A DNA stretch of 64,000 bases, taken from the NCBI RefSeq assembly GCF_000226215.1, contig NZ_AGFF01000027.1:1-64000 (forward strand), written 5' to 3'. The notes beneath the pieces are model-generated. The model saw nothing but the letters and a program-made list of their open reading frames with translations. It searched no databases and was not told where the DNA came from. Within the stretch, counting starts at the first letter, position 1. Each line of letters starts with the position of its first letter. Positions 1 to 64,000 of the stretch are shown piece by piece. Source of the stretch: Dietzia alimentaria 72 (lineage in GTDB: Bacteria > Actinomycetota > Actinomycetes > Mycobacteriales > Mycobacteriaceae). The translations under genes and the position numbers were made by a program.

Positions 1-27
1 CCCACCGCACGGCGGCCCGCCCGCTCA

Positions 28-85
28 GTTTTGTCGTGGCCAGTGCGAATATCCGATCCACACTTCTCAGTGGCCACGTCAAAAC
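28..85. repeat. Dispersed hairpin repeat, family 1 copy A
   Basis: Two arms form an imperfect inverted repeat: GTTTTGTCGTGGCCAGTG (28-45) against a right arm ending ACGTCAAAAC (about 67-85). The arms match the other family-1 copies at 1139, 3424, 18569 and 32204. The sequence to the left is C-rich, and an outer pair CCCACCGC (1-8) / GCGGTGGG (90-97) may extend the stem. It is intergenic and 140 bp before the AbiEi/DUF559-like gene. Confidence 0.7.
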
Positions 86-224
86 GTTGGCGGTGGGCGT
101 GTTACGACGCAGACGCCGGGGCGTGCACTGCTGGGGTCTGACGAACTGTGGATAGTCGTCCGCTCTCTCCACAGCCGCAGCCGACCCTATTCCGTCGACT
201 GCCCGGCCGATCGACGATGACCGT

Positions 225-1103
225 GTGCGTACTTTTGACCCCGTCACCCCATTCCGTGGAAGCGCAGCATTGTCGGCGGGACATGTCAGTGCCTACCAAC
301 TGAGAGCCGAGTATCGGCGGCTGTTTCCAAATGTATATATCCATTCCGCGGGCGAGATCTCTGCTGGGAAGCTGGTGAGAGCAGCGTCGCTGTGGGCGCC
401 GACAGGGTCCGTGATCGGCGGTCTCGGCGCAGCCCTGTTGCATGGCGAACGCTGGTACGCGCCTCATCGCGTCCGCGAGGCGATCGATGTTTATTGCGTC
501 GGTACCTCGCCAGCGCCCCGGGGCGTGCGGATGCGCAGAATTGCACGGGAACTTCCGCCGAGCCACGTGCTGGAGCAGCACGGGCTGAGGTTGACGACCG
601 CCGCGCGGACCGCGATTGATGTGGGTCGTTGGGAAAACGACGACAACACAGCGATCGCGAAGATCGACGCGGTATGTAACAGGAGCAAGACCCCGGTGGG
701 ATCGTTGGATTCCACACTGGAGCAGATGCGCGGTCTGCACGGGGTGAAGCGGGTTCGGTCGCTGCTGCGGTGGTGTGACGATCGAGCAGACTCCCCGCCG
801 GAGACCCGCCTCCGACTGTTGCTGCCGCGCTCGGGGCTACCAGCTCCGACTCCACAATTGACGATCTATAACGAATTCGGGAGCAGGATCGCGACGGCTG
901 ATCTGGGATACGAAAAGCAGAAGGTGGCGATCTTCTACGACAGCGGACTGCATCGAGAGAAGTCGCAATGGGAGTACGACGCGTGGGTAAATGCGCAGTT
1001 GGCCGAGCTCGGCTGGGAGAGGTTCCGCGTCACTGCGCAGATGATGCGGACTCCTGTGACCCTGATCCGGCAGATCGCCTCGGCGCTGACGCGGGCGGCG
1101 TAG
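225..1103 (+). CDS. AbiEi/DUF559-like protein with C-terminal endonuclease-like fold
   Basis: This 292-residue protein resembles the family in Mycobacteriales genomes annotated as type IV toxin-antitoxin AbiEi-like or DUF559 protein. The N terminus (about 15-50, reading GHVSAYQLRAEYRRLFPNVY) fits the AbiEi N-terminal winged-helix pattern. The C-terminal third contains ETRLRLLL, ATADLGYEKQKVAIFYD and a closing WEYDAWVNAQLAELGW, the Glu-Asp-Lys layout of VSR/DUF559 nuclease folds. Activity is not shown, and no AbiEii toxin partner lies next to it. The start is a GTG without a clear ribosome site. Codon use is less GC-rich than its neighbours, and hairpin repeats flank it on both sides, so it may have moved as a unit. 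The family assignment comes from recalled patterns. Confidence 0.75.
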   Translation: MRTFDPVTPFRGSAALSAGHVSAYQLRAEYRRLFPNVYIHSAGEISAGKLVRAASLWAPTGSVIGGLGAALLHGERWYAPHRVREAIDVYCVGTSPAPRGVRMRRIARELPPSHVLEQHGLRLTTAARTAIDVGRWENDDNTAIAKIDAVCNRSKTPVGSLDSTLEQMRGLHGVKRVRSLLRWCDDRADSPPETRLRLLLPRSGLPAPTPQLTIYNEFGSRIATADLGYEKQKVAIFYDSGLHREKSQWEYDAWVNAQLAELGWERFRVTAQMMRTPVTLIRQIASALTRAA

Positions 1104-1138
1104 CGACGCATGCTCCAGTCGTTGCCTAGTGAAGTTGT

Positions 1139-1192
1139 TTTGACGTGCTCACTGCGAGATTTTCGGTGAATCGTCGCAGTGAGCACGACAAA
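1139..1192. repeat. Dispersed hairpin repeat, family 1 copy B
   Basis: The left arm TTTGACGTGCTCACTGCGA (1139-1157) pairs with TCGCAGTGAGCACGACAAA (1174-1192) with one mismatch and a 16-nt loop. It lies 35 bp after the nuclease-like gene and before the HAD gene, which converges on it. A G-rich tandem stretch follows directly. Confidence 0.85.
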
Positions 1193-1194
1193 GC

Positions 1195-1310
1195 CCGGCG
1201 GGAGGCGGCGGGAGGCGGCGGGAGGCGGAAGAGGCGGAGGCAGGGCGGGCGTGGCGTGGCGTCGGGGCGGAGGAGGCGGGGGACTGGGAGACGCGAGCGT
1301 GGCGTCGAGG
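1195..1310. repeat. G-rich short tandem repeats after hairpin B
   Basis: The plus strand is almost free of T and built from GGGAGGCGGC-like units (three clear copies near 1200-1230), then GGAGG and GGCGG variants. No gene is supported here; the frames that stay open are composition artefacts. Confidence 0.6.
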
Positions 1311-1330
1311 CGGGGGAGGCGGGAAGCACC

Positions 1331-2089
1331 TCAGCTCGCGGGGCGGACGGCGGCCAGGAGAGCTTCTGCGTCGGTGAGGTCCGGGAGTACGGCATGGGCC
1401 CCGGCGGCGTGGAGGTCTGCGGCGCTCACCCGGCCCGTGGCCACACCGACGCAGCGAGCTCCCGCATCCAGAGCGCCGCGCACATCGTGGACGTGATCGC
1501 CCACCACCACGGCGTCGGCCATGGACACATCGAGATCGCGGGCACGCGCAGCCACCACCGCGTCGCGGACGAGGTGGGCACGGTCTGTGTGATGATCGCC
1601 AAACGCCCCGAGACCAGGATCGGGCAGCCCGTCGAATCCGCACAATCGCAGCTTGAGTAGAGCGGTCCGCCGCATATTGCCTGTCACGACCCCCTGGTGC
1701 AGCTGCGGGTCCGCGGCCAGGGCGTCGACCGCCCCCCGTGCGCCGGGCAGGGGACCGCCACCTCCCGCAAGCAGATCGTCACCGGATCTTTCGCACCTGT
1801 CGGCCACCGCATCCATCAGCGAGACGATCGCGTCGTCGTCGTCGTCGACCTTGACTCCGTTGCGCACCAGCAAGTCAGTGAGGATCGCCCGGTCGGTCCG
1901 GCCAGCGAACGAGGCGCCCATGGCGGGCACGCGGCCAAGGCGCTTGGTGAGAACAGTCGTGATCATGCGCGTACCGAAGCCGGCCGGGTCGAGCAGGGTC
2001 ATGTCGAGGTCCCAGAGGACCAGCACGGGTGGGGCATTAAAGGCACGGTTCTGTGCACCGGCTCCTGCGCGGATCTCGGGCGGAGTCAT
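1331..2089 (-). CDS. HAD superfamily hydrolase (phosphoglycolate phosphatase-like)
   Basis: This 252-residue cytoplasmic phosphatase-like protein carries the HAD motifs in order. Motif I is WDLDMTLLD near residue 26, with both aspartates. Motif II is the threonine in VVTGN near residue 135. Motif IV is VVGDHVHDVRGALDAGAR near residue 195. An alpha-helical cap of about 75 residues sits between motifs I and II, as in subfamily I phosphoglycolate and beta-phosphoglucomutase-like enzymes. The substrate cannot be read from sequence. It starts at an ATG and is divergent from the PPK2 gene, with a 282-bp gap between the two starts. Confidence 0.85.
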   Translation of the reverse strand: MTPPEIRAGAGAQNRAFNAPPVLVLWDLDMTLLDPAGFGTRMITTVLTKRLGRVPAMGASFAGRTDRAILTDLLVRNGVKVDDDDDAIVSLMDAVADRCERSGDDLLAGGGGPLPGARGAVDALAADPQLHQGVVTGNMRRTALLKLRLCGFDGLPDPGLGAFGDHHTDRAHLVRDAVVAARARDLDVSMADAVVVGDHVHDVRGALDAGARCVGVATGRVSAADLHAAGAHAVLPDLTDAEALLAAVRPAS

Positions 2090-2358
2090 CAGCTCACCGA
2101 GCCGGCTGCGGGCTCCGTTACCGCACGGCGGCGGCTGGCCCTGGCGCGTTCCGCCTCGGCGGCAGTCGCGGCGCTCGTGCAGCCTGCTTCACCGAGTGGT
2201 TCCGGGCTGTTTTCTACAGAGCCCGCGTGAGTTCGCATCGGGTCATTATGTCCGAGCCCCCGGAAGCTGCAGCTGAGCGCTACTCCGTTGAGTGTGGACA
2301 GCGGAAATAGAGACGCCGGCAAGATTGTAGTCCCGCCCGATTAGTGGGTGGGGCCGCC

Positions 2359-2364
2359 TAGGAT
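2359..2364 (+). promoter_or_regulatory. Putative -10 box (TAGGAT) giving a leaderless PPK2 transcript
   Basis: TAGGAT is followed by seven bases and then the ATG at 2372. This is the spacing expected if transcription starts on the initiation codon, a common arrangement in Mycobacteriales. It favours 2372 over the in-frame GTG at 2348. No convincing -35 box was seen. Confidence 0.5.
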
Positions 2365-2371
2365 CACCGCC

Positions 2372-3391
2372 ATGGTCAGCAATAAGGACGGCAAGGACGG
2401 CAAGGACGGCAAGGACGGCAAGGACGGCAAGGACGGCAAGGACGGCAAGGACGGCAAGGACGGCAAGGACGGCAAGGACGGCAAGGACGGCAAGGACGGC
2501 AAGGACGGCAAGGACGGCAAGGACGGCAAGGACGGCAAGATCACTGAGACACTCGAGGGCGACTCGTCGAAGAAGGACCTCCTGCCCAGCGGCCTGGAGA
2601 AGCTGCCCAAGAAGAAGTACAAGAGGGAGCTCAAGCGCCTGCAGGCCGAACTCGTGGAGATGCAGGCGTGGCTCAAGGCCACCGGCAACCGGCTCGTGGT
2701 GGTGTTCGAGGGGCGTGACGCCGCCGGTAAGGGCTCGGCGATCAAGCGCATGACGCAATACCTCAATCCCAGGCACGCGCGGGTGGTGGCGTTGCCGGCG
2801 CCGTCCGAGGTGCACAAGACCCAGTGGTACTTCCAGCGCTACATCGAGCATCTGCCGGCCGCGGGGGAGATCGTTATCTTTGATCGCTCCTGGTACAACC
2901 GCGCCGGCGTCGAGCGCGTCATGGGCTTCTGCACCCCGGACGAGTACCGACGGTTCCTCCACCAGGCGCCGATCTTCGAGCGACTGCTCGTGGAGGACGG
3001 GATCATGCTGCGCAAGTACTGGTTCTCCGTCTCGGACGAGGAGCAGGAGCGCCGTTTCCGCGATCGGCACAACGACCCCATGCGTCGGTGGAAGCTCTCG
3101 CCCATGGACCTGGAATCGATTAATCGGTGGGAGGACTACAGCCGGGCCAAGGACGAGATGTTCGTGCACACCGATATCCCCGAGGCGCCCTGGTTCACCG
3201 TGGAGTCCGAGGACAAGAAGCGCTCGCGGATCAACGTCATCGCGCACTTGCTCTCGACCATCCCGTGGGAGCAGCTCGATCCACCGGAGCTCGAGATTCC
3301 GGAGCGACCCGAGGGCACGCACTACGAGCGTCCGCCGCGTGACGAATTCACGTACGTTCCGGACGTGGCCTCGAAACTGCTCGACGACTGA
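2372..3391 (+). CDS. ppk2: Polyphosphate kinase 2 with N-terminal (Lys-Asp-Gly)17 tract
   Basis: PPK2 enzymes transfer phosphate between polyphosphate and nucleotides in the cytoplasm. This 339-residue protein has the class I core: Walker A GRDAAGKG at 114-121, the second motif DRSWYNRAGVERVMGF from residue 171, then the KYWFSVSDEEQ and RHNDPMRRWKLSPMD segments and a WYDD-like closing region. The core spans about residues 75-330. Residues 5-55 are seventeen exact KDG triplets, which in phase read Gly-Lys-Asp, a collagen-like repeat; ordinary PPK2 proteins lack this. The direction of catalysis (NDP or NMP preference) cannot be told. The neighbours, a HAD gene and an IS, suggest no operon. Confidence 0.93.
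   Translation: MVSNKDGKDGKDGKDGKDGKDGKDGKDGKDGKDGKDGKDGKDGKDGKDGKDGKDGKITETLEGDSSKKDLLPSGLEKLPKKKYKRELKRLQAELVEMQAWLKATGNRLVVVFEGRDAAGKGSAIKRMTQYLNPRHARVVALPAPSEVHKTQWYFQRYIEHLPAAGEIVIFDRSWYNRAGVERVMGFCTPDEYRRFLHQAPIFERLLVEDGIMLRKYWFSVSDEEQERRFRDRHNDPMRRWKLSPMDLESINRWEDYSRAKDEMFVHTDIPEAPWFTVESEDKKRSRINVIAHLLSTIPWEQLDPPELEIPERPEGTHYERPPRDEFTYVPDVASKLLDD
2384..2536 (+). repeat. Perfect 9-bp tandem repeat (AAGGACGGC), 17 copies
   Basis: The repeat is 153 bp of identical nine-base units inside the 5' end of the PPK2 gene. The unit is a multiple of three, so copy-number change would keep the frame. The absence of any synonymous variation suggests recent expansion or ongoing slippage. Confidence 0.97.
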
Positions 3392-3423
3392 CCTCCCCGG
3401 CTCGCAGTCCCGCTGCGCACCGC

Positions 3424-3470
3424 GAATTTCGTCGTCGCTACTGCGAAGACTGATTGAGATTCTCGCAGTG
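3424..3470. repeat. Dispersed hairpin repeat, family 1 copy C, left part (split by IS)
   Basis: The left arm TTCGTCGTCGCTACTGCGAA (3428-3447) and the inner right arm TCGCAGTG (about 3463-3470) are present. The expected outer right arm is missing here. It reappears after the insertion sequence as GCGACGACAAAC at 5027-5038. Confidence 0.65.
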
Positions 3471-3514
3471 GCCCTGAGGGGCAGGATGGTTGTGAACCGG
3501 AGGTCAGGGAGTTG

Positions 3515-3904
3515 ATGGCTATGAGTGTGACGGTCGAACCTCGGCAGTTCACGCCGGATCAGATCCGGGAGCACGTGTTGGCCTATACGCGGACCAAGCA
3601 CGGGAGGAAAGCGGCGTACTTGGAGGTGCATGAGATCGGACGAGATCAGATGTACCGGTGGCGGGCGGCGTTCACCGACGGGGACCTCGACTCCGGCAAG
3701 ATCCCGCGTCAGTCTGGTCGTATGACGCACAAGGATATCTCCGAGATCGAGCGACTCAAGCGACTGCTCGCCGAGCGTGATTCCCAGATCGACGAGCTCG
3801 AAGGTGAGATCGATCGGTCCCGGAAAGTGGCTGATGCGCTGGGAAAAGCTATCGACGTCATGCACTCACATGGCGTCGAACCCGACAAGGCGGAAAGCGA
3901 CTGA
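3515..3904 (+). CDS. IS3-family transposase OrfA (helix-turn-helix)
   Basis: This 129-residue protein starts at an ATG six bases after CAGGGA. Residues 10-60 form the DNA-binding helix-turn-helix region typical of IS3-group OrfA proteins (for example RKAAYLEVHEIGRDQMYRW). Residues 70-110 are a leucine-zipper-like coiled coil (IERLKRLLAERDSQIDELEG) used for multimerisation. It acts with OrfB in transposition. The canonical slippery heptamer GGGAAAA at 3841-3847 lies near its end, so part of the product is probably the OrfAB fusion. Confidence 0.88.
   Translation: MAMSVTVEPRQFTPDQIREHVLAYTRTKHGRKAAYLEVHEIGRDQMYRWRAAFTDGDLDSGKIPRQSGRMTHKDISEIERLKRLLAERDSQIDELEGEIDRSRKVADALGKAIDVMHSHGVEPDKAESD
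3841..3847 (+). promoter_or_regulatory. Probable -1 programmed frameshift site (GGGAAAA)
   Basis: In the orfA frame the site reads G GGA AAA, the X XXY YYZ arrangement. A slip of one base back enters the orfB frame, which has no stop from 3841 through 4986. OrfA otherwise ends at 3904. IS3 elements commonly make OrfAB this way; a stimulatory downstream structure was not worked out. Confidence 0.65.
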
Positions 3905-3957
3905 CCGACCAGCAGCAGGCCTGGTTCGACGAGCTCGTCGCCGCCGAAGGTCGACTG

Positions 3958-4989
3958 TTGGCCGAGCTCACCGGCGCTGGAACGACGCAGACGGCCGCGA
4001 TGGCGTTGATCGGGTTGGCCAAGTCGGCGCTGCACTACCGGCGAAATCCCAGGCCGGGCGTGGCCGAGCCGATTGCGCACCGCGATCGGCGCCAGCCCAC
4101 GGCTATCACTGACCAGGAGCGGGCGTGGATTATCGACCAGCTCAATGCCCATGACGGGGTGCCGGTCGAGCAGGTCTACTACCTGAGCCTGGACCAGGGT
4201 GAGGGCAGCTTCGTCAGCCTGGCCACGTTCCACCGCATCGCCCGGGTGATCGAGCGACCCTCGTGCCGTCGGCAACGCCGGGCCGGCACCCCAGATGCGG
4301 CTCGGCGACAGGCCCCGGACCTGCGGGCCACCGGCCCGGGGCAGGTGCTGTGCTGGGACATCACGGTCCTTCCTGGGCAGTACCGGGGACAGTCGTTCGC
4401 CTTGTACGCGGCGATCGACCTGTTCAGCCGCAAGGTGGTCGGCCACACCGTGCAGCCGCGTGAGGACCACATCGTGGCCGCGAAATGGATGGGCAAAGTG
4501 CTCGATTCCCTCGGCGGACGAACCAGGGTCGTGCACTCGGACAACGGCGCGGCGATGACCTCCAACAAGATGAAAGACCTGCTGGGAAAACGGGGCGTGA
4601 CCCACTCACTTTCTCGGCCCGCGGTCAGTAACGACAATCCCCACATCGAGTCCTGGTTCTCCACCGTCAAGTACCACCGCCAGTACCCACAACTGTTCGA
4701 CGACGTCCACGATGCAGCCAGCTGGTGCGACGAATTCATCGAGCACTACAACAGTGCCCACCGGCATTCCGGGGTCAACGGATACACCCCTGACCAGGTC
4801 TTCTCCGGAACCTGGCGCGAAGTGCACGCACGCCGTCAAGCCAGCGCCGACCAGGCCTACAACACCACGCCCATCCGATTCCGACGACCACCAACCGTGC
4901 CCGCCCCGCCCGAGCACACCCGCCTGGCCGTCACCGCACGCAAAGCACCCACCGCGACGAGCACAGTCGAACAACTACTCGCGGCTTAA
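3958..4989 (+). CDS. IS3-family transposase OrfB (rve integrase core)
   Basis: This is the catalytic DDE transposase. The listed start is a TTG, but the frame is open upstream through the orfA overlap, so the functional protein is likely the frameshift fusion. The catalytic residues are Asp in CWDITVLPG, Asp in VVHSDNGAAM and Glu in NPHIESWFSTVK, followed by an IS3-type tail with YNSAHRHSGVNGYTPDQV. Length (343 residues) is normal and no internal stop is seen, so the copy looks intact and possibly active. There is only one copy in this window. Confidence 0.93.
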   Translation: MAELTGAGTTQTAAMALIGLAKSALHYRRNPRPGVAEPIAHRDRRQPTAITDQERAWIIDQLNAHDGVPVEQVYYLSLDQGEGSFVSLATFHRIARVIERPSCRRQRRAGTPDAARRQAPDLRATGPGQVLCWDITVLPGQYRGQSFALYAAIDLFSRKVVGHTVQPREDHIVAAKWMGKVLDSLGGRTRVVHSDNGAAMTSNKMKDLLGKRGVTHSLSRPAVSNDNPHIESWFSTVKYHRQYPQLFDDVHDAASWCDEFIEHYNSAHRHSGVNGYTPDQVFSGTWREVHARRQASADQAYNTTPIRFRRPPTVPAPPEHTRLAVTARKAPTATSTVEQLLAA

Positions 4990-5026
4990 ACCAAACAAAA
5001 GTTCAAAAGAGGTTGACACCAAGCGA

Positions 5027-5215
5027 GCGACGACAAACCTGGGCTGCGACCGGTGGGATGCGACGGTGGGCTGCTGGGATGCGGGCGCGTGAGCGGGTGG
5101 CTGAGACGGTCGGCTGGCGGTTGGCTGGCGCCGGCTCGGTCCCGGGTGGTGACTGTGAGCCGCCGAAGGGTCGACGACGACACACTGTGCGCTCAACCCA
5201 CCCGCTCGGTAGGAA
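5027..5215. other. Right remnant of hairpin C followed by G-rich spacer
   Basis: GCGACGACAAAC (5027-5038) completes the arm interrupted by the IS. The next 150 bp are rich in GGTGGG, GCTGGG and GGCTGGCGG words, like the G-rich tails after other hairpin copies. No gene is supported. Confidence 0.5.
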
Positions 5216-5264
5216 TTCCTAGTATCGGCTCGCCGTGCCACGCGGGGCCTGACAGACTGGGACC

Positions 5265-6308
5265 ATGAGTGAATTCGTCATCTCCCGGCGCGAAGGCCGG
5301 ATGCAGCACATTGTCCTGGACCGACCCAAGGCCCTGAACTCGCTGGACCTGCCGATGTGCCAGGCCCTGCACCAGGCGCTCGACGCGGCGACCGAGGATT
5401 CGGGCGTCGAGGCAGTGGTCACCACCAGTACTTCTGAGAAGGCGTTCTGCGCGGGTGGCGACATCGTTGCGCTGCGGGACGCGGCGGCGTCCGGCGACCA
5501 CGAAACCAATCGCCGGTTCTTCTCCGAGGAATACGCGATGAATCACGCGTACCACACGCACCGACTGCCGACGGTCGCCGTGATCCACGGTGTCGCGATG
5601 GGCGGCGGGCTCGGCATCTCGATCAACGGATCGCACCGCGTGGTGACCAAGAAGGTCATGATGGCCATGCCTGAGACCGCGATCGGCTTCATTCCGGACG
5701 TCGGTGCGAGTCACTTCCTGCCGCGCCTGAGCGGTGGCGGCGCGCGCGGCCTCGCCGTAGCGATATACCTGGGCACCACGGGTGTTCGGATGAACACGGC
5801 CGATGCCCTCTACACCGGTCTCGCGACACATCTGGTCGACGACGACGAGCGCTACAACTTCGTCGAAGCCATCGGCACGGAAGGCCTCGACGCCGCGCTC
5901 GGAAAGTTCGGCCTCGACCGGTCAGCGGCGGGCGAGTCTGCTGTGGAGGCGCACATCGAGCGGATCGAGGACGTCTTCTCGCGCGATACCGCGCAGGCGA
6001 TGATTGCCGCACTGGAGTCCGGAGAGCAGGACGAGTGGGCGAGCGCGACACTCTCGATGCTGCGTTCTCACTGCCCCACGTCCGTGGTGGCGACCATTGA
6101 GTTGCTGCGCGCGGGCGCCCGGGCCTCGAACTTGCGCGAGTGCCTGGACAACGAGTTGGCGCTCGGCGGCTGGATCACGGCCCGCCCCGATTTCGTGGAG
6201 GGGGTGCGCGCGGTGGTGATCGACAAGGACCGTAATCCCACGTGGAACCCGGCCGACCTCGACTCCGTCGACGTGGACGCCATCCGTTCGGTGCTCGCCG
6301 GGAGCTGA
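5265..6308 (+). CDS. 3-hydroxyisobutyryl-CoA hydrolase-like enoyl-CoA hydratase/isomerase family protein
   Basis: This 347-residue crotonase-fold protein probably removes CoA from 3-hydroxyisobutyryl-CoA in valine breakdown. It has the oxyanion-hole segments AFCAGGDIVAL and HGVAMGGGLGIS. MPETAIGFIPDVGASHFLPRL is characteristic of the hydrolase branch, where the Glu and Asp are catalytic. The C-terminal extension RDFVEGVRA-type segment plus DKDRNPTWNPADL matches the HIBYL-CoA hydrolase tail. The length fits this group rather than ordinary 260-residue enoyl-CoA hydratases. CAGACT six bases before the ATG could be a leaderless -10 box. No valine-pathway neighbours are present. Confidence 0.88.
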   Translation: MSEFVISRREGRMQHIVLDRPKALNSLDLPMCQALHQALDAATEDSGVEAVVTTSTSEKAFCAGGDIVALRDAAASGDHETNRRFFSEEYAMNHAYHTHRLPTVAVIHGVAMGGGLGISINGSHRVVTKKVMMAMPETAIGFIPDVGASHFLPRLSGGGARGLAVAIYLGTTGVRMNTADALYTGLATHLVDDDERYNFVEAIGTEGLDAALGKFGLDRSAAGESAVEAHIERIEDVFSRDTAQAMIAALESGEQDEWASATLSMLRSHCPTSVVATIELLRAGARASNLRECLDNELALGGWITARPDFVEGVRAVVIDKDRNPTWNPADLDSVDVDAIRSVLAGS

Positions 6309-6362
6309 TCGGGCTACTCTGATCGGCGTCCGGCGCAGGGTGCGCCGCCTGTCAGGAGAGTC

Positions 6363-7562
6363 ATGACGACAACCGGAGACGACGATCGGTCGCCGATCGT
6401 CCGCGAGACCGCGGTCCCCGAGACTGATGCCCCGGAGGCTGAAGCGCCCGAGACCGCGGCTCGCGAACCGGAGGTGGCAGCACCGGACGAAGAGCCCAAG
6501 GGATGGGGGATCGGCACCGTTACCGTGGTGTCGTTGGCGGCCGCGTTCGTGGTGGTGTGGGGGATCTCCCAGCACGCGAGCATGGTGATGCCGGCATTCC
6601 TGGCGCTGAACCTGGTCATTGCCGCGCAACCCCTGCAGAAGCGGCTGGAGAGGTTCGGACTGCCGCGATGGGGCGGGATGATCGTCGTTCTTCTGGTGCT
6701 CTACATGGTCCTCGCGGCGCTCGTGGGGATGCTCGTGTGGGCGGTGTGGATCGCTGCGGAGGAGATCCCGCAGTACCAGGACAAGTTCACCGAACTGTAT
6801 GAGCAGAGCATCGAGTTCCTCGGCACATTCGGGGTCAGTCAGGACCAGATCTCGTCGAGCCTGTCCGGGATCGACCCCCAGGCCATCATGGGAACGGTTC
6901 AGAATGTCGCGGGGCAACTCTCCTCTGCCGGGGGGATGCTCTCAGTGCTGGTGATCGCGCTGACGTTCCTCGTGTTTGATATCCCCGGCATCGCACGCCG
7001 TCGCGACGTGATTGCCCAGCAGCGGCCGCGGCTCGCGGACTCGCTCGGCTCGTTCACGGACGGCATCAAGTCGTACTGGATCGTCTCGACCGTGTTCGGG
7101 CTGATCGTCGCAGTGATGGACTGGGTGGCCCTGCTCATCCTCGGGGTTCCGCTGGCGATGGTGTGGGGTGTGCTCGCCTTTGTCACCAACTACATTCCCA
7201 ACATCGGGTTCGTCCTGGGCCTGGTCCCGCCGGCCCTGTTCGCCCTGCTCACCGGCGGCCCCGTGGACGCGATCTGGGTGGTGGCGATCTACAGCGTGGT
7301 CAACCTGGTCATGCAAAGCTTTGTCCAGCCCAAGTTCACCGGTGACGCGGTGGGTCTCACTCCGACCGTCACGTTCCTGTCGCTGGTGTTCTGGTCCGCC
7401 ATCGCCGGCGCGCTGGGCGCGATTCTGGCCGTGCCGCTGACGCTGGCGGTCAAGGCGTTCCTGGTAGACGCCGACCCGAGGATGAGGTGGCTCTCTGTAT
7501 TCCTCACCACTCCGAACGCCGAAAGAAAACGGGACAGGCGTCGAGCGGAAACCGCGGCGTAA
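6363..7562 (+). CDS. AI-2E family transporter (membrane exporter-like)
   Basis: This 399-residue inner-membrane protein is preceded by CAGGAGAG five bases before its ATG. After an acidic, Glu/Pro/Ala-rich cytosolic head of about 50 residues come two helices (about 52-100), a third near 105-130, and a long extracytoplasmic-type loop (140-185). A cluster of helices follows at about 195-375, with the family signature VWGVLAFVTNYIPNIGFVLGLVPP and a late VQPKFTGDAVGLTP. The family exports small molecules, is named for an E. coli signal transporter, and includes Na/H antiporters. The actual substrate is unknown. Confidence 0.88.
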   Translation: MTTTGDDDRSPIVRETAVPETDAPEAEAPETAAREPEVAAPDEEPKGWGIGTVTVVSLAAAFVVVWGISQHASMVMPAFLALNLVIAAQPLQKRLERFGLPRWGGMIVVLLVLYMVLAALVGMLVWAVWIAAEEIPQYQDKFTELYEQSIEFLGTFGVSQDQISSSLSGIDPQAIMGTVQNVAGQLSSAGGMLSVLVIALTFLVFDIPGIARRRDVIAQQRPRLADSLGSFTDGIKSYWIVSTVFGLIVAVMDWVALLILGVPLAMVWGVLAFVTNYIPNIGFVLGLVPPALFALLTGGPVDAIWVVAIYSVVNLVMQSFVQPKFTGDAVGLTPTVTFLSLVFWSAIAGALGAILAVPLTLAVKAFLVDADPRMRWLSVFLTTPNAERKRDRRRAETAA

Positions 7563-7628
7563 TGCCGCGCCGGCCGGCGACGTCGCGGCGCCGGCCGGTG
7601 CGGACCGGTGCGGTCAGAACGCGCGAAG

Positions 7629-9299
7629 TCAGTCGTCCGCGCTGTCTGCGTCGTCCCCGACCCGAGCGAAATCGCCCCACCCGTTGGGGTCCAGCAGATC
7701 GATGGTGACGGTGTCGTCGTCAAAAACCACGCTGCCTCGCGAGCCGTCGGGCCAGTTTTCGCCCGACGGCGACATCGCGAACGTATCGCCGTCCCAGTGC
7801 TCGAGCGCCCACTCCTGGCGCTGCGCGTCGGGCCCGGCGGCGATCACGAGGTCGTCTTTGCCGGTCCGTCGCACGTCGACCGTGCCGAAGTAGTCGTTGC
7901 GGTAAGCGCCCGTCAGGTCGTCGAGCGGGGGCGGCGGTCGCGGGGACACCGGCTGCTTCTCCGACACCAGGTCGCCCACAGGGTCGAGTAGTGGCCCGAA
8001 CGCGTTGCTGTAAATACTCCGCCAGTCCTGCGCCGGGTCGCCATACTGGGCCAGGTCCGCGAAGCGTGCGTTGACTGTCTCGGCCATCCCCGTCGGAGCG
8101 GCGTTGGTCAGCGTGATGATCCCCAGATCGAGTGAGGGCATCATCAGCATTGCGGTGCCGGCGCCCTGCGCGAACGCGCCCGAATGGCTCCACTGAACGC
8201 GACCGGACGAACTATCCGAGATGTTGAACCCGTAGCCGTAGGTCCCCGTGCGATCCACCGCGGATCGCGGGGGCGACGACACGGCCTGCGGGGTCAGGGC
8301 CTCGCGGAGCGCGCGTGAGGGGACCACCTGCGCACCGCCGGGGGCCCGCCCGTCCGCCAGCACCATCGACATCCACCGCGCCATGTCGGATAGGGACGAA
8401 CTCAGGCCCCCGGCGGGCGCCTGGGCGTCGGGATCGCGGGCCGGATCGGCCGGAACCCAGTCGCCGGACGACTCACCTGAATCGGCGGCGGCTTGGCGGA
8501 CATGACCCACTGCCCGGTTGGGGCGCTTGAGCAGCTCCTCGTGGGAGAACGACGTGTCGTCCATCCCCAACGGGGTGAAGATCCGCTCGTCGGCGAGCTC
8601 GTTCCATGGCGTTCCCGCCGCCACCGCCACGGCTTCGGCGCCAGCAGTCAAGCCGAAGTTCGTGTACGTATAAGATGCCCGGAACGGGGTGAGCGGCAGA
8701 TGCCTCAGACCGTGGAGGACGGCAGGACGGTCGTAGCCGAGGTCTTCGAGGTCGTCGCCCGCGTGCTCCGGAAGACCCGAGCGGTGTGCGAACAGATCTC
8801 CTACTGTCACGGCGGTCGTCACGCCCGGCTCAGAGAGTGCGAACCAGGGCAGGTAATTCTGTACAGGGGTCGACCAATCTACGTCGCCGTTGCCGCTCTC
8901 CGCCGCCACCACGGTCGCACTGACCGACTTTGAGATCGACGCCAACGGGAAGACCGTGTCGGTGTTCACCGGCTCACCCGTAGAGGAGCCGCGGACACCG
9001 AATCCCCCGGCAAAGGCGACATCACCACCGTGGACCACAGCCACCGCGGCGCCCGGGGTGCCTGCGGCGTCCATCTCCTCGGTGACGATGTCCTCGACTT
9101 TGCTAATCGCATACTCGATCCGGTCCTCGCCCACGCCCAATCCCGAATAGGCCGACGGGCTCTGTCCCTCGACCGGGTCGGGGAGGGCGTCGCCGCACGC
9201 AGTGGCGGTCAGAGCGACGAGGGCGCCTATCGCGAGGAATCGGGTGGAGCGGCGCCACACCAGGCGGCTGCGGCGGCGTCGAGCCGGATCCCTGAGCAT
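7629..9299 (-). CDS. Serine hydrolase lipoprotein (beta-lactamase/transpeptidase-like, class C fold)
   Basis: This 556-residue exported protein has an arginine-rich signal peptide and the lipobox LTATAC, predicting lipidation at Cys35. The beta-lactamase family motifs are present: nucleophile Ser121 in SISK (121-124), the YTN triad near 210, and HSG in VQWSHSGAFAQG near 360 replacing KTG. Residues 450-556 form an added beta-rich domain (DUF3471-like). Such proteins are esterases, D-aminopeptidases or cell-wall peptidases more often than true beta-lactamases. It ends 67 bp after the convergent transporter gene and may share a promoter with nothing downstream. Confidence 0.88.
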   Translation of the reverse strand: MLRDPARRRRSRLVWRRSTRFLAIGALVALTATACGDALPDPVEGQSPSAYSGLGVGEDRIEYAISKVEDIVTEEMDAAGTPGAAVAVVHGGDVAFAGGFGVRGSSTGEPVNTDTVFPLASISKSVSATVVAAESGNGDVDWSTPVQNYLPWFALSEPGVTTAVTVGDLFAHRSGLPEHAGDDLEDLGYDRPAVLHGLRHLPLTPFRASYTYTNFGLTAGAEAVAVAAGTPWNELADERIFTPLGMDDTSFSHEELLKRPNRAVGHVRQAAADSGESSGDWVPADPARDPDAQAPAGGLSSSLSDMARWMSMVLADGRAPGGAQVVPSRALREALTPQAVSSPPRSAVDRTGTYGYGFNISDSSSGRVQWSHSGAFAQGAGTAMLMMPSLDLGIITLTNAAPTGMAETVNARFADLAQYGDPAQDWRSIYSNAFGPLLDPVGDLVSEKQPVSPRPPPPLDDLTGAYRNDYFGTVDVRRTGKDDLVIAAGPDAQRQEWALEHWDGDTFAMSPSGENWPDGSRGSVVFDDDTVTIDLLDPNGWGDFARVGDDADSADD

Positions 9300-9308
9300 T
9301 CCCCCAGG

Positions 9309-10187
9309 TTAGTCCGTCGCAGTCTCGTGCGGCTCCCGCACTCGGCCGTGTCCGGCGAACGCCACCGTCGCCGCGGCGGAGGTGCTGCGCATGCGGCGGG
9401 ACCGGACGATGAGCCAGCCCACGAGGGCCACGAGCAGGCCGACGAGGACGACGACGACGTCGGGGATGCGGCGTGCCCACCCGAGGACGTTCCCCTCGAG
9501 TTCGGCCTGCGTGCCCGCCCCGAGCAACCCGGTGAGTTCGGTGGTCCCCGCGGTGGCCAGGAGCAGAACGCCGACGGCGATGGTGAGGACGCCGCCGATG
9601 ATCCCGGTCCAGGTGTTGCTCCAGCGGCCGAGCGTGACCTGACGCGGGCGCACGAGATTCCGCACGGCCGGGAGACGGCCCCACAACAGTGCCAGGACGA
9701 GCAGCGGCAGGGCCATGCCGGCGGCAAACACGAGCACGATAATCCCGCCGGTCAGTGCCGTGCCGGAGACTGCGGCGACGGTCAGAACGGCGCCCAGCAA
9801 GGGGCCAGCGCACACGCCCGCGAGACCGTACACGGTGCCGAGGGCGTAGACCGCGGTCATCGAGGTGCCCTCGGTGCTGGATCCCCGTCGCAGAAGCGGG
9901 ACGGGGACGTTGAGCAGCATGAGCGCGCCGAGCACGATGACGACGAGCGAGGCGACGGTGACGAAGCTGAAGCGGTGAGCGTTGACGAACGCGCCGAGGG
10001 TCCCGGCGAGGATGCCGAGCGGGACGAGACTCGTGATCAGCCCGAGGTAGAAGACGCCGGTCCGGGTGAGCAGCTCGCGAGGGTGGGCGAACGCGTAGGA
10101 GAAGAACGCCGGCAGAAGCATTGCCGAGCACGGGCTGAGCAGGGTGAGCACGCCGCCGAGGAACGCACCGAGGAGTCCGATGTCCAT
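9309..10187 (-). CDS. CcdA/DsbD-type thiol-disulfide membrane transporter
   Basis: This 292-residue integral membrane protein moves reducing equivalents across the membrane. It shows six to eight hydrophobic helices. The two cysteines typical of the core are Cys20 in LTLLSPCSAMLLP and Cys126 in GVCAGPLLGAV, equivalent to the CcdA redox pair. It begins 3 bp after the stop of the DsbA-like gene, so the two are co-transcribed, and the thioredoxin-fold partner is its likely client. The C terminus (260-292) is a basic tail. It could serve cytochrome c maturation or general oxidative folding; no ccs genes are nearby. Confidence 0.9.
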   Translation of the reverse strand: MDIGLLGAFLGGVLTLLSPCSAMLLPAFFSYAFAHPRELLTRTGVFYLGLITSLVPLGILAGTLGAFVNAHRFSFVTVASLVVIVLGALMLLNVPVPLLRRGSSTEGTSMTAVYALGTVYGLAGVCAGPLLGAVLTVAAVSGTALTGGIIVLVFAAGMALPLLVLALLWGRLPAVRNLVRPRQVTLGRWSNTWTGIIGGVLTIAVGVLLLATAGTTELTGLLGAGTQAELEGNVLGWARRIPDVVVVLVGLLVALVGWLIVRSRRMRSTSAAATVAFAGHGRVREPHETATD

Positions 10188-10190
10188 GCG

Positions 10191-10940
10191 CTACTCGGCC
10201 TTGGCCAGGGCGTCGTCGAGGTACTCGCGGAAGCTGTCCAGCGGCTGCGCGCCGGACATCGCGGTCTTGCCCGCCACGAAGAACGGGACAGCCGAGACCC
10301 CGAGTTGCTGCGCGGTTGCCGTCTTGGCTTCGGCCCGGGCGCGGACCGTGGGGTCGTCGAGGTCCGCGGTGAACTTGCTGAGGTCCGGCATGTCGACCTT
10401 GGCGGCGAAGTCGATGAGGACCTCGCGGGTGAGGTCGGCGTGGCCGTTCTCGGGGGCCTCGTTGAACACCGCGGTGAGGAAGTCGACGTACTTGTCCTGG
10501 TTCGCAGCGGCATGTGCGGCGACCGAGGCATCTCCGGATTGCGCGCCGAAGTAGGCGACGTCGGTGAATTCGATCCTCACGCGGCCCGTGTCGACGTATT
10601 CCTCAATGAGGGTCGGCAGGGTGTCGCGGCTGAAGGAGGCGCAGAACGGGCACCGTAGGTCGACCCATTCGGTGAGGACGACCGGCGCGTCGACGTCGCC
10701 GATCGCCTTCGGATCGCCCGCTTCGCGCCGGACGAAGTCCATGTCGCCGCCCGTGGCCTGCTCGCCCCCGGTGGTCTCGGACGCGGCGGGGGTGGGGGAG
10801 GAGGTCGGCGACTGCCCGGGCAGCATCTGGGCCACCACCACGATGCCGAGGAACACGACGATCGCGGCCAGGACACCGTTCAAGATTTTCGACCTGCGGT
10901 ACTTCGCCTCCAGGGTGTGTCGCGAGAGGGGGTCGTTCAC
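10191..10940 (-). CDS. Membrane-anchored DsbA-like thioredoxin-fold protein
   Basis: This 249-residue protein has one transmembrane anchor (residues 21-41), a Ser/Thr/Pro linker, then a DsbA-type thioredoxin domain. The active site is CPFC at 97-100 and the cis-proline segment is SAVPFFV near 215. It resembles mycobacterial and corynebacterial secreted disulfide oxidoreductases. I chose the GTG at 10940 because the longer frame to 10991 would run through the dyad operator at 10977-11018. It is paired with the CcdA-like gene, and the CPVC-containing membrane protein is divergent. Confidence 0.88.
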   Translation of the reverse strand: MNDPLSRHTLEAKYRRSKILNGVLAAIVVFLGIVVVAQMLPGQSPTSSPTPAASETTGGEQATGGDMDFVRREAGDPKAIGDVDAPVVLTEWVDLRCPFCASFSRDTLPTLIEEYVDTGRVRIEFTDVAYFGAQSGDASVAAHAAANQDKYVDFLTAVFNEAPENGHADLTREVLIDFAAKVDMPDLSKFTADLDDPTVRARAEAKTATAQQLGVSAVPFFVAGKTAMSGAQPLDSFREYLDDALAKAE

Positions 10941-10976
10941 GGGGCGGCCCTTCTGTCGGAGGCGGTGAGCACGCAA

Positions 10977-11018
10977 GCGACTATGGCACATAGTCGACTA
11001 TCGCGGATAGTCGACGCG
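10977..11018. promoter_or_regulatory. Dyad operator cluster, probable BlaI-like site
   Basis: ATAGTCGACTAT (10990-11001) is a perfect 12-bp palindrome. CGACTAT and ATAGTCG (10978-10984 and 10990-10996) form a second dyad sharing a half-site, and ATAGTCGAC repeats at 11007-11015. It sits between the DsbA-like gene and the operon encoding a BlaI/MecI repressor, so autoregulation with control of both arms is the natural inference. Confidence 0.65.
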
Positions 11019-11022
11019 TGGC

Positions 11023-11580
11023 ATGATCACCCCCGTGGACCGATTCAGGCGAGAAGTGTCCACCTGGCCCCGGGTGGTTTCTCAGGCGGCAATCGGGCTG
11101 CGGACCCTGACGCGTCGTCAGGTTGCCGTGGCCGTCGCTGTCGCGATCGCTTTCGGGATCCTTCTCGGCCTGGCGACGGTGCTGATCCCCAATTCCGTCT
11201 TTTCGCGCGACATCCCGCCGGTGTGTTGGAACTACCCGGTCTGGATCGCCACGTCGGCGTTCTCCGGTCTGCTGTTGGCGACCTACGTCCGGGATGATGC
11301 GCAACCGCAGGAGGACGACGACAACGACGAGGCCCGGCGGTCAGGCAGAGCGGGAGTGGCAGGGGCCTTCCTCGCGTGGTTCGCGGTCGGATGCCCGGTC
11401 TGCAACAAACTCGCCCTGCTGGCCCTGGGGTACTCCGGCGCGATCACCTGGTTCGTACCGCTCCAGCCGGTCCTCGCCGTGATCGCTCTGTTCCTCACCG
11501 GCATCGCACTCGTGGTTCGGCTACGCGGCCGCGTCGCGTGCCCGCTTCCATCGGGCAGCACGACGGAGGTGGCCCGATGA
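11023..11580 (+). CDS. Membrane protein with CPVC motif, first gene of the BlaI-M56 operon
   Basis: I do not recognise a named family. The protein has 185 residues and about four hydrophobic helices (35-58, 73-88, 110-125, 140-165). The acidic cytosolic loop DDAQPQEDDDNDE lies around 92-104, and GCPVCNKLALL (near 127) looks redox- or metal-active. It overlaps the blaI-like gene by 4 bp (ATGA) and faces a thiol-disulfide pair across a shared operator. A role in the same thiol or metal stress response is inferred. The start could also be GTG at 11035. Confidence 0.75.
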   Translation: MITPVDRFRREVSTWPRVVSQAAIGLRTLTRRQVAVAVAVAIAFGILLGLATVLIPNSVFSRDIPPVCWNYPVWIATSAFSGLLLATYVRDDAQPQEDDDNDEARRSGRAGVAGAFLAWFAVGCPVCNKLALLALGYSGAITWFVPLQPVLAVIALFLTGIALVVRLRGRVACPLPSGSTTEVAR

Positions 11581-11951
11581 CCGGACGACGGGATGCGTCG
11601 CGCCTGGGTGCGCTGGAGTCGCAGGTGATGGACCTCCTCTGGGACCAGGGGCAGTCGACCATCCGAGGGCTCATCGACAGGCTCCCGGGCGAGCCCGCCT
11701 ACACCACCATCGCCACCGTGCTCGGCAACCTTCAGCGCAAGGATCTGGTGACCACCCGTAAAAAAGGTCGCTCGACGGTGTACCGATCCACGGTGACCAG
11801 AGATGAAAACGTGGCGTCGATGATGAACCACGCGCTCGGTGGGAGCCGGGACCGCGCGGCGTCCATCCTCCACTTCGCCGAGAGCATCCCTGACGCGGAG
11901 CTCGACCTGCTCCGTGACTTCCTCGCGCGCCGCGATCGGGAGCGCTCCTGA
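11577..11951 (+). CDS. BlaI/MecI/CopY-family transcriptional repressor
   Basis: This 124-residue repressor has the family's winged helix (residues 10-80): LGALESQVMDLLWDQ opens helix 1, and YTTIATVLGNLQRKDLV is the recognition helix region, followed by the KKGRSTVYRS wing. The C-terminal helices (95-122) are for dimerisation. BlaI-type repressors are relieved when a partner M56 membrane protease signals damage or an inducer; the M56 gene follows with a 1-bp overlap (TGATG). The likely target is the palindrome at 10990-11001. No beta-lactamase gene is in this operon. Confidence 0.93.
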   Translation: MTGRRDASRLGALESQVMDLLWDQGQSTIRGLIDRLPGEPAYTTIATVLGNLQRKDLVTTRKKGRSTVYRSTVTRDENVASMMNHALGGSRDRAASILHFAESIPDAELDLLRDFLARRDRERS

Positions 11952-12946
11952 TGACCGTGCACCTGCTGATGCTCCTCGTCGTCGTCGGGCTCGCCCTTCC
12001 CGCGTTGGCCGGGCCCCGCATCCTCAGGAGCGCAGCGCCTGCGCTGATGAGGTTGCCGCGGGTGGCGACAGGGCTGATCGTGGGGAGCACCACGGCGTGG
12101 GTTCTGGCAGCACTGTCGATCGGCCCGCTGCTCGCCTGGATGGTGACCGGCCCCGACATCCTGCCGGGCGGCGCCGCAGAGGTGTGTAGCAAGTGCCTCG
12201 CGGCCGCCGATCCGTTCGGCCTCGACCGCGTGGACACCGCGGTCCCGGTGATCCTCCTGCTGGTCGTGCCGTTTGCTGTCTCCGGGTTCCAGGTGGTCTC
12301 GATCGCGCGCGAGTTGCGTCGGAGGCATCATCGGCTCCGACGCACGGCCGACGAGCTACGGCACGGGAGCCGGACGCGGCGACTAGTCGGACACGCGGTC
12401 CGTGTGGTCGACGACGCCCATCCGTTCGCGATGACGCTGCCTCGCCGCTACGGCGGCATCGTCGTCTCCTCTGGTGCTCTCGAGGCGTTGGCGCCCGACG
12501 AGTTGCGGGCGGTTCTCGCCCATGAGCAGGCACACCTGAAGCAGCGACACCATCTCATCACGGCGTTCGTCACGATCGTCACCGCAAGGATGCGGTGGGT
12601 TCCGCTCTTCACTGCCGCCGAGTCGGCGCTCCACCACTACCTCGAGATCGCCGCTGATGATGCCGCCCGGCGGACCGTCGGCACCACCGCGCTAGCGAGT
12701 GCACTCCTCGTCCTGGGCCAGCAGGGGCATCCGGCCCGACACCGGTCCGGGTCTGACACCGCGCTGTTCGACGACGCGCTCCACGCTCTCGGCCCCGACC
12801 GCATCCGGCACCTGGTGGAGCCGGGGCGGGGGACGGCCGGCGTGGCGGCGACGGTGGCCACAGCGTTCTGCCTGACTTCTCTCGCCCTGCTCGCCGCGGT
12901 GGTCCACGTTCCGTACGCGATGCTCATGTTGACCGGGTGTTTCTGA
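11951..12946 (+). CDS. M56-family membrane metallopeptidase (BlaR1/MecR1-like, no sensor domain)
   Basis: This 331-residue protein has membrane segments near 5-25, 38-60, 98-116 and 285-325. The zinc motif HEQAH starts at His191, with the third ligand region EIAADDAARR near 235. Unlike BlaR1 it lacks a penicillin-binding sensor domain, which is the usual state in actinobacterial M56 proteins. It is expected to cleave or signal to the adjacent BlaI-like repressor. It is last in the three-gene operon and ends 29 bp from the convergent glucosidase gene. Confidence 0.9.
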   Translation: MTVHLLMLLVVVGLALPALAGPRILRSAAPALMRLPRVATGLIVGSTTAWVLAALSIGPLLAWMVTGPDILPGGAAEVCSKCLAAADPFGLDRVDTAVPVILLLVVPFAVSGFQVVSIARELRRRHHRLRRTADELRHGSRTRRLVGHAVRVVDDAHPFAMTLPRRYGGIVVSSGALEALAPDELRAVLAHEQAHLKQRHHLITAFVTIVTARMRWVPLFTAAESALHHYLEIAADDAARRTVGTTALASALLVLGQQGHPARHRSGSDTALFDDALHALGPDRIRHLVEPGRGTAGVAATVATAFCLTSLALLAAVVHVPYAMLMLTGCF

Positions 12947-12974
12947 GTGCTGGTCGGTGCCGGACGAGAGCCGG

Positions 12975-14369
12975 TCAGGCCTCGGCGCGCGCGATGAGGT
13001 CGCGGTACCAGTACCAGGAGTTTTTACGTGTTCGCTTCTGGGTCGCGTGGTCCACGTGGACGAGTCCGAAGCGCTCAGCGAAGCCCGCCGCCCACTCGAA
13101 GTTATCCATGGCAGACCACACGTAGTAGCCACGCACGTCCACGCCGGCGGCGATCGCGTCGGTCACCGCGGCCAGGTGCGCGCGCAGGTACTCGATCCGC
13201 TGATCGTCGTGGACGCGACCGGCCTCGTCCACGACGTCGTGGTACGAGCAGCCGTTCTCGGTGATGGTCACCGGCGGTAGCTCGGGGTAGCGCTCGTGTA
13301 GTTCGACGAGGATGTCGGTCAGCCCCGACGGCACGATCGGCCAGTCGAAATCCGTTCGCGGAACCCCGTCGACACGGACCGGCCGGAACGGCATGTCCTC
13401 GGGGAAGTCCACCTCCAGGACCCCGGAGTAGTCCTTGTCCGGGCGTGGAGCCTCGATCACGGTGGGCTCGTAGTAGTTGACCCCGTAGTGGTCGAGGGGA
13501 CGGGAGATGACGACGAGGTCGCGCTCGAGCTGCTCCGGCGTCAGTCCCGCAGACTGCTGAACGAGCTCGGCAACCCAGTCCTCCGGATAGTGTCCGCGCA
13601 GGATGGGGTCCGAAAACGTCCAGTTGGTCAGGATCCGGAAGAGGTCGGCGGCGTCCACGTCCTCGGTGGACTCGCTCGCGGCCCGGACGGGGAAGTGCTG
13701 TTGCACGACGCCCACCTCGTGCCGGTCGCCGGTCGCGCGGATGGCGTCGACCGCCAACCCGTGCGCGCGCAGCAGATTGTGCGCCACTGGCAGACAGTCC
13801 AATCCACGTCCGAGCGCGGGCGCGTGATCGGTGAGCGCGTGGCCGTAGAGCGTGTGGACATTCATCTCGTTGAGGGTGAACCACGTCGTTACCCGGTCGC
13901 CGAGGGTCTCCACCATGAGCGAGGTGTAGTCGGCAAAGGTGTCAGACGTGGAGTGGGAGAGCCAACCGCCCTCATCCTGCAGAGCCTGCGGCAGGTCCCA
14001 GTGGTACAGGGTCGGCACCGGCCGGACCCCGGCGGCGAGCAGGTCGTCGACGAGCCGGGAGTAGAAGTCGAGCCCGGGCCGATTGACCCCACCGCGTCCG
14101 GTGGGCAGGACGCGAGACCAGGAGAGGGAGAAGCGGTAGTCGTGTACACCAAGGTCCGCCAGGTCCCGCACGTCTTGCGCGTGGCGGTGATAGTGGTCGC
14201 ACGCAACCGCCGGGGTGTCGCCGCCGCGGATACGTCCCGGTTCGGCGGCGAAGGTGTCCCAGATGCTCGGTCCGCGACCGTCCGCGCTGGCACCGCCCTC
14301 GATCTGCGCGGCGGCTGTCGCGGTGCCGAATCGAAACATCGATGGAAGGTGTGGGTGCTCCGGGTTCAC
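12975..14369 (-). CDS. Glycoside hydrolase family 1 beta-glucosidase
   Basis: This 464-residue cytoplasmic (beta/alpha)8 enzyme hydrolyses beta-glucosides or related sugars. The GH1 landmarks are an N-terminal FRFGTATAAAQIEGG, the acid/base Glu168 in TLNEMNV and the nucleophile Glu371 in ITENGCSYHD. The aglycone-site VWSAMDNFEWAAGF and the family-typical closing RTRKNSWYWYRDLI are also present. The length is standard. An MFS carrier gene lies 76 bp away on the same strand upstream of the gene's end of the cluster, which suggests uptake and hydrolysis of a glycoside. Confidence 0.95.
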   Translation of the reverse strand: MNPEHPHLPSMFRFGTATAAAQIEGGASADGRGPSIWDTFAAEPGRIRGGDTPAVACDHYHRHAQDVRDLADLGVHDYRFSLSWSRVLPTGRGGVNRPGLDFYSRLVDDLLAAGVRPVPTLYHWDLPQALQDEGGWLSHSTSDTFADYTSLMVETLGDRVTTWFTLNEMNVHTLYGHALTDHAPALGRGLDCLPVAHNLLRAHGLAVDAIRATGDRHEVGVVQQHFPVRAASESTEDVDAADLFRILTNWTFSDPILRGHYPEDWVAELVQQSAGLTPEQLERDLVVISRPLDHYGVNYYEPTVIEAPRPDKDYSGVLEVDFPEDMPFRPVRVDGVPRTDFDWPIVPSGLTDILVELHERYPELPPVTITENGCSYHDVVDEAGRVHDDQRIEYLRAHLAAVTDAIAAGVDVRGYYVWSAMDNFEWAAGFAERFGLVHVDHATQKRTRKNSWYWYRDLIARAEA

Positions 14370-14445
14370 AGGAGTCCTTTCTCGGTCGGTGCAGGAAAGA
14401 GGCCCGCTCGGCGACGGGCGGTAGGCGGCGGTGTATCGAGCCGGT

Positions 14446-15720
14446 TCATCGGACAGAGCGCAGGGGCAGGGTGCACAGTGCGGCGGCCACAGCGATGGCC
14501 GCTCCGACTCCGTAGAGGCCGGGGTAGCCGGCGGCGGAGGTCACGAGCGGCGCGGCGATCGCCGGTGCCACCACTTGTGGCAGCGAGTTGGCGACGTTGG
14601 CCACACCCAGCAGTGTGCCGGCCGAGTCGGACGTCGTGAGCGAGCTGGTGACGATCGCCATGTCGACCGCGATGAACAGGCCCCATCCCAGCCCGAGCAC
14701 GGTGGCGGCGGCCAGAACTGCCGGCAGAGAGGAGGACATGGCGAGACCCGCCAGTCCGCATGCCGTCGCCGCGGCCCCGGCCACGGCGAACACACGGCGC
14801 CGGCCGTACCTGTCCGAGATGGTCCCCGCGATCGCAGCGCAGGCCGCGGCCAAGACGAGGGTGATCACGGTGACCAGCAGGACTGCTCCGCCGGGGTCCG
14901 TCGTCTCAAGGACCCCGTCGAGAAAGAAATACAGGTAGATCAGCAGGATCGCGTTGGTGAGGTTCATCAGAAAGCGCAGCAGCCATGCCCACGCGAAGTC
15001 CCGGCTCGGGCGGAACGCCGCGAGTCGGAGGCCGCGGGCCGCGATGGCCTGGTCGCCGGCGATCAGTACTGTGTCGCCGCTATCTGCGCCGCGATCGTCG
15101 ACGCGCGCGGGGACCCGCCTGGAGGCCAGCACGACCGCGCCCAATAGCAGCGGCGTGACCACAGCGAGCACGAGATAACCTGCGGGACCGCCGCCGACCG
15201 ACTCGGCTACCACCGTGCCGGCGATCACTCCCGCGATCTGTCCTACCCCGAACAGTGAGCCCACCAGGCCGCGCTGGCGATCGGGGACATGGTCGACGAT
15301 CAGCGCAGCCAGAACGGCAAAGGGACCGTTGAACCCCAGTTGGACCAGGATCCACCCCGCGAGCATGGCCGGTCCCGAGTCTGCGGTCAGAAGTACCAGT
15401 TGGCCGGCCACCCCGATCGCTGTTCCCGCAAACACGACGGGCATACGGCTGCCGAGGCGCTCCCGACAGCGGTCGGAGACGAACCCCCACGCCGGATTGG
15501 CCACCATGGACACGGCAGCGCCGCCGCCCACGATGACGGCCAGCAGCGCTTCCCGACCGCCGGGCCCGGCGATGCTGTCGGTCTGCGCCGGGAGCAGGAT
15601 CTGCAGTGGGCCGAACCAGGAGGCGAAGACCGCCACCACGCCGAGAGTGAGCGCGAGCACCCACATCGGACCGACCCGACGATCGTTGCCGACCGCGGTG
15701 GCCGGTCCGGCATCGGTCAC
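14446..15720 (-). CDS. Major facilitator superfamily transporter
   Basis: This 424-residue permease has about twelve transmembrane helices. The loop 2-3 signature is AWGFVSDRCRERLGSRMP, and a related loop, GTISDRYGRRRVFA, occurs in the second half. The pattern is close to sugar or glycoside carriers of the GPH/MFS_1 type. The GTG start at 15720 overlaps the stop of the dipeptidase gene by 4 bp (GTGA), so translation is coupled. A longer in-frame start would overlap that gene by about 170 bp and is unlikely. The substrate may be a beta-glucoside given the following GH1 gene. Confidence 0.88.
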   Translation of the reverse strand: MTDAGPATAVGNDRRVGPMWVLALTLGVVAVFASWFGPLQILLPAQTDSIAGPGGREALLAVIVGGGAAVSMVANPAWGFVSDRCRERLGSRMPVVFAGTAIGVAGQLVLLTADSGPAMLAGWILVQLGFNGPFAVLAALIVDHVPDRQRGLVGSLFGVGQIAGVIAGTVVAESVGGGPAGYLVLAVVTPLLLGAVVLASRRVPARVDDRGADSGDTVLIAGDQAIAARGLRLAAFRPSRDFAWAWLLRFLMNLTNAILLIYLYFFLDGVLETTDPGGAVLLVTVITLVLAAACAAIAGTISDRYGRRRVFAVAGAAATACGLAGLAMSSSLPAVLAAATVLGLGWGLFIAVDMAIVTSSLTTSDSAGTLLGVANVANSLPQVVAPAIAAPLVTSAAGYPGLYGVGAAIAVAAALCTLPLRSVR

Positions 15721-17372
15721 CTCACGCGCTCCCAACCGGCCGTCCAGGCCTCGGCTCCGCCCATGAGCTGCCGCTCGAGCTCGGCGCGGTCCGGCCCGGC
15801 TCGGTGGAGGACGTCCGCCACCCAGTCGGCGTACAGGCCGTACTGGGCCACCCCGTCCACGTTGAGGTCGTAGACACGGTCGCCGAAACGCCACCGGTCC
15901 ATCACCTCGCCACTCGGAGCGGTGAAGGGATACACCAGCGGGTCAATCGCGGCGCTGGGCCGGGGCTCGGCGAGGGGAGCGAGACCGTTGACGTCGGATC
16001 CGATGCCGTACCCGTCCCAGGGCCGGCTGGTGCCGTGGGTGTTCTGGCGCCACAGGTCCAAGAAGCCCTCGTCGAAGTTCTCGGTCGGCTCGGCCGGGTA
16101 CGCGAACGACGCGGTAAAGCCCCCCATCTCGTGGATCCGGTGATTGATACGCGGGTCCGCCCAGTCGTGGTCCACGACTATCCCGCTGTAGCCAGTCTCG
16201 TCGGCGATGTCGAGGGTGCGGTTGGCGGTCTTGACGCTCATATGGTCGATGTTGATGAGCATCCCGCGTTCCATGAGGCCACGCACCGCGTGCTCGCCCA
16301 GTGGGGTCAGCCCGCGCACGTTGCACAGGGGCTCATTCGGGTACACGGGGAGGGCCACGCCGTCCGGGGCCTGGGAGGACGCCGCCGCCAATCCGGTAGA
16401 GACACCGGTGTGGGCGAGCGGCTGGGCGTGGTCCGAGGCCGCCGTCTCGCACGGTTCGGTCTCCCAGAAACCCTGCGTGCCCAGCTTGTTGCCGATGTTG
16501 ACCGCCAGCCCGGCCAGGTCCTCGTCCATCCGAGTGCCGCCCAGAGCGTTGTCGAATTTGTGCACTGGGAACACCGTGGACACGCCCCACGCTGCGAACT
16601 CGTCAAGACCCCGGTCGATGTCCTCGGTCGTACACAGCGGCCCGTCGTTGATCATGCGGCATCCGAACGGCTCCGACGTCTCCACGCCGAGCGTCACCGC
16701 GAGTTTGCCCTGTGCGGCGATGGCGCGAACATCCTCGGGAGACCGCGCTATCCGGAACCAGCCCTGCCCGGGCCCACCGTGCTCGGCGTCGATATGCGCT
16801 TCCATCTGGTTCAGAAAGCCCACCTGCCTGCGCAGTTGATCCATCTCGTCGCAGGAATACGGTGAGCCGATCAGCGTTTCGCACAGCACGCGATTGGCGA
16901 CAAGGTGATTGTTGAGCACGCGCTGCCCCGACTTCCAGCCCCGTTCTATACCGGTGTAGTAGGCCTGCTCGTGCAGTTGCGTATTGTGCGCCGGCCACTG
17001 GGCGAACGTGGGGAAACCCTGCGGCCCGCCCGGGATATCCGTGCCACCGAGGATTCCCTCCAGCAGCGCGAAGTGCCCGGTTCCCGAGTGGGACGGGCAA
17101 TCGGCCATCGCCTCTTCGAGTCCGCCGGGCGCGAATGGCTTGCCGCAGCGCAGTGCGCCGCCAAACGCGACCGACGCCGTGATGTGGGTGTGCGCGTCGA
17201 TGAATCCGTCGATAGGGGCGCCCACCCGGCTCGGTGTGGCCGAGGCGGGACCGGTTATCGCCGTGCTCAGGGAAAGGACCATGACGACGACGGCGAGAAC
17301 CGCGGCTGCAGCCCGTGGCCATCGTTCGGAGAGCATCGATATCGTCGTCGTTGTCGTCCCCTGCGCCACCAT
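15717..17372 (-). CDS. Secreted membrane dipeptidase-like (peptidase M19 / amidohydrolase fold) protein
   Basis: This 551-residue exported protein has a signal peptide (residues 15-46, ending near ASA) and a metal-dependent TIM-barrel hydrolase pattern. The opening FIDAHTHI matches the HxH or DxH metal site of M19 and related amidohydrolases. Later segments are LGVETSEPFG, GMLINIDHMSVKTAN, VVDHDWADPR and YGIGSDVNGL, the last carrying the conserved Asp of M19 enzymes. It is longer than classical renal dipeptidase-type proteins (about 400). It leads an operon with an MFS carrier and a GH1 enzyme. The substrate is unknown. Confidence 0.75.
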   Translation of the reverse strand: MVAQGTTTTTISMLSERWPRAAAAVLAVVVMVLSLSTAITGPASATPSRVGAPIDGFIDAHTHITASVAFGGALRCGKPFAPGGLEEAMADCPSHSGTGHFALLEGILGGTDIPGGPQGFPTFAQWPAHNTQLHEQAYYTGIERGWKSGQRVLNNHLVANRVLCETLIGSPYSCDEMDQLRRQVGFLNQMEAHIDAEHGGPGQGWFRIARSPEDVRAIAAQGKLAVTLGVETSEPFGCRMINDGPLCTTEDIDRGLDEFAAWGVSTVFPVHKFDNALGGTRMDEDLAGLAVNIGNKLGTQGFWETEPCETAASDHAQPLAHTGVSTGLAAASSQAPDGVALPVYPNEPLCNVRGLTPLGEHAVRGLMERGMLINIDHMSVKTANRTLDIADETGYSGIVVDHDWADPRINHRIHEMGGFTASFAYPAEPTENFDEGFLDLWRQNTHGTSRPWDGYGIGSDVNGLAPLAEPRPSAAIDPLVYPFTAPSGEVMDRWRFGDRVYDLNVDGVAQYGLYADWVADVLHRAGPDRAELERQLMGGAEAWTAGWERVR

Positions 17373-17419
17373 GGCCTGACACTAACCTCGCAGTGTCTGC
17401 GGCGGTGAGGGTTTCCCGG

Positions 17420-17450
17420 ACCGCACCGCACCGCACCGCACCTCACCTCA
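17420..17450. repeat. Short pentamer tandem repeat (CCGCA)
   Basis: Four CCGCA units run into CTCAC variants in the 100-bp gap between the dipeptidase gene start and the oxidoreductase gene end. It is probably slippage; no gene is here. Confidence 0.6.
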
Positions 17451-17472
17451 CAGAACCGGCCCCGGGAGCGAG

Positions 17473-18468
17473 TCAGAGCTGCCGGGCGACCTCAGAGGCG
17501 ACCAACTCGAGATGATCCAAGTCGGACATGTCCAGGACCTGCAGATAGATCCGGCGGGCCCCGACCTCGGCGTACCGACCGATCTTGTCGACCACCTCGT
17601 CGGGAGTGCCGGCCGCGCCGTTGGTGCGCAGTTCCTCGACCTCGCGACCGATGGCGTCCGCTCGGCGTGCAATCTGCGCCTCGTCGCGACCGCAGCACAG
17701 CACGAGTGCCGCCGACCGGATGATCTCCTCCGGTGCGCGACCACGCTCCGCACACGCTTCGTCCACGCGCCGGTACTGGGTGGCCAGGGTGTCGAGATCG
17801 GCGAAGGGCACGTTGAACTCGTCGGCGAAGCGGGCCGCGAGAGCAGGGGTGCGGCGTTTGCCGTGGCCACCGACGATCACCGGCGGACGCGTCTGGACCG
17901 GCTTGGGCAGGGCGGGGGAGTCGACCATCGACACTCGCTTGCCCTTCACGGTCACGGTCTCGCTCGCCGGAGTGGTCCCGAACTGCTCGAGCGCACCGAG
18001 GGTGTCTTCGAGCAGATCGAAGCGTTGGCCCAGAGGCGGGAAGGGGATGCCGTAGGCGGTGTGCTCGTCTTCGTACCAGCCGGCGCCCAGCCCCACGTCG
18101 AGTCGGCCGCCCGACATCTGGTCGACCTGTGCGATGGAGATCGACAGCGGCCCGGGGTGGCGAAAAGTCACGGACGTCAGCAGCGTCCCGAGCCGGATGC
18201 GCGAGGTCTCGCGGGCCAGGCCGGCGAGTGTCAGCCACGCGTCGGTGGGACCGGGCAGGCCGCTGACGTCGCCCATTTTGAGGTAGTGGTCCGATCGGAA
18301 GAACGCCTCGTAGCCGAGATCCTCCGCCGCTCTGGCAACGGCGAGCTGGTCGGAGTACGCGGCGCCCTGCTGGGGTTCCACGAACACGCGGAGGCTGACG
18401 GTGTCGGTAGCGTTAGCGGGAGCGGGAGCGGGCGCTGAGGCTGCGGGAGTGGTGGGCATGTCATCCAT
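17473..18468 (-). CDS. LLM-class F420-dependent oxidoreductase
   Basis: This 331-residue luciferase-like (beta/alpha)8 enzyme probably uses coenzyme F420. Typical segments are the opening VSLRVFVEPQQG, LGYEAFFRSDHYLKMG, TSRIRLGTLLTSVTFRHPG, QVDQMSGGRLDVGLGAGWYEDEH and PPVIVGGHGKRRTPALAARFADEFN. This is the order seen in the TIGR03560-like mycobacterial subfamily. The substrate is unknown. ATG 18468 or 18459 is taken as start; the frame stays open beyond, but that part crosses a hairpin repeat. It is the last gene before prfC on this strand. Confidence 0.88.
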   Translation of the reverse strand: MDDMPTTPAASAPAPAPANATDTVSLRVFVEPQQGAAYSDQLAVARAAEDLGYEAFFRSDHYLKMGDVSGLPGPTDAWLTLAGLARETSRIRLGTLLTSVTFRHPGPLSISIAQVDQMSGGRLDVGLGAGWYEDEHTAYGIPFPPLGQRFDLLEDTLGALEQFGTTPASETVTVKGKRVSMVDSPALPKPVQTRPPVIVGGHGKRRTPALAARFADEFNVPFADLDTLATQYRRVDEACAERGRAPEEIIRSAALVLCCGRDEAQIARRADAIGREVEELRTNGAAGTPDEVVDKIGRYAEVGARRIYLQVLDMSDLDHLELVASEVARQL

Positions 18469-18568
18469 GATGGCTGTGGTCGGGCCGCTGGCGCCACCGA
18501 CCGTGCGTGGGCTGGGTGCCTGCCCCGAATCGTGCCCCGCCGCCGCCCCGATGCCGGGGGTCGACCCG

Positions 18569-18624
18569 TTTTGTCGTGGCCACTGCGGAAATTTCAAAAC
18601 TTTGTCGCAGTGGCCACGACAAAA
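18569..18624. repeat. Dispersed hairpin repeat, family 1 copy D (best conserved)
   Basis: The arms TTTTGTCGTGGCCACTGCG (18569-18587) and their exact complement (18606-18624) form a perfect 19-bp stem with an 18-nt loop. It lies between the LLM oxidoreductase and prfC. GTCGACCC and GACGGG words flank the arms. It defines the consensus for the family. Confidence 0.93.
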
Positions 18625-18653
18625 TTCGACGGGTGCAGGCGATGCCTCGGGGG

Positions 18654-20327
18654 CTAGTTGGTGTCGGCGACCAACGGCTCGATGGTGAGGTGGTCCATCT
18701 CCTTGGAGATGTACTGCAGACGCCACTTGTCGCCGAACAGTGCGAGTAGCTCACCATCGGTGCGCTCGAAGACCTCCACGCCACGCTGCCGGCCGAGTTC
18801 GACGGCGGAGTCGGCGTCGGTGCGGCGGGCAATGCTGTACGGCAGGTTGTCGACCAGCACCTCGACGTTGAATTCGGCCCTCATGCGGGCCGTGACCACC
18901 TCGAACTGCATGGGTCCGACCGCAGCCATGACCGGGTTGGCGTCACCGCGGGCGTCGTTGCGCAAGATCTGCACCACGCCTTCGGCTGCCAGTTGGTCGA
19001 TGGCCTTGCGGAACTGCTTGTACTTGCCCAGCGATTGCGCACGCACCACAGCGAAGAACTCGGGGGCGAACTGGGGGATCGGCGGGAACTTTACTTTCTT
19101 ACCGCTGTAGAGGGTGTCGCCGGGAGCGAGGCCGGTGGCGTTGACCAGGCCCACCACGTCGCCGGGGTAGGCGGTCTCGACCGTATTACGATCGCGGCCG
19201 AACACGGTCAGCGCGTACTTGGTGGTGAACGGCTTGGCGGTCTGGGCGTGTTGGACCACCATCCCGCGCTCGAACTCCCCGGAGACGACCCGCATGAACG
19301 CCAGGCGGTCGCGGTGGGCGGCGTCCATGCCTGCCTGCACCTTGAAGACCACGGCAGAGAACGGGTCGGTCGGCTCGCGCTGGGTGCCCGTCACCGTTTC
19401 CCAGGGCTGCGGCGCGGGTGCCAGCTCCACGAGCGCGTCGAGGATCTGGTGAACGCCGAAGTTCAGCATCGCGGAGGCGAAGATCACGGGGCTGGTCTCG
19501 CCGGCGAGGTACAGCTCCTGGTCGTGGTCCTGACCCATCGCGGACAGCAGTTCGGACTCTTCGACGGCGGTCTCCCACACGTCGCCTTCCCGCTCGAGCG
19601 CGGCGTCCGGCGTGTAGATCTCCTCTGGCGCGATCGTGGAGCCGCCGGCGGTGCGGGTGAAGTGCACGTATTCCTCGGGCGCACCGTCCTCGCCGCGACG
19701 CAGCAGCCCGCGGTAGTCGCCCGCGATGCCGACGGGCATGAAAAGGGGAGTGGGGACCAGGCCGATCTGCTCGGTGATCTCGTCCAGCAGTTCCAGCGGC
19801 GTCTGGCCGGGCCGGTCCCACTTGTTGATCACCGTGATGATGGGCAGGCCGTTGTGCTTGCACACCTGGAACAATTTGAGGGTCTGCGGCTCCAGGCCTT
19901 TGGCGGCGTCGATCAGCATGACCGCGGCGTCGACGGCGGTCAGAACGCGGTAGGTGTCCTCCGAGAAGTCTGCGTGGCCGGGGGTATCCACCAGGTTGAT
20001 GACGTACGGCTCGTCGCCGGGATCGGATCCCTCGGGGGCGTACGTGAACTGCAGTGCGGTGGAGCTGACGGAGATGCCGCGGGCCTTCTCCATCTCCATC
20101 CAGTCCGACACGGTCGAGCGACGGCCTGATTTGCCGTGGACGGCGCCTGCCTCATTGATCACCCGCGCGTGCAGCGCGAGCGCCTCGGTCAGCGTGGACT
20201 TACCGGCGTCCGGATGCGCGATCACGGCGAACGTCCTGCGGCGCGAGGCCTCGGATGAGACGTCCCCGCCGGCGTCTGCACCGGCCGAGCGTCCGGCGGT
20301 CCCGGTGTCCTCGGCGGTCTCCGTCAC
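18654..20327 (-). CDS. prfC: Peptide chain release factor 3
   Basis: RF3 is the GTPase that recycles RF1/RF2 from the ribosome after termination. This 557-residue protein has the G motifs AHPDAGKST (G1), VDTPGHADF (G3) and NKWDRPG (G4). MEMEKARGISVSSTALQF, typical of RF3, is also present, followed by the beta-barrel and C-terminal RF3 domain (VGPMQFEVVTARM). The GTG at 20327 follows AGGAGGAGATC, an excellent ribosome site, which fixes the start against longer frames. The gene is monocistronic: a hairpin repeat lies downstream and a divergent nucleotidase gene upstream. Confidence 0.96.
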   Translation of the reverse strand: MTETAEDTGTAGRSAGADAGGDVSSEASRRRTFAVIAHPDAGKSTLTEALALHARVINEAGAVHGKSGRRSTVSDWMEMEKARGISVSSTALQFTYAPEGSDPGDEPYVINLVDTPGHADFSEDTYRVLTAVDAAVMLIDAAKGLEPQTLKLFQVCKHNGLPIITVINKWDRPGQTPLELLDEITEQIGLVPTPLFMPVGIAGDYRGLLRRGEDGAPEEYVHFTRTAGGSTIAPEEIYTPDAALEREGDVWETAVEESELLSAMGQDHDQELYLAGETSPVIFASAMLNFGVHQILDALVELAPAPQPWETVTGTQREPTDPFSAVVFKVQAGMDAAHRDRLAFMRVVSGEFERGMVVQHAQTAKPFTTKYALTVFGRDRNTVETAYPGDVVGLVNATGLAPGDTLYSGKKVKFPPIPQFAPEFFAVVRAQSLGKYKQFRKAIDQLAAEGVVQILRNDARGDANPVMAAVGPMQFEVVTARMRAEFNVEVLVDNLPYSIARRTDADSAVELGRQRGVEVFERTDGELLALFGDKWRLQYISKEMDHLTIEPLVADTN

Positions 20328-20596
20328 ACGATCTCCTCCTGGCAGTCGACAGACCTCGTCGTCGTCGTCGCGTCTTTTCAGGGTACGTGCGTGCGCACCC
20401 GAGCACCCAATCTGCACACTGCATCCGACGCCCCCGGGGCGGTCGTACGAAAGTCGAGGTCAGACGAGCGGAGTAGCTCGGACAGTGGCCGTGGAAGTGG
20501 TTAACTCCACAGTGACCCACCGTCCGCGCAATCACGTGGCCACCGCGGTCACCCGTACCGACCCGCCACAGGGTGGATCGGGCTCACGAGGAACGG

Positions 20597-22735
20597 ATGG
20601 CCCACGTGCACACCTTCTCCCACCGGAGTCTCGCCACGGCTCTGGCCTGCACGCTTACCGCGGGCATTCTCGTTTCCGCACCGTTTGAGGCGCCTCCGGC
20701 CACCGCGCAGAGCTCGGGCTCGTCAACGACCGAGACGGTCACACTGCTCAACATCACCGACTTCCACGGTCGAATTTCCGCTGCTCAGCCCTCTACCGTC
20801 GCGTTTGCCGACTCCATCGAGAAGCTGCGCGCCGAGGCCGGGCAGGGGTCCAGTCTGCTGCTGTCTGCAGGCGACAACGTGGGCGCCACCCTCTTCGCCT
20901 CGTCGTTTAGTGACGACCGGCCCACCATCGACGTGCTCAACGCGGTCGGCCTGGCAGCCTCGGCCGTCGGCAACCACGAATTCGACCGCGGCGTGGCCGA
21001 TTTGCGCGACCGCATCGCCCCGGCCGCCGACTGGGACTACCTCGCGGCGAACGTCACGGTGGACGGTGAGCAGATGCCCGAGTACTCGCTCCACGAGGTA
21101 TCGGGGCTGACGGTCGGCGTGATCGGTGCGGTGACCGAGCAGACACCATCTGTCGTCAACCCGGCCGGGATCGTGGGCGCACGGTTCGAGAACCCGGTGG
21201 ACGCCGTCAACCGTGTCGCCGCGCGCCTGGCAGACGGGGACCCACGCAACGGGGAAGCAGACATCGTGGTGGCCGAGTACCACGAGGGCCCACCGGCCGC
21301 GGGCTCGATCGAGGTCGCCCGTGCCTCTTCGGCGGTGTTCGACGACATCGTCACCCGCACCGCCGGGAGCGTCGACGTGATTTTCACCGGCCACACCCAC
21401 CAGGCATCGGCGTGGCAGGGGGAGCGGGAGGTCAGCGAACCGGCCGGTGTGGGCTCGCTCGGCACGGGTTCGGGAGGTTTGCTCGGCGCAGGTTCGCTCG
21501 GTGCGGGCTCCGCCGGCTCGATGGGTTCCCTCGGGTCCCTCACCGGCTCCCTGGACGGGGCGCAGGAGCAGCTTGTGGCCACCCGCCCTGTCGTGCAGGC
21601 CGGCTCATACGGCGCGTACATCAGCCGCGTGCAGCTCGACGTGGACCGCGGAACGGGCCGGGTTTCCGGTCACACGCAGGAGAACGTGGCCGTTCCGCCG
21701 AGCGCCGTCGGAGCCGATCTTTCGAACCCGGTCGTGGGGGAGGTCAAACGCATTGTCGACTCTGCCCTCGCCGAAGCCGATGTCGTGGGCGGGCGGCCGG
21801 TCGGCACGGTCCGTGGGGACATCACCACCGCCCACCGCGACGGCAGACGCGACGACCGACTCTCCGAATCGACGCTAGGGAACCTGGTGGGCCAGTTCTT
21901 CAAGGACGCGGTCGCCGACCGTGGTGGCGCCGACCTGGGCTTCATGAACCCGGGTGGCCTGCGGGCCGAACTCCTGGACGATCCGGCCGGTCAGGACGGG
22001 AACGTGACGCTGGCGGAGGCGGACGCTGTTCTGCCGTTTGCCAACACCCTCCTCACCCTCACTCTGACCGGCGAGCAGGTCCGTCGGGTGCTGGAGCAGC
22101 AGTGGCAGCCGGTGAGCACGTCCCGACTGTTCCGGGCGCTCGGCACCTCGGACAATCTGGCCTGGACTCTTGACCCCGTCGCTCCGGTCGGCGAGCGCAT
22201 CACCTCGGTGACCCTGGATGGCGAGCCGCTGGACCCCGCAGCCGACTACCGGGTGGCGGTGTCCAGCTTCCTGGCGGAGGGCGGCGACCACTTCACCGCA
22301 TTCACCGAGGGCAGGGATGTCCGCGACACCGGGCTGATCGACTCCGAGGCCTGGCTGACCTACCTGGCCGAGCGCCGCGAGGGGGGCGTCGCGCCTGACT
22401 TCGGTCGGCACGGGGTGGCGGCCAAGGGACTGCCGGGGACGGTGGAGGCCGGAGACGAACTGTCCTTTACGCTCAGCGACCTTGACCTGACCTCTCTCGG
22501 CGCACCCACCACAGCCACCGCCACGGTCGACTTCGGCGGTAGGCAACTCGGCACGTTCGACGCGGTGCCGGGTGTGGACAACGAGACCTTCGGCCCCGCC
22601 CCGCACGCCACGCAACTCGACGGCCGCGTGGATATCTCCGTCACGATTCCGGCCGGCACCCCGCCCGGTGCCACCGCGCTGACCGTCACCACCGACACGG
22701 GCACAGTGGTCACGGTCCCGTTCACGGTCACGTGA
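20597..22735 (+). CDS. Secreted 5'-nucleotidase / UDP-sugar hydrolase family protein
   Basis: This 712-residue exported phosphoesterase has a signal peptide (residues 1-37). The calcineurin-like metal site is LLNITDFHGR, SAGDNVGAT, GNHEFD and FTGHTHQ (residues 45-260), and the C-terminal nucleotidase domain has MNPGGLRAEL and LPFANTLLTL (about 430-600). An Ig-like tail (620-712) closes the protein. A Gly/Ser/Leu-rich insert follows the HTH motif (about 285-320) and is unusual. The ATG 20597 is preferred because GAGGAA lies five bases upstream. It probably scavenges phosphate or nucleosides outside the cell. Confidence 0.9.
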   Translation: MAHVHTFSHRSLATALACTLTAGILVSAPFEAPPATAQSSGSSTTETVTLLNITDFHGRISAAQPSTVAFADSIEKLRAEAGQGSSLLLSAGDNVGATLFASSFSDDRPTIDVLNAVGLAASAVGNHEFDRGVADLRDRIAPAADWDYLAANVTVDGEQMPEYSLHEVSGLTVGVIGAVTEQTPSVVNPAGIVGARFENPVDAVNRVAARLADGDPRNGEADIVVAEYHEGPPAAGSIEVARASSAVFDDIVTRTAGSVDVIFTGHTHQASAWQGEREVSEPAGVGSLGTGSGGLLGAGSLGAGSAGSMGSLGSLTGSLDGAQEQLVATRPVVQAGSYGAYISRVQLDVDRGTGRVSGHTQENVAVPPSAVGADLSNPVVGEVKRIVDSALAEADVVGGRPVGTVRGDITTAHRDGRRDDRLSESTLGNLVGQFFKDAVADRGGADLGFMNPGGLRAELLDDPAGQDGNVTLAEADAVLPFANTLLTLTLTGEQVRRVLEQQWQPVSTSRLFRALGTSDNLAWTLDPVAPVGERITSVTLDGEPLDPAADYRVAVSSFLAEGGDHFTAFTEGRDVRDTGLIDSEAWLTYLAERREGGVAPDFGRHGVAAKGLPGTVEAGDELSFTLSDLDLTSLGAPTTATATVDFGGRQLGTFDAVPGVDNETFGPAPHATQLDGRVDISVTIPAGTPPGATALTVTTDTGTVVTVPFTVT

Positions 22736-23186
22736 GGTCGCGAAGCGCCCCGAGGTAGCGGCGCGTGATGCGGTCCTGTTCGGCGCGAGCGACCGGGGCG
22801 CCTATCCGGGCCAGGAGGGTGGCGTGTGTGGACTCTCCGGTGATGGTCAGCGTCACAGCGTCTGTGGCGTGGTCGTGCCGGACGAGGAACGTCTCCCAGC
22901 CGTGCTCGGGGTGGCCGGGCAGGGAATGGTAGGTGAAGCCGCGGGCCTCGGACCGGTCGATGACCTCGGTGACCTCGCAGCGCGCGGTGATTCGTAGCCA
23001 CGCCGCGGGTCCGGACCGGGGGCGGAGCGTGACCACGCGGCCCGGGGTTGCGGGACCATCGGCGACGACGACGAGGCCCGCCCGGCGATGCATCTGCCAG
23101 TCGATGAGTGCGCTGCTCGCGCGGTCGAAGAAGTGTTCTCCGGCCCCCAGGATCGCGTCGCGCTCGAACCGCCGCGGGGGGCTCAA
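22728..23186 (-). CDS. DUF1990 domain protein
   Basis: This 152-residue protein of unknown function matches the DUF1990 pattern. It has a mid segment LRPRSGPAAWLRITARCEV, then YHSLPGHPEHGWETFLVRHD, then a hydrophobic strand ending VTLTITGESTHATLLARIG. It starts at a TTG overlapping the pth stop (TTGA, 4 bp), so it is translationally coupled to pth. Its 3' end overlaps the convergent nucleotidase gene by 8 bp. Confidence 0.75.
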   Translation of the reverse strand: MSPPRRFERDAILGAGEHFFDRASSALIDWQMHRRAGLVVVADGPATPGRVVTLRPRSGPAAWLRITARCEVTEVIDRSEARGFTYHSLPGHPEHGWETFLVRHDHATDAVTLTITGESTHATLLARIGAPVARAEQDRITRRYLGALRDLT

Positions 23187-23791
23187 CTCGAGTGGACCTG
23201 GTTCTGGGCGGTTTCCAGACCGTGCTTGAGGAGCATCTCCACTGCGTCAGCGGCATCCTGGATGAGGAATGGCACGTCGGGCTGCTCGAGCTTGGAGAAG
23301 CGCTTGAGCACGAAGTCGGCCACTGCCAACCGACCGGGCGGGCGGCCCACCCCGGCGCGGACCCGTATGTAGTCGCGGGTGCCGAGCGAGCTGGACATCG
23401 ACCGCAGGCCGTTGTGACCGCCCTCGCCGCCGCCGCGCTTGAGGCGGACTGCGCCGAAATCGATGTCGATCTCGTCGTGGATCACTATCACGTCCGTCGG
23501 CGCGATCGAGAAGTACTTGGCCACTGACGCCACCGGGCCGCCCGAAAGGTTCATGAAGCTGCGGGGGCGCGCCAGCACTACCTGCTTGTCGGCCAGGCGG
23601 GTCTGGGCGATCTCGCAGTTCGTCTTCTTGTGGGTGCTGAAGGTGGCCGGCATGGGCAGCGCGCGGGCGGCGAGTTCCTGCAGGACGTCCCAGCCGATGT
23701 TGTGGCGGGTGCCCGCATAGTCGGGGCCGGGGTTGGCGAGGCCCACCACGAGAGTGGGTCCGGTCGGTTCGGCGCTAGTCACGCCACCCAT
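23183..23791 (-). CDS. pth: Peptidyl-tRNA hydrolase
   Basis: Pth frees tRNA from peptidyl-tRNA that falls off ribosomes. This 202-residue protein has all hallmarks: GLANPGPDYAGTRHNIGWDVL (catalytic His in RHNIG), PRSFMNLSGGPV (Asn), VIHDEIDIDFG (Asp) and KRGGGEGGHNGLRSM. GTG 23782 is an alternative start. In related genomes pth directly follows rplY; here the lysG/lysE pair and a repeat region have been inserted between them. Confidence 0.96.
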   Translation of the reverse strand: MGGVTSAEPTGPTLVVGLANPGPDYAGTRHNIGWDVLQELAARALPMPATFSTHKKTNCEIAQTRLADKQVVLARPRSFMNLSGGPVASVAKYFSIAPTDVIVIHDEIDIDFGAVRLKRGGGEGGHNGLRSMSSSLGTRDYIRVRAGVGRPPGRLAVADFVLKRFSKLEQPDVPFLIQDAADAVEMLLKHGLETAQNQVHSS

Positions 23792-23822
23792 GATCCCAGA
23801 TGGCGGCGCGTACCCGCGACAG

Positions 23823-24719
23823 TCAGGTGCGCAGGTCCGCGCGAGCGGTGTCCAGTACCGCGGCGGTGAGCGCGTCGAGGTCGGGTGACTGCAGCTTCCA
23901 GTGTTGCCAGAACAGCGGTACGTCGAGTGGACGGTCGGGTGAGACGTCCACGATCTCCCCGGACACCAGCCACGGTGTGGCCAACTGCTCGGGGATCAGG
24001 CCCCAACCGAGTCCGGCGACGATCGCCCGCACATGATCGTGCGAGCTGGGGACAAAGTGCCGTGGCCCGGTGGGCTGCCGACGGGATAGTCGTCGGTAGT
24101 AGTGGTTCTGGTGCGCGTCACTGCGGTCGAAGTCCACGATGGGTGCCCGGCCGAGCGCGGCGGTGGGGGATCCGTCGCGCAGATGCCGGGCCACGAAGCC
24201 GGGGCTCGCGCAGGCCAGGTAGCGCATCGACCCCAGAGGCAGAGCCCGGCAGCCCTGGACCGGCCGCGATTCGCTGGTCACCGCTGCCATCACCTCACCG
24301 CGCCGCAGCAGTTCGCTGGACAGGGACTCGTCCTCGCGACGGATATCGAACACCACGCGGCCTGCCGAATGGACTTCGGTCATGGCGTCGAGGAACCAGG
24401 TGGCCAGAGAATCTGAGTTGCACGCCACCGCCAGCACCACATGGTCCTGGGCCGACCCCGAATCGTCGAGCTCTCCGGCGAGCGAATCCTCCAGGTGCAG
24501 CATTTGGCGAGCGGTTCGCAGGACTATCTCGCCAGAGTCGGTGGCGGTGATCGGACGCTCGCGACGCACCAGGATCCGCCCGGCAGATTCCTCCATCGCC
24601 CTGATCCGCTGCGAGACCGCGGACTGCGTGATGTGCAGGTGCGCGGCGGCGGCCTCGAACGATCCGAGGTCCACCACCGAAACGAGAGTACGAAGTTGGT
24701 CCAGCTGAAGTGCATGCAT
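23823..24719 (-). CDS. lysG: LysR-family regulator of the ArgP/LysG type
   Basis: This 298-residue regulator has an N-terminal winged helix (LDQLRTLVSVVDLGSFEAAAAHLHITQSAVSQRIRAME, shown by its pattern over residues 6-45). The C-terminal effector domain matches ArgP/IciA and LysG. It is divergent from a lysE-type exporter with a 68-bp gap, the classic LysG/LysE layout in which lysine or arginine excess turns on export. The start ATG is immediately followed by HALQLDQL, as in ArgP. A T-N11-A site is likely inside the gap but not resolved. Confidence 0.9.
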   Translation of the reverse strand: MHALQLDQLRTLVSVVDLGSFEAAAAHLHITQSAVSQRIRAMEESAGRILVRRERPITATDSGEIVLRTARQMLHLEDSLAGELDDSGSAQDHVVLAVACNSDSLATWFLDAMTEVHSAGRVVFDIRREDESLSSELLRRGEVMAAVTSESRPVQGCRALPLGSMRYLACASPGFVARHLRDGSPTAALGRAPIVDFDRSDAHQNHYYRRLSRRQPTGPRHFVPSSHDHVRAIVAGLGWGLIPEQLATPWLVSGEIVDVSPDRPLDVPLFWQHWKLQSPDLDALTAAVLDTARADLRT

Positions 24720-24774
24720 AAGTCCAACTAATGTTAGAGCAGAATACGTAGTAGCGCTACTGTCGCGACGGGCC

Positions 24775-24780
24775 TAGCGT
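24775..24780 (+). promoter_or_regulatory. Putative -10 box TAGCGT, leaderless lysE
   Basis: TAGCGT is followed by seven bases and the GTG at 24788. The same TAGCGT-N7-GTG arrangement occurs before the MFS gene at 30162. The lysG promoter must lie in the same 68-bp gap on the other strand. Confidence 0.5.
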
Positions 24781-24787
24781 TGACTCC

Positions 24788-25405
24788 GTGACCACCACTT
24801 CCACGCTTCTCATGGGCGCCGGCATGGGCCTCGGGCTCATCGCCGCCGTCGGCGCACAGAACGCCTATGTCCTCCAGCGATCGATCCGCGGAGACGTGGC
24901 GATGGTGCCGATCGTGGCGTTCTGCGTTCTGTCCGAGGCCGCGCTGATTCTGCTCGGGGTCGCCGGCGTCGGGGCGCTCGTGGAGACCGCGCCCGGAGCC
25001 ATCGCCGTGATGAAGTGGATCGGCGTGGTGTTCCTGCTGGGCTACGGCGCGTTTGCCGCGTACCGGGCGATCCGTCCCGGAGAGGGGCTACACGTCAACG
25101 GGAACACGCGCATTCCCTCGACCTTCGGTGCGGTGGCGGCGTGTGCTGCGTTCACCTGGCTCAACCCGCACGCGTATCTCGACAGCGTGGTGTTCCTCGG
25201 CACGCTCGCCAACCAGCAGGGCGGCGACCTGCGCTGGGTCTTTGCCGCGGGAGCGTTCCTCGCGGGCACAGTGTGGTTCTCAATCATCGGGTTCGGGGGC
25301 AAGGCCCTCCGTGGGGTGTTCTCCAAGCCGGGTGCGTGGCGAGTGCTCGACGGCGCTATTGCGCTGATGATGCTGGTGCTCGCGGTCAGTCTCATTCGCG
25401 GCTGA
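24788..25405 (+). CDS. lysE: LysE-family basic amino acid exporter
   Basis: This 205-residue membrane protein has six hydrophobic segments. It begins with the family pattern MGLGLIAAVGAQNAYVLQRS; AFCVLSEAALILLGVAG follows, and TWLNPHAYLDSVVFLGTLA is the LysE hallmark. It exports lysine and arginine, protecting against overload during peptide uptake. It is paired with the divergent LysG-type regulator. The pair sits between rplY and pth, where related genomes have none. Confidence 0.92.
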   Translation: MTTTSTLLMGAGMGLGLIAAVGAQNAYVLQRSIRGDVAMVPIVAFCVLSEAALILLGVAGVGALVETAPGAIAVMKWIGVVFLLGYGAFAAYRAIRPGEGLHVNGNTRIPSTFGAVAACAAFTWLNPHAYLDSVVFLGTLANQQGGDLRWVFAAGAFLAGTVWFSIIGFGGKALRGVFSKPGAWRVLDGAIALMMLVLAVSLIRG

Positions 25406-25468
25406 ATCCGACACCCCGCGCATCTGCACCCGCGCCTGCCCGCCCGCGCACCGCGCGCCGCCCCGCCC

Positions 25469-25531
25469 CGCCGCGAAGAGGAAATCGCCTGCATCGGTCG
25501 AGTGGGATTGCACGAAATCCTCTTCGCGGCG
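25469..25531. repeat. Dispersed hairpin repeat, family 2 copy 1
   Basis: The arms CGCCGCGAAGAGGA (25469-25482) and TCCTCTTCGCGGCG (25518-25531) are perfect complements. The complement of the inner sequence resembles the loop of the copy at 42547-42613, including GCGATGCAGGCGA-like words. The two copies are therefore one family in opposite orientation. Confidence 0.85.
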
Positions 25532-25645
25532 CAAGGCGGCGCGAGGCGGTGCGAGGCGGCGCGGTGCGAGGCGAGGCGGCGCGAGGCGAGGCGGTGCGAG
25601 GCGAGGCGGCGCGAGGCGGCCCGAGGCGGTGCGAGGCGAGGGGCG
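25532..25645. repeat. G-rich tandem repeats (GCGAGGCGG units) after hairpin family 2
   Basis: About a dozen GCGAGGCG or GCGAGGCGGC units fill the gap between lysE and rplY. This explains most of the 344-bp region; no coding potential beyond composition was seen. Confidence 0.75.
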
Positions 25646-25659
25646 GCCGGGAAATGCGG

Positions 25660-25700
25660 AACGGGCCCGGCACGACAACGATGTCGTACCCGGCCCGTCC
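25660..25700. terminator. Bidirectional hairpin terminator between lysE and rplY
   Basis: ACGGGCCCGGCACGACA (about 25660-25676) pairs with TGTCGTACCCGGCCCGT (about 25682-25698) with small bulges, a strong stem between convergent genes. There is no U-tract, as is usual in actinobacteria. Confidence 0.6.
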
Positions 25701-25749
25701 CGGAGGTGCAGCTTTCAGACTGCGGCCGCGTTGTTCACGCGGCGGAGGA

Positions 25750-26376
25750 TCACTCCTCCTCTGCCGCCTTGGCAGCGTCCTCGGCGGCCTCGCCCTCGGG
25801 AGCCTCTTCCTCTTCCGACTCGAGGTCGGACTCGCTCGGCGCCTCGATGACGTTGACGAGCAGCATCTCCGGGTCGGAGATCAGCGAAGCGCCAGCGGGC
25901 AGCGTGATGTCGGCGGCGGTGAACTGGGTGCCGGCCTCGACGCCCTCGACCGAGAGCTCGAACTCTTCGGGGATGTCGGTGGCGGCGACCTCGATCTCGA
26001 TGATGTCGGCGTCGGTGGTGACCAGCGTGCCGGGGGCGGCGTCACCGGTGACCAGCACCGCGATGTCGACGTGGACCTTCTCGCCCTTACGCACGACGAG
26101 CAGGTCGGTGTGGTCGATGACGCGGGTCAGCGGGTGCACGTCGATCTGCTTGGGCAGCGCGAGCTGCTCCTCACCATCGATGACGAGGGTGAGCAGGGCG
26201 TTGGTGCCCGCGTGACGCAGGATGGCGGCGAACTCCAGCGCACCGAGAAGCAGGTGGCGGGGCTCGGTCTTGTGGCCGTACAGCACGGCGGGTACCTGGC
26301 CCTCGCGGCGGGCGCGGCGGGCGGAGCCCTTGCCGAACTCCGTGCGGACGGCGGCGGTGATCTTGTTCTCAGACAT
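25750..26376 (-). CDS. rplY: 50S ribosomal protein L25/Ctc
   Basis: This 208-residue protein binds 5S rRNA in the large subunit. The N-terminal L25 fold has [25 protein letters not shown] (seen around residues 10-35) and [13 protein letters not shown]. The TL5/Ctc C-terminal domain follows (100-190, with [21 protein letters not shown]), then an acidic Glu/Ala tail. The length is that of long-form actinobacterial L25. It lies downstream of the glmU-prs-arsC-trpF genes on the same strand with a 158-bp gap, so it probably has its own promoter. Confidence 0.96.
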
Positions 26377-26534
26377 GCGATGACCTCTGTGTGAGTACTA
26401 CTTTCCGGCCCGGCGCGAAGCGCACCTCTCGGAAAGGACCTGAGGTGATCGCGTCGATAACGGAGTGACCACTAGGGTCCTCCCTCGCCGAGATGACCTG
26501 ATGAGCCTACCGCCGTGCTGTTCCGGCGCCCAAA

Positions 26535-27191
26535 TCAGCCGAAGTGCACGGCGGCGTTGCGGACGAATTCGCGGCAGAGTTCGGGCGACTTGTCACCGCT
26601 GGCATCGTCCACGCCACTGTTCACGTCGACCCCGAAGGGGTGCACCTGCTCTGCGGCGGCCGCGACGTTGCCCGGCTTTAGCCCACCCGCAAGGATCACG
26701 GGGGTCTCGAAGGGGGCTACCGCCTCGACGATCCGGCGACTGATCGACCAGTCGTGCGTCTGACCGGTGCCGCCGAGACGGTCCTTGGACCGCGAATCGA
26801 GCAGCAGTGCGTCGCAGTGGGGTGCGGCCTCGATGGCGTCGTCGATCGCCTCCTCGCCGGAGACATGGACCGCCCGGAGGACCTTCCTGCTCCCGGCGCC
26901 CGCGCGGACCTGCTTGAGAGTGTCCAGCGTGACCAGTCCGTGGACCTGGATCGTGTTGACCCCGGTCCGGTCGGCCAGGTCCAGGATGCTTTCCGGGGTG
27001 TCCCGGTGGGTCACCAGAACGGTGGAGACGAACGGGGGAGCAATTCGGGTCAGCTGACGGGCGAGCTCGGGGGTCACCTCGTCCTCACTGCGATGGTTGA
27101 TTCCGCAGATCAATCCGATGGCGTCGACACCGGCATCCAGGACGATCCGCAGATCGCTCTCGCTTCTGATGCCACAGATCTTGGCGCGCAC
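26535..27191 (-). CDS. trpF: Phosphoribosylanthranilate isomerase-like protein
   Basis: TrpF performs the third step of tryptophan synthesis, an Amadori rearrangement. This 218-residue barrel has the catalytic cysteine in AKICGIRSESDL near the N terminus and NTIQVHGLV. GGTGQTHDWSISRRI (phosphate loop), PVILAGGLKPGNV and the catalytic Asp of GVDVNSGVD are also present. It begins with GTG 4 bp after the arsC-like stop, so it is cotranscribed with prs/arsC. This is an unusual place, far from other trp genes, and it could be a paralogue with another sugar-phosphate substrate. Confidence 0.85.
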   Translation of the reverse strand: MRAKICGIRSESDLRIVLDAGVDAIGLICGINHRSEDEVTPELARQLTRIAPPFVSTVLVTHRDTPESILDLADRTGVNTIQVHGLVTLDTLKQVRAGAGSRKVLRAVHVSGEEAIDDAIEAAPHCDALLLDSRSKDRLGGTGQTHDWSISRRIVEAVAPFETPVILAGGLKPGNVAAAAEQVHPFGVDVNSGVDDASGDKSPELCREFVRNAAVHFG

Positions 27192-27195
27192 GGCG

Positions 27196-27537
27196 TCAGA
27201 GGATCTCTTCTACCGCGGCCGTGGGGCGGCCGAGACGGGTGCCTTTGGGCGTGACGACGAAGGGCCGCTCGATCAGCCGCGGGTGGGCGGACATCGCGGC
27301 GAGCAGTTCGTCATCGGTGGCCTCGATGAGTCCGAGCTCGGTGAACTCGGCCTCCTTGACCCGAACTGCCTCCCGCACCGTCAGCCCGGCATCAGAGATG
27401 AGGGTGCGCAGCTCCTCGACCGTGGGCGGGGTCTCCAGGTAGTACACGACCGTCGGCTCGATCCCGTGCTCGGTGAGCAGGTCCATTGCCTGGCGCGACT
27501 TGGAGCAGCGGGAGTTGTGGTAAATCGTGGCGTCCAT
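27196..27537 (-). CDS. arsC: ArsC-family (glutaredoxin-type) arsenate reductase
   Basis: This 113-residue thioredoxin-fold protein has the ArsC motif IYHNSRCSKSRQ with active Cys11. It also carries VVYYLETPPTVEEL, LIEATDDELLAAMSAHPRLIERPFV and the closing KGTRLGRPTAAVEEIL. It would reduce arsenate with glutaredoxin or a low-molecular-weight thiol. Its position just after prs is conserved in many Mycobacteriales. A role in arsenate detoxification is probable but not proven without other ars genes nearby. Confidence 0.9.
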   Translation of the reverse strand: MDATIYHNSRCSKSRQAMDLLTEHGIEPTVVYYLETPPTVEELRTLISDAGLTVREAVRVKEAEFTELGLIEATDDELLAAMSAHPRLIERPFVVTPKGTRLGRPTAAVEEIL

Positions 27538-27544
27538 CAGATGC

Positions 27545-28522
27545 CTATGCCGAACCGTTGAACAGGCTGGTGACCGAGCCGTTCTCGAATACCTCGTGGA
27601 TGGTCCGGGCCAGCAGGGGCGCGATGGACAACACGGTGAGGTTCTCGAAGCGCTTCTCCGGCGGGATCGGGAGCGTGTCAGTGGTGATGACCTCCTTGGC
27701 GCCACACGTCGCGAGACGCTCGGCGGCAGGGTCAGAGAAGATGCCGTGCGTGGTGGCGATGATGACATCGCCGGCTCCGGCGTCCTTGAGCACTTTGACG
27801 GCCCCGGCGATCGTGCCGCCCGTGTCGATCATGTCGTCCATCAGCACGCAGGTGCGGCCCTCGACGTCGCCGACCACGCGGTTGGACTTGACCTGGTTCG
27901 GCACGTTGGGATCGCGGGTCTTGTGAACGAACGCCAGTGGTGCGCCGTCGAGGGCGTCGGCCCACTTCTCGCCCACCTTGACGCGACCGGCGTCCGGGGA
28001 GACCACCACGATGTTGTCGGTGCCGTAGTGCTTACGGACGTAGTCCGAGAGCTGGCCCTGGGCGTGCATGTGGTCAACCGGGCCGTCGAAGAAGCCCTGG
28101 ATCTGGTCGGTGTGCAGGTCCACCGTGATGATGCGGTCTGCTCCGGCGGCCTTGAGCAGGTCAGCGATGAGGCGGGCCGAGATGGGCTCACGGCCACGAT
28201 GCTTCTTGTCCTGCCGGGCGTACGGGTAGAACGGCAGCACGGCCGTGATCCGCTTGGCCGAGCCGCGCTTAAGCGCGTCGATCATGATGAGCTGCTCCAT
28301 GATCCACTTGTTCAGCGGAGCAGGGGCGCTCTGGAGGACGAAGGCGTCGCAGCCGCGCACCGACTCCTCGAAGCGGACAAAGATCTCGCCGTTGGCGAAG
28401 TCCCGTGCGGTCTGCGGGGTGACTTCGACACCCAACTCGGCGGCAACCTGATCAGAGAGCTCGGGGTGTGCGCGCCCCGCGAAAAACATCAGGTTCTTCT
28501 GGTTATCGATCCACTCGCTCAC
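27545..28522 (-). CDS. prs: Ribose-phosphate pyrophosphokinase
   Basis: Prs makes PRPP from ribose 5-phosphate and ATP for nucleotide, histidine and tryptophan synthesis. The 325-residue protein contains LMFFAGRAHPELSDQVA, the ATP loop PYARQDKKHRGREPISA, the metal site VDLHTDQIQGFF and the PRPP loop VLMDDMIDTGGTI. The GTG at 28522 overlaps the glmU stop (GTGA), giving translational coupling. Order and overlap are those of the glmU-prs unit in Mycobacteriales. Confidence 0.97.
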   Translation of the reverse strand: MSEWIDNQKNLMFFAGRAHPELSDQVAAELGVEVTPQTARDFANGEIFVRFEESVRGCDAFVLQSAPAPLNKWIMEQLIMIDALKRGSAKRITAVLPFYPYARQDKKHRGREPISARLIADLLKAAGADRIITVDLHTDQIQGFFDGPVDHMHAQGQLSDYVRKHYGTDNIVVVSPDAGRVKVGEKWADALDGAPLAFVHKTRDPNVPNQVKSNRVVGDVEGRTCVLMDDMIDTGGTIAGAVKVLKDAGAGDVIIATTHGIFSDPAAERLATCGAKEVITTDTLPIPPEKRFENLTVLSIAPLLARTIHEVFENGSVTSLFNGSA

Positions 28523-30000
28523 GGCGTGAGTCCGTCCTTCTGGGAGTCGTTCCGGGCACGAAGGGCGGCCGCAGCCGAGCCGGAGTCCGGCCGATTCTCG
28601 ATCACCCAGTCGTCGATATTCCTCTGCCGCCCGCCAGACACCGCCAGGGCTCCCGGGGGGACGTCGTCCTTGATCACGGTACCCGCGCCCGAATAGGCGC
28701 CGTCTCCGACGTTCACCGGGGCGACGAACATGGTGTCCGAGCCGGTGCGGCAGTGATCGCCGATCACTGTACGGCTCTTGTTGACCCCGTCGTAATTGAC
28801 GAAGACGCTGGATGCCCCGATGTTGGTGTGCTCGCCGATGGTTGCGTCGCCAACATAGGTCAGGTGCGGCACCTTGGTATGAGCACCGATGACCGACTTC
28901 TTCACTTCCACGAACGCCCCGATCTTGGTGCTCTCGCCCAGGTCGGCTGCTGGGCGCAGGTATGCGAACGGGCCCACCTCGGCCCCGGCACCGATACTCG
29001 CCCCCATCGCGTGGGTGCGGGTCACGGTCGCGCCCTCGCCGACCACGGTGTCCTGCAGCGTGCTGTCCGGGCCGATGGTCGCGCCGTCCCCGACCGAGGT
29101 GGTCCCCGTCAGATGCGTGCCCGGCAGGATGGTCACGTCGCGCCCGGTGGTCACGCCGACGTCGATCCACGTGCTGGACGGGTCGATGATCGTGGCCCCG
29201 GCCCGCATGGCGGTCTCGCACAGGCGTCGATTCATCTCACCGGCCAATGTGGCCAACTGCACACGGTCGTTGACGCCCGCCACCAGGCCGGCGTCCTCGA
29301 CGCGGTGCCCGCGGATGAGACCGTTGGCCCGCCGGGCCAGCTGGATGACGTCGGTGAGGTAGAGCTCGCCCTGTGAGTTGTCGGTGCTCAGCTGGCCGAG
29401 CTTGTCCCGCAGGACCTGCGCATCGAACGCGTAGATGCCGGAGTTGACCTCGTCGATCGCCTTCTCGTCGTCCGTAGCGTCCTTGTGCTCGACGATCCGG
29501 AGCACCTCGCCGTCGTCGTTCCGCACGATGCGGCCGTACCCCGTGGGGTCGGGCGCCGTCGACGTGAGAACGGTGACCGCCGCGCGCGGGCGCATATCGT
29601 GGCGGGTCACCACGTGAGCGAGCGTGTCCGTGTCCAACAAGGGGATGTCCGAGGTGGTGACCAGGACCGTGCCCGAGAAGTCGGCGGGAAGCCCGGCCAT
29701 ACCCGCGGCCACCGCGTCGCCGGTGCCGTTCTGCTGCTCCTGCACGGCAGTGCTGACGGGAACGCCCAGTTCTGCGGACAGCTCGGTCACCGCAGCGGAC
29801 ACCTGGTCCCGCTGATGACCCACCACCACGACGATCGCGTCTGGCTTGATCCCGGCCGCCGCGTGCAGTGCGTGCCCGAGCATGGTCCGCCCACACACGC
29901 GGTGCAACATCTTGGGGGTGGCGCTCTTCATCCTGGTGCCGGAGCCGGCGGCCAGGACGATGACCGCGGTCTGCGCGCGATCTGTGTGAGGTGTCGTCAT
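28519..30000 (-). CDS. glmU: Bifunctional GlmU (GlcN-1-P acetyltransferase / UDP-GlcNAc pyrophosphorylase)
   Basis: GlmU makes UDP-GlcNAc for peptidoglycan. The N-terminal uridyltransferase domain (1-235) has VIVLAAGSGTRMKSATPKML. The C-terminal left-handed beta-helix (255-460) shows hexapeptide repeats and the acetyltransferase residues in GAFVEVKKSVIGAHTKVPHL and FVNYDGVNKSRTVIG. The 493-residue length with a short disordered tail is typical for actinobacteria. The ATG at 30000 follows AGGAGATTTG. It leads the glmU-prs-arsC-trpF transcription unit. Confidence 0.97.
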   Translation of the reverse strand: MTTPHTDRAQTAVIVLAAGSGTRMKSATPKMLHRVCGRTMLGHALHAAAGIKPDAIVVVVGHQRDQVSAAVTELSAELGVPVSTAVQEQQNGTGDAVAAGMAGLPADFSGTVLVTTSDIPLLDTDTLAHVVTRHDMRPRAAVTVLTSTAPDPTGYGRIVRNDDGEVLRIVEHKDATDDEKAIDEVNSGIYAFDAQVLRDKLGQLSTDNSQGELYLTDVIQLARRANGLIRGHRVEDAGLVAGVNDRVQLATLAGEMNRRLCETAMRAGATIIDPSSTWIDVGVTTGRDVTILPGTHLTGTTSVGDGATIGPDSTLQDTVVGEGATVTRTHAMGASIGAGAEVGPFAYLRPAADLGESTKIGAFVEVKKSVIGAHTKVPHLTYVGDATIGEHTNIGASSVFVNYDGVNKSRTVIGDHCRTGSDTMFVAPVNVGDGAYSGAGTVIKDDVPPGALAVSGGRQRNIDDWVIENRPDSGSAAAALRARNDSQKDGLTP

Positions 30001-30148
30001 CAAATCTCCTCGGGCATGGCAGTGCCCTGGGTCGGGTGATGCAGCGGTAGATGAGTGCAATATCGGTCAACCGGAACGAGGCCCGCCGAACGGACCGGCA
30101 TTCAGGATAGAGGGTTAGACCGACACCCTGGCCAGCCCTCGCGCCGAG

Positions 30149-30154
30149 TAGCGT
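30149..30154 (+). promoter_or_regulatory. Putative -10 box TAGCGT, leaderless MFS gene
   Basis: TAGCGT, seven bases, then GTG at 30162. This favours 30162 over the GTG at 30153, which would overlap the box. Confidence 0.5.
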
Positions 30155-30161
30155 GCCCGAC

Positions 30162-31454
30162 GTGTCACTCCTGAGGCGGCAACTCGCGGACACCCGACCC
30201 CTGGCGCAGCCGGATTTCCGCAGGTTATGGATCGCCAACATCGTCACCGTGATCGGTGCCCAGCTGTCGATCGTCGCCGTCCCGCAGCAGGTCTTCGCCA
30301 TCACCGGCAGCTCCGCCTACGTAGGGCTGACCGGCGTGTTCGCGCTCGTGCCGCTGATCGTGTTCGGGCTGTGGGGCGGAGCGTTGGCCGACGCGCTGGA
30401 CAGGCGCAGGCTGCTGATGGTCACCACCACCGGCCTGATCGTGACCGCCCTGCTGTTCTGGGCGCAGGCCGCAGCCGGCAACCGCAACGTGTGGCTGGTC
30501 ATGGTGCTGCTGGCCGTGCAGCAGGCATTCTTCGCCGTCAACCAGCCCACCCGCGCGGCGATCATCCCGAAGCTCATCCCCTCGGATCAGCTGGCCTCGG
30601 CGTCCGCGCTGAATATGACGGTGATGCAGTTCGGTGCGATCGTGGGACCTCTCACCGCCGGCCTGCTCATCCCGGTGCTGGGCCTGTCGACGATGTACCT
30701 GTTCACCGCAATCGCGCTGGTGGCCACACTCTTCGCCGTGTTCCGCCTAGCCCCGCAGCCGATAGAGGGGGAGCGCGGCTCGATGGGGCTGCGGTCGGTG
30801 ATCGACGGGTTCGCCTACCTGGCCACCCGGCGCATCCTGTTGGCCTCATTCCTCGTGGACATCGTGGCCATGGTGTTCGGTATGCCGCGGGCCCTGTTCC
30901 CGCAGATCGCCACCGAGTCCTTCGGCGACCCGGTCACGGGCGGCACCGCGCTGGGCATGTTGTTCGCTGCTATGAGCGTGGGCGCCGTGGCGGGCGGCGT
31001 GTTCTCCGGCTGGATTCCGCGCGTGCGCCGACAGGGACTGGCCGTGCTGGTGTGCGTGGCGCTGTGGGGACTGGCCATGGTCGCCTTCGGCGTGTTCGTG
31101 GGTGCGGCCTCGCCCGAGGGATCAGCGTGGTGGCTGTGGCTCGCGCTCGCGGCCCTGGCCTTCGGTGGCGCAGTGGACATGATCTCGGCCGCGTTCCGGC
31201 AGGCGATCCTGCTGGACTCTGCGACCGACGAGATGCGCGGTCGCCTCCAGGGCGTGTTCATCGTGGTGGTGGCGGGCGGGCCCCGCATCGGCGACGTGGC
31301 CCATGGTGTGGCCGCCGCGTCGGTGGGAACCGCGGTGGCCGCGTCCGGGGGCGGTGTGCTGGTGGTGATCGGGGTGGTGATCTGCGCCGTCGCGTTCCCG
31401 TCGTTCCTGCGCTACGTCGTGCGGAGTGCGGTTGAACGAGGAAGCAAGGGCTGA
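30162..31454 (+). CDS. MFS transporter of the EntS-like/multidrug exporter type
   Basis: This 430-residue permease shows about twelve helices. Landmarks are FRRLWIANIVTVIGAQLSIVAVPQ at the first helix, the loop GGALADALDRRRLLM, and AFFAVNQPTRAAIIPKLIP, typical of the enterobactin exporter (EntS) and related MFS_3 group. It exports a siderophore or drug; no siderophore genes are in the window. It is divergent from glmU, with a short gap, and ends 4 bp from the convergent flavodoxin-type gene. Confidence 0.88.
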   Translation: MSLLRRQLADTRPLAQPDFRRLWIANIVTVIGAQLSIVAVPQQVFAITGSSAYVGLTGVFALVPLIVFGLWGGALADALDRRRLLMVTTTGLIVTALLFWAQAAAGNRNVWLVMVLLAVQQAFFAVNQPTRAAIIPKLIPSDQLASASALNMTVMQFGAIVGPLTAGLLIPVLGLSTMYLFTAIALVATLFAVFRLAPQPIEGERGSMGLRSVIDGFAYLATRRILLASFLVDIVAMVFGMPRALFPQIATESFGDPVTGGTALGMLFAAMSVGAVAGGVFSGWIPRVRRQGLAVLVCVALWGLAMVAFGVFVGAASPEGSAWWLWLALAALAFGGAVDMISAAFRQAILLDSATDEMRGRLQGVFIVVVAGGPRIGDVAHGVAAASVGTAVAASGGGVLVVIGVVICAVAFPSFLRYVVRSAVERGSKG

Positions 31455-31458
31455 AGCG

Positions 31459-32070
31459 TCAGACCGCCGGGTATTGAGCGTCCTGCAGCAGCCGCGCCAG
31501 GTGCGCCGCGTTGCTCGCTGCCGTGGCGTTGGTCGATGCCACCGCGGACGGGGTCTTGTCCAGATCCTTGTAGTCGACCGGATTCATGGCCTCGTTGTTC
31601 CAGTAGGTGCAGCCCTGTGCCGGGATGCTGAAGCCGATGTCGTTCAGACCCTGGAACATGTCTGCCACGATCTTGTGCGCGCCGTCCTCGTTGCCTACCA
31701 CCGCGACCACCGCTACCTTGCCGAACATGGCGGGTCGCCCCTCCGAGTCGGTCGACGACAGTTGCGCGTCCAGACGCTCGAGCACCCGTTGCGCGATGCT
31801 CGACGGGTTGCCCATCCACGTGGGCGTGGCGAGCACGAGCACGTCGGCAGCCTTGATCTTGTCGAGGATCGCGGGCCACTCGTCGCCGCCGCCCATGTCG
31901 TCGTCGACGCCCGGTCGCACGTCGTAGTCGGCCACCCGCACCGTCTCGCCGGTCACCCCGTGGCCCGCGAGCTCGTCGAGCACCTGCCGGGCGATCAGCT
32001 CGCTGCTCGACTGGGAAGGCGAGGCCTTGAGCGAACAGACCAGCGCCACTGCCTTCAGATCGGTGTCCAT
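31459..32070 (-). CDS. Flavodoxin-fold NADPH-dependent FMN reductase-like protein
   Basis: This 203-residue protein has the phosphate-binding opening VALVCSLKASPSQSSSELIA and DVLVLATPTWMGNPSSIAQRVLERLD, the FMN-site patterns of the NAD(P)H-dependent FMN reductase family. The Cys/Trp region TYWNNEAMNPVDYKDL occurs in the actinobacterial flavodoxin-family subgroup. The ATG at 32070 is chosen over a longer frame that would cover the hairpin repeat. The electron acceptor is unknown; quinone or metal reductase roles are possible. Confidence 0.85.
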   Translation of the reverse strand: MDTDLKAVALVCSLKASPSQSSSELIARQVLDELAGHGVTGETVRVADYDVRPGVDDDMGGGDEWPAILDKIKAADVLVLATPTWMGNPSSIAQRVLERLDAQLSSTDSEGRPAMFGKVAVVAVVGNEDGAHKIVADMFQGLNDIGFSIPAQGCTYWNNEAMNPVDYKDLDKTPSAVASTNATAASNAAHLARLLQDAQYPAV

Positions 32071-32203
32071 GCAGCGCACGCTAGGGCCACTGGCTGGGCC
32101 AGACAACCGGTAGGCGGGGGCGGGCGCGTGCCACCCGCCGATCTGTGCGCAGTTTCGCCCCCGACAACCGGCCGGCACGCACCGCGGCGACGCCCAGCCG
32201 CGA

Positions 32204-32261
32204 GTTTTGCCGTCGTCAGTGCGAAAAACGAGGCCAGCCAGCGCAGTGGTGCCGACAAAAC
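32204..32261. repeat. Dispersed hairpin repeat, family 1 copy E (degenerate)
   Basis: The left arm GTTTTGCCGTCGTCAGTGCGA and the complement of the right arm GTTTTGTCGGCACCACTGCG agree at the ends and differ in the middle. It lies between the flavodoxin-type gene and tRNA-Gln. A G-rich stretch (GGGGCGGGGCAAGGGGAGG and similar) follows to about 32340. Confidence 0.65.
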
Positions 32262-32352
32262 TGGCTAGGGGGCGGGGCAAGGGGAGGCGGGGGGAGGGGG
32301 CGCGGAGTAGCGCAGGAGCCAGGCGCGGGGCGCGGGGCCGCCAGCCGTTGAG

Positions 32353-32424
32353 CTCCCCCGCCAGGACTCGAACCTGAAATGCCTGAACCAAAATCAGGAG
32401 TGTTGCCGATTACACCACGGGGGA
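32353..32424 (-). tRNA. tRNA-Gln (anticodon UUG)
   Basis: Read on the minus strand, TCCCCCG pairs with CGGGGGA as the acceptor stem. The anticodon stem CCTGA/TCAGG encloses loop TTTTGGT with anticodon TTG. The T arm has CAGGTTCGAGTCCTG. CCA is not encoded. It sits between glmU and mfd, a conserved site for this tRNA in Mycobacteriales. Confidence 0.95.
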
Positions 32425-32698
32425 ACGACCCTGCATCGGGTCGTGGACATTCTGGCACATCGCCGCGTGCCCACCGGCGTGTACCTGCGCTCCGCCCGGC
32501 CCGCCGGGTCGGTGCAGCGGCTTCGGATCAACAATGACGCAGAGAAGTTCGGCGCGGATGCGGGCCGCGACGCTCTAGATGAGTCGGAGAAGAGCCGGAG
32601 ATGCCGAGCGCGTAGCGGGAAACTTCCGGGACCGGGGGAGGGGACAGAGGGTGATGTCAATATTCGACTAACCTCGGTCAGAACTAGGAGGGCCGACG

Positions 32699-33403
32699 AT
32701 GACGGGCGAATCGATACCGACGCAGGCGCCGAGGACCAGGATGTCGGCTGCCAAGCGGCGCCAGCAACTGGTCGAGGTGGGCCGCCGGATTTTCGCCCAG
32801 TACGGCTACGACGCGGCCACCGTCGAGGAGATCGCTGCGGTCGCGGGTGTGTCGAAGCCGGTGGTCTACGAGCATTTCGGTGGTAAAGAGGGCTTGTACG
32901 CGGTGGTCTGTGATCGCGAGCTCGCCTATCTGGGCGCCGAGATCACCGAGTCGCTCGAGGGTGAGGGGTCTCGCCGGCGGATCGAGCGCGCGGCCATGGC
33001 GCTGCTGCGCTACGTCGAGGAGCGCACGGACGGGTTCCGCATCCTGGTCCGCGATTCCTCGCTGAGCAACGGCGGCTCCTATTCGACTCTGCTCAACGAC
33101 GCCACTGCCAGCGTGACATACATCCTCGAGGAGGAGTTCGTGGCGCGAGGTTTTGACCCGGTCACCACGAACGTCTACGCCCAGGCGTTGGTCGGCATGG
33201 TGTCCGGCACCGCGCAGTGGTGGCTCGACGTGCGCACCCCGCCCAAGGAGGAGGTGGCCGCGCACATCGTCAACCTCTGCTTCAACGGTCTCTCGCACCT
33301 CGATCCGCGGCCGGTGCTCGAGTCCGAGGTTCTGGACAAGTACGCAGCCCCCGGGGACGAGAGCTGCGCCCGCGACATGCGACCGGGCCCGGCTAGCCCC
33401 TGA
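32699..33403 (+). CDS. TetR-family transcriptional regulator
   Basis: This 234-residue regulator has the TetR DNA-binding domain at residues 20-68 (RRQQLVEVGRRIFAQYGYD, VEEIAAVAGVSKPVVYEHFGGKEGLYAVV). A long effector domain follows. It starts at ATG after AGGAGGG. Its place between tRNA-Gln and mfd corresponds to Rv1019 of M. tuberculosis, so it is backbone rather than acquired. The ligand is unknown; mfd regulation is possible but not shown. Confidence 0.92.
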   Translation: MTGESIPTQAPRTRMSAAKRRQQLVEVGRRIFAQYGYDAATVEEIAAVAGVSKPVVYEHFGGKEGLYAVVCDRELAYLGAEITESLEGEGSRRRIERAAMALLRYVEERTDGFRILVRDSSLSNGGSYSTLLNDATASVTYILEEEFVARGFDPVTTNVYAQALVGMVSGTAQWWLDVRTPPKEEVAAHIVNLCFNGLSHLDPRPVLESEVLDKYAAPGDESCARDMRPGPASP

Positions 33404-33461
33404 GGGTGCCGGGCCCGGGTATGCGGGTGCGGTGCCCGCTGACGGGCAGGCGCCTGATAGA

Positions 33462-34031
33462 TCAGGCTGCGGTGTGCCCAGTGTGGGCCGGCAGCTTGGT
33501 GGCGGAACTGCGCAGTCGGAACGCGACCGCGGCCATGATCACGCCGACGATCACGCCGAACCAGCCCGCGAACGGCAGAACGGACTCGACGGTGGACGGG
33601 CCCGCGATGACCAGAACCAGGCCGACCACTGCCACGACCACGCCGAGCGCGGTCATCATCCACGAGTTGGGTACGTCCTTGCGCAGCTCCCACGCGCCGT
33701 AGATCACGAGCACACCGGAGGCAATCAGCCACAGCGCGAACAGTATGACCAGCGCGGTAACGGTGATGTTCGGCCAGAACAGCACAATCAGGCCCAGCAC
33801 GACAAATGCAACACCGGCGCCCGCGAGGATGCCTTTACCGCCGCTACCGTCCCGGATTCCGGTTGCGGCGATGATATTCATCGCGCCGTCTCCGATCGCA
33901 AACGCGGCCACCAGGAATGCGGCCAGAAAAATTCCCGTGCTGGGTGCGATCAACGCGGTCAGGCCGAGCCCGAATGCCAGCACGCCGCGGATCAGCTGGA
34001 TCCACCAGTTGCGGGTCAGTGATTCGATCAT
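33462..34031 (-). CDS. HdeD/DUF308-family membrane protein
   Basis: This 189-residue protein has six short hydrophobic segments in three pairs, the HdeD architecture: WWIQLIRGVLAFGLGLTALI opens it, then VLGLIVLFWPNITVTALVIL and GASTV/IAGPSTV-type turns follow. E. coli HdeD is linked to acid resistance, but actinobacterial members have no known role. The ATG at 34031 with AGGTGG upstream is preferred over GTG 34040. It is divergent from a TetR gene with a palindromic operator between them. Confidence 0.85.
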   Translation of the reverse strand: MIESLTRNWWIQLIRGVLAFGLGLTALIAPSTGIFLAAFLVAAFAIGDGAMNIIAATGIRDGSGGKGILAGAGVAFVVLGLIVLFWPNITVTALVILFALWLIASGVLVIYGAWELRKDVPNSWMMTALGVVVAVVGLVLVIAGPSTVESVLPFAGWFGVIVGVIMAAVAFRLRSSATKLPAHTGHTAA

Positions 34032-34079
34032 TGCTTCCACCTCTTTCTTTCAGGTGGCGGGCTGTTGCCCGCCGTTCGT

Positions 34080-34101
34080 TACTGTAATGATCACTACAGT
34101 A
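34080..34101. promoter_or_regulatory. TetR-type operator: TACTGTA-N8-TACAGTA
   Basis: The 22-bp near-palindrome has exact 7-bp arms (34080-34086 and 34095-34101) centred on TGATCA. It lies in the 127-bp gap between the HdeD-like gene and the TetR gene. The TetR protein probably binds here to control both. Confidence 0.75.
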
Positions 34102-34158
34102 GTATGTTAAGGACGCCATTAGCAACGGTATGGGGTGTCAGACACACTTGGAGGGCGG

Positions 34159-34860
34159 ATGGCCCACGACGAGAAAATCGAGCCGACGACGACGAAGACG
34201 ACGACGACGAGGCGCACGCGCGCCAACGGCCGCGAATCGCGCCGGAGAATCATCGAGGCCGCCGCCGCGGTCGCGGGCGAACGCGGTTACGAGGGCACGT
34301 CGATCGCGCGGATCAGCAAGGCCAGTGGCCTGCCGGCCAGCTCGATCTACTGGCACTTCAAGGACAAGGACGCACTGCTGGCCGCGGTGGTGGCGGAGGG
34401 CGTCGAACTCTGGCTCGGCCAGGTCACGCAGACCGACGGGTCATCGCTACCGGAGAAAGTGATGTCCCTGAGCAGAGGGGTGGCGCGGGCGCTGACGGAG
34501 TCGCCCGACTTCCAGCGGCTGGGCGTGATGTTGGCGCTGGAGAAGCGACCGGACCAGACCGCAGGTCGGGAGATCTTTCTCCGGCTGCGGGGCGAGGCGG
34601 TCGAGGCGATCGCGCAGGAGCTGCACAAGGCCCGGCCGGGCCTGAGCTCGGAGCGGGCGCACGACCTGGCCACCTACGCTCTCGCGGGTGGAGACGGGAT
34701 CTTCCTGGCATCCCAGTTCGGCGAGGTGGACCTGGACCGAATGTTCGCGATCCACGCCACCGCGATGATCCACCTGATCGAGCAGGTCGAGGACGACGCT
34801 CGAGTGGACGCCGACTCCCCAGGGCGAACCCGGTCAACGGTGCCGGAAGACGTCGAGTAG
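34159..34860 (+). CDS. TetR-family transcriptional regulator, divergent from hdeD-like gene
   Basis: This 233-residue protein begins with a Thr/Lys-rich head, then the TetR helix-turn-helix (residues 30-75: RRRIIEAAAAVAGERGYEG, IARISKASGLPASSIYWHFKDKDALL). The ATG at 34159 has GGAGGG six bases upstream and is chosen over GTG 34135. The effector domain ligand is unknown. Its 3' end overlaps the convergent methyltransferase gene by 27 bp. Confidence 0.92.
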   Translation: MAHDEKIEPTTTKTTTTRRTRANGRESRRRIIEAAAAVAGERGYEGTSIARISKASGLPASSIYWHFKDKDALLAAVVAEGVELWLGQVTQTDGSSLPEKVMSLSRGVARALTESPDFQRLGVMLALEKRPDQTAGREIFLRLRGEAVEAIAQELHKARPGLSSERAHDLATYALAGGDGIFLASQFGEVDLDRMFAIHATAMIHLIEQVEDDARVDADSPGRTRSTVPEDVE

Positions 34861-35406
34861 AAAGTCCTCCTCGCGATACCTGGCCAGCGGCGTGAGATCG
34901 CGGCGTCGCGCGAGGGCGGCGTGGACGTCCTCGCCGTGGCAGGCGTGGTCCGTCGAGTGCCCCAGCCAGTGACACGCCGCGATCGTCCCGCCGGGACGAA
35001 CCAGCCCCAGCAGCGTTGTGATCAGCGAGTCGAGGCCGTCGACCGGCGTGTAGTAGAGAAACTCCGACAGTACGAGCAGGTCGCACGCCGGGCGGGGCCA
35101 CGGGTCGGTCGCATCGGCGGTGCGTACCCGCACGTGGTCGAGTCCGGCCCGGGCGACCCGGCGGCGGGCCTGCTCAGCTGCGGTGTCCACCACGTCCACG
35201 GCGTGGACCTCGTCGCACCGATCGGCGAGCATCTCCGTGAGCACACCCACCGAACAGGCGGGCTCGAAGCACACCCGGTACCGCGGCTCCGGCAGCGAGG
35301 CCACCAGCAGTCCGTAGCGGCGTAGTTCGTACCACGAGCCGGCGAAGTCCCACGGGTCTTCGGACTCCGCGTACATCTGCTGAAAATAGTGGTCCGGCGT
35401 ACTCAT
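34834..35406 (-). CDS. NodS-like SAM-dependent methyltransferase
   Basis: This 190-residue protein matches the NodS family: start HYFQQMYAESEDPWDFAGSWYE is characteristic. The SAM loop is VCFEPACSVGVLTEML, and CDLLVLSEFLYYTP fits as motif IV. Rhizobial NodS N-methylates the deacetylated glucosamine end of Nod factor. Here it is last in an operon whose preceding gene is a PIG-L deacetylase (ATGA overlap), so N-methylation of a freshly deacetylated amino sugar is the inferred reaction. Confidence 0.85.
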   Translation of the reverse strand: MSTPDHYFQQMYAESEDPWDFAGSWYELRRYGLLVASLPEPRYRVCFEPACSVGVLTEMLADRCDEVHAVDVVDTAAEQARRRVARAGLDHVRVRTADATDPWPRPACDLLVLSEFLYYTPVDGLDSLITTLLGLVRPGGTIAACHWLGHSTDHACHGEDVHAALARRRDLTPLARYREEDFLLDVFRHR

Positions 35407-36188
35407 ACCAGCACCGTCTCCTCCCGCGTGAGCAGGCGGTCGAGAATCCAGTCGGGCAGGATCGCCTCGTCCCCCGGATGCTCGGAGAGGGGGTGGATCT
35501 GGGTGACGAACTCTTCGACGGCTGCTCGTTTGGCGGCGAGCTCGGAATCGTCGAGCCGCACCCTGCGCCGCCGGTCCCAGGGCACCCGGGAGTCACCGGG
35601 GCTGGCCCAGTGCCACGTCCACACAGGATATTCCGCCAGCTGGGCGCCGGTTTGAGCGCAGGCGCGGGCAGCCGCGCGGCCTGAGGCCTCGTGGTCCGGG
35701 TGGCCGTCGCCCCGCCAGGTGCTCAGGACGAGACAGTCCGTGCCGGGTGCGCCTGCCCTCGCCCCGCGACCGTCAGCGACGAGCCCCGCGATGGTCTCGG
35801 CGAGCCGCTCCTCGTGGGCGTGCACCCCACCGTCAGGTAAGCCGACTCGCACCGGCTCGGGCAGACCCAGGATCGCGCAGGCGCGTCTGCTCTCCTCGAC
35901 CCGCAGGGCGCCGAGCCGGTCGCCGGTCAGGGTGGGGGAGTCGGGGTGTGAGGCGTCGCCGTCCGTGACACCCACGATCACCACCTCGACCCCCGCTGCG
36001 ACGGCCCGTGCCGCTGTGATGCCGACCCCGAGGATCTCGTCGTCGGGGTGGGGCGCCACCACCAGCAGCCGCCGGATCCCGGTCGGCAGGCGCAATTCCG
36101 GATCCGGAGCGCGCTCGGCGAACCACGCGTCCCAGAGGTCGTGGGGGGTCCCGCGGTCGTCGGGCCCGATTCCGTCCCAGGCGGTCAC
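35403..36188 (-). CDS. PIG-L family N-deacetylase
   Basis: This 261-residue zinc-dependent deacetylase has the metal motif VVAPHPDDEILGVG near residue 46. GVTDGDASHPDSPTL follows, and the third ligand is in STWRGDGHPDHEASGRAA. The family removes acetyl from GlcNAc groups (MshB, LmbE, GPI synthesis). The GTG start at 36188 overlaps the preceding stop (GTGA), and its own stop overlaps the methyltransferase start (ATGA). It is too divergent from context to be called MshB; the partners point to a glycolipid or glycan substrate. Confidence 0.88.
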   Translation of the reverse strand: MTAWDGIGPDDRGTPHDLWDAWFAERAPDPELRLPTGIRRLLVVAPHPDDEILGVGITAARAVAAGVEVVIVGVTDGDASHPDSPTLTGDRLGALRVEESRRACAILGLPEPVRVGLPDGGVHAHEERLAETIAGLVADGRGARAGAPGTDCLVLSTWRGDGHPDHEASGRAAARACAQTGAQLAEYPVWTWHWASPGDSRVPWDRRRRVRLDDSELAAKRAAVEEFVTQIHPLSEHPGDEAILPDWILDRLLTREETVLV

Positions 36189-37162
36189 CGAGCCCACCCG
36201 CCGTGGGTAGCCGCGGTGGCGCCGAGTGCGGCGAGGTCACGCTCGGCATGGAATTGGCGAACGTACACCTGGGCGTCCAGGACGTTCTGGGCATGGCGAG
36301 GATCCATCGCGAGCGGGCCCGGGCCGAGAGCCCTGCCGACGCGCCGGATGGTCTCGTCCACCGCGGCCTCGACCACTGCCCGAGCGCGCACGGCCCGGTG
36401 ACGCGCGGCCGTGAGGTCCGTATCCGGGCCCTCGCGGTCGATCTCGGTGGCGGCTGCATCCAGCGCCCACTCCGCCCCGCCGAGGGCCACGTCGACCGCG
36501 CCGAGGTGCGCGAGGGTGTGAGGGTCGGTGCCGGGCCGGTCTGCTCGCGCCACCAGTGGCCGCGCCACGGCGATACCGGCTCCGAGCCAACATGCGGCCA
36601 CTCCGATCCCGCCGTGCCAGAACCCGGGCCGGTCTAGGTACGAGCGGTGATCGCCGAGGGCGCGGGCCGGGACGTCCGTGAAGGCCACTTCGGATGTACG
36701 GCTGCCCGCCATTCCCGGGTTGGCCCAGTTCCCGGGTCGGGGTGCGACACCGGGCTCGCGCAGGTCCACGGTGAAGAGGCGCGGTGCGTCGTCGTCGAGT
36801 GCGGTGACCAGGGCGTGCGTGCACACGTCGCTGCCGGAGCACCAGGCTTTGACCCCGCTGAGCAGCCAGGCGCCGCCCGACCGCCGAGCGGTGAGCACGG
36901 GTGTCGGTGGTTCGGCGGCCCACACTCCCCACAGTTCGTCGCGGCCGACACGGGAGCCCTCGATCTCGGCGAGGATCGCGTCCGCGTCGACGTGGGCTTC
37001 CACCAGACGGCCTGCGGAGACGTCGCGCGTGCAGAATTCGGTGAGCGCGGACCAGCGGGCGCGGGTGTCGCCCCCCGCGGGTAGCGGCAGTTCGGCCTGA
37101 CCGGTTCGCACCCAGTCGAGCGCGATTTCAGAGCTGTGCCGGGCCGGATCACTGGTGTTCAC
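36185..37162 (-). CDS. Acyl-CoA dehydrogenase-like flavoprotein (short form)
   Basis: This 325-residue protein resembles acyl-CoA dehydrogenases in its middle domain (WLLSGVKAWCSGSDVCTHALV, PGMAGSRTSEVAFTDVPA) and C-terminal helices (AALGATAATHGG-like end). It is shorter than the usual 380-400, and the N-terminal helical domain is much reduced. A clear catalytic Glu is not visible. It could act on a carrier-bound or sugar-linked acyl chain. It overlaps both neighbours by 4 bp (GTGA), so it is firmly part of the operon. Confidence 0.78.
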   Translation of the reverse strand: MNTSDPARHSSEIALDWVRTGQAELPLPAGGDTRARWSALTEFCTRDVSAGRLVEAHVDADAILAEIEGSRVGRDELWGVWAAEPPTPVLTARRSGGAWLLSGVKAWCSGSDVCTHALVTALDDDAPRLFTVDLREPGVAPRPGNWANPGMAGSRTSEVAFTDVPARALGDHRSYLDRPGFWHGGIGVAACWLGAGIAVARPLVARADRPGTDPHTLAHLGAVDVALGGAEWALDAAATEIDREGPDTDLTAARHRAVRARAVVEAAVDETIRRVGRALGPGPLAMDPRHAQNVLDAQVYVRQFHAERDLAALGATAATHGGWAR

Positions 37163-37881
37163 TGGCTGACCGCCTGGTCGGTGGTCGCCAGGTGCCCCGC
37201 GAAGCCCCCGAACACGCGGGCGGAGCGGCGCGCGGAGGTGAGAACGGGCGACGCGGTGGACCAGGCCACGGACATTCCGGCGCGCTCGGCGCGATCGACC
37301 AGCTGGACGTCCTCGTGGACCGCCAGTGGCGTGAAGCCGCCGAGACGCCGGTAGGCCCGGGCGCTGACGCCGATGTTCGCGCCGTGGACGTGGCGGTGGC
37401 CGGGGCCCCGGCGGTAGCCCTCGAGGTAGCGCTGGCGGGTGGCCGGGCTCCAGTCGGACCAGTCATCCACCTCGACCAGCCCTGCCACCACGTCGGCGCC
37501 GGCCTCGGCCAGTGCCAACTGGTCCGCCAGCCAGGTCCGGGGGACGCGGGAGTCGGCGTCGGTGGTGGCGTACCAGTGCCCGTTCGCGCCGTCCGTGCCG
37601 TCCGTGCCGTCTGTGTTGTCCGTCCCGCCTGCTCGCGCATGGCCGGGTGAATCGAACCCGGCGGCACGCGCCATTCCCACGTTGCGCGCGTCGAGGCGCA
37701 GGACCCGGGCGCGACCATGGGCGATGCGCGCCGAAGCATCAGTGCACGAATCCAGCACCACGGTCACCGTCACCGGCACCGGCGTGACGGCCTTGCACTC
37801 ATCGAGCGCGTCCAGGCAGTGACCGAGGAGGTCCTGTTCGTCGTGGGCCGGGATCACCACGTGGACTCGGGTATAGGACAC
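37159..37881 (-). CDS. Family 2 glycosyltransferase
   Basis: This 240-residue GT-A enzyme lacks transmembrane segments. It begins VHVVIPAHDEQDLLGHCLDAL, has the metal motif TTDADSRVP and the acceptor loop HGANIGVSARAYRRLGGF with VHEDVQLVDRA, the mycobacterial GT2 ED motif. A small run of TDG/TDN words (near residues 87-100) is inserted just before the DAD motif and looks like a recent tandem expansion. The GTG start at 37881 is 13 bp after the VKOR stop. The donor and acceptor are unknown. Confidence 0.88.
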   Translation of the reverse strand: MSYTRVHVVIPAHDEQDLLGHCLDALDECKAVTPVPVTVTVVLDSCTDASARIAHGRARVLRLDARNVGMARAAGFDSPGHARAGGTDNTDGTDGTDGANGHWYATTDADSRVPRTWLADQLALAEAGADVVAGLVEVDDWSDWSPATRQRYLEGYRRGPGHRHVHGANIGVSARAYRRLGGFTPLAVHEDVQLVDRAERAGMSVAWSTASPVLTSARRSARVFGGFAGHLATTDQAVSQ

Positions 37882-37894
37882 AATCGCTGGCGTA

Positions 37895-38632
37895 TCAGAG
37901 GTTGCCGAAGAAGTCTGCCCAGTAAAAGTCCCAGAACGCCCACAGGATGATGCCGGCCACCGCGAGGTACCAGACCACCACCGGGACGAGGTGCCACCGC
38001 TGCAGGGAACGCACCCAGCCGGCGCTGGTGAACTTTCCCAGCACATGCAGGCCGGTGTACCAGAACATGGGGATGACCATGGCCCAGACGACCATGCACC
38101 AGGGGCACAGCACCTGGATCGCGAAGATCGACTGGAATGCCAGCCAGTGCACGAACCCGGCGGCGAACGTCAGCCCCAGCAGCGCGCCCAGCCAGTACCA
38201 GCGCGGGAAACGCGTCCCCGAGGCGGCGGCGACACCGATCGCGATCAGGACGCCGAACCCGATCAGCCCGATGAACGGGTTGGGGAACCCGAACGCCGCG
38301 CCCTGCTCCGAGTTGATGACGCTCTTGCAGCTCATGAGGAGTGAGAAGTTGCAGGCCGGCACGTAATCCGGGTTCTCCAGCAACCGGATCTTGTCCAGGC
38401 TGAGCTCGAACGAGGCGATCAGCGCGAGTGCGGAACCGAGGGCCAGCAGCACGCCGATCCACCGGTCGGTGAACAGTCTCGAGCCCACTCCTGCGCGGAT
38501 GCGCTCGTCCGGCTCGGTATCGGCGGGGGCGATCGTCACGGGGGCGGCGGCCCCCCCGCTGGAATCTCCGGCAGACTGCCCGGTGGGTTCACTGGCGGTA
38601 TTGCCGTGCTCGGCGTCTGTGGTCTCGCTCAT
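37895..38632 (-). CDS. Vitamin K epoxide reductase (VKOR) family protein
   Basis: This 245-residue membrane protein has five hydrophobic helices. The VKOR pairs are CNFSLLMSCKSVINSEQGAAF (loop cysteines) and QVLCPWCMVVWAM (CXXC active site). In actinobacteria VKOR reoxidises DsbA with quinone to form disulfides outside the cell. The ATG at 38632 sits six bases after TAGATT on this strand, fitting a leaderless transcript. It heads the operon with the glycan-type genes, but its own role may be independent. Confidence 0.93.
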   Translation of the reverse strand: MSETTDAEHGNTASEPTGQSAGDSSGGAAAPVTIAPADTEPDERIRAGVGSRLFTDRWIGVLLALGSALALIASFELSLDKIRLLENPDYVPACNFSLLMSCKSVINSEQGAAFGFPNPFIGLIGFGVLIAIGVAAASGTRFPRWYWLGALLGLTFAAGFVHWLAFQSIFAIQVLCPWCMVVWAMVIPMFWYTGLHVLGKFTSAGWVRSLQRWHLVPVVVWYLAVAGIILWAFWDFYWADFFGNL

Positions 38633-38638
38633 ACGCAC

Positions 38639-38668
38639 AATCTACCGTCGCCGCGGCGCATCTAGACT
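38639..38668. promoter_or_regulatory. Back-to-back -10 boxes for VKOR operon and mfd
   Basis: TAGATT on the minus strand (38644-38639) lies six bases before the VKOR ATG. TAGACT on the plus strand (38663-38668) is a good -10 for mfd, giving a leader of about 130 nt. The two promoters are almost adjacent and may compete. Confidence 0.5.
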
Positions 38669-38803
38669 GGGCCCCTCACAACCCGGGCATCGTGAACCCA
38701 GGGTCATCCCGCGCGGCCTTCGTGTCGCACCGGCGCCGATGTACCCGCCCGCGACCTGCCCGACATTTCACCGCACCGTTTCTCACCCGGAGGCAGAACA
38801 CGC

Positions 38804-41800
38804 GTGACCACCACCGCCACCGCACCCAGCACCGCTCCCGCCACCCTGTCGGGTCTGGCCACCGCGGTGATCGCCAACCCGGCGTTGGCCGACCTGCGCG
38901 AGGGTCTGGACCGGGACACGGCGGTGGTGCGCGCGCCCGAGGCGATGCGGCCGTTCCTGGTCGCCGCGCTCGCCCGGAGCACCCCACTGTTGGTGGTGAC
39001 GGCCACCGAGCGCGAGTGTGAGGAACTGGCCGACGAGCTGGCGGGGTTGTACGACGACGAGGTGGCGCAGTTCCCCAGCTGGGAGACGTTGCCGCATGAG
39101 CGGCTCTCGCCCGCCTCGGACACGATCGGTCGCCGGCTGCAGGTGCTGAACTCGGTGTTGTCCGGTCGTCCGCCGGGGATCGTGGTGGCGGCGGCGCGGT
39201 CGGTGGTGCAGCCGATCTCGCCCGGCGCTGCCCGCCGTGAGCCCGTGCGGGTGGCCACGGGTGCCGAAATAGACCCGGCCGACCTCATGGTGCGGCTCGC
39301 CGAGTTCGCCTACCTCCGCGAGGACATGGTGGCCCGGCGCGGCGACGTGGCGGTGCGCGGCGGGATCGTGGACGTCTTCCCGACCACCGCCGACCATCCA
39401 CTGCGCATCGAGTTCGACGGCGACACCATCGCCGAGATCCGTGAGTTCTCGGTGGCCGACCAGCGCTCGCTACCTGACGGCGAGGTCGAGTCGGCAGCAC
39501 TGTTCCCGTGCCGCGAACTGCTTCTCGACGACACCGTGCGCGCCAGGGCGGGGGAGTTGGCCGCCGAGCACCGGGCCAACCCGACCCTGGCGGAGCTACT
39601 GGACTCGCTGGCCGAGGGCATCCCCCGCGACGGCATGGAGGCACTGACCTCCGTGCTCGTTCCGGAGGAGATGACCACCCTGCCGATGCTCATGCCGGCC
39701 GACACCCGCGTGGTGGTGTGCGATCCGGACAAGGTCCGCCGCCGCGCCGCAGACCTGGCCTCCGCCGGCCGGGAGTTCCTCGAGGCCTCGTGGACCGCCG
39801 CGACCATGGGCGGCGACGCCCCCGTGGACAGCGAGACCCTGGACCTGTCCGGCTCGGGCTACCGCACCTTCTCCGCGGTCCGCGAGGAGGCGACCGCTGC
39901 CGGTCGTGCCTGGTGGCAGCTGGTCCCGCCCGGATTCCTCACCGACCCCGAGGACGGTTTGCTGGTGACCGTGCCCGCGGGCGATCCGCCGGCCCCGCGC
40001 GGCAAGGACACCGAGATGGAGGCGATGTTCGTCCGGCTGCGCGCCCTGGTATCCGGTGGTGGGCGTGCGGCGGTGGTGGTCCCGGGCCACGGCACCGTCA
40101 CCCGTATTCTCGAGCGCCTATCCGAGGCGGAGGTCCCCGCCACGGCCGCCAAGACGGGCGCCGAGCCCGCGGCCGGACTGGTCTCGGTCTACGAGGCGGT
40201 CCTGCACGGCGGGTTCACGCTCACCGAGGGCGCCGACTCGGTGGCCGGCAACCTCGTCGTCGTCTCCGAAACCGACCTCACCGGTAACCGCCTCGGCTCC
40301 ACCACCCGGCCCAAGGCGCGCCACTCCAAGCGGCGCAACCAGGTGGACCCGCTGGCGCTCAAGGCCGGCGACTGGGTGGTGCACGACCAGCACGGCATCG
40401 GCCGGTTTGTGGAGATGGTCGAGCGGCAGGTGCGCGGCGGCGACGGCTCCTCGCGGCGCGAATACCTGGTGATCGAGTACGCGCCGGGCAAGCGCGGCGC
40501 CGCCGGCGACCGGCTCTACGTGCCCATGGAATCGCTCGGGCAGCTCAGCCGCTACGTCGGCGGCGAGGCCCCCACGCTGTCCAAGATGGGCGGCGCCGAC
40601 TGGCAGAACACCAAGCGCAAGGCCCGCAAGGCGGTCCGCGAGATCGCCACCGAGCTGGTGCAGCTGTACGCCAAGCGGCAGTCCGCGCCCGGCCGCGCCT
40701 TCGGCGCCGACACCCCGTGGCAGCTCGAGATGGAGGACGCGTTCCCGTTCACCGAGACCGTCGACCAGCTCACCGCGATCGAGGACGTCAAGGCGGACAT
40801 GGAGAAGACCGCCCCCATGGACCGCGTGGTGGTGGGCGACGTGGGATACGGCAAGACCGAGGTCGCCGTGCGCGCGGCGTTCAAGGCCGTGCAGGACGGC
40901 ACCCAGGTGGCGGTGCTCGTGCCCACCACCCTGCTGGCGCAGCAGCACCTGGCCACGTTCGCCGATCGCATGACCGGCTTCCCGGTGACCATCAGGGGGC
41001 TGAGTCGCTTCACCTCCGACGCCGAGGCCAAGAAGGTCCTCGCCGGTCTGGCCGACGGCACCGTGGATGTGGTGATCGGCACGCACCGACTGCTCGCCAC
41101 GGGTGTGCGCTGGAAGAACCTCGGCCTGGTGATCGTGGACGAGGAGCAGCGCTTCGGCGTGGAGCACAAGGAGCACATCACCTCCCTGCGCACCCACGTG
41201 GACGTGCTCACCATGTCCGCGACGCCTATCCCGCGAACGCTCGAGATGTCGTTGGCGGGCATCCGCGAGATGAGCCAGATCCTCACCCCGCCCGAGGAAC
41301 GATTGCCCGTACTGACCTATGTGGGCGCGCATTCGGACAAGCACGTCGCCGCCGCCATCCGGCGCGAACTGCTGCGGGAGGGCCAGATCTTCTACGTGCA
41401 TAACCGCGTGCGCACCATCGACGCCGCCGCCGCCAAGATCCGGGACCTGGTGCCCGAGGCGCGCGTGGTCGTGGCACACGGGCAGATGGGGGAGGAGCAG
41501 CTCGAGCAGACCGTCGGCGGCTTCTGGAACCGCGACTACGACGTGTTGGTCTGTACGACCATCGTCGAGACCGGCCTGGACATCTCCAACGCCAACACTC
41601 TGATCGTGGACCGCTCTGACCAGCTAGGGCTGTCGCAGATGCACCAGCTGCGCGGCCGCGTGGGCCGGTCCCGCGAACGTGGGTACGCGTACTTCCTCTA
41701 TGACCCGGAAAAGCCGCTCACCGAGACCGCGTACGACCGGTTGGCCACCATCGCGCAGAACAACGACCTCGGTGCCGGCATGGCAGTGGCGATGAAGGAC

Positions 41801-42472
41801 CTCGAGCTCCGCGGTGCTGGCAACGTGCTGGGTGCCGAGCAATCCGGGCACATCGCGGGTGTCGGGTTCGACCTCTACATCCGTCTTGTGGGTGAGGCGG
41901 TTGAGGCGTACCGCGCTGTTGCCGACGGCGAGACCGTCGAAGTCGAGGAAGAGCTTGGCGATGTCCGCATCGAGCTGCCCGTCGACGCCTATATCCCGGT
42001 CGAGTACGTGGACGGCGACCGGCTGCGGCTCGAGGCCTACCGCAAGCTGTCGCAGGCCCGCGAGCCCGCCGACATCGACGCCGTGGTCGAGGAGCTGCTC
42101 GACCGCTACGGGCCGCTGCCCGTCGAGGCCCGCCGCGTGGTGTCCGTGGCGCGGCTGCGGCTGGTGGCGCAGAAGTACCGGGTCCGCGAGATCGTCCTGG
42201 CCGGTTCCAGACTGCGCGTGGGCCCGCTCGACCTGCTGGACTCGCAGCAGATGCGGCTCAAGCGCATGTATCCCGCCGCGCAGTACCGGGCCACGCAGAA
42301 GACCGTCCTGCTGCCGCTGCCCAAGGCCGCCGGTGCCCGCGCGGGTGCGGGCGGGGAGAAGGCGCGCGACGACGAGATGTTGCAGTACGCCGCCGATTTC
42401 CTCACCGCGATGGCAGGGGATCCCGAGGGGTCGAATCCGGTGCTGCAGCCCGAGACCGCGCCGGTCGGCTGA
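38804..42472 (+). CDS. mfd: Transcription-repair coupling factor
   Basis: Mfd removes stalled RNA polymerase and recruits UvrA to start strand-specific repair. This 1222-residue protein has the UvrB-homology region (1-350) and the RNA polymerase-binding segment (about 520-600: [32 protein letters not shown]). RecG-like motor motifs are [16 protein letters not shown] (Walker A), [29 protein letters not shown] and [16 protein letters not shown], and the TRCF C-terminal domain follows. Length is normal. The start is a GTG with GGAGG eleven bases upstream. Confidence 0.98.
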
Positions 42473-42482
42473 GGCGGGTCCG

Positions 42483-43451
42483 ATGAGCTCAGGCCCACCC
42501 CGCCGCGAAGTTCCGGGCCCACCCCGCCGCGAAGATTCAGCCCCACCCCGCCGCGAAGAGGATTCCGAGCAAAGCCACTTGGGCGATGCAGGCGAAATCC
42601 TCTTCGCGGCGGGAGCGGGGGACGCGGGGGACGCGGGGGACGCGGGGGGCGCGGGGGCCGGTGCGGGAGCGAGCACCGACGGCGTGGGCGCACACCGCCG
42701 CGATCCGCTGAGTGAGGCGGTGGCGCTGATGGCTCGCATCCGCCGCGACGGGAAGTGGGAGGCCGCCCAGACCCATGCCTCGCTCCTGCCGTACCTGCTG
42801 GAGGAGTCCTGGGAGCTGGTGGACGCGGTGGCCGATGGCGACCGCGACGAACTGGTCTCCGAACTCGGTGACCTGCTCCTACAGGTGCTCTTCCATTCCG
42901 CGATCGGCGCTGAGCGTCCAGGTGACGCCTTTGACGTTCAGGACGTGGCGCAGGCGCTGCTCGACAAACTTCGCCGCCGCGCTCCCTACTGGTTTACCGA
43001 TTCGGGCTCGGGCGACCTGGACGCCGCTGAACAGGATCGCCTCTGGCAGGAAGCCAAAGCCGCCGAACGCCGTGATGCCGAGCTCGCAGGTCGAGCTCGC
43101 CGCGGGGTGCTGGACGGGATCTCATGGGACCAGCCATCCCTCGCGCTCGGGCAGAAGGTGCTCGGCCGCGCGCGTTCCGCGGGGATCCCCGACGACCTGG
43201 TGCCCGACGAGATGCGACTGGTCCGCGTGGACCCGGTGGGCGTGTTCCATGAATCGGGCTCGGCCGAGGTCTCATACCGCCAGATCGTCCGCGCGTTCGC
43301 CGACCGGATCCGCACCGCGGAATCGCGGCTCAATTCACGAGCTGCCGACGCCGCTTCCGGCGCCCCCGCCGACACGGCACGCGCCGACGCCACGGACGCC
43401 ACCACTGCCGCCGTCACGGCCGCCGCATGGCGTGCCGCCTGGCCCTCCTAA
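42483..43451 (+). CDS. mazG: MazG-family nucleoside triphosphate pyrophosphohydrolase with repeat-derived N terminus
   Basis: MazG hydrolyses NTPs, including damaged ones. Residues 83-280 carry the MazG pattern: ALMARIRRDGKWEAAQTHASL, LLEESWELVDAVADGDRDELVSELGDLLLQVLFHS (EExxE and D metal ligands), then a second half. The frame starts at ATG 42483, 10 bp after mfd, but residues 1-75 come from direct repeats (PPRRE words), a hairpin repeat and Gly-Ala-Asp repeats. True translation may start later, for example near 42730. Order mfd-mazG is conserved in Mycobacteriales. Confidence 0.88.
   Translation: MSSGPPRREVPGPPRREDSAPPRREEDSEQSHLGDAGEILFAAGAGDAGDAGDAGGAGAGAGASTDGVGAHRRDPLSEAVALMARIRRDGKWEAAQTHASLLPYLLEESWELVDAVADGDRDELVSELGDLLLQVLFHSAIGAERPGDAFDVQDVAQALLDKLRRRAPYWFTDSGSGDLDAAEQDRLWQEAKAAERRDAELAGRARRGVLDGISWDQPSLALGQKVLGRARSAGIPDDLVPDEMRLVRVDPVGVFHESGSAEVSYRQIVRAFADRIRTAESRLNSRAADAASGAPADTARADATDATTAAVTAAAWRAAWPS
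42494..42558 (+). repeat. 24-bp direct repeat, three copies
   Basis: CCCACCCCGCCGCGAAG recurs at 42494, 42518 and 42542 with 24-bp spacing. The third copy becomes the left arm of the family-2 hairpin, suggesting local duplication of that arm. Confidence 0.9.
42547..42613. repeat. Dispersed hairpin repeat, family 2 copy 2 (inside mazG 5' end)
   Basis: CCCGCCGCGAAGAGGATT (42547-42564) pairs perfectly with AATCCTCTTCGCGGCGGG (42596-42613). The inner sequence is similar to the complement of the copy at 25469-25531. It is followed by GGGGGACGC tandem units to about 42660. Confidence 0.88.
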
Positions 43452-43753
43452 GACGTCTGTCTGGGGCCGTTCGGGCACAAATCACGCCGGAAATCGGGCG
43501 GAAAAGCTTAAAAAATCGCCGGCACCCTCTCCGGTGCAAGCCTGAGAAAGCGTCCTCGATAAGCGCCGCATCTCATCCCTCGATTTGGCTATTTCCTCCA
43601 TTCTTACTGCGGTTATACGTCTGTGCGCTGGGCCAAAGCCTCGCCGCCGTTGGATGATCCGACAACAGGATCTGCCGTCACGATTCTCAGCTTCACGGGT
43701 GTCAGCACTATGCTTTGCTCGATGGTCTGACAAAAGAAGAGGGAAGGGGACAG
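43452..43753. other. Leader region between mazG and the symporter gene
   Basis: About 300 bp without a gene. GCACCCTCTCCGGTGC-like bases near 43520-43545 form a small hairpin that could end mazG transcription. The rest is less GC-rich and holds the symporter promoter; AAGAAGAGGGAAGGGG just before 43754 is its ribosome site. I could not match a known riboswitch. Confidence 0.4.
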
Positions 43754-45502
43754 ATGGATTTGCTTGGGAATACCACCGCATTGAGCGCGACAGCTGTCGT
43801 GCTTCTACTGCTGCTTTTCTATGGCGGCACGATGGTCATGTCCATGCGTATCGCCCGCAAGGATGAGAACGCAGACAGTTACATGACCGCCGGTCACCAG
43901 ATCGGATTCGGAATTTCGGCGGCGTCGATGACCGCCACGTGGATCTGGGCGTCGTCGATGTACGCGTCCGTGAACTCGGGATACCTCTATGGCGTCTCCG
44001 GGCCGATCCACTACGGGCTCTGGGGTGCCCTGATGATTCTGTTCATCTACCCCTTCGGTAAACGAATTCGAAAGGTCGCACCTCAGGCGCACACGCTCGC
44101 AGAGGTCATGTTCGCCCGCCACGGCCGGTCGTCCCAGCTCATGCTGGCCGGATCCAATATCCTCGGTTCCGTCATCTCTCTGACGTCGAACCTCATCGCC
44201 GGTGGCGCGCTGATCTCCATGCTGAGCCCGTTCAGCTTCATCCAGGGCGTCCTCGTGATTGCCGCTGGAGTGCTGATGTACACCCTGTGGTCCGGCTTCC
44301 GCGCGTCCGTGCTCACGGACTTCGCGCAGGTGGTCGCCATGCTCGGCGCGGTGGTCATCATCGTGCCCGCGATGTTCTTCTTCCTGGGCGGCACCGAGCT
44401 GTTCGCTTCCGGCGCGGAGAACCTGACGCCGCAGCAGCAGTCGTTCTTCTCCTCGGACGCGTTCCTCAACCAGGGGGCGCCGTACATCGTGGCGGTGCTG
44501 GCGTACGCGATCGGTAACCAGACCATCGCGCAGCGCCTGTTCGCGGTGCGCGAGGACCTCATCAAGCCGACGTTCATCACCGCGACCATCGGTTACGGCG
44601 CCACCATCATCGGCATCGGCATGGTCGGCGTGCTCGCGCTCTACGCCGGAATCGAGCCAATCGGTGGAGACCCGAACAACGTCCTGCCGCAGGTCGCGGC
44701 CGAGTACCTGCCCGCAGGCCTCGTGGCGGTGTTCTTCATCATGATCATCGGTTCGCTCTCGTCGACCGCCGACTCCGACCTGGCAGCCATGTCCTCGATC
44801 GCGATGTCGGATATCTACGGCCAGGGCATGCGTGGCCGCGGACGGCTGCCAGATCCGCGCGTCATGCTCACCATCGGCCGGATCACCATGATCCTGGCGA
44901 TCGTGGCGGCGCTGATCTTCGCCAACATCCAGTTCAACATCCTGGATCTGCTGGTCTTTGTGGGTGCCCTGTGGGGCGCGCTCGTGTTCCCCGTGATCGC
45001 GAGTTTCTACTGGAAGAAGGTCACCAACATGGCCTTCACCGTCTCGGTGCTCGCGGCACTGGCCGTGTTCCTGCCGACCCGCTTCGACCTCATGCCGGAC
45101 ACCGGTGTGGTGCCGTGGATCCTCGAGGCACTGGCCGTCGTGGGTGTGGGCGTGGCGCTCGGCCTGATGACGTTCGGCTTCTTCGGCCTGCGCCCAGCGC
45201 TGGTCATCGGCACAGTCGGTGCGCTCGCTAGTGCGCCGTTCGTCTTTGACTTCCTGCGCGACTACAACACCCTGACCGCCTCGCTCATCGCGTACGCCGT
45301 GAGCACCCTGGTCTGCTCCGCGATGTCGTTCCGTAGCTCCATGGACTTCGACTTCGACAAGATCGCCAAGCGCACCGAGGACTACGACACCGACGAGGTC
45401 GCCGAAGAGCTCGCGGAGGAAGAAGCCGAGGCCGCCTCTGTGGCCGCCGGTAAGAAGTCCAACGACGACGACGATGACGACGACAACGTCGTCCGCGTCT
45501 AG
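43754..45502 (+). CDS. Sodium:solute symporter family transporter
   Basis: This 582-residue SSS-family permease has about thirteen to fourteen helices. It begins MDLLGNTTALSATAVVLLLL and has the signature regions ASMTATWIWASSMYASVNSG, GNQTIAQRLFAVREDLIKP (the SSS sodium-site region) and IIGSLSSTADSDLAAMSSIA. The tail (540-582) is strongly acidic with a poly-Asp run. The subgroup resembles urea/purine-like symporters of actinobacteria, but the substrate is unknown. The ATG at 43754 has a purine-rich ribosome site. A 43-residue peptide gene follows after 12 bp. Confidence 0.9.
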   Translation: MDLLGNTTALSATAVVLLLLLFYGGTMVMSMRIARKDENADSYMTAGHQIGFGISAASMTATWIWASSMYASVNSGYLYGVSGPIHYGLWGALMILFIYPFGKRIRKVAPQAHTLAEVMFARHGRSSQLMLAGSNILGSVISLTSNLIAGGALISMLSPFSFIQGVLVIAAGVLMYTLWSGFRASVLTDFAQVVAMLGAVVIIVPAMFFFLGGTELFASGAENLTPQQQSFFSSDAFLNQGAPYIVAVLAYAIGNQTIAQRLFAVREDLIKPTFITATIGYGATIIGIGMVGVLALYAGIEPIGGDPNNVLPQVAAEYLPAGLVAVFFIMIIGSLSSTADSDLAAMSSIAMSDIYGQGMRGRGRLPDPRVMLTIGRITMILAIVAALIFANIQFNILDLLVFVGALWGALVFPVIASFYWKKVTNMAFTVSVLAALAVFLPTRFDLMPDTGVVPWILEALAVVGVGVALGLMTFGFFGLRPALVIGTVGALASAPFVFDFLRDYNTLTASLIAYAVSTLVCSAMSFRSSMDFDFDKIAKRTEDYDTDEVAEELAEEEAEAASVAAGKKSNDDDDDDDNVVRV

Positions 45503-45514
45503 GAAAGGACACTC

Positions 45515-45646
45515 ATGTCACCGATCCTGCTCACCATCTATGTGCTGATCTGGCCGGTTATCGTGGCCGGCGTTCTCACCGTGCTCGTCCGCGGTTTCGT
45601 CAAGGAGGCTCTTGAGGCGAGAGAAGAAGGCGTGCCGATCATCTAG
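45515..45646 (+). CDS. 43-residue companion peptide of the symporter (putative small subunit)
   Basis: The ORF starts at ATG 45515, nine bases after AGGAAAGGAC, and ends at TAG. It encodes MSPILLTIYVLIWPVIVAGV followed by a polar tail ending EGVPII, one transmembrane helix. Such peptides next to SSS permeases are annotated in actinobacteria as putative transporter small subunits. It likely binds the permease in the membrane. Confidence 0.85.
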   Translation: MSPILLTIYVLIWPVIVAGVLTVLVRGFVKEALEAREEGVPII

Positions 45647-45668
45647 TCGGTGTTCAGCCATATTCAGC

Positions 45669-45710
45669 AGTTCGGCCCCCCGCGGGATTCGTCTCGCGGG
45701 GGGCCGAACT
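45669..45710. terminator. Strong hairpin terminator (16-bp perfect stem)
   Basis: AGTTCGGCCCCCCGCG (45669-45684) and its exact complement (45695-45710) enclose a 10-nt loop, between the symporter operon and the convergent copper gene cueP. It can serve both directions. Confidence 0.9.
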
Positions 45711-45725
45711 GTTCGCGTGCTCAGA

Positions 45726-46343
45726 TCAGGTCAGGCGCATCGTGGTGAGGCAGGTCAGGTCGTCCTCGCCGGTGCTGACGGGCGAGGTTGCTTCGCCGCC
45801 GTCGTAGCGAATCGTGAGCGTGCCGGTGGTGTCACGAGGCAGCCACAGCCCGACGAACCCGTTGTCAAAGGTCGTCCGGGTGTCGTCGAGCACCACCTGC
45901 CCGGTCTGGTCGTCGGTGACTGTGACCTCGACGTCCTGCTGGGACAACTCGCCCCGGCAGGTGGTCAGGCTGTGGAAGACGCAGTCGTGGGTCTGCTCCC
46001 GATAAGGGGCGACGGAGAGGTAGAACTCGTCGTCGGGCATCGGCAGTGTCGTCGTCGTCTCCCCGGTTCTATCGGAAGGATCGGTGAGGACCAGCTCGTC
46101 CGGCTGGACCGAAGCCAGCAGGTCGGCTGGGCGGTCGGCGACGGGCTGGGCGTCGAGTCGATCAATGATCTGCCGGGCATCGAGGCCGGTGAGCCCGTGC
46201 TGGTCCAGCGGCGACCCCTCGGTCTCCGGCGGGGTAGCGGGCGAGCTGCAGGCAGCCACCACGAATGCGCTGCCGAGCAACGCGGTCGCGAGGGCGCCGC
46301 GCCGGGTGAGAGCGCTGCGCCGGGCGGTGACGGTGGGGGTCAC
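45726..46343 (-). CDS. cueP: CueP-type periplasmic copper-binding lipoprotein
   Basis: This 205-residue protein has a twin-arginine-like or Sec signal (TARRSALTRRGALATALLGSAF) and a lipobox VVAACS, then the CueP domain. It contains DEFYLSVAPYREQTHDCVFHSLTTCRGEL, with the Cys and His ligands of CueP, and a final DLTCLTTMRL Cys. CueP in Salmonella stores periplasmic copper and supplies it to SodC. The GTG start overlaps the upstream DUF305 stop (GTGA). The operon is probably copper-induced by the divergent two-component system. Confidence 0.88.
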   Translation of the reverse strand: MTPTVTARRSALTRRGALATALLGSAFVVAACSSPATPPETEGSPLDQHGLTGLDARQIIDRLDAQPVADRPADLLASVQPDELVLTDPSDRTGETTTTLPMPDDEFYLSVAPYREQTHDCVFHSLTTCRGELSQQDVEVTVTDDQTGQVVLDDTRTTFDNGFVGLWLPRDTTGTLTIRYDGGEATSPVSTGEDDLTCLTTMRLT

Positions 46344-46987
46344 AGCGAGTTCAGCATGTCGCGCATCTCATCGATCTCCTGCTGTTGGGTGGTGATGATG
46401 GTGTGCGCCATGTCGATCGCGGGCTGGTAGGTGCCGTCGGCGACCTCGTCTTCTGCCATGGTCACGGCGCCCTCGTGGTGGGCGATCATCTGCTCCATGA
46501 AGATCCGTGCCGCGTCGGTCCCCTGGGCGTCTCGGAGCTGCTGGAGTTCGTCGTCGGAGAGCATGCCCTCCATCGTCGACATGTCATGCCCCCCACCGTC
46601 GTCCTGCGGTTCGACGGGCTCTCCCCACTGCTCGAGCCAGTCGGTCAGTTGCTGAATCTCCGGGCCCTGGGCGGCCTGGATCTCCTCGGCCAGCGCCACC
46701 ACGTCGGCGGGGATGTCGTCCTTGCTCAGAATGATGTCGCTCATCTCGATCGCCTGCTCATGGTGCGGCATCATCATCTGGGCGAACATCACGTCGGCCT
46801 CCGAATGCTCGGAGGAGCTGGCCTCGGCCTTGCCGTCGGTGCCGTCATGCGTAGCGGTGGCCGACGAGGACTGCGTGGTCTCGGGGGCCCCATTGGCCGG
46901 CTCGGAGGTGTCGTTGCCGCCGCACGCGGAGAGAGCGAGAACCGTGACGGCCGTTGCCGCGGTGAGGATGAGCTTGGTGTGGGTCAT
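46340..46987 (-). CDS. DUF305 family lipoprotein (copper-handling type)
   Basis: This 215-residue lipoprotein has signal MTHTKLILTAATAVTVLALSAC, lipidated at the Cys. Two four-helix bundle halves each carry the family motif: MFAQMMMPHHEQAIEMSDI and FMEQMIAHHEGAVTMAEDE. The paired His and Met residues suggest Cu(I) binding. The ATG at 46987 follows AAGGACTTCC. DUF305 proteins often lie with copper resistance genes, as here with cueP. Confidence 0.9.
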   Translation of the reverse strand: MTHTKLILTAATAVTVLALSACGGNDTSEPANGAPETTQSSSATATHDGTDGKAEASSSEHSEADVMFAQMMMPHHEQAIEMSDIILSKDDIPADVVALAEEIQAAQGPEIQQLTDWLEQWGEPVEPQDDGGGHDMSTMEGMLSDDELQQLRDAQGTDAARIFMEQMIAHHEGAVTMAEDEVADGTYQPAIDMAHTIITTQQQEIDEMRDMLNSL

Positions 46988-47058
46988 CGAGGAAGTCCTT
47001 CTGACGGGGTTCTGGTGACTGTCTCCGTCCATCGTGCCCGCGAGGGTCGTGTAATCAC

Positions 47059-47081
47059 ATGAAGGTCGTATGAAGATTCGG
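47059..47081. promoter_or_regulatory. Direct repeats ATGAAG-N5-ATGAAG, probable response-regulator box
   Basis: ATGAAGGTCGT (47059) and ATGAAGATTCG (47070) start 11 bp apart, one helical turn, the spacing of OmpR-class sites. They lie between the copper operon and the divergent regulator gene, so autoregulation and copper-operon control by that regulator are inferred. One repeat overlaps the earliest possible start of the regulator. Confidence 0.6.
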
Positions 47082-47123
47082 TCAAGACGACCGCCGGGGG
47101 AAGGACCGCTCGGCTACGGGGCG

Positions 47124-47864
47124 ATGATGGTCGGCATGTCTTCTGTGTCCCGCTCCGCCGGGCTGCGCGCGATGGTGATCGACGACGAGGAGCCGCTGGC
47201 CGATCTGGTGGGCTCGTACCTCGAGCGCGACGGCTTCGAGGTCACCACCACCGGCGACGGTGCGGAGGCGGTGGCCCTCGCGAGCCGCATCGATCCGGAC
47301 GTGATCGTGCTGGACCTGGGGCTGCCCGGCCTTGACGGGGTGGAGGTGTGCAGGCGGATCCGAACCCACTCGGACGCCTACATCGTGATGCTCACGGCGC
47401 GCACCGACGAGGTGGACATGCTGATCGGTTTGTCGGTGGGCGCCGATGACTACATGACCAAGCCGTTCAGCCCACGCGAGTTGATGGCCAGGATCCAGGC
47501 GATGCTCCGCCGGCCCCGGACGGGCGCCGCCCACGCCGGGAGTGCTCCGGCGGGCGGCGAGCGACGGGTCTGTGGAGATCTGGAGATCGATGTAGCCGGT
47601 CGCGACGTGGAGGTGGCCGGGGAGACGGTGGCCCTGACGCGGACCGAGTTCGATCTCCTCGCGGCGCTCTCGCGGGAGCCGGGCGTCGTGTTCAGCCGCG
47701 GACAGTTGATCGCGGACGTGTGGGGCCCGAACTGGGTGGGGGATGACCACCTCGTCGACGTCCATATCGGACACCTGCGCCGCAAGCTCGGAGACGACGC
47801 AACTGTGGGCCGCTACATCCGCACCGTCCGGGGCGTCGGATACCGGATGGGCGACGGGTCATGA
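47124..47864 (+). CDS. OmpR/PhoB-class response regulator
   Basis: This protein has a receiver domain with acidic pocket MVIDDEEP, phospho-acceptor Asp64 in VLDLGLPGLDG, Thr in VMLTARTDE and Lys in YMTKPFSP. A winged-helix output domain follows (VALTRTEFDLLAALSREPG, IGHLRRKLGDD, YIRTVRGVGYRM). The start at 47124 or 47136 is favoured because the ATG at 47070 lies within the operator repeats. A 4-bp overlap joins it to the sensor kinase. The divergent neighbours point to copper sensing (CopR/CseR-like). Confidence 0.93.
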   Translation: MMVGMSSVSRSAGLRAMVIDDEEPLADLVGSYLERDGFEVTTTGDGAEAVALASRIDPDVIVLDLGLPGLDGVEVCRRIRTHSDAYIVMLTARTDEVDMLIGLSVGADDYMTKPFSPRELMARIQAMLRRPRTGAAHAGSAPAGGERRVCGDLEIDVAGRDVEVAGETVALTRTEFDLLAALSREPGVVFSRGQLIADVWGPNWVGDDHLVDVHIGHLRRKLGDDATVGRYIRTVRGVGYRMGDGS

Positions 47865-48979
47865 CGGTGCGACCGCCCGCGGCGGGCTGGAGCTTCGGCA
47901 CCCGACTCCTGCTCGCGATGTCGGGCCTGATCGTGGGATGCGCCGCCAGTGCGTGGCTGGTGGCGTCGGCGCTGGCCCCAGGGATCTTCCACGACCATCT
48001 GGGCCAGGCCGGCATCGATGAGAATTCGGAACAGGCGGCTCACGTCGAGGAGGCGTTCACGGCCTCGATCATCGCGGCGTGGGGGCTGGCCGTGGCGGTA
48101 GCGGTGATTCTGGCTCTGCTCACCAGCTGGTACCTCACCCGCCGCGTGCAGCGTTCCGTTGGTGCGGTGACGTCCTTGACCGCAGAGATCGCCGGCGGAC
48201 GATATGGCACACGCGTGCCGGGCCCGGGCCTGGGGCGGGAGTTCGATGAACTGGCGGTGAGCGTCAACGAACTGGCCCGTCGGCTCGAGGCCACTGACGC
48301 CACCCGGCGCCGGATGCTCGCCGACCTGGGGCATGAGATGCGTACCCCACTGGCCACCATCGATTCGTATCTCGAGGCGCTGGACGACGGCGTCCGCGAG
48401 TTCGACGACACCACCGCGAGCGTGCTCTGGGCCGCGACTCGTCGATTGGAGAGGTTGGCGGCGGACATCGTCGCGGTGTCGGATGCCGAGGAGCACCTGA
48501 CCAGGCTCCATCCGGTCCGGACGACGGTGGCGTCAGTGATCGGGACGGCTGTTGATGCGGTGCGCGAGCAGTTCGGGGACAAAGGCGTGGACCTGGAGGT
48601 GGGCGCCGTGACGGCGCGGGAGATCACTGTGGATGTGGACCGGATCGGTCAGGCTCTGGGCAATCTCCTCGACAACGCGCTCGGGCACACTCCCGCGGGA
48701 GGTCGGGTCACGGTGGACGCGGTGGAGCGTGAGTCCGGGATGGCCGCGATCAGCGTGACCGATTCCGGGGAGGGCATTGCCGCCGAACACCTGGATCACG
48801 TTTTTGACCGGTTCTACCGTGCCGATGCCGCGCGGGGCCGCGAAGCGGGCGGGAGTGGCATCGGCCTGTCGATCACCCGGGCACTCGTCGAGGCTCACGG
48901 GGGCCGGGTTGAGGCCAGTAGTCAGGGACCGGGGCGAGGGGCGCGGTTCACGATCGAGCTGCCGGGCGGCGGATCATGA
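47861..48979 (+). CDS. Sensor histidine kinase
   Basis: This 372-residue membrane kinase has two helices (about 22-42 and 67-87) around a short periplasmic loop of about 25 residues. A HAMP segment follows, then the H box LGHEMRTPLATI with His158, N box LGNLLDNALGHTPAGG, and the G boxes DSGEGIAAEHLDHVFDRFYR and GGSGIGLSITRALVEAHGG. The small sensor loop is unlike large ligand domains. It forms a pair with the response regulator (ATGA overlap) and overlaps the convergent GNAT gene by 32 bp. Confidence 0.95.
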   Translation: MTVRPPAAGWSFGTRLLLAMSGLIVGCAASAWLVASALAPGIFHDHLGQAGIDENSEQAAHVEEAFTASIIAAWGLAVAVAVILALLTSWYLTRRVQRSVGAVTSLTAEIAGGRYGTRVPGPGLGREFDELAVSVNELARRLEATDATRRRMLADLGHEMRTPLATIDSYLEALDDGVREFDDTTASVLWAATRRLERLAADIVAVSDAEEHLTRLHPVRTTVASVIGTAVDAVREQFGDKGVDLEVGAVTAREITVDVDRIGQALGNLLDNALGHTPAGGRVTVDAVERESGMAAISVTDSGEGIAAEHLDHVFDRFYRADAARGREAGGSGIGLSITRALVEAHGGRVEASSQGPGRGARFTIELPGGGS

Positions 48980-49592
48980 TGGTCGAGGACTGCCCCGGCT
49001 GGGTGGGCACCTGCGCGACCGCCTCGAAGCCGAAGCGTTCGTAGAGCCTGCGGCTGCCGGGGGTGGTGGACTCCAGCGCGGTCGGCGGCGTGAGGGCGGC
49101 CATGCCTGCCGGGTGTGTACCCCCGGGAGCAGTGGCGGCGTCGATCTCGGCGAGCCGGTGCGTGAGGAGGGCCGAGCCGACGCCTTTGCCGCGGGCCTGA
49201 GGGCTGGCGGCGACATCGTGGATGTACCAGTGGGGCTCGAGCGGCCGGTGCTTCTCCACGGCGAGCGTGTGCGCGATTCCCTGGCGGCCGGGTAGTCGGC
49301 TGACCAGGCGGCGGGCGATGCGCGAGCCGGATCGAAGGATCGCTGCGACGGTCGACTTCTTGTGCGGCGCCTCCCACATCAGGGCGCCCACGATGCGTCC
49401 GTGGTCGACAGCCACGTCCGCGAGCTCGGGATGCTTGCGCACCCGGCGGCGATAATGCGCATTCAGCTTTGCCGGCCGGGTGGAGGCGTCGGGGTAGTAC
49501 ACGGACCAGGTGGGGTCGTCGCGGAACGCCTGGGCCATCAACTGCCCGACGAGGTCGGCATCGGAGGACACTGCGGGCCGGATCGTCACCAT
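48948..49592 (-). CDS. GNAT-family N-acetyltransferase
   Basis: This 214-residue protein has the GNAT fold: VTIRPAVSSDADLVGQLMAQAF at the start, HDVAASPQARGKGVGSALLTHRL as motif A (acetyl-CoA loop), and STTPGSRRLYERFGFEAV as motif B. The substrate is unknown. It starts at ATG 49592 and shares no operon with the kinase that converges on it. Confidence 0.92.
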   Translation of the reverse strand: MVTIRPAVSSDADLVGQLMAQAFRDDPTWSVYYPDASTRPAKLNAHYRRRVRKHPELADVAVDHGRIVGALMWEAPHKKSTVAAILRSGSRIARRLVSRLPGRQGIAHTLAVEKHRPLEPHWYIHDVAASPQARGKGVGSALLTHRLAEIDAATAPGGTHPAGMAALTPPTALESTTPGSRRLYERFGFEAVAQVPTQPGQSSTIMIRRPAARS

Positions 49593-49610
49593 GGCGCCCA
49601 GCTTAGGCCG

Positions 49611-50051
49611 TTAATTCAGCGTGCTGAGGAGCGCCAGCCCCGCTGCGCCGCACGCGGCCGCGACCAGCAGTGAGGTGAGTGTGCCGATGATGAACCGCTC
49701 GCTCACGGCAGGGTTCTCGCGGATCTCCGGATAGCGACCGAGGGCCTTGATCGCCACCACCACCGCGGCCAGTTCGAAGCGGCCCGCGAGGATCGCCGCG
49801 GTGAGGCCCACTCGTTCGAGGATCCCGATCCACATCCCGCCCCGCAGTACCTCGCGCACGTGCGGCTCGGAGTTCTCGCGCCGCTGCACCACGGGAGTGC
49901 GCGCGTCACCGGTCACCTCGACGCTCGGGGGTTCGGGCACGCGCGCCGACCGCAGGACGAGCGAGGCCAGCGGTGAGCCGAGGCCCGCGGACACGGCCAG
50001 TGAGAGCACCACCACCAGCGTCGCGAGGATCCAGTCGGGCCAGCTGCTCAT
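49611..50051 (-). CDS. Small membrane protein coupled to SatD-like gene
   Basis: I do not recognise a named function. The protein has 146 residues with an N-terminal helix (7-32), a central helix pair (72-95) and a last helix (121-143). FERVGLTAAILAGRFELAAVVVAIKALGRYPE-type residues occur around 75-105. Its ATG overlaps the stop of the SatD-like gene (ATGA), so the two form a unit. SatD proteins are usually followed by a membrane partner of this type. Confidence 0.75.
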   Translation of the reverse strand: MSSWPDWILATLVVVLSLAVSAGLGSPLASLVLRSARVPEPPSVEVTGDARTPVVQRRENSEPHVREVLRGGMWIGILERVGLTAAILAGRFELAAVVVAIKALGRYPEIRENPAVSERFIIGTLTSLLVAAACGAAGLALLSTLN

Positions 50052-50704
50052 CGGTGTGCCTCCGCGTCGGAAGTGGCGTTGTCGGAGGCGGCCGCGGAAG
50101 TAGCGGCGTGCGCGCCCGCGAGCAGTCGGTCGAGGGCGGGGTAGGCGGCGCGCTCCTCCCGGATCCGGGACAGTTTGAGCGAGCCGGCGACGGAGGTGGG
50201 CGTGATCCCCAGTTCCTCGGCGGCGGCAGCCTGGGTGGGGGAGCGGTCGACGGCGTCCACGGCCCGCCACTGCGCCTCGGTCCGGTCCAGCACGAGCGGA
50301 GCGGCCAGCGCCCAGACGGCCTCGCAATCGGCTGCCCATCCCACCGCGACTTCACCGGCATCCAGCGGGACGCGGACGGCGACCGAGCCCGTCATCGACT
50401 TGGCTGCCTCTACCGCCTCGCGCGCGGCAAGGTATGCGGGCCCGCGCCCAGCACGTGTGCCGGTGGAATAGGAGTCGTCGTCGACATCCCCCACGCCCAC
50501 ACCGCAGTGCCATTCCCCTTGGCGGAGCGCCACGAGCAGGGCCGCGCGGACGGCGGCGGGGTCGTCGAGTAATCCCTGTACCTCGTCGCCGGCGGTGCGC
50601 TCGAAGCCGGAGACGCCCGGGATTTCGGCCAGGGCGTCGAGGAGCTCGGGCACGCGGTCCTTTGAGGCTCGGCTGTGTCGCTGGTCGATCGTCAGCACGT
50701 ACAT
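50048..50704 (-). CDS. SatD-family protein with C-terminal helix-turn-helix
   Basis: This 218-residue protein matches the SatD pattern: YVLTIDQRHSRASKDRVPELL at the start, FERTAGDEVQGLL, and GEWHCGVGVGDVDD. It ends in a helix-turn-helix (about 165-195: RSPTQAAAAEELGITPTSVAGSLKLS), a winged DNA-binding type. The ATG at 50704 avoids a longer frame that crosses the dyad at 50747-50764. SatD was first linked to acid or stress response in streptococci; its function here is unknown. It is followed by a coupled membrane gene. Confidence 0.78.
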   Translation of the reverse strand: MYVLTIDQRHSRASKDRVPELLDALAEIPGVSGFERTAGDEVQGLLDDPAAVRAALLVALRQGEWHCGVGVGDVDDDSYSTGTRAGRGPAYLAAREAVEAAKSMTGSVAVRVPLDAGEVAVGWAADCEAVWALAAPLVLDRTEAQWRAVDAVDRSPTQAAAAEELGITPTSVAGSLKLSRIREERAAYPALDRLLAGAHAATSAAASDNATSDAEAHR

Positions 50705-50746
50705 GAGGCGATCGTGCCACACCCCGCCGACATGAGCTGAATATGC

Positions 50747-50764
50747 CTCATATCCAAATATGAG
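50747..50764. promoter_or_regulatory. Dyad CTCATAT-N4-ATATGAG upstream of SatD-like gene
   Basis: The perfect 7-bp arms lie 43-60 bp upstream of the SatD-like start. GCCTCAT words also occur at 50745-50751 and 50772-50778. It is probably an autoregulatory operator for the HTH protein. Confidence 0.6.
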
Positions 50765-50765
50765 C

Positions 50766-52754
50766 CTATATCGCCTCATTGAGCTGGGTGAGGTCACTTC
50801 GCCTCACGGTGTCCGCCGAGCGTCGCAGGTCGCCGGGGACCGAGATCGCGCGAACCGATGGAGTCCGCGCGGCACGCAAGCCGTTGAGGATCACCACCAC
50901 CTCGGCCAGCTCGTGCACCAGCACGACAGCAGCCAGGCCGAGCACGCCGGTGAGGGCGAGCGGCACGAGCACGGTGATGAGCAGCAGTGAGAGCACCACG
51001 TTCTGGCCGATGATCCGCCCGCCCCGACGCGCGTGGTCGAGGGCCCGCGGCAGCAGCCGGAGGTCCGTGCCGGTGAACGCCACGTCCGCCGATTCAATGG
51101 CCGCGTCCGACCCGGCGGCGCCCATCGCGATCCCCACATCGGCGGCGGCCAGGGCGGGGGCGTCGTTGATGCCGTCGCCGATCATCGCGGTCGGCCGCCG
51201 CGCGGACAGTTCCGTGACGGCGCGCGCCTTCTCGGCGGGGGAGAGGTCGGCGCGGACGTCAGCGATGCCGGCCTGCGCGCCCAGTGCGGCCGCGGTGCGG
51301 GAGTTGTCGCCGGTCAGCATGGTCACGCCGACGCCGTGGGCTTCCAAGGTGTCGACGACGACGAGGACCTCCGGCCGCAGCTCGTCGCGGACTCCGATGG
51401 CGCCGATCGGCAGACGGTCACGGTGCACCATGACCACGGTCATCCCCTCGTGCTCCATGGCGGTGACCCGGTCGGCGAACGCCCCGGGGTCAAGCCATCG
51501 GGGGCTGCCCACGGTGATGGCGTGGCCGTTGACGATCCCGCTGATGCCCTGGCCGGCCGATTCCGTGACCTGGTCCGCGTCCGGGGCGTGCTGGGCCGCG
51601 GCGGTGATGGCGGCGGCCAGCGGGTGGGTGCTTCCCTGCTCGAGCGCGGCAGCAAAGGAGAGGATCTCTGATTCGGAGGCATCCGGACCCGCGAGAACAC
51701 CGACGACGGTCGGCGCGTTGCTGGTCAGGGTTCCGGTCTTGTCCACGGCGAGGTGGCGGATGCTCCCGAGTCGCTCGAAGGCGGCGCCCGACTTGATCAC
51801 CACACCCAGCCGGCTCGCGGCCCCGATGGCGGAGACCACCGTGACCGGCACGGAGATCGCCAGCGCGCACGGCGATGCCGCCACCAGCACGACCAGCGCG
51901 CGGGTGATCCACAGTTCCGGATCGCCGAGCAGGGCGCCGAGCGCTGCGACGAGGACCGCGAGCACCAGGACTCCCGGCACGAGCGGCTGCGCGATGCGAT
52001 CGGCGAGCCGGGCCTTGTCGCCCTTCTCCGTCTGCGCCTTGACGACCAATTCAACGATCGTGGTGAGCGAGTTGTCGGTGCCGGGCGCGGTGGTGGTGAC
52101 CTCGAGCAGGCCGGAGGTGTTGATGGACCCCGCCAGTACGCGGTCGCCCGGGGCCACCTCAACGGGGATCGACTCGCCGGTCACGGCCGAGGTGTCGAGG
52201 CTGCTGTGGCCGGAGGCGACCACCCCGTCGGTCGCGACCCGCTCGCCCGCGCGCACGACCAGGGTCTGGCCGGGCAGCAGTTCGGCGGCGGGGATTTCGA
52301 CCAGGTCGCGTCCCCGGCGGAGGGTGGCGGTGTCCGGGACCAGTCGCAGCAGGGAGCGCAGCCCGGTGCGGGCGCGGTCCATTGCCCTGTCCTCCAGGGC
52401 TTCGGCGATCGAGTAGAGGAACGCCAGCGCCGCGGCCTCCTCGATGTGCCCCAGGGCCACGGCGCCCGCGGCGCTGATCGTCATGAGGAGCCCGATGCCC
52501 AGTCGGCCGCGGGTGAACAGGGCCCGCAGCGCGCCGGGGACGAATGTCGATCCGCCGAGGAGCAGACCCGCCCAGAACAGCAGCAGGGCGGCCGTGTCTG
52601 CGTTCTGCCACAGGCAGATCAGCCCCGCGACAAACGCGACACCGGACATAACGGGCACCAGGACGTTCAGGTCGCGCCACCACGGCTGGGATTCGCCCGC
52701 GTGGAGGCCGCCCTCCGCAGTCGGTTCGGGGGCGCCGCAGCATTCCGCGCTCAT
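50766..52754 (-). CDS. Heavy-metal P1B-type ATPase (Cd/Zn/Pb-type)
   Basis: This 662-residue efflux pump has no HMA domain but a short Cys-rich head (ECCGAPEP). It carries the actuator TGES, the transmembrane SPC motif in AASPCALAIS, Asp338 of DKTGTLTS, the SEHPLA-type HP motif STHPLA, MLTGDNS and GDGINDAPALAAADVGIAMG. A late VLVHELAEVVVILNGLRA helix supplies the HEL segment. Its ATG overlaps the CmtR stop (ATGA). With the Cd/Pb sensor CmtR in front, cadmium, lead or zinc export is the natural assignment. Confidence 0.93.
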   Translation of the reverse strand: MSAECCGAPEPTAEGGLHAGESQPWWRDLNVLVPVMSGVAFVAGLICLWQNADTAALLLFWAGLLLGGSTFVPGALRALFTRGRLGIGLLMTISAAGAVALGHIEEAAALAFLYSIAEALEDRAMDRARTGLRSLLRLVPDTATLRRGRDLVEIPAAELLPGQTLVVRAGERVATDGVVASGHSSLDTSAVTGESIPVEVAPGDRVLAGSINTSGLLEVTTTAPGTDNSLTTIVELVVKAQTEKGDKARLADRIAQPLVPGVLVLAVLVAALGALLGDPELWITRALVVLVAASPCALAISVPVTVVSAIGAASRLGVVIKSGAAFERLGSIRHLAVDKTGTLTSNAPTVVGVLAGPDASESEILSFAAALEQGSTHPLAAAITAAAQHAPDADQVTESAGQGISGIVNGHAITVGSPRWLDPGAFADRVTAMEHEGMTVVMVHRDRLPIGAIGVRDELRPEVLVVVDTLEAHGVGVTMLTGDNSRTAAALGAQAGIADVRADLSPAEKARAVTELSARRPTAMIGDGINDAPALAAADVGIAMGAAGSDAAIESADVAFTGTDLRLLPRALDHARRGGRIIGQNVVLSLLLITVLVPLALTGVLGLAAVVLVHELAEVVVILNGLRAARTPSVRAISVPGDLRRSADTVRRSDLTQLNEAI

Positions 52755-53173
52755 GCGCTTTGCTCCACGGCGGCGCCTTCGATCGGTGCGGGGCCGTCGT
52801 TTGGTGCGGCGACCACCGTCAGCGACTGCTCCGGTGCCGGGTTGCAGACGTGGCAACCGGGCTCGATGCAGGGCGCCGCACTGTTCACCGCGAGCGTGAC
52901 ATCCATCAGCGCGGTTAGGGCGGCCTTGAGATGCGGGTCGGCGATCTCGTAGCGCATCTGCCGTCCCTCGGGGTGCGCCACGACGATCCCGCAGTCCCGC
53001 AGGCAGCTCAGATGATTGGAGACATTCGACCGGGTGAGCTCGAGCTCGTGGGCGAGGTCTCCCGGGTAGCGGGCGTCGTCGAGCAGGCGGAGCAGGATGC
53101 GGGATCGGGTGGGGTCGGCCATCGCCCGGCCCAGCCGATGCATGACTTCGAGGCGACTCACTTGCGTCAGCAT
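52751..53173 (-). CDS. cmtR: CmtR-type ArsR/SmtB cadmium-lead repressor
   Basis: This 140-residue repressor is nearly collinear with M. tuberculosis CmtR: RLGRAMADPTRSRILLRLLDD, then YPGDLAHELELTRSNVSNHLSCLRDCGIV. Cys57, Cys61 and Cys102 fall at exactly the positions of the three Cd(II) ligands of CmtR. It ends with a longer tail (110-140). Two more Cys (107, 110) may add to metal binding. It leads the operon with the P-type ATPase gene and likely represses it. Confidence 0.94.
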   Translation of the reverse strand: MLTQVSRLEVMHRLGRAMADPTRSRILLRLLDDARYPGDLAHELELTRSNVSNHLSCLRDCGIVVAHPEGRQMRYEIADPHLKAALTALMDVTLAVNSAAPCIEPGCHVCNPAPEQSLTVVAAPNDGPAPIEGAAVEQSA

Positions 53174-53202
53174 GTACTGAACAATACAGCCCCCGCTGAA
53201 CA
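53173..53202. promoter_or_regulatory. CmtR-type operator: TGTACTGAACAATACA plus CTGAACA repeat
   Basis: An imperfect dyad with TGTA/TACA ends (53173-53188) abuts the cmtR start, and CTGAACA recurs at 53177 and 53196. It is the likely autoregulatory site for the repressor. Confidence 0.5.
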
Positions 53203-53245
53203 GTCTGCACCCGCGCCTGTACGCCCGTCACGAATCCGCGGCCGT

Positions 53246-53289
53246 CGATGAACTCGCGCCGCCGCCGCGGTACGCGCGCGAGTTCATCG
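53246..53289. repeat. Inverted repeat with 14-bp perfect arms
   Basis: CGATGAACTCGCGC (53246-53259) and its exact complement (53276-53289) enclose a 16-nt GC-rich loop. It lies in the 225-bp gap between cmtR and the transglycosylase gene. The arms are unlike families 1 and 2, and only one copy is present here. Confidence 0.8.
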
Positions 53290-53398
53290 TGGGTGGCAGA
53301 TTCTGGGCGGGACTGTTCGTGGCGGCGACCTCGCGTCTCTGGATGCCAGGGGATGCCCTGACACGGCGCTCCGGCTGGTTCGGGCAGACTTGAGCGCG

Positions 53399-54148
53399 AT
53401 GTCCACTCGAAACTTCCGCGCCAACGCGTGTCTTGCGGGTCTAGCTGCGATGGCGGCGGTGTTGTCGTCGTGCTCCTACGGGCCCACACGCGAGGCGTCA
53501 CCCCAGATCCCACCCGGCATCCCGCCCGGCGTGGGCGCGCCCGTGCCTGCCGTGAATATCAACGAGCCCGGCCGCACCTCCGACCAGCTCCGCCCGTGGG
53601 CGCAGGTCATCAACGAGCAGATGAACATCCCGCAGGCCGCGCTGGCCGCGTACGGCAACGCCGCTGAGACCATGCGGCAGACTCAGCCCGAGTGCAACCT
53701 CGCCTGGACCACGCTCGCCGGGATCGGGCATGTGGAGACCCGTCACGGTCGGTACGGGGGATCCACCCTGAACGACGACGGCTACGCGCTTCCTCCGATC
53801 ATCGGGGTCAAGCTGGACGGAACGCCCGGTTTCGCGGACATCCCGGACACCGACGGCGGCGAGCTGGACGGCGATACCGAGCACGACCGGGCCGTGGGGC
53901 CCATGCAGTTCATTCCCGAGTCGTGGGCGAAGTTCGGGCGCGATGCCAACGGCGACGGGCGGGCCGACCCCAACCAGATCGACGACGCCGCCATCGCTGC
54001 CGCCCGCCTGCTGTGTTCGGTCGGCGGGGATCTCTCGGAGGCGGAGAACTGGCAGCGCGCGATCCTCGCCTACAACGCGTCGCGGGAGTACGTCATGGAC
54101 GTGCGGGATGCTGCGGCGGCGTACTCGATCGGCACAACGGCGCCGTGA
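53399..54148 (+). CDS. lpqU: LpqU-type lytic transglycosylase lipoprotein
   Basis: This 249-residue lipoprotein has a lipobox AVLSSC, then a disordered Pro/Gly linker and an MltB-like (SLT_2) domain. Landmarks are IPQAALAAYGNAAE, the catalytic Glu in LAGIGHVETRHGRYGG, and DHDRAVGPMQFIPESWAKFGRDANGDG with the calcium-loop-like DANGDG. It cleaves peptidoglycan at the cell surface. In M. tuberculosis lpqU (Rv1022) lies directly before eno; here a 3-kb segment separates them. Confidence 0.9.
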   Translation: MSTRNFRANACLAGLAAMAAVLSSCSYGPTREASPQIPPGIPPGVGAPVPAVNINEPGRTSDQLRPWAQVINEQMNIPQAALAAYGNAAETMRQTQPECNLAWTTLAGIGHVETRHGRYGGSTLNDDGYALPPIIGVKLDGTPGFADIPDTDGGELDGDTEHDRAVGPMQFIPESWAKFGRDANGDGRADPNQIDDAAIAAARLLCSVGGDLSEAENWQRAILAYNASREYVMDVRDAAAAYSIGTTAP

Positions 54149-54151
54149 GGT

Positions 54152-54196
54152 CGGAGGGCTCTAATGATGGAGGGCTTTAGTGTCGGAGGGCTCTAG
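54152..54196. repeat. Short direct repeat GGAGGGCTYTA, three copies
   Basis: Three copies about 16-17 bp apart lie in the 44-bp gap between the convergent transglycosylase and helicase genes. The last one overlaps the helicase stop. A duplication scar is possible. Confidence 0.5.
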
Positions 54197-55947
54197 TTGA
54201 GGCCATCTGCCAGTCGAACGGCGGGGATCCAGTCGATACCGAACACCCGGGCCACCTCGGAGAAGGTGGAGGCGTCTGCATCAGTGCTTGTCGCCGAGGC
54301 GATCAGTCGCGAGAGCATCACCGTCCCCGCCCGCTCCTCGATCGTGCCGGCTGCCGCCAGGAGCGACCAGGAGCACAGCTGATGATCCCGGTGTGCGCGT
54401 CCCATCGTCTGCTCGGCCAGCAGCCCCGAGTAGCGGGCCTGATGGAAGAAGCCTCTGCGGGGGGTGGCGGTCGCGAACGAGCCGTCGGCGAACTGCTCAC
54501 GGGCGTGCAGGTTGATCGCGGTGGGGGTGTTGAACACCACCACCGGTGCCTCGCCCCGCTGGAACCGCATTCGCTCGGACTCGGCCTGGGGGTTCGAGCC
54601 GTAGATCCGAGCGACCGGGACGCCCTCGGCCTCGAGCATCTCGGCCACCGGGTGCGCGGCCGTGGACACCATCTCGGTGGCGATCAGCACCTGGTAACCG
54701 CGCTCGAGTTCAGCTTTGGCCGCCGCGACCGTGTGCTCGACCCGGATCATCGATGCCTTCTGGCGCAGCCGCACCAACGCAGCAAGTCCGCGGGCGACGT
54801 TGTTGCCCGTCCGGGCCAGCTGCATCTCGCGTTGGAAGTCGCCCCACTCCAGCTCGTAGGCCCGCCACTGGTCCGGGGTCAGCTCCACCAGGTCCACGTC
54901 AAACGGAGGCGGCCCCCATGGCGCAGACCGGGTGAGCAGCAGCGGCGGATCGTGGCGCAGCAGGATGTCGCGCACGTCGCTGATGGCGGACTGCTGGACC
55001 TGCAGTGACTCCTTGGCCTCCGCGGTCCACGTCCACTTGCCGTAGGAGGTCTCCAGCGGCACGCCCCGCTCGGCCAGGGCCCGCCCGAAGTCCGCCCACC
55101 TGGAAGGCGGGTCGTCGTGTACCTGCGCGTACAGCGACGACAAATACCCCCATTCACCTGGATGGTGGCCCGGGGTGGCGGTGATTGTCAGTACGAACGG
55201 GGCCTTCTCGTGCGGTGAGTCCATGCGGGTCAGCCGCCGCATGTAGCTGGTGCGTTTGCTGGTGAACCGGAACTGGTGGGCCTCGTCGATGACCGCCACA
55301 TCGACCTTGAGGCGCGGGCGTCCGTTCCGGGCCATGAGTTTGCCGAGGCTGTCCGACGACATGATGATCCAGCGCAGATCGTCGTCACCGAGGGCGGCGA
55401 TGGTGCGCCGCCACGACGGGATGGTGATGCGCGCCGGCCGGTCCACCGTCACCAAGATCGTGTGTGCGCCGCGCAATTCGGCGATGGCCTTGGCCGCGGC
55501 CACCGCCACCAGGGTCTTGCCGGTGCCCACATCGTTGGCCAGGTGGACCTGCCGGAATCGCTGCTCGGCGGCCTCGACGATCGCGTCCACGTCCGCGCGC
55601 TGCTCCGAACGAAGCGTCATCGGTGCGGCGGTCGCTCCCGGGCCCGCGCTGCCGTTGAGCTCGTCTTCCAGCCACCGCAGGTAGGAGTACGGCTTGCTGG
55701 CGTAAGGCTCCAATTGGCTCGGCAGGGTGGTGCCGACGTAGGCGTGCGCGGTGAGCGACTTGTAGTAGGTCACCCCGGCCGGTGTCCCGCCGCCCAGTCC
55801 TCCCCACGGGAGCTCCAGCAGCCACACCCGCTGGCCGGGAGGGATCGTAGGGACCGCCGGCGCCGCGCTGGGCTTCTTGGCCGACTTGGCTCGGGTGGAG
55901 CTGGTCTTGCGCTTCTTGGTTGTCGAGCGTGAGGACCGGGTCGCCAT
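54193..55947 (-). CDS. SNF2-like superfamily 2 helicase/ATPase (orphan)
   Basis: This 584-residue protein has a Lys/Ser/Thr-rich basic head (MATRSSRSTTKKRKTSSTRA), then helicase motifs: Walker A ANDVGTGKTLVAV, motif II VAVIDEAHQF, motif III TITATPGHHPG, and late motif VI in EQTMGRAHRDHQLCSW. A phage- or defence-type superfamily 2 protein is likely; it is not UvrB, RecG or Mfd. It is alone on its strand between lpqU and a decayed antitoxin gene. Target and partners are unknown. Confidence 0.82.
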   Translation of the reverse strand: MATRSSRSTTKKRKTSSTRAKSAKKPSAAPAVPTIPPGQRVWLLELPWGGLGGGTPAGVTYYKSLTAHAYVGTTLPSQLEPYASKPYSYLRWLEDELNGSAGPGATAAPMTLRSEQRADVDAIVEAAEQRFRQVHLANDVGTGKTLVAVAAAKAIAELRGAHTILVTVDRPARITIPSWRRTIAALGDDDLRWIIMSSDSLGKLMARNGRPRLKVDVAVIDEAHQFRFTSKRTSYMRRLTRMDSPHEKAPFVLTITATPGHHPGEWGYLSSLYAQVHDDPPSRWADFGRALAERGVPLETSYGKWTWTAEAKESLQVQQSAISDVRDILLRHDPPLLLTRSAPWGPPPFDVDLVELTPDQWRAYELEWGDFQREMQLARTGNNVARGLAALVRLRQKASMIRVEHTVAAAKAELERGYQVLIATEMVSTAAHPVAEMLEAEGVPVARIYGSNPQAESERMRFQRGEAPVVVFNTPTAINLHAREQFADGSFATATPRRGFFHQARYSGLLAEQTMGRAHRDHQLCSWSLLAAAGTIEERAGTVMLSRLIASATSTDADASTFSEVARVFGIDWIPAVRLADGLN

Positions 55948-56182
55948 CAGATGTTTGCCCCGTTGTGGGCGGCGATGACGACGAGTGAGTCCACAGCGTT
56001 CTCCTGATCCTGGCGGGGTCGGGCTCACTCTAGGGGTCGGGTACGTCACCGACGGACTCCGCTGGTACCTGCGAACGACGACAACGTCCCGCCGCGCCCA
56101 ATTCGCTGGCCGTACCCCGGTTCGGATTGATCGCAGACCCTCCCGGGGCACTCGGGATTGGCACAATTTGCCGACCGTGGTG

Positions 56183-56518
56183 GTGAGTGTTCCGACACGG
56201 AAGGTTGTCTTGGGCCAGCAGTAACACGAGCTGGTCGATCAGCGGGTGGCATCCGGGTGATACCAGAATGCGAGCGAAGTCCTACGCGACGGGCTTCGAC
56301 TGATCAAGCGGCGCGTCGATGGGGACGCCGCCAGGCTGGCCGCGCTAAGCGCAGCTGCCGATCGCGGGTGGGTTGACGTGGCGGAGGGGCGCTACGTCGA
56401 CGATGCGGACCTTGACGACGCTATCGCGGACATCGGCGCACAAGTCGTCCGGCGTCGGAAAATTTCGCTGTTTGGTACGTCAGCGATGCTCCGGGCTGGT
56501 GTCGTACCACTCAGTTAG
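56183..56518 (+). pseudogene. Decayed ParD-type antitoxin gene (two in-frame stops)
   Basis: The frame starting GTG AGT GTT reads VSVPTRKVVLGQQ, stop (TAA), HELVDQRVASG, stop (TGA), YQNASEVLRDGLRLIKRRV and onward. This is the ParD/RHH antitoxin pattern, where RVASGRYQNASEVLRDGLR would be expected. The second stop is where a CGA Arg would sit, a single base change. The remaining frame continues to 56518. No ParE toxin frame is visible after it. The neighbouring 580 bp between helicase and the next gene holds nothing else. Confidence 0.72.
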
Positions 56519-56527
56519 CCTCGGCTT

Positions 56528-57019
56528 ATGTCGACAGTTATCGCTGCGGTTATCAGTGCAGCCACTGCGTTCTCCGTTGCTTTAATCTCGTCCTCCCGGA
56601 AAGCTCCAGAAGATCGAATCATCGCGCTTCGTGAGGTGATCGAGAAAGCTTCCCCCTCCGAATGGCAGGCTAAGACGATTTTGGCGGCGATTGATAGGGA
56701 GTACGAGCGAATTGAATCTCCCGACTATTCTTCATGGCTGCTGGTATGGGCAGTCTTGGGTGCAGTCGGGTTGGGATTCTTCTCGCTGGTTTCGCAGGCC
56801 TACCCATCAGAGGGACTGGGAAGAGTGGTTCCGATCGCCGGTTTCGTTTTCATGGGGATCTTCGTCTTGATTCTTGTAGCGGTCATCCTCCAAGAGTTCT
56901 GGCGGACACAGAGATGGTGGCGCGCACGCAAGATCAACGGACGGCAACTGAGAGGTGCGGCCGGAGACGACGAGGCAAAATCAGCAGGTTCGTGCGAATT
57001 GTCGACGTCCGCAGACTGA
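56528..57019 (+). CDS. Hypothetical two- or three-helix membrane protein
   Basis: I do not recognise this 163-residue protein. It has a short N-terminal helix (4-22), then a charged stretch (25-65). Two helices follow (about 70-90 and 100-125: WLLVWAVLGAVGLGFFSLVSQ, VVPIAGFVFMGIFVLILVAVI), then a basic RTQRWWRARK tail. Codon use is less GC-rich than neighbours, which suggests acquisition with the islet before eno. No partner is evident. Confidence 0.6.
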   Translation: MSTVIAAVISAATAFSVALISSSRKAPEDRIIALREVIEKASPSEWQAKTILAAIDREYERIESPDYSSWLLVWAVLGAVGLGFFSLVSQAYPSEGLGRVVPIAGFVFMGIFVLILVAVILQEFWRTQRWWRARKINGRQLRGAAGDDEAKSAGSCELSTSAD

Positions 57020-57059
57020 GAGGCAGCCCATCCCGGCCCAGCCTCGGCCTGCCCCGTAG

Positions 57060-58427
<1,368 letters not shown>

Positions 58428-58486
58428 CCCGGCCCAGGCGGTAGCACGAGCAGTTTCGTCGGATAGGACAGTCGAGAGGAGGGCTG

Positions 58487-59266
58487 ATGGCCCGCCCACC
58501 ACGCCCCTCGGATCGTCGGGGTGACGGACGCGATCGCGCGTCGTCCCGGCGGCCCGGGGAGGCGTCGGGTCCCATCCGCCGCCGCGCCGAGCGACGCACA
58601 CGCACCGAGCAGTCCGCCGACCAGGCCCGCCGGTCCACGCCGCAGCGGCGCACGCCGTCCCGCGAACGGGATCGGCCCGTGCCGGCGTCTGCCCGGTCCG
58701 GCCGGGTGGGTTCCACGGCGCATCCGGAGGCGCACCGGCTCACCACGCGCACTGACCTGTCCGACACTCTGCTGGGGCCGCGGAACTACACGCCCCGGCG
58801 AATCGGTCTCCTCGCCGTCGTCGCCATCATCTTGCTGGTCACGGTGTCGTTCCCGTTGCGCAACCACTACCAGTTCCTCGGCGACGAGAAGGCGGTGGCG
58901 CAGGAGCGGGCCGCGTTGGAGGCGACGATCGCCGAGCTGGAGACCGAGGAGAAGCTGCTCTCGGATCCGGCGTACATCGAGCAACAGGCGCGGATCCGCT
59001 TTGGCGCGGTGAAGCCGGGGGAGACCCCGTACCGGGTGAGCCCGGTGGATCCGGTGGAGGAGGCGGCAGCCGAGAAGCGTGCCGCTGAGATCGCCGCGAT
59101 GCCGTGGCAGACCCGCGTGTGGAACTCCATCTCCGTGCCCGCGGACCCAGTCTTTCCGGAGGAGTCGACCGTTCTGGACGGCACGTCCATCCCCGGCGGC
59201 CCCGACACCCCGCCCGTCCCCGTGGAGGGGGATGCGGTGCCCCAGCAACCACAGGAGAACCCCTAG
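58487..59266 (+). CDS. FtsB/DivIC-family septum protein with long basic N terminus
   Basis: This 259-residue bitopic membrane protein has a 105-residue Arg/Pro-rich cytosolic head, one helix (about 107-124, LLAVVAIILLVTVSFP) and an FtsB/DivIC coiled coil (EKAVAQERAALEATIAELETEEKLL). A GAVKPGETPYRV tail follows. It corresponds to Rv1024 of M. tuberculosis. It helps the FtsQLB-type division complex at the septum. The head is longer than in E. coli FtsB but usual for Mycobacteriales. Confidence 0.92.
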   Translation: MARPPRPSDRRGDGRDRASSRRPGEASGPIRRRAERRTRTEQSADQARRSTPQRRTPSRERDRPVPASARSGRVGSTAHPEAHRLTTRTDLSDTLLGPRNYTPRRIGLLAVVAIILLVTVSFPLRNHYQFLGDEKAVAQERAALEATIAELETEEKLLSDPAYIEQQARIRFGAVKPGETPYRVSPVDPVEEAAAEKRAAEIAAMPWQTRVWNSISVPADPVFPEESTVLDGTSIPGGPDTPPVPVEGDAVPQQPQENP

Positions 59267-59267
59267 C

Positions 59268-59819
59268 GTGAGCGCTGATCAGAGCGTGTCCCAAGCCGAC
59301 CTCGACGCGATCGCGGTCCAGCTGGGCCGGCCGCCGCGGGGCGTGCTGGAGGTGTCCTACCGCAGCCCCGACGGCCAGCCCGGGGTCGTGATGACCGCGC
59401 CGCGGCTGGACGACGGCACCCCGTTCCCGACGCTGTACTACCTCACCGATCCGCGGCTCACCGCCGAGGCGAGTCGGCAGGAATCTGCCGGGATCATGAG
59501 GGGGATGACGACGAGGTTGTCGCGCGAGCCCGAGTTGGCTGCCAACTACCGGCAGGCGCATGAGCGGTTCCTGGCCAAGCGGAACCAGATCGAGGACCTG
59601 GGCACGGACTTCTCCGGGGGCGGCATGCCCGAGAGGGTGAAGTGCCTGCACGTGCTCATGGCGTACGCGCTGGCCGAGGGGCCGGGCGTGGTGTGGCTGG
59701 GCGACGAGTCCGTGGCGCTTGCCTGCGAGGCCGGGCTGCGGGGCAATGCCTTGCCCGCCGACTGGCCGACACCCGAGGAGCTGGGCGTGCCCGACTACAT
59801 CGCGATGGATCAGCAGTGA
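59268..59819 (+). CDS. DUF501 domain protein
   Basis: This 183-residue cytosolic protein of unknown function matches the DUF501 family (Rv1025-like). Segments are QLGRPPRGVLEVSYRSPDG, TPFPTLYYLTDPRL, and VKCLHVLMAYALAEGPG with the conserved Cys/His. The GTG start at 59268 lies 1 bp after the ftsB-like stop, and its stop overlaps the ppx start (GTGA). It is always next to the exopolyphosphatase gene in relatives, suggesting a role near polyphosphate or (p)ppGpp metabolism. Confidence 0.92.
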   Translation: MSADQSVSQADLDAIAVQLGRPPRGVLEVSYRSPDGQPGVVMTAPRLDDGTPFPTLYYLTDPRLTAEASRQESAGIMRGMTTRLSREPELAANYRQAHERFLAKRNQIEDLGTDFSGGGMPERVKCLHVLMAYALAEGPGVVWLGDESVALACEAGLRGNALPADWPTPEELGVPDYIAMDQQ

Positions 59820-60811
59820 GCGCCGCCGTGCGTGGGGCACCTGTTCGTGTGGGGGCGGTGGATTGCGGCACCAACTCGATCCGCCTGCTCGTGGCCGAGG
59901 GCGTGCCCGGTGAGGCCGGGCTAGTGGACGTCACCCGCGAGATGCGGATCATCCGACTGGGCGAGGGCGTGGACGCGACGGGGCAGTTGTTCGAAGGGGC
60001 GATCGCGCGGTGTCGCACCGCGCTGACGGACTACACGGCGACCATGGCGGACCTCGGCGTGCAGTCGGTGCGGATGGTCGCCACCTCCGCCACCCGCGAT
60101 GCCAAGAACAAAGACCAGTTCTTCGGCATGACCGCCGAGGTGCTGGGTCAGCACTTCCCGGGCGCGCAAGCGGAGGTGATCTCGGGCCAGACCGAGGCGG
60201 AGCTAACCTTCGCCGGCGGGGTGTCCGACCTGTCGCCAGCCGACGGGCCGTTTGTGGTGACCGACCTCGGCGGAGGCTCCACGGAGATCGTGGTGGGGGA
60301 GCTGGTCGACGGGCAGGCGAGGCTGCTGGGTGCGCGCAGTACGAACGTGGGCTGTGTCCGCATCACCGAGCGAACGCTGCATTCGGATCCGCCGACTGAT
60401 GATGAGATCGCCAATGCTCGCGCGGCGATCGCGGAGGAGTTCGCCGGTGTCGGCGAGTTGCCGCTGGGATTGGCTTCGCGGTGGGTCGGGGTGGCCGGCA
60501 CGTTTACGACGTTGTCGGCGTTGGCGCAGGGGATGAGCGAGTACGACCCGGAGCGCATCCACAACTCGGTGGTCACCGTGGACCAGCTGCGCGAGGTGTG
60601 CGACCGGGTGGTGGCCGCCCCGGCCGGCGAACGCAGGGCGATGGGCCCGATGCACCCTGGCCGCGTGGACGTGATCGGGGGCGGGGCGCTGGTCGCCTCG
60701 GCGCTGTGTGATGTGATGGCAGAGCGGGCCGGGATCGGTGAGATCACGGTCAGCGAGAAGGATATTCTGGACGGGATCGCGATGTCGGTACTGGCTCGTT
60801 TGGCCCGATGA
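59816..60811 (+). CDS. ppx: Exopolyphosphatase/pppGpp phosphohydrolase
   Basis: This 331-residue ASKHA-fold enzyme removes terminal phosphate from polyphosphate or the 5' phosphate of pppGpp. Motifs are VGAVDCGTNSIRLLVAE, TSATRDAKN, GQTEAELTFAGG, DLGGGSTEIVVG and VAGTFTTLSAL, with a late PGRVDVIGGGALV. It lacks the C-terminal HD-like domain of long Ppx proteins, as in Rv1026. It is last in the eno cluster, followed by a terminator hairpin and a tRNA gene. Confidence 0.93.
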   Translation: MSAAVRGAPVRVGAVDCGTNSIRLLVAEGVPGEAGLVDVTREMRIIRLGEGVDATGQLFEGAIARCRTALTDYTATMADLGVQSVRMVATSATRDAKNKDQFFGMTAEVLGQHFPGAQAEVISGQTEAELTFAGGVSDLSPADGPFVVTDLGGGSTEIVVGELVDGQARLLGARSTNVGCVRITERTLHSDPPTDDEIANARAAIAEEFAGVGELPLGLASRWVGVAGTFTTLSALAQGMSEYDPERIHNSVVTVDQLREVCDRVVAAPAGERRAMGPMHPGRVDVIGGGALVASALCDVMAERAGIGEITVSEKDILDGIAMSVLARLAR

Positions 60812-60843
60812 CGAAGCGACTCCTGGCGCACTGCGCGCCACCA

Positions 60844-60863
60844 GGCCCCGCTATGGCGGGGCC
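60844..60863 (+). terminator. Hairpin terminator after ppx
   Basis: GGCCCCGC (60844-60851) pairs with GCGGGGCC (60856-60863) around a 4-nt loop. A second small hairpin TGGCGC/GCGCCA lies just before it. Together they separate ppx from the tRNA gene. Confidence 0.7.
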
Positions 60864-60892
60864 GACAGGCTCACAGCACGTGTGGGCCGCAA

Positions 60893-60969
60893 GCCCCCAT
60901 AGCCCAATTGGCAGAGGCGAACGGCTTAAAACCGTTTCAGTGTCGGTTCGAGTCCGACTGGGGGCACCA
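60893..60969 (+). tRNA. tRNA with UAA anticodon (Leu-type anticodon, short variable arm)
   Basis: GCCCCCA pairs with TGGGGGC, A discriminator and encoded CCA. The anticodon stem AACGG/CCGTT encloses CTTAAAA with anticodon TAA. The T arm is GTCGGTTCGAGTCCGAC. Only about five bases separate anticodon stem and T arm, so the long variable arm of normal tRNA-Leu is missing. Location after ppx is conserved. The 130-bp gap to the following helicase holds nothing clear. Confidence 0.85.
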
Positions 60970-61100
60970 TTCGCCAACAATCGTTCTACAACCACTATTC
61001 GCAGAACCCCACGACCCTAGACGAATGTCCATTAAGGTAACTTAAGTTCTGACTCCGAGATGGCGGAGTGCGGCAAGTTTCGAGTTAGCGTAGGGATGCC

Positions 61101-64000
61101 GTGCGAATTATCGACAATGTCAACGACCTTCTAGGCGACGTCCTCAAGGCTGAGATCACTCCCGGTTCGAAGGTCCGCATCGCGGCCTCGACGTTCTCGA
61201 TATTCGCTTTTGAGGCGCTACGCACGGAGTTAGACCAGGTCAGTGGCCTGGAGTTCATCTTCACTTCGCCGTCGTTTGTGACCTCGAAGGTCACCGACAA
61301 GCTTCGCAAAGAGCGCCGGGAGTTCTTCATCCCCAGCGCCGCTCGGGGCGAGTCCAGCCTGGCGGGCTCTGAGTTTGAGATCCGTCTGCGCAATAAGCTC
61401 AACCAACGGGCGATTGCGCGGGAGTGCGCCGACTGGGTGCGGCGCAAGGTGAGCTTCCGATCGAACTCGACCGGTAACCCCATGCAGCAGTTCGCGATGG
61501 TCGACGAGCGGGCCGCCTACATGCCGCTGCAGGGCTTCACAACCGCAGATTTGGGTTATGAGCGAGGCAACGCGGTCTCCAACATGGTCCACCGTGTCGA
61601 CGACGCGCCAATGACGGCGCAGTACGTCGCGCTCTTCGACCAGATCTGGACCAACCCGGCGCAGCTCGATGACGTCACCGACGCGGTCCACGAACACATC
61701 GCCAGCGTGTACGCCGAGAATTCGCCAGCACGGATTTACTTCCTCATCCTCTATAACCTGTTTGCCGAGTTCCTCGACGAAATTAACGAGGACGTCTTGC
61801 CCAATGACCGCACGGGCTATCAGGAGACTCAGGTCTGGAAGAGCCTCTACAACTTCCAGCGTGACGCCGCCACCGGCATCATCAACAAGCTCGAGACCTA
61901 TAACGGCTGCATCCTCGCCGACAGCGTCGGCTTGGGCAAGACGTTTACCGCGCTGGCGGTGATCAAGTACTACGAGCTGCGCAACAAGTCCGTTTTGGTC
62001 TTGGCGCCGAAGAAGCTCGCGGAGAACTGGACGAACTACAACGCCAATCTCACCACTAACATTTTCGCTAGCGACCGGTTTAACTACGACGTCCTCGCGC
62101 ACACCGATCTCTCCAGAAAGCGAGGGGAATCACTGGGGATTCGGCTCGATCGGCTCAACTGGGGCAACTACGACCTTGTGGTGATCGACGAGTCGCATAA
62201 CTTCCGCAACGCCGACTATGCCTATGAAAAGGAATCGCGATACCAGCGGCTCATGAGACAGGTGATCCGCGAGGGAGTAAAGACTAAGGTACTCATGCTG
62301 TCGGCGACCCCGGTCAATAACCGCTTCAACGACCTGAAGAACCAACTTCAGCTCGCCTACGAAGGCGAGTCGGAGAACCTCGCCCAGCATCTGAGCTTGT
62401 CGACGACGATCGAGAAGGTCTTCACTAACGCTCAGCGGGTTTTCAACGACTGGTCGAAGCTGTCGCCTAAGGACAGAACGACGGATCAGATCCTCAGGAT
62501 GCTCGATTTCGACTTCTTCGAACTGCTGGATTCGGTAACAATCGCGCGGTCACGCAAACACATCCAGGCGTTCTATGACACCAGCGAGATCGGGGCATTC
62601 CCAGATCGCTTGCCGCCGCTTTCGATTCGTGAGCCGTTGACGGATCTACCTGGGGTCGCGACGTTCAACGAGATCTTCGACCAGATCCAGGCGCTCACTC
62701 TGGCGGTTTACACGCCGATGGCCTACGTGTTTCCGAGTCGCCTTGGCAAGTACGAGGAGCTTTACGACGTCAAGGGCGGGACCGCCCGCTCCAACTTGGG
62801 TCAGCGCGGCCGTGAGCAGGGACTGAAGCAGCTCATGACGGTGAACTTGCTCAAGCGTCTGGAGAGCTCGGTGGAAGCCTTCCGCCTCACCCTGACCAAG
62901 ATCGAATCTGGCGTCGACCAGACCTTGGGGCGCTTGGAGTCTCACGCTGGAGCGGTCAGCGAGGTGGAGGCAGGCTTCGCCAGCTTCGATCTGGATGTTG
63001 ATGATGAGGACGACGCCAACCTCGAGGAGCTCACATTCGGGCAGAAGATCAAGATCGATCCGGACGATATCGACATCGAGTCCTGGCGCCGTGACCTGTG
63101 GAACGACCGCGAGACGTTGCGTGAACTCCTCGCAGAGATGCAGAAGGTCACCTCGGCACATGATCTAAAGCTCCAGCGGTTGAAGGCGCTCGTCACGCAC
63201 AAGGCGCAGCACCCCATCAACCCAGGAAATCGCAAGGTCTTGGTCTTCTCGGCGTTCGCCGACACCGCAGAGTACCTTTATCAACAACTCGCTCCCGCCT
63301 TCCGCGAGGTTGGGCTGGAGAGCGCGATAATCACTGGTGGCGGGCACGCGGCCAAGACCACGCTAGGCACAGGTCATGACTTCCAGCAGGTGATGACCTT
63401 GTTCTCGCCGCGGTCAAAGCAGCGGCACCTCACGATGTCGACGGCGATCGGCGAGATCGATGTGTTGATCGGCACCGACGTTATCAGTGAAGGACAGAAC
63501 CTCCAGGACTGCGATTACTTGGTCAACTACGACATTCACTGGAACCCGGTGCGGATCATCCAGCGCTTCGGCCGAGTGGACCGCATCGGTTCGATTAACG
63601 CCCAGATTCAGCTCGTCAACTTCTGGCCCGATATCTCGCTGGATGAGTACATCAACCTGAAGGAGCGCGTCGAGAACCGCATGGTCATTGCCGACCTCGC
63701 GGCCGTCGGCGACGACAACATCCTCGACCCGGCGAGCGCGGATGCGGCGTACCGTACGGAGCAGCTGCGCAAACTCCAGGACGAGGTGATCGAACTTGAG
63801 GACGTCCGTTCTGGCGTCTCCATCACCGACCTCGGCCTAAACGACTTCCGGATGGACTTGCTCGGATTCGTCAAGGAGCACGGCGAACTCGAAGCGTCGC
63901 CCAAGGGGTTGCACGCCGTGGTGCCGGCTGACCCGTCCAAGGGGCTACGTCCGGGAGTAATTTTCGCCCTGCACAACCTAAGCGGGGAGGAGAGCGCCCA
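61101..64000 (+). CDS. Large SNF2-type helicase with PLD-like N-terminal region, incomplete at window end
   Basis: The frame is open from GTG 61101 (AGGGA five bases upstream) to the last base, at least 966 residues. The N-terminal 200 residues resemble PLD-like domains of defence helicases, without a clear HKD. Helicase motifs follow: CILADSVGLGKTFTALAV (about 270), VLVLAPKKL, LVVIDESHNFRN, VLMLSATPVNNRFNDL, then the C-terminal VLVFSAFADTAEYL, DVLIGTDVISEGQNLQ and IQRFGRVDRIGS. Codon use is less GC-biased than the backbone. Location right after a tRNA suggests a genomic island, probably with DNA methylase or nuclease partners outside the window. Confidence 0.88.
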   Translation, partial: MRIIDNVNDLLGDVLKAEITPGSKVRIAASTFSIFAFEALRTELDQVSGLEFIFTSPSFVTSKVTDKLRKERREFFIPSAARGESSLAGSEFEIRLRNKLNQRAIARECADWVRRKVSFRSNSTGNPMQQFAMVDERAAYMPLQGFTTADLGYERGNAVSNMVHRVDDAPMTAQYVALFDQIWTNPAQLDDVTDAVHEHIASVYAENSPARIYFLILYNLFAEFLDEINEDVLPNDRTGYQETQVWKSLYNFQRDAATGIINKLETYNGCILADSVGLGKTFTALAVIKYYELRNKSVLVLAPKKLAENWTNYNANLTTNIFASDRFNYDVLAHTDLSRKRGESLGIRLDRLNWGNYDLVVIDESHNFRNADYAYEKESRYQRLMRQVIREGVKTKVLMLSATPVNNRFNDLKNQLQLAYEGESENLAQHLSLSTTIEKVFTNAQRVFNDWSKLSPKDRTTDQILRMLDFDFFELLDSVTIARSRKHIQAFYDTSEIGAFPDRLPPLSIREPLTDLPGVATFNEIFDQIQALTLAVYTPMAYVFPSRLGKYEELYDVKGGTARSNLGQRGREQGLKQLMTVNLLKRLESSVEAFRLTLTKIESGVDQTLGRLESHAGAVSEVEAGFASFDLDVDDEDDANLEELTFGQKIKIDPDDIDIESWRRDLWNDRETLRELLAEMQKVTSAHDLKLQRLKALVTHKAQHPINPGNRKVLVFSAFADTAEYLYQQLAPAFREVGLESAIITGGGHAAKTTLGTGHDFQQVMTLFSPRSKQRHLTMSTAIGEIDVLIGTDVISEGQNLQDCDYLVNYDIHWNPVRIIQRFGRVDRIGSINAQIQLVNFWPDISLDEYINLKERVENRMVIADLAAVGDDNILDPASADAAYRTEQLRKLQDEVIELEDVRSGVSITDLGLNDFRMDLLGFVKEHGELEASPKGLHAVVPADPSKGLRPGVIFALHNLSGEESA

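Follow-up and report, generated by a model that had tools for sequence, protein, structure and literature searches.

What do four tightly packed genes of Dietzia alimentaria 72 make together? The original prediction, drawn from the 64,000-nucleotide stretch analysed here (the window), took the interval 34834..38632 for one operon resembling the Nod-factor pathway of rhizobia, with an N-methylated envelope glycolipid as its possible product. ORF calls and Pfam matches place five genes there, all on the minus strand: a VKOR-family membrane protein (37895-38638; PF07884, E = 4.6e-40), a small GT2 glycosyltransferase of 240 amino acids with a GTG start (37159-37881; PF00535, E = 1.6e-9), an ACAD-fold protein of 325 amino acids (36185-37162; PF02770 ACAD middle domain, E = 1.3e-9), a PIG-L/LmbE-family deacetylase of 261 amino acids, counted from a GTG (35403-36188; PF02585, E = 2.4e-26), and a NodS-like class I SAM methyltransferase of 190 amino acids (34834-35406; PF05401, E = 3.5e-12). 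The GT2 gene comes first in the cassette here and the methyltransferase gene last. Their three junctions are 4-bp overlaps (GTGA, GTGA and ATGA), and there is a 13-base gap between the VKOR stop and the GT2 start; a longer in-frame GT2 start lies at 38046, inside VKOR, and an earlier GTG for PIG-L at 36197. A convergent TetR-family gene on the plus strand (34135-34860; Pfam TetR_N) overlaps the end of the methyltransferase gene. Coordinates, junction letters and Pfam thus confirm the predicted series of GT2, ACAD-like, PIG-L and NodS-like genes after VKOR, overlapping by 4 bp. As a single operon the interval holds for the four overlapping genes but not for its end, which falls inside VKOR, outside the conserved unit.

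The GT2, ACAD-like, PIG-L and methyltransferase genes are one unit. Among 86 loci fetched via the ACAD-like protein, tblastn at 1e-4 finds the full set of four in 63 and misses at least one gene in the other 23, which counts against the pathway proposed below. With the ACAD-like and methyltransferase genes as markers, a sample of 150 genomes of the order contains 54 with both, 6 with the ACAD-like gene alone, 5 with the methyltransferase gene alone and 85 with neither, and in 52 of the 54 the two lie within 3 kb of each other. The Fisher test for this association (p = 7e-28) overstates independence because the genomes are related. Because of the complete loci and this co-occurrence, we do not attribute the four-gene order to chance; the conservation survey that was proposed for it shows that the genes do co-occur in relatives. 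Of 59 full cassettes, 58 can be read as rotations of a single circular order, and the four proteins have correlated pairwise distances (r = 0.85–0.92), although shared phylogeny alone yields some part of this correlation.

The VKOR gene is a bystander. It has a match in 20 of 23 genomes of the genus (E = 1e-20; one at only 34% identity), is kept in place in seven fetched genus loci that lack the cassette, and has no match in 86 loci outside the genus; its presence without the cassette and absence elsewhere rule it out as a pathway member. The TetR-family protein is a candidate local regulator: its gene adjoins the cassette in the window and in four of five fetched genus loci, and is also found in one of the seven fetched loci without the cassette.

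Beyond Dietzia, the cassette is spread across actinomycetes, with many Streptomyces loci, and proteobacteria, whose alpha, beta and gamma classes each include annotated full cassettes. Its distribution is patchy (30 of 296 genomes of the phylum at E = 1e-30; the ACAD-like gene in 7 of 23 genus genomes), and a tblastn search of viral_contigs for phage carriage returned no relative. Weak plasmid hits in Methylobacterium and Burkholderia multivorans (27% and 26% identity) were dropped, there being no cassette around either. We found no description of the four-gene cassette in the literature searched, most subscription journals lying outside its scope, and none in the accessible portions of PMC3238334, PMC6599016, PMC4694148, PMC2848557, PMC11134501, PMC11093716, PMC9503923 and PMC10653896. 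On the earlier remark that such a pathway is unknown in this group, the literature searched is likewise silent, but the cassette reaches both actinomycetes and proteobacteria.

Two of the four enzymes fit the roles first proposed for them. The deacetylase, a non-NodB fold in NodB's place, matches Pfam PIG-L at 93 bits against a cut-off of 28.2, with no other Pfam family at E = 0.01, and has the PHPDDE and HPDH (HxDH-type) motifs; H47, D49, D50, H163, D165 and H166 are invariant in all seven members compared. Searched against the PDB, the family profile comes nearest to diacetylchitobiose deacetylase, followed by TT1542, teicoplanin deacetylases, BshB and MshB. The methyltransferase matches Pfam NodS at 47 bits (cut-off 24), and the NCBIfam NodS model, at 60.4 bits against an equivalog cut-off of 300, is still its top named model. 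NodS, which matches all seven members scanned, is the nearest named family, although a generic methyltransferase model outscores it for the Sphingomonas member. The closest solved relative is PDB 4isc (‘Methyltransferase’), at 107 bits with the window protein (NodS 3ofj, 38 bits) and 203 bits with the family profile; 4isc is probably itself a cassette member. Together, the PIG-L and NodS-like enzymes point to an amino sugar that first loses its N-acetyl group and then gains a methyl group.

The glycosyltransferase does not fit the NodC role. NodC has a QxxRW motif and membrane helices; the motif is found in none of 47 GT2 members of the family, and hydropathy reveals no membrane segment in the window protein (maximum mean of 1.25 over 19 residues). 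D108-A109-D110 and E190-D191 are invariant across the 47. The missing membrane segment supports a soluble, cytosolic enzyme, but a hydrophobic stretch in at least one other member counts against this, and the GT2 of the Sphingomonas cassette is longer (404 amino acids). Weak model matches include EpsD, an exopolysaccharide enzyme (46 of 47 members), polyprenyl-phosphate enzymes (18, 18 and 17 of 47) and the solute enzyme GpgS (22 of 47). Because lipid-carrier or exopolysaccharide models and solute models match about equally often, they do not decide the acceptor.

To judge by motifs and profile searches, the ACAD-fold protein is probably not an acyl-CoA dehydrogenase but an oxidase or monooxygenase. 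Only the middle domain, PF02770, is recognized (38.5 bits; cut-off 33.3); it matches all 63 actinomycete cassette members (E = 0.01), and the members from Legionella and Sphingomonas have no Pfam match. What is missing is the C-terminal IYEGT-type motif, which we take to be the site of the acyl-CoA dehydrogenase catalytic residue (glutamate region). In the aligned C-terminal column, counted loosely by eye, this motif occurs in 24 of 28 same-genome ACAD-fold paralogues and 0 of 12 cassette members; a strict IYEGT/IYGGT-type pattern gives 13 of 28 against 0 of 63, whereas a loose pattern over the last 140 residues separates them less (24 of 28 and 18 of 63). Conversely, RQxHAExD is present in 50 of the 63 cassette members and in none of the 28 paralogues. 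With the motif replaced, there is no support for a true acyl-CoA dehydrogenase that tailors an acyl chain, as first envisaged.

Family profiles searched against the PDB place DszC/TdsC monooxygenases first in both searches by a small margin (DszC at 43.7 and 40.6 bits, acyl-CoA dehydrogenase entries at 38.2 and 39.6), with nitrososynthases among the distant relatives. Set against this, acyl-CoA dehydrogenase entries lead when the window protein is searched alone: Tcur3481 (27.7 bits) is followed by 6u1v and by glutaryl-CoA dehydrogenases, with no DszC listed. NCBIfam matches on the 63 members comprise SfnB (58) and DszC (29), both at weak E-values only, CoA desulfinase (13) and two FadE models (9 and 2); no flavin monooxygenase model (DszC, SfnB or nitrososynthase) exceeds its cut-off, SfnB reaching 20 bits on the window protein against 431. 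A mapping of the DszC catalytic histidines onto the family was not borne out by the alignment and was dropped. The cassette contains no flavin reductase, a further point against the pathway proposed below. Some proteins annotated as acyl-CoA dehydrogenases may hide amino-sugar oxidases.

Stress-related genes adjoin the cassette in some lineages. Comamonas has the arrangement otsA-[ACAD-PIGL-MT-GT2]-otsB; otsA and otsB are near the cassette in Acinetobacter, and otsB in Legionella lytica. A large catalase gene lies beside it in Cupriavidus, Acinetobacter, 11 Mycobacterium loci and Antrihabitans, and topoisomerase IB in Cupriavidus and 13 Mycobacterium loci. This test covered chosen genes, with those of Cupriavidus and Acinetobacter as queries and OtsA and OtsB as the trehalose enzymes, and the Mycobacterium loci represent one lineage. 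These neighbours support a role under stress, against which stand the absence of OtsA and OtsB matches from 80 actinomycete genome loci and the lack of any catalase or trehalose gene seen near the cassette in the window. Clustering of flanking ORFs, swamped by antisense frames in this high-G+C DNA, served as a source of leads only. A SigF-like motif (GTTT-N14-17-GGGTA), drawn from the promoter tables available in PMC4694148, precedes the cassette in 4 of 80 loci; shuffled sequences would yield 0.2. Three of the four are Nocardia, and a looser pattern is absent from window positions 33000-40000; we make no general claim of general-stress sigma control.

What the sequences show is how the genes are ordered and overlap, that they co-occur and share a history, and that the NodC and C-terminal ACAD motifs are missing; the substrates, order of steps, product, its place and its role given next are inferred. 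The four genes may encode a dedicated cytosolic pathway to an N-methylated amino-sugar glycoside, oxidized by the ACAD-fold enzyme and serving under drying, osmotic or oxidative stress; we give this reading a probability of roughly 0.4. The GT2 would glycosylate a small acceptor with an N-acetyl amino sugar, the likeliest being GlcNAc donated by a UDP-sugar; once PIG-L had removed the acetyl group, the NodS-like enzyme would use SAM to methylate the free amine. Nitrososynthases and other ACAD-fold monooxygenases oxidize heteroatoms; in the same way the ACAD-fold flavoenzyme would not dehydrogenate an acyl-CoA but oxidize the product, the nitrogen or a position beside it being the likeliest site. 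The DszC-type top profile matches and the lost C-terminal motif support such a monooxygenase step, and the product is perhaps N-oxidized. Matches of cassette proteins to named enzymes all fall far below equivalog cut-offs, which counts against the scheme.

How does this compare with a Nod-factor-like, N-methylated and acyl-modified glycolipid of the envelope? The PIG-L and NodS-like pair would serve it too, and the weak polyprenyl-phosphate and exopolysaccharide matches, the longer Sphingomonas GT2 and the acyl-CoA dehydrogenase entries heading the single-protein PDB search all lean its way. We nevertheless consider it unlikely, given a GT2 without QxxRW or, in the window, a membrane segment, an ACAD-fold protein without its C-terminal motif, a cassette without acyltransferase, acyl carrier or flippase, and a VKOR gene unlinked outside the genus.

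A protectant built like mycothiol or bacillithiol, in which PIG-L frees the amine of a GlcNAc-acceptor glycoside and a methyl cap replaces cysteine, would explain the BshB and MshB matches and the catalase neighbours. The scores are low for that (bits/cut-off: BshB1 53/182.5, BshB2 48/195, MshB 33/224), no cysteine ligase is present, and MshA and BshA are GT4 enzymes, not GT2; thiol deacetylases may sit elsewhere, as the genome has seven PIG-L matches. This makes such a protectant improbable. An antibiotic- or siderophore-like metabolite on an amino-sugar core, to which the small, patchy cassette, its Streptomyces loci, the adjoining TetR gene and the nitrososynthase kinship would be suited, seems to us quite doubtful: this gene quartet is shared by actinomycetes and proteobacteria alike, and six plasmid loci have no recurring transporter or assembly-line gene beside them. 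An MFS gene follows the cassette in Acinetobacter.

The cytosolic stress pathway can be taken one speculative step further. The product would then be a soluble N-methyl amino-sugar glycoside with its amine N-oxidized to a hydroxylamine or nitrone, a redox buffer or drying protectant of an undescribed class; we regard this as a long shot. If true, actinomycetes and proteobacteria would share a cassette that travels among stress islands and plasmids. A product that is a protectant would extend the series of trehalose, mycothiol and bacillithiol by an amino-sugar class and would account for the catalase or trehalose genes kept beside the cassette in some lineages. A compact four-enzyme pathway found from soil actinomycetes to Acinetobacter plasmids points to a shared small molecule, for which the literature searched holds no name.

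Set beside known systems, the cassette resembles a pathway for a stress-related metabolite more than it does a duplicate of the rhizobial one. With the Nod-factor pathway (NodC, NodB, NodS and NodA) it has in common a GT2, an amino-sugar deacetylase and a methyltransferase nearest NodS, and the analogy survives for deacetylation and methylation only: the GT2 lacks QxxRW, a PIG-L fold replaces NodB, the cassette has no NodA, an ACAD-fold enzyme without its acyl-CoA dehydrogenase motif is added, and the methyltransferase scores 60 bits against 300. PF02474 (NodA) has no match in the genome, and control genomes are equally silent. Nitrososynthases (ORF36, KijD3 and DnmZ), which act on amino sugars, and DszC-type monooxygenases share detectable profile similarity with the ACAD-like protein, at only ~23–44 bits and with chains of 395–454 amino acids against its 325. 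In the mycothiol and bacillithiol pathways, as proposed here, a glycosyltransferase and a PIG-L deacetylase give a small amino-sugar glycoside; the cassette differs in using a GT2-family enzyme and a deacetylase below all named cut-offs, and in having a methyltransferase and a flavoenzyme in place of a cysteine ligase.

The cassette genes run on the minus strand behind a VKOR gene (37895-38638) and encode a GT2 (37159-37881), an acyl-CoA-dehydrogenase-fold (ACAD-like) protein (36185-37162), a PIG-L protein (35403-36188) and a NodS-like methyltransferase (34834-35406). All five matched Pfam families over cut-off, and neighbouring genes overlap by 4 bp at the last three junctions of the run. The families and gene run in the original prediction, made from sequence alone, were thus correctly described; its interval (34834..38632) covers the four cassette genes, although the end extends into VKOR.

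The four genes form a unit. Within the order, we queried 150 genomes at E 1e-20: the ACAD-like protein matched in 60 and a methyltransferase profile in 59. Both were present in 54 genomes and neither in 85; one alone occurred in 11 (ACAD-like 6, methyltransferase 5), an association with a Fisher’s p of 7e-28 among genomes that are themselves related. In 52 of the 54 genomes with both, the two genes lie no more than 3 kb apart. We also used the ACAD-like protein to fetch 86 loci, 6 from plasmids and 80 from named genome contigs; the latter, all actinomycetes by record title, belong to the best 80 of 549 relatives. All four genes are present in 63 of the 86. The other 23 are from Mycobacterium (17), Gordonia (3), Cupriavidus, Lapillicoccus and Streptomyces (1 each), and two of them (L077 and L094) are cut off by a contig edge. 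Pairwise protein distances across the four members correlate (r 0.85-0.92), for which shared phylogeny accounts in part.

Gene order is also conserved. Profiles detected four long genes in 59 loci, arranged as GT2-ACAD-PIGL-MT (30; MT, methyltransferase), ACAD-PIGL-MT-GT2 (27), PIGL-MT-GT2-ACAD (1) and PIGL-GT2-ACAD-MT (1), such that a single circular order, rotated, accounts for 58. The cassette is therefore real and conserved. The rotations (L036, L038, L056 and others) look as if a circular piece had moved, or as if tandem duplication and loss had reshuffled the genes. Eight Mycobacterium loci (L042, L043, L046, L055, L058, L059, L074 and L089) keep a long ACAD-like gene with a GT2 fragment or none, and the methyltransferase was not found in them; in these loci, which were fetched via the ACAD-like gene itself, that gene may be a relic or may serve a separate function.

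The cassette extends well beyond the order. Across the phylum, 30 of 296 genomes have the ACAD-like gene (E 1e-30), and the 12 plasmid-collection records viewed include full cassettes, each gene annotated, from Comamonas, Acinetobacter, Pandoraea, Legionella lytica and Sphingomonas. The Sphingomonas plasmid copy (L163, 4700-8140) has the gene order of the window and a longer GT2 (404 amino acids). Cupriavidus has three of the four genes adjacent; the PIG-L nearest to them lies approximately 3 kb upstream and is a distant paralogue, at 22% identity. In Acinetobacter baumannii, an unannotated record the size of a chromosome (L162, 11358-16138) has four open reading frames that by eye resemble a complete cassette; after them come a small protein and, again by eye, a BLUF light-sensor-like gene. 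Methylobacterium and Burkholderia multivorans were rejected as carriers, having weak matches with no cassette around them.

Within the genus, VKOR matches in 20 of 23 genomes and the ACAD-like gene in 7 of 23, including that of the window. VKOR lies directly ahead of GT2 in the five fetched genus loci with a cassette; in the seven without one, the next of the window’s genes beside VKOR is DUF308 (4), TetR (1), a FasR-like gene (1) or none (1). No VKOR match was found in the 86 loci outside the genus set. The cassette therefore sits behind a core VKOR gene either as a patchy insert or as a block that has been lost repeatedly. In the window and in four of five genus loci its neighbour is a convergent TetR gene, which is present without the cassette in one of seven. 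In that case (L157, from genome G450), a gene like TetR 34135-34860 sits next to VKOR with no cassette, as if it were a leftover or the first arrival. The window also encodes a FasR-like TetR regulator (32699-33403), which scores 110 bits with the mycobacterial FasR model (cut-off 330); 11 of the 12 genus loci examined have it.

In the ACAD-like protein, Pfam detects just the ACAD middle domain, which is present in all 63 actinomycete members; the C-terminal domains gave weak matches in 6 and 2 of these, and no Pfam family matched the Legionella or Sphingomonas members. When profiles of 7 and 63 members were searched against the PDB, DszC-type flavin monooxygenases ranked highest (43.7 and 40.6 bits), just ahead of entries named acyl-CoA dehydrogenase (38.2 and 39.6 bits), with nitrososynthases at about 23-32 bits; the window protein alone put acyl-CoA dehydrogenase entries on top, with DszC not listed. 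NCBIfam models matching the 63 members were SfnB (58), DszC (29), CoA desulfinase (13) and two FadE models (9 and 2). An IYEGT-type C-terminal motif, counted loosely by eye in an alignment, occurs in 24 of 28 same-genome ACAD-fold paralogues (exceptions: L186, probably misaligned, L194, L202 and L203), whereas none of 12 aligned cassette members has it, showing RQxHAERD or a close form instead. A strict pattern for the motif matched 13 of 28 paralogues versus 0 of 63 cassette members, and a loose one, in the last 140 residues, 24 of 28 versus 18 of 63; RQxHAExD matched 0 of 28 versus 50 of 63. From these comparisons we infer that the protein is a flavin-dependent oxidase or monooxygenase.

The window GT2 is 240 amino acids long and has no membrane segment, though a hydrophobic stretch does occur in at least one other member. 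Weak model matches among 47 members, to exopolysaccharide EpsD (46), mycofactocin MftF (31), the solute enzyme GpgS (22), two polyprenyl-type transferases (18 each), PpgS (17) and PgaC/IcaA (2), leave the acceptor unsettled. The window protein has a low-complexity insert rich in Thr-Asp-Gly (37579-37629) that is absent from the five other rows of the GT2 alignment. The nearest solved protein to PIG-L is diacetylchitobiose deacetylase, with BshB and MshB ranking lower; the window PIG-L, one of seven PIG-L matches in its genome, falls under every equivalog cut-off.

Genes beside the cassette suggest a role in stress, because such neighbours recur in unrelated lineages. In Comamonas, otsA and otsB flank the cassette within one gene run; Acinetobacter has otsA, otsB, catalase and DUF2171 nearby, and Legionella lytica has otsB and a GH65 enzyme upstream. 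Across 92 loci, searched with queries taken from the plasmid loci themselves, a large catalase matched in 11 Mycobacterium loci as well as in Cupriavidus, Acinetobacter and Antrihabitans, and topoisomerase IB in 13 Mycobacterium loci plus Cupriavidus. Four loci have a ferritin-like gene, three have OtsA and four have OtsB. Neither OtsA nor OtsB was found in the 80 actinomycete genome loci, and no catalase- or trehalose-type neighbour was seen near the cassette in the window.

We found no description of the cassette in the literature searched. Judged from sequence, the likeliest product would be a soluble, de-N-acetylated, N-methylated amino-sugar glycoside, which the ACAD-fold enzyme would oxidise further. 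The proposed likeness to Nod-factor synthesis holds for two steps of chemistry, but this is not a Nod pathway. NodS is the best named model for the window methyltransferase and matches all seven cassette methyltransferases scanned. For the Sphingomonas member, a generic methyltransferase model scores slightly higher than NodS; the window protein is far nearer to the solved methyltransferase 4isc than to NodS (107 versus 38 bits). None of 47 cassette GT2 members has the NodC-type QxxRW motif, and the methyltransferase, which scores 60 bits with the NodS model (cut-off 300), is not a NodS equivalog.
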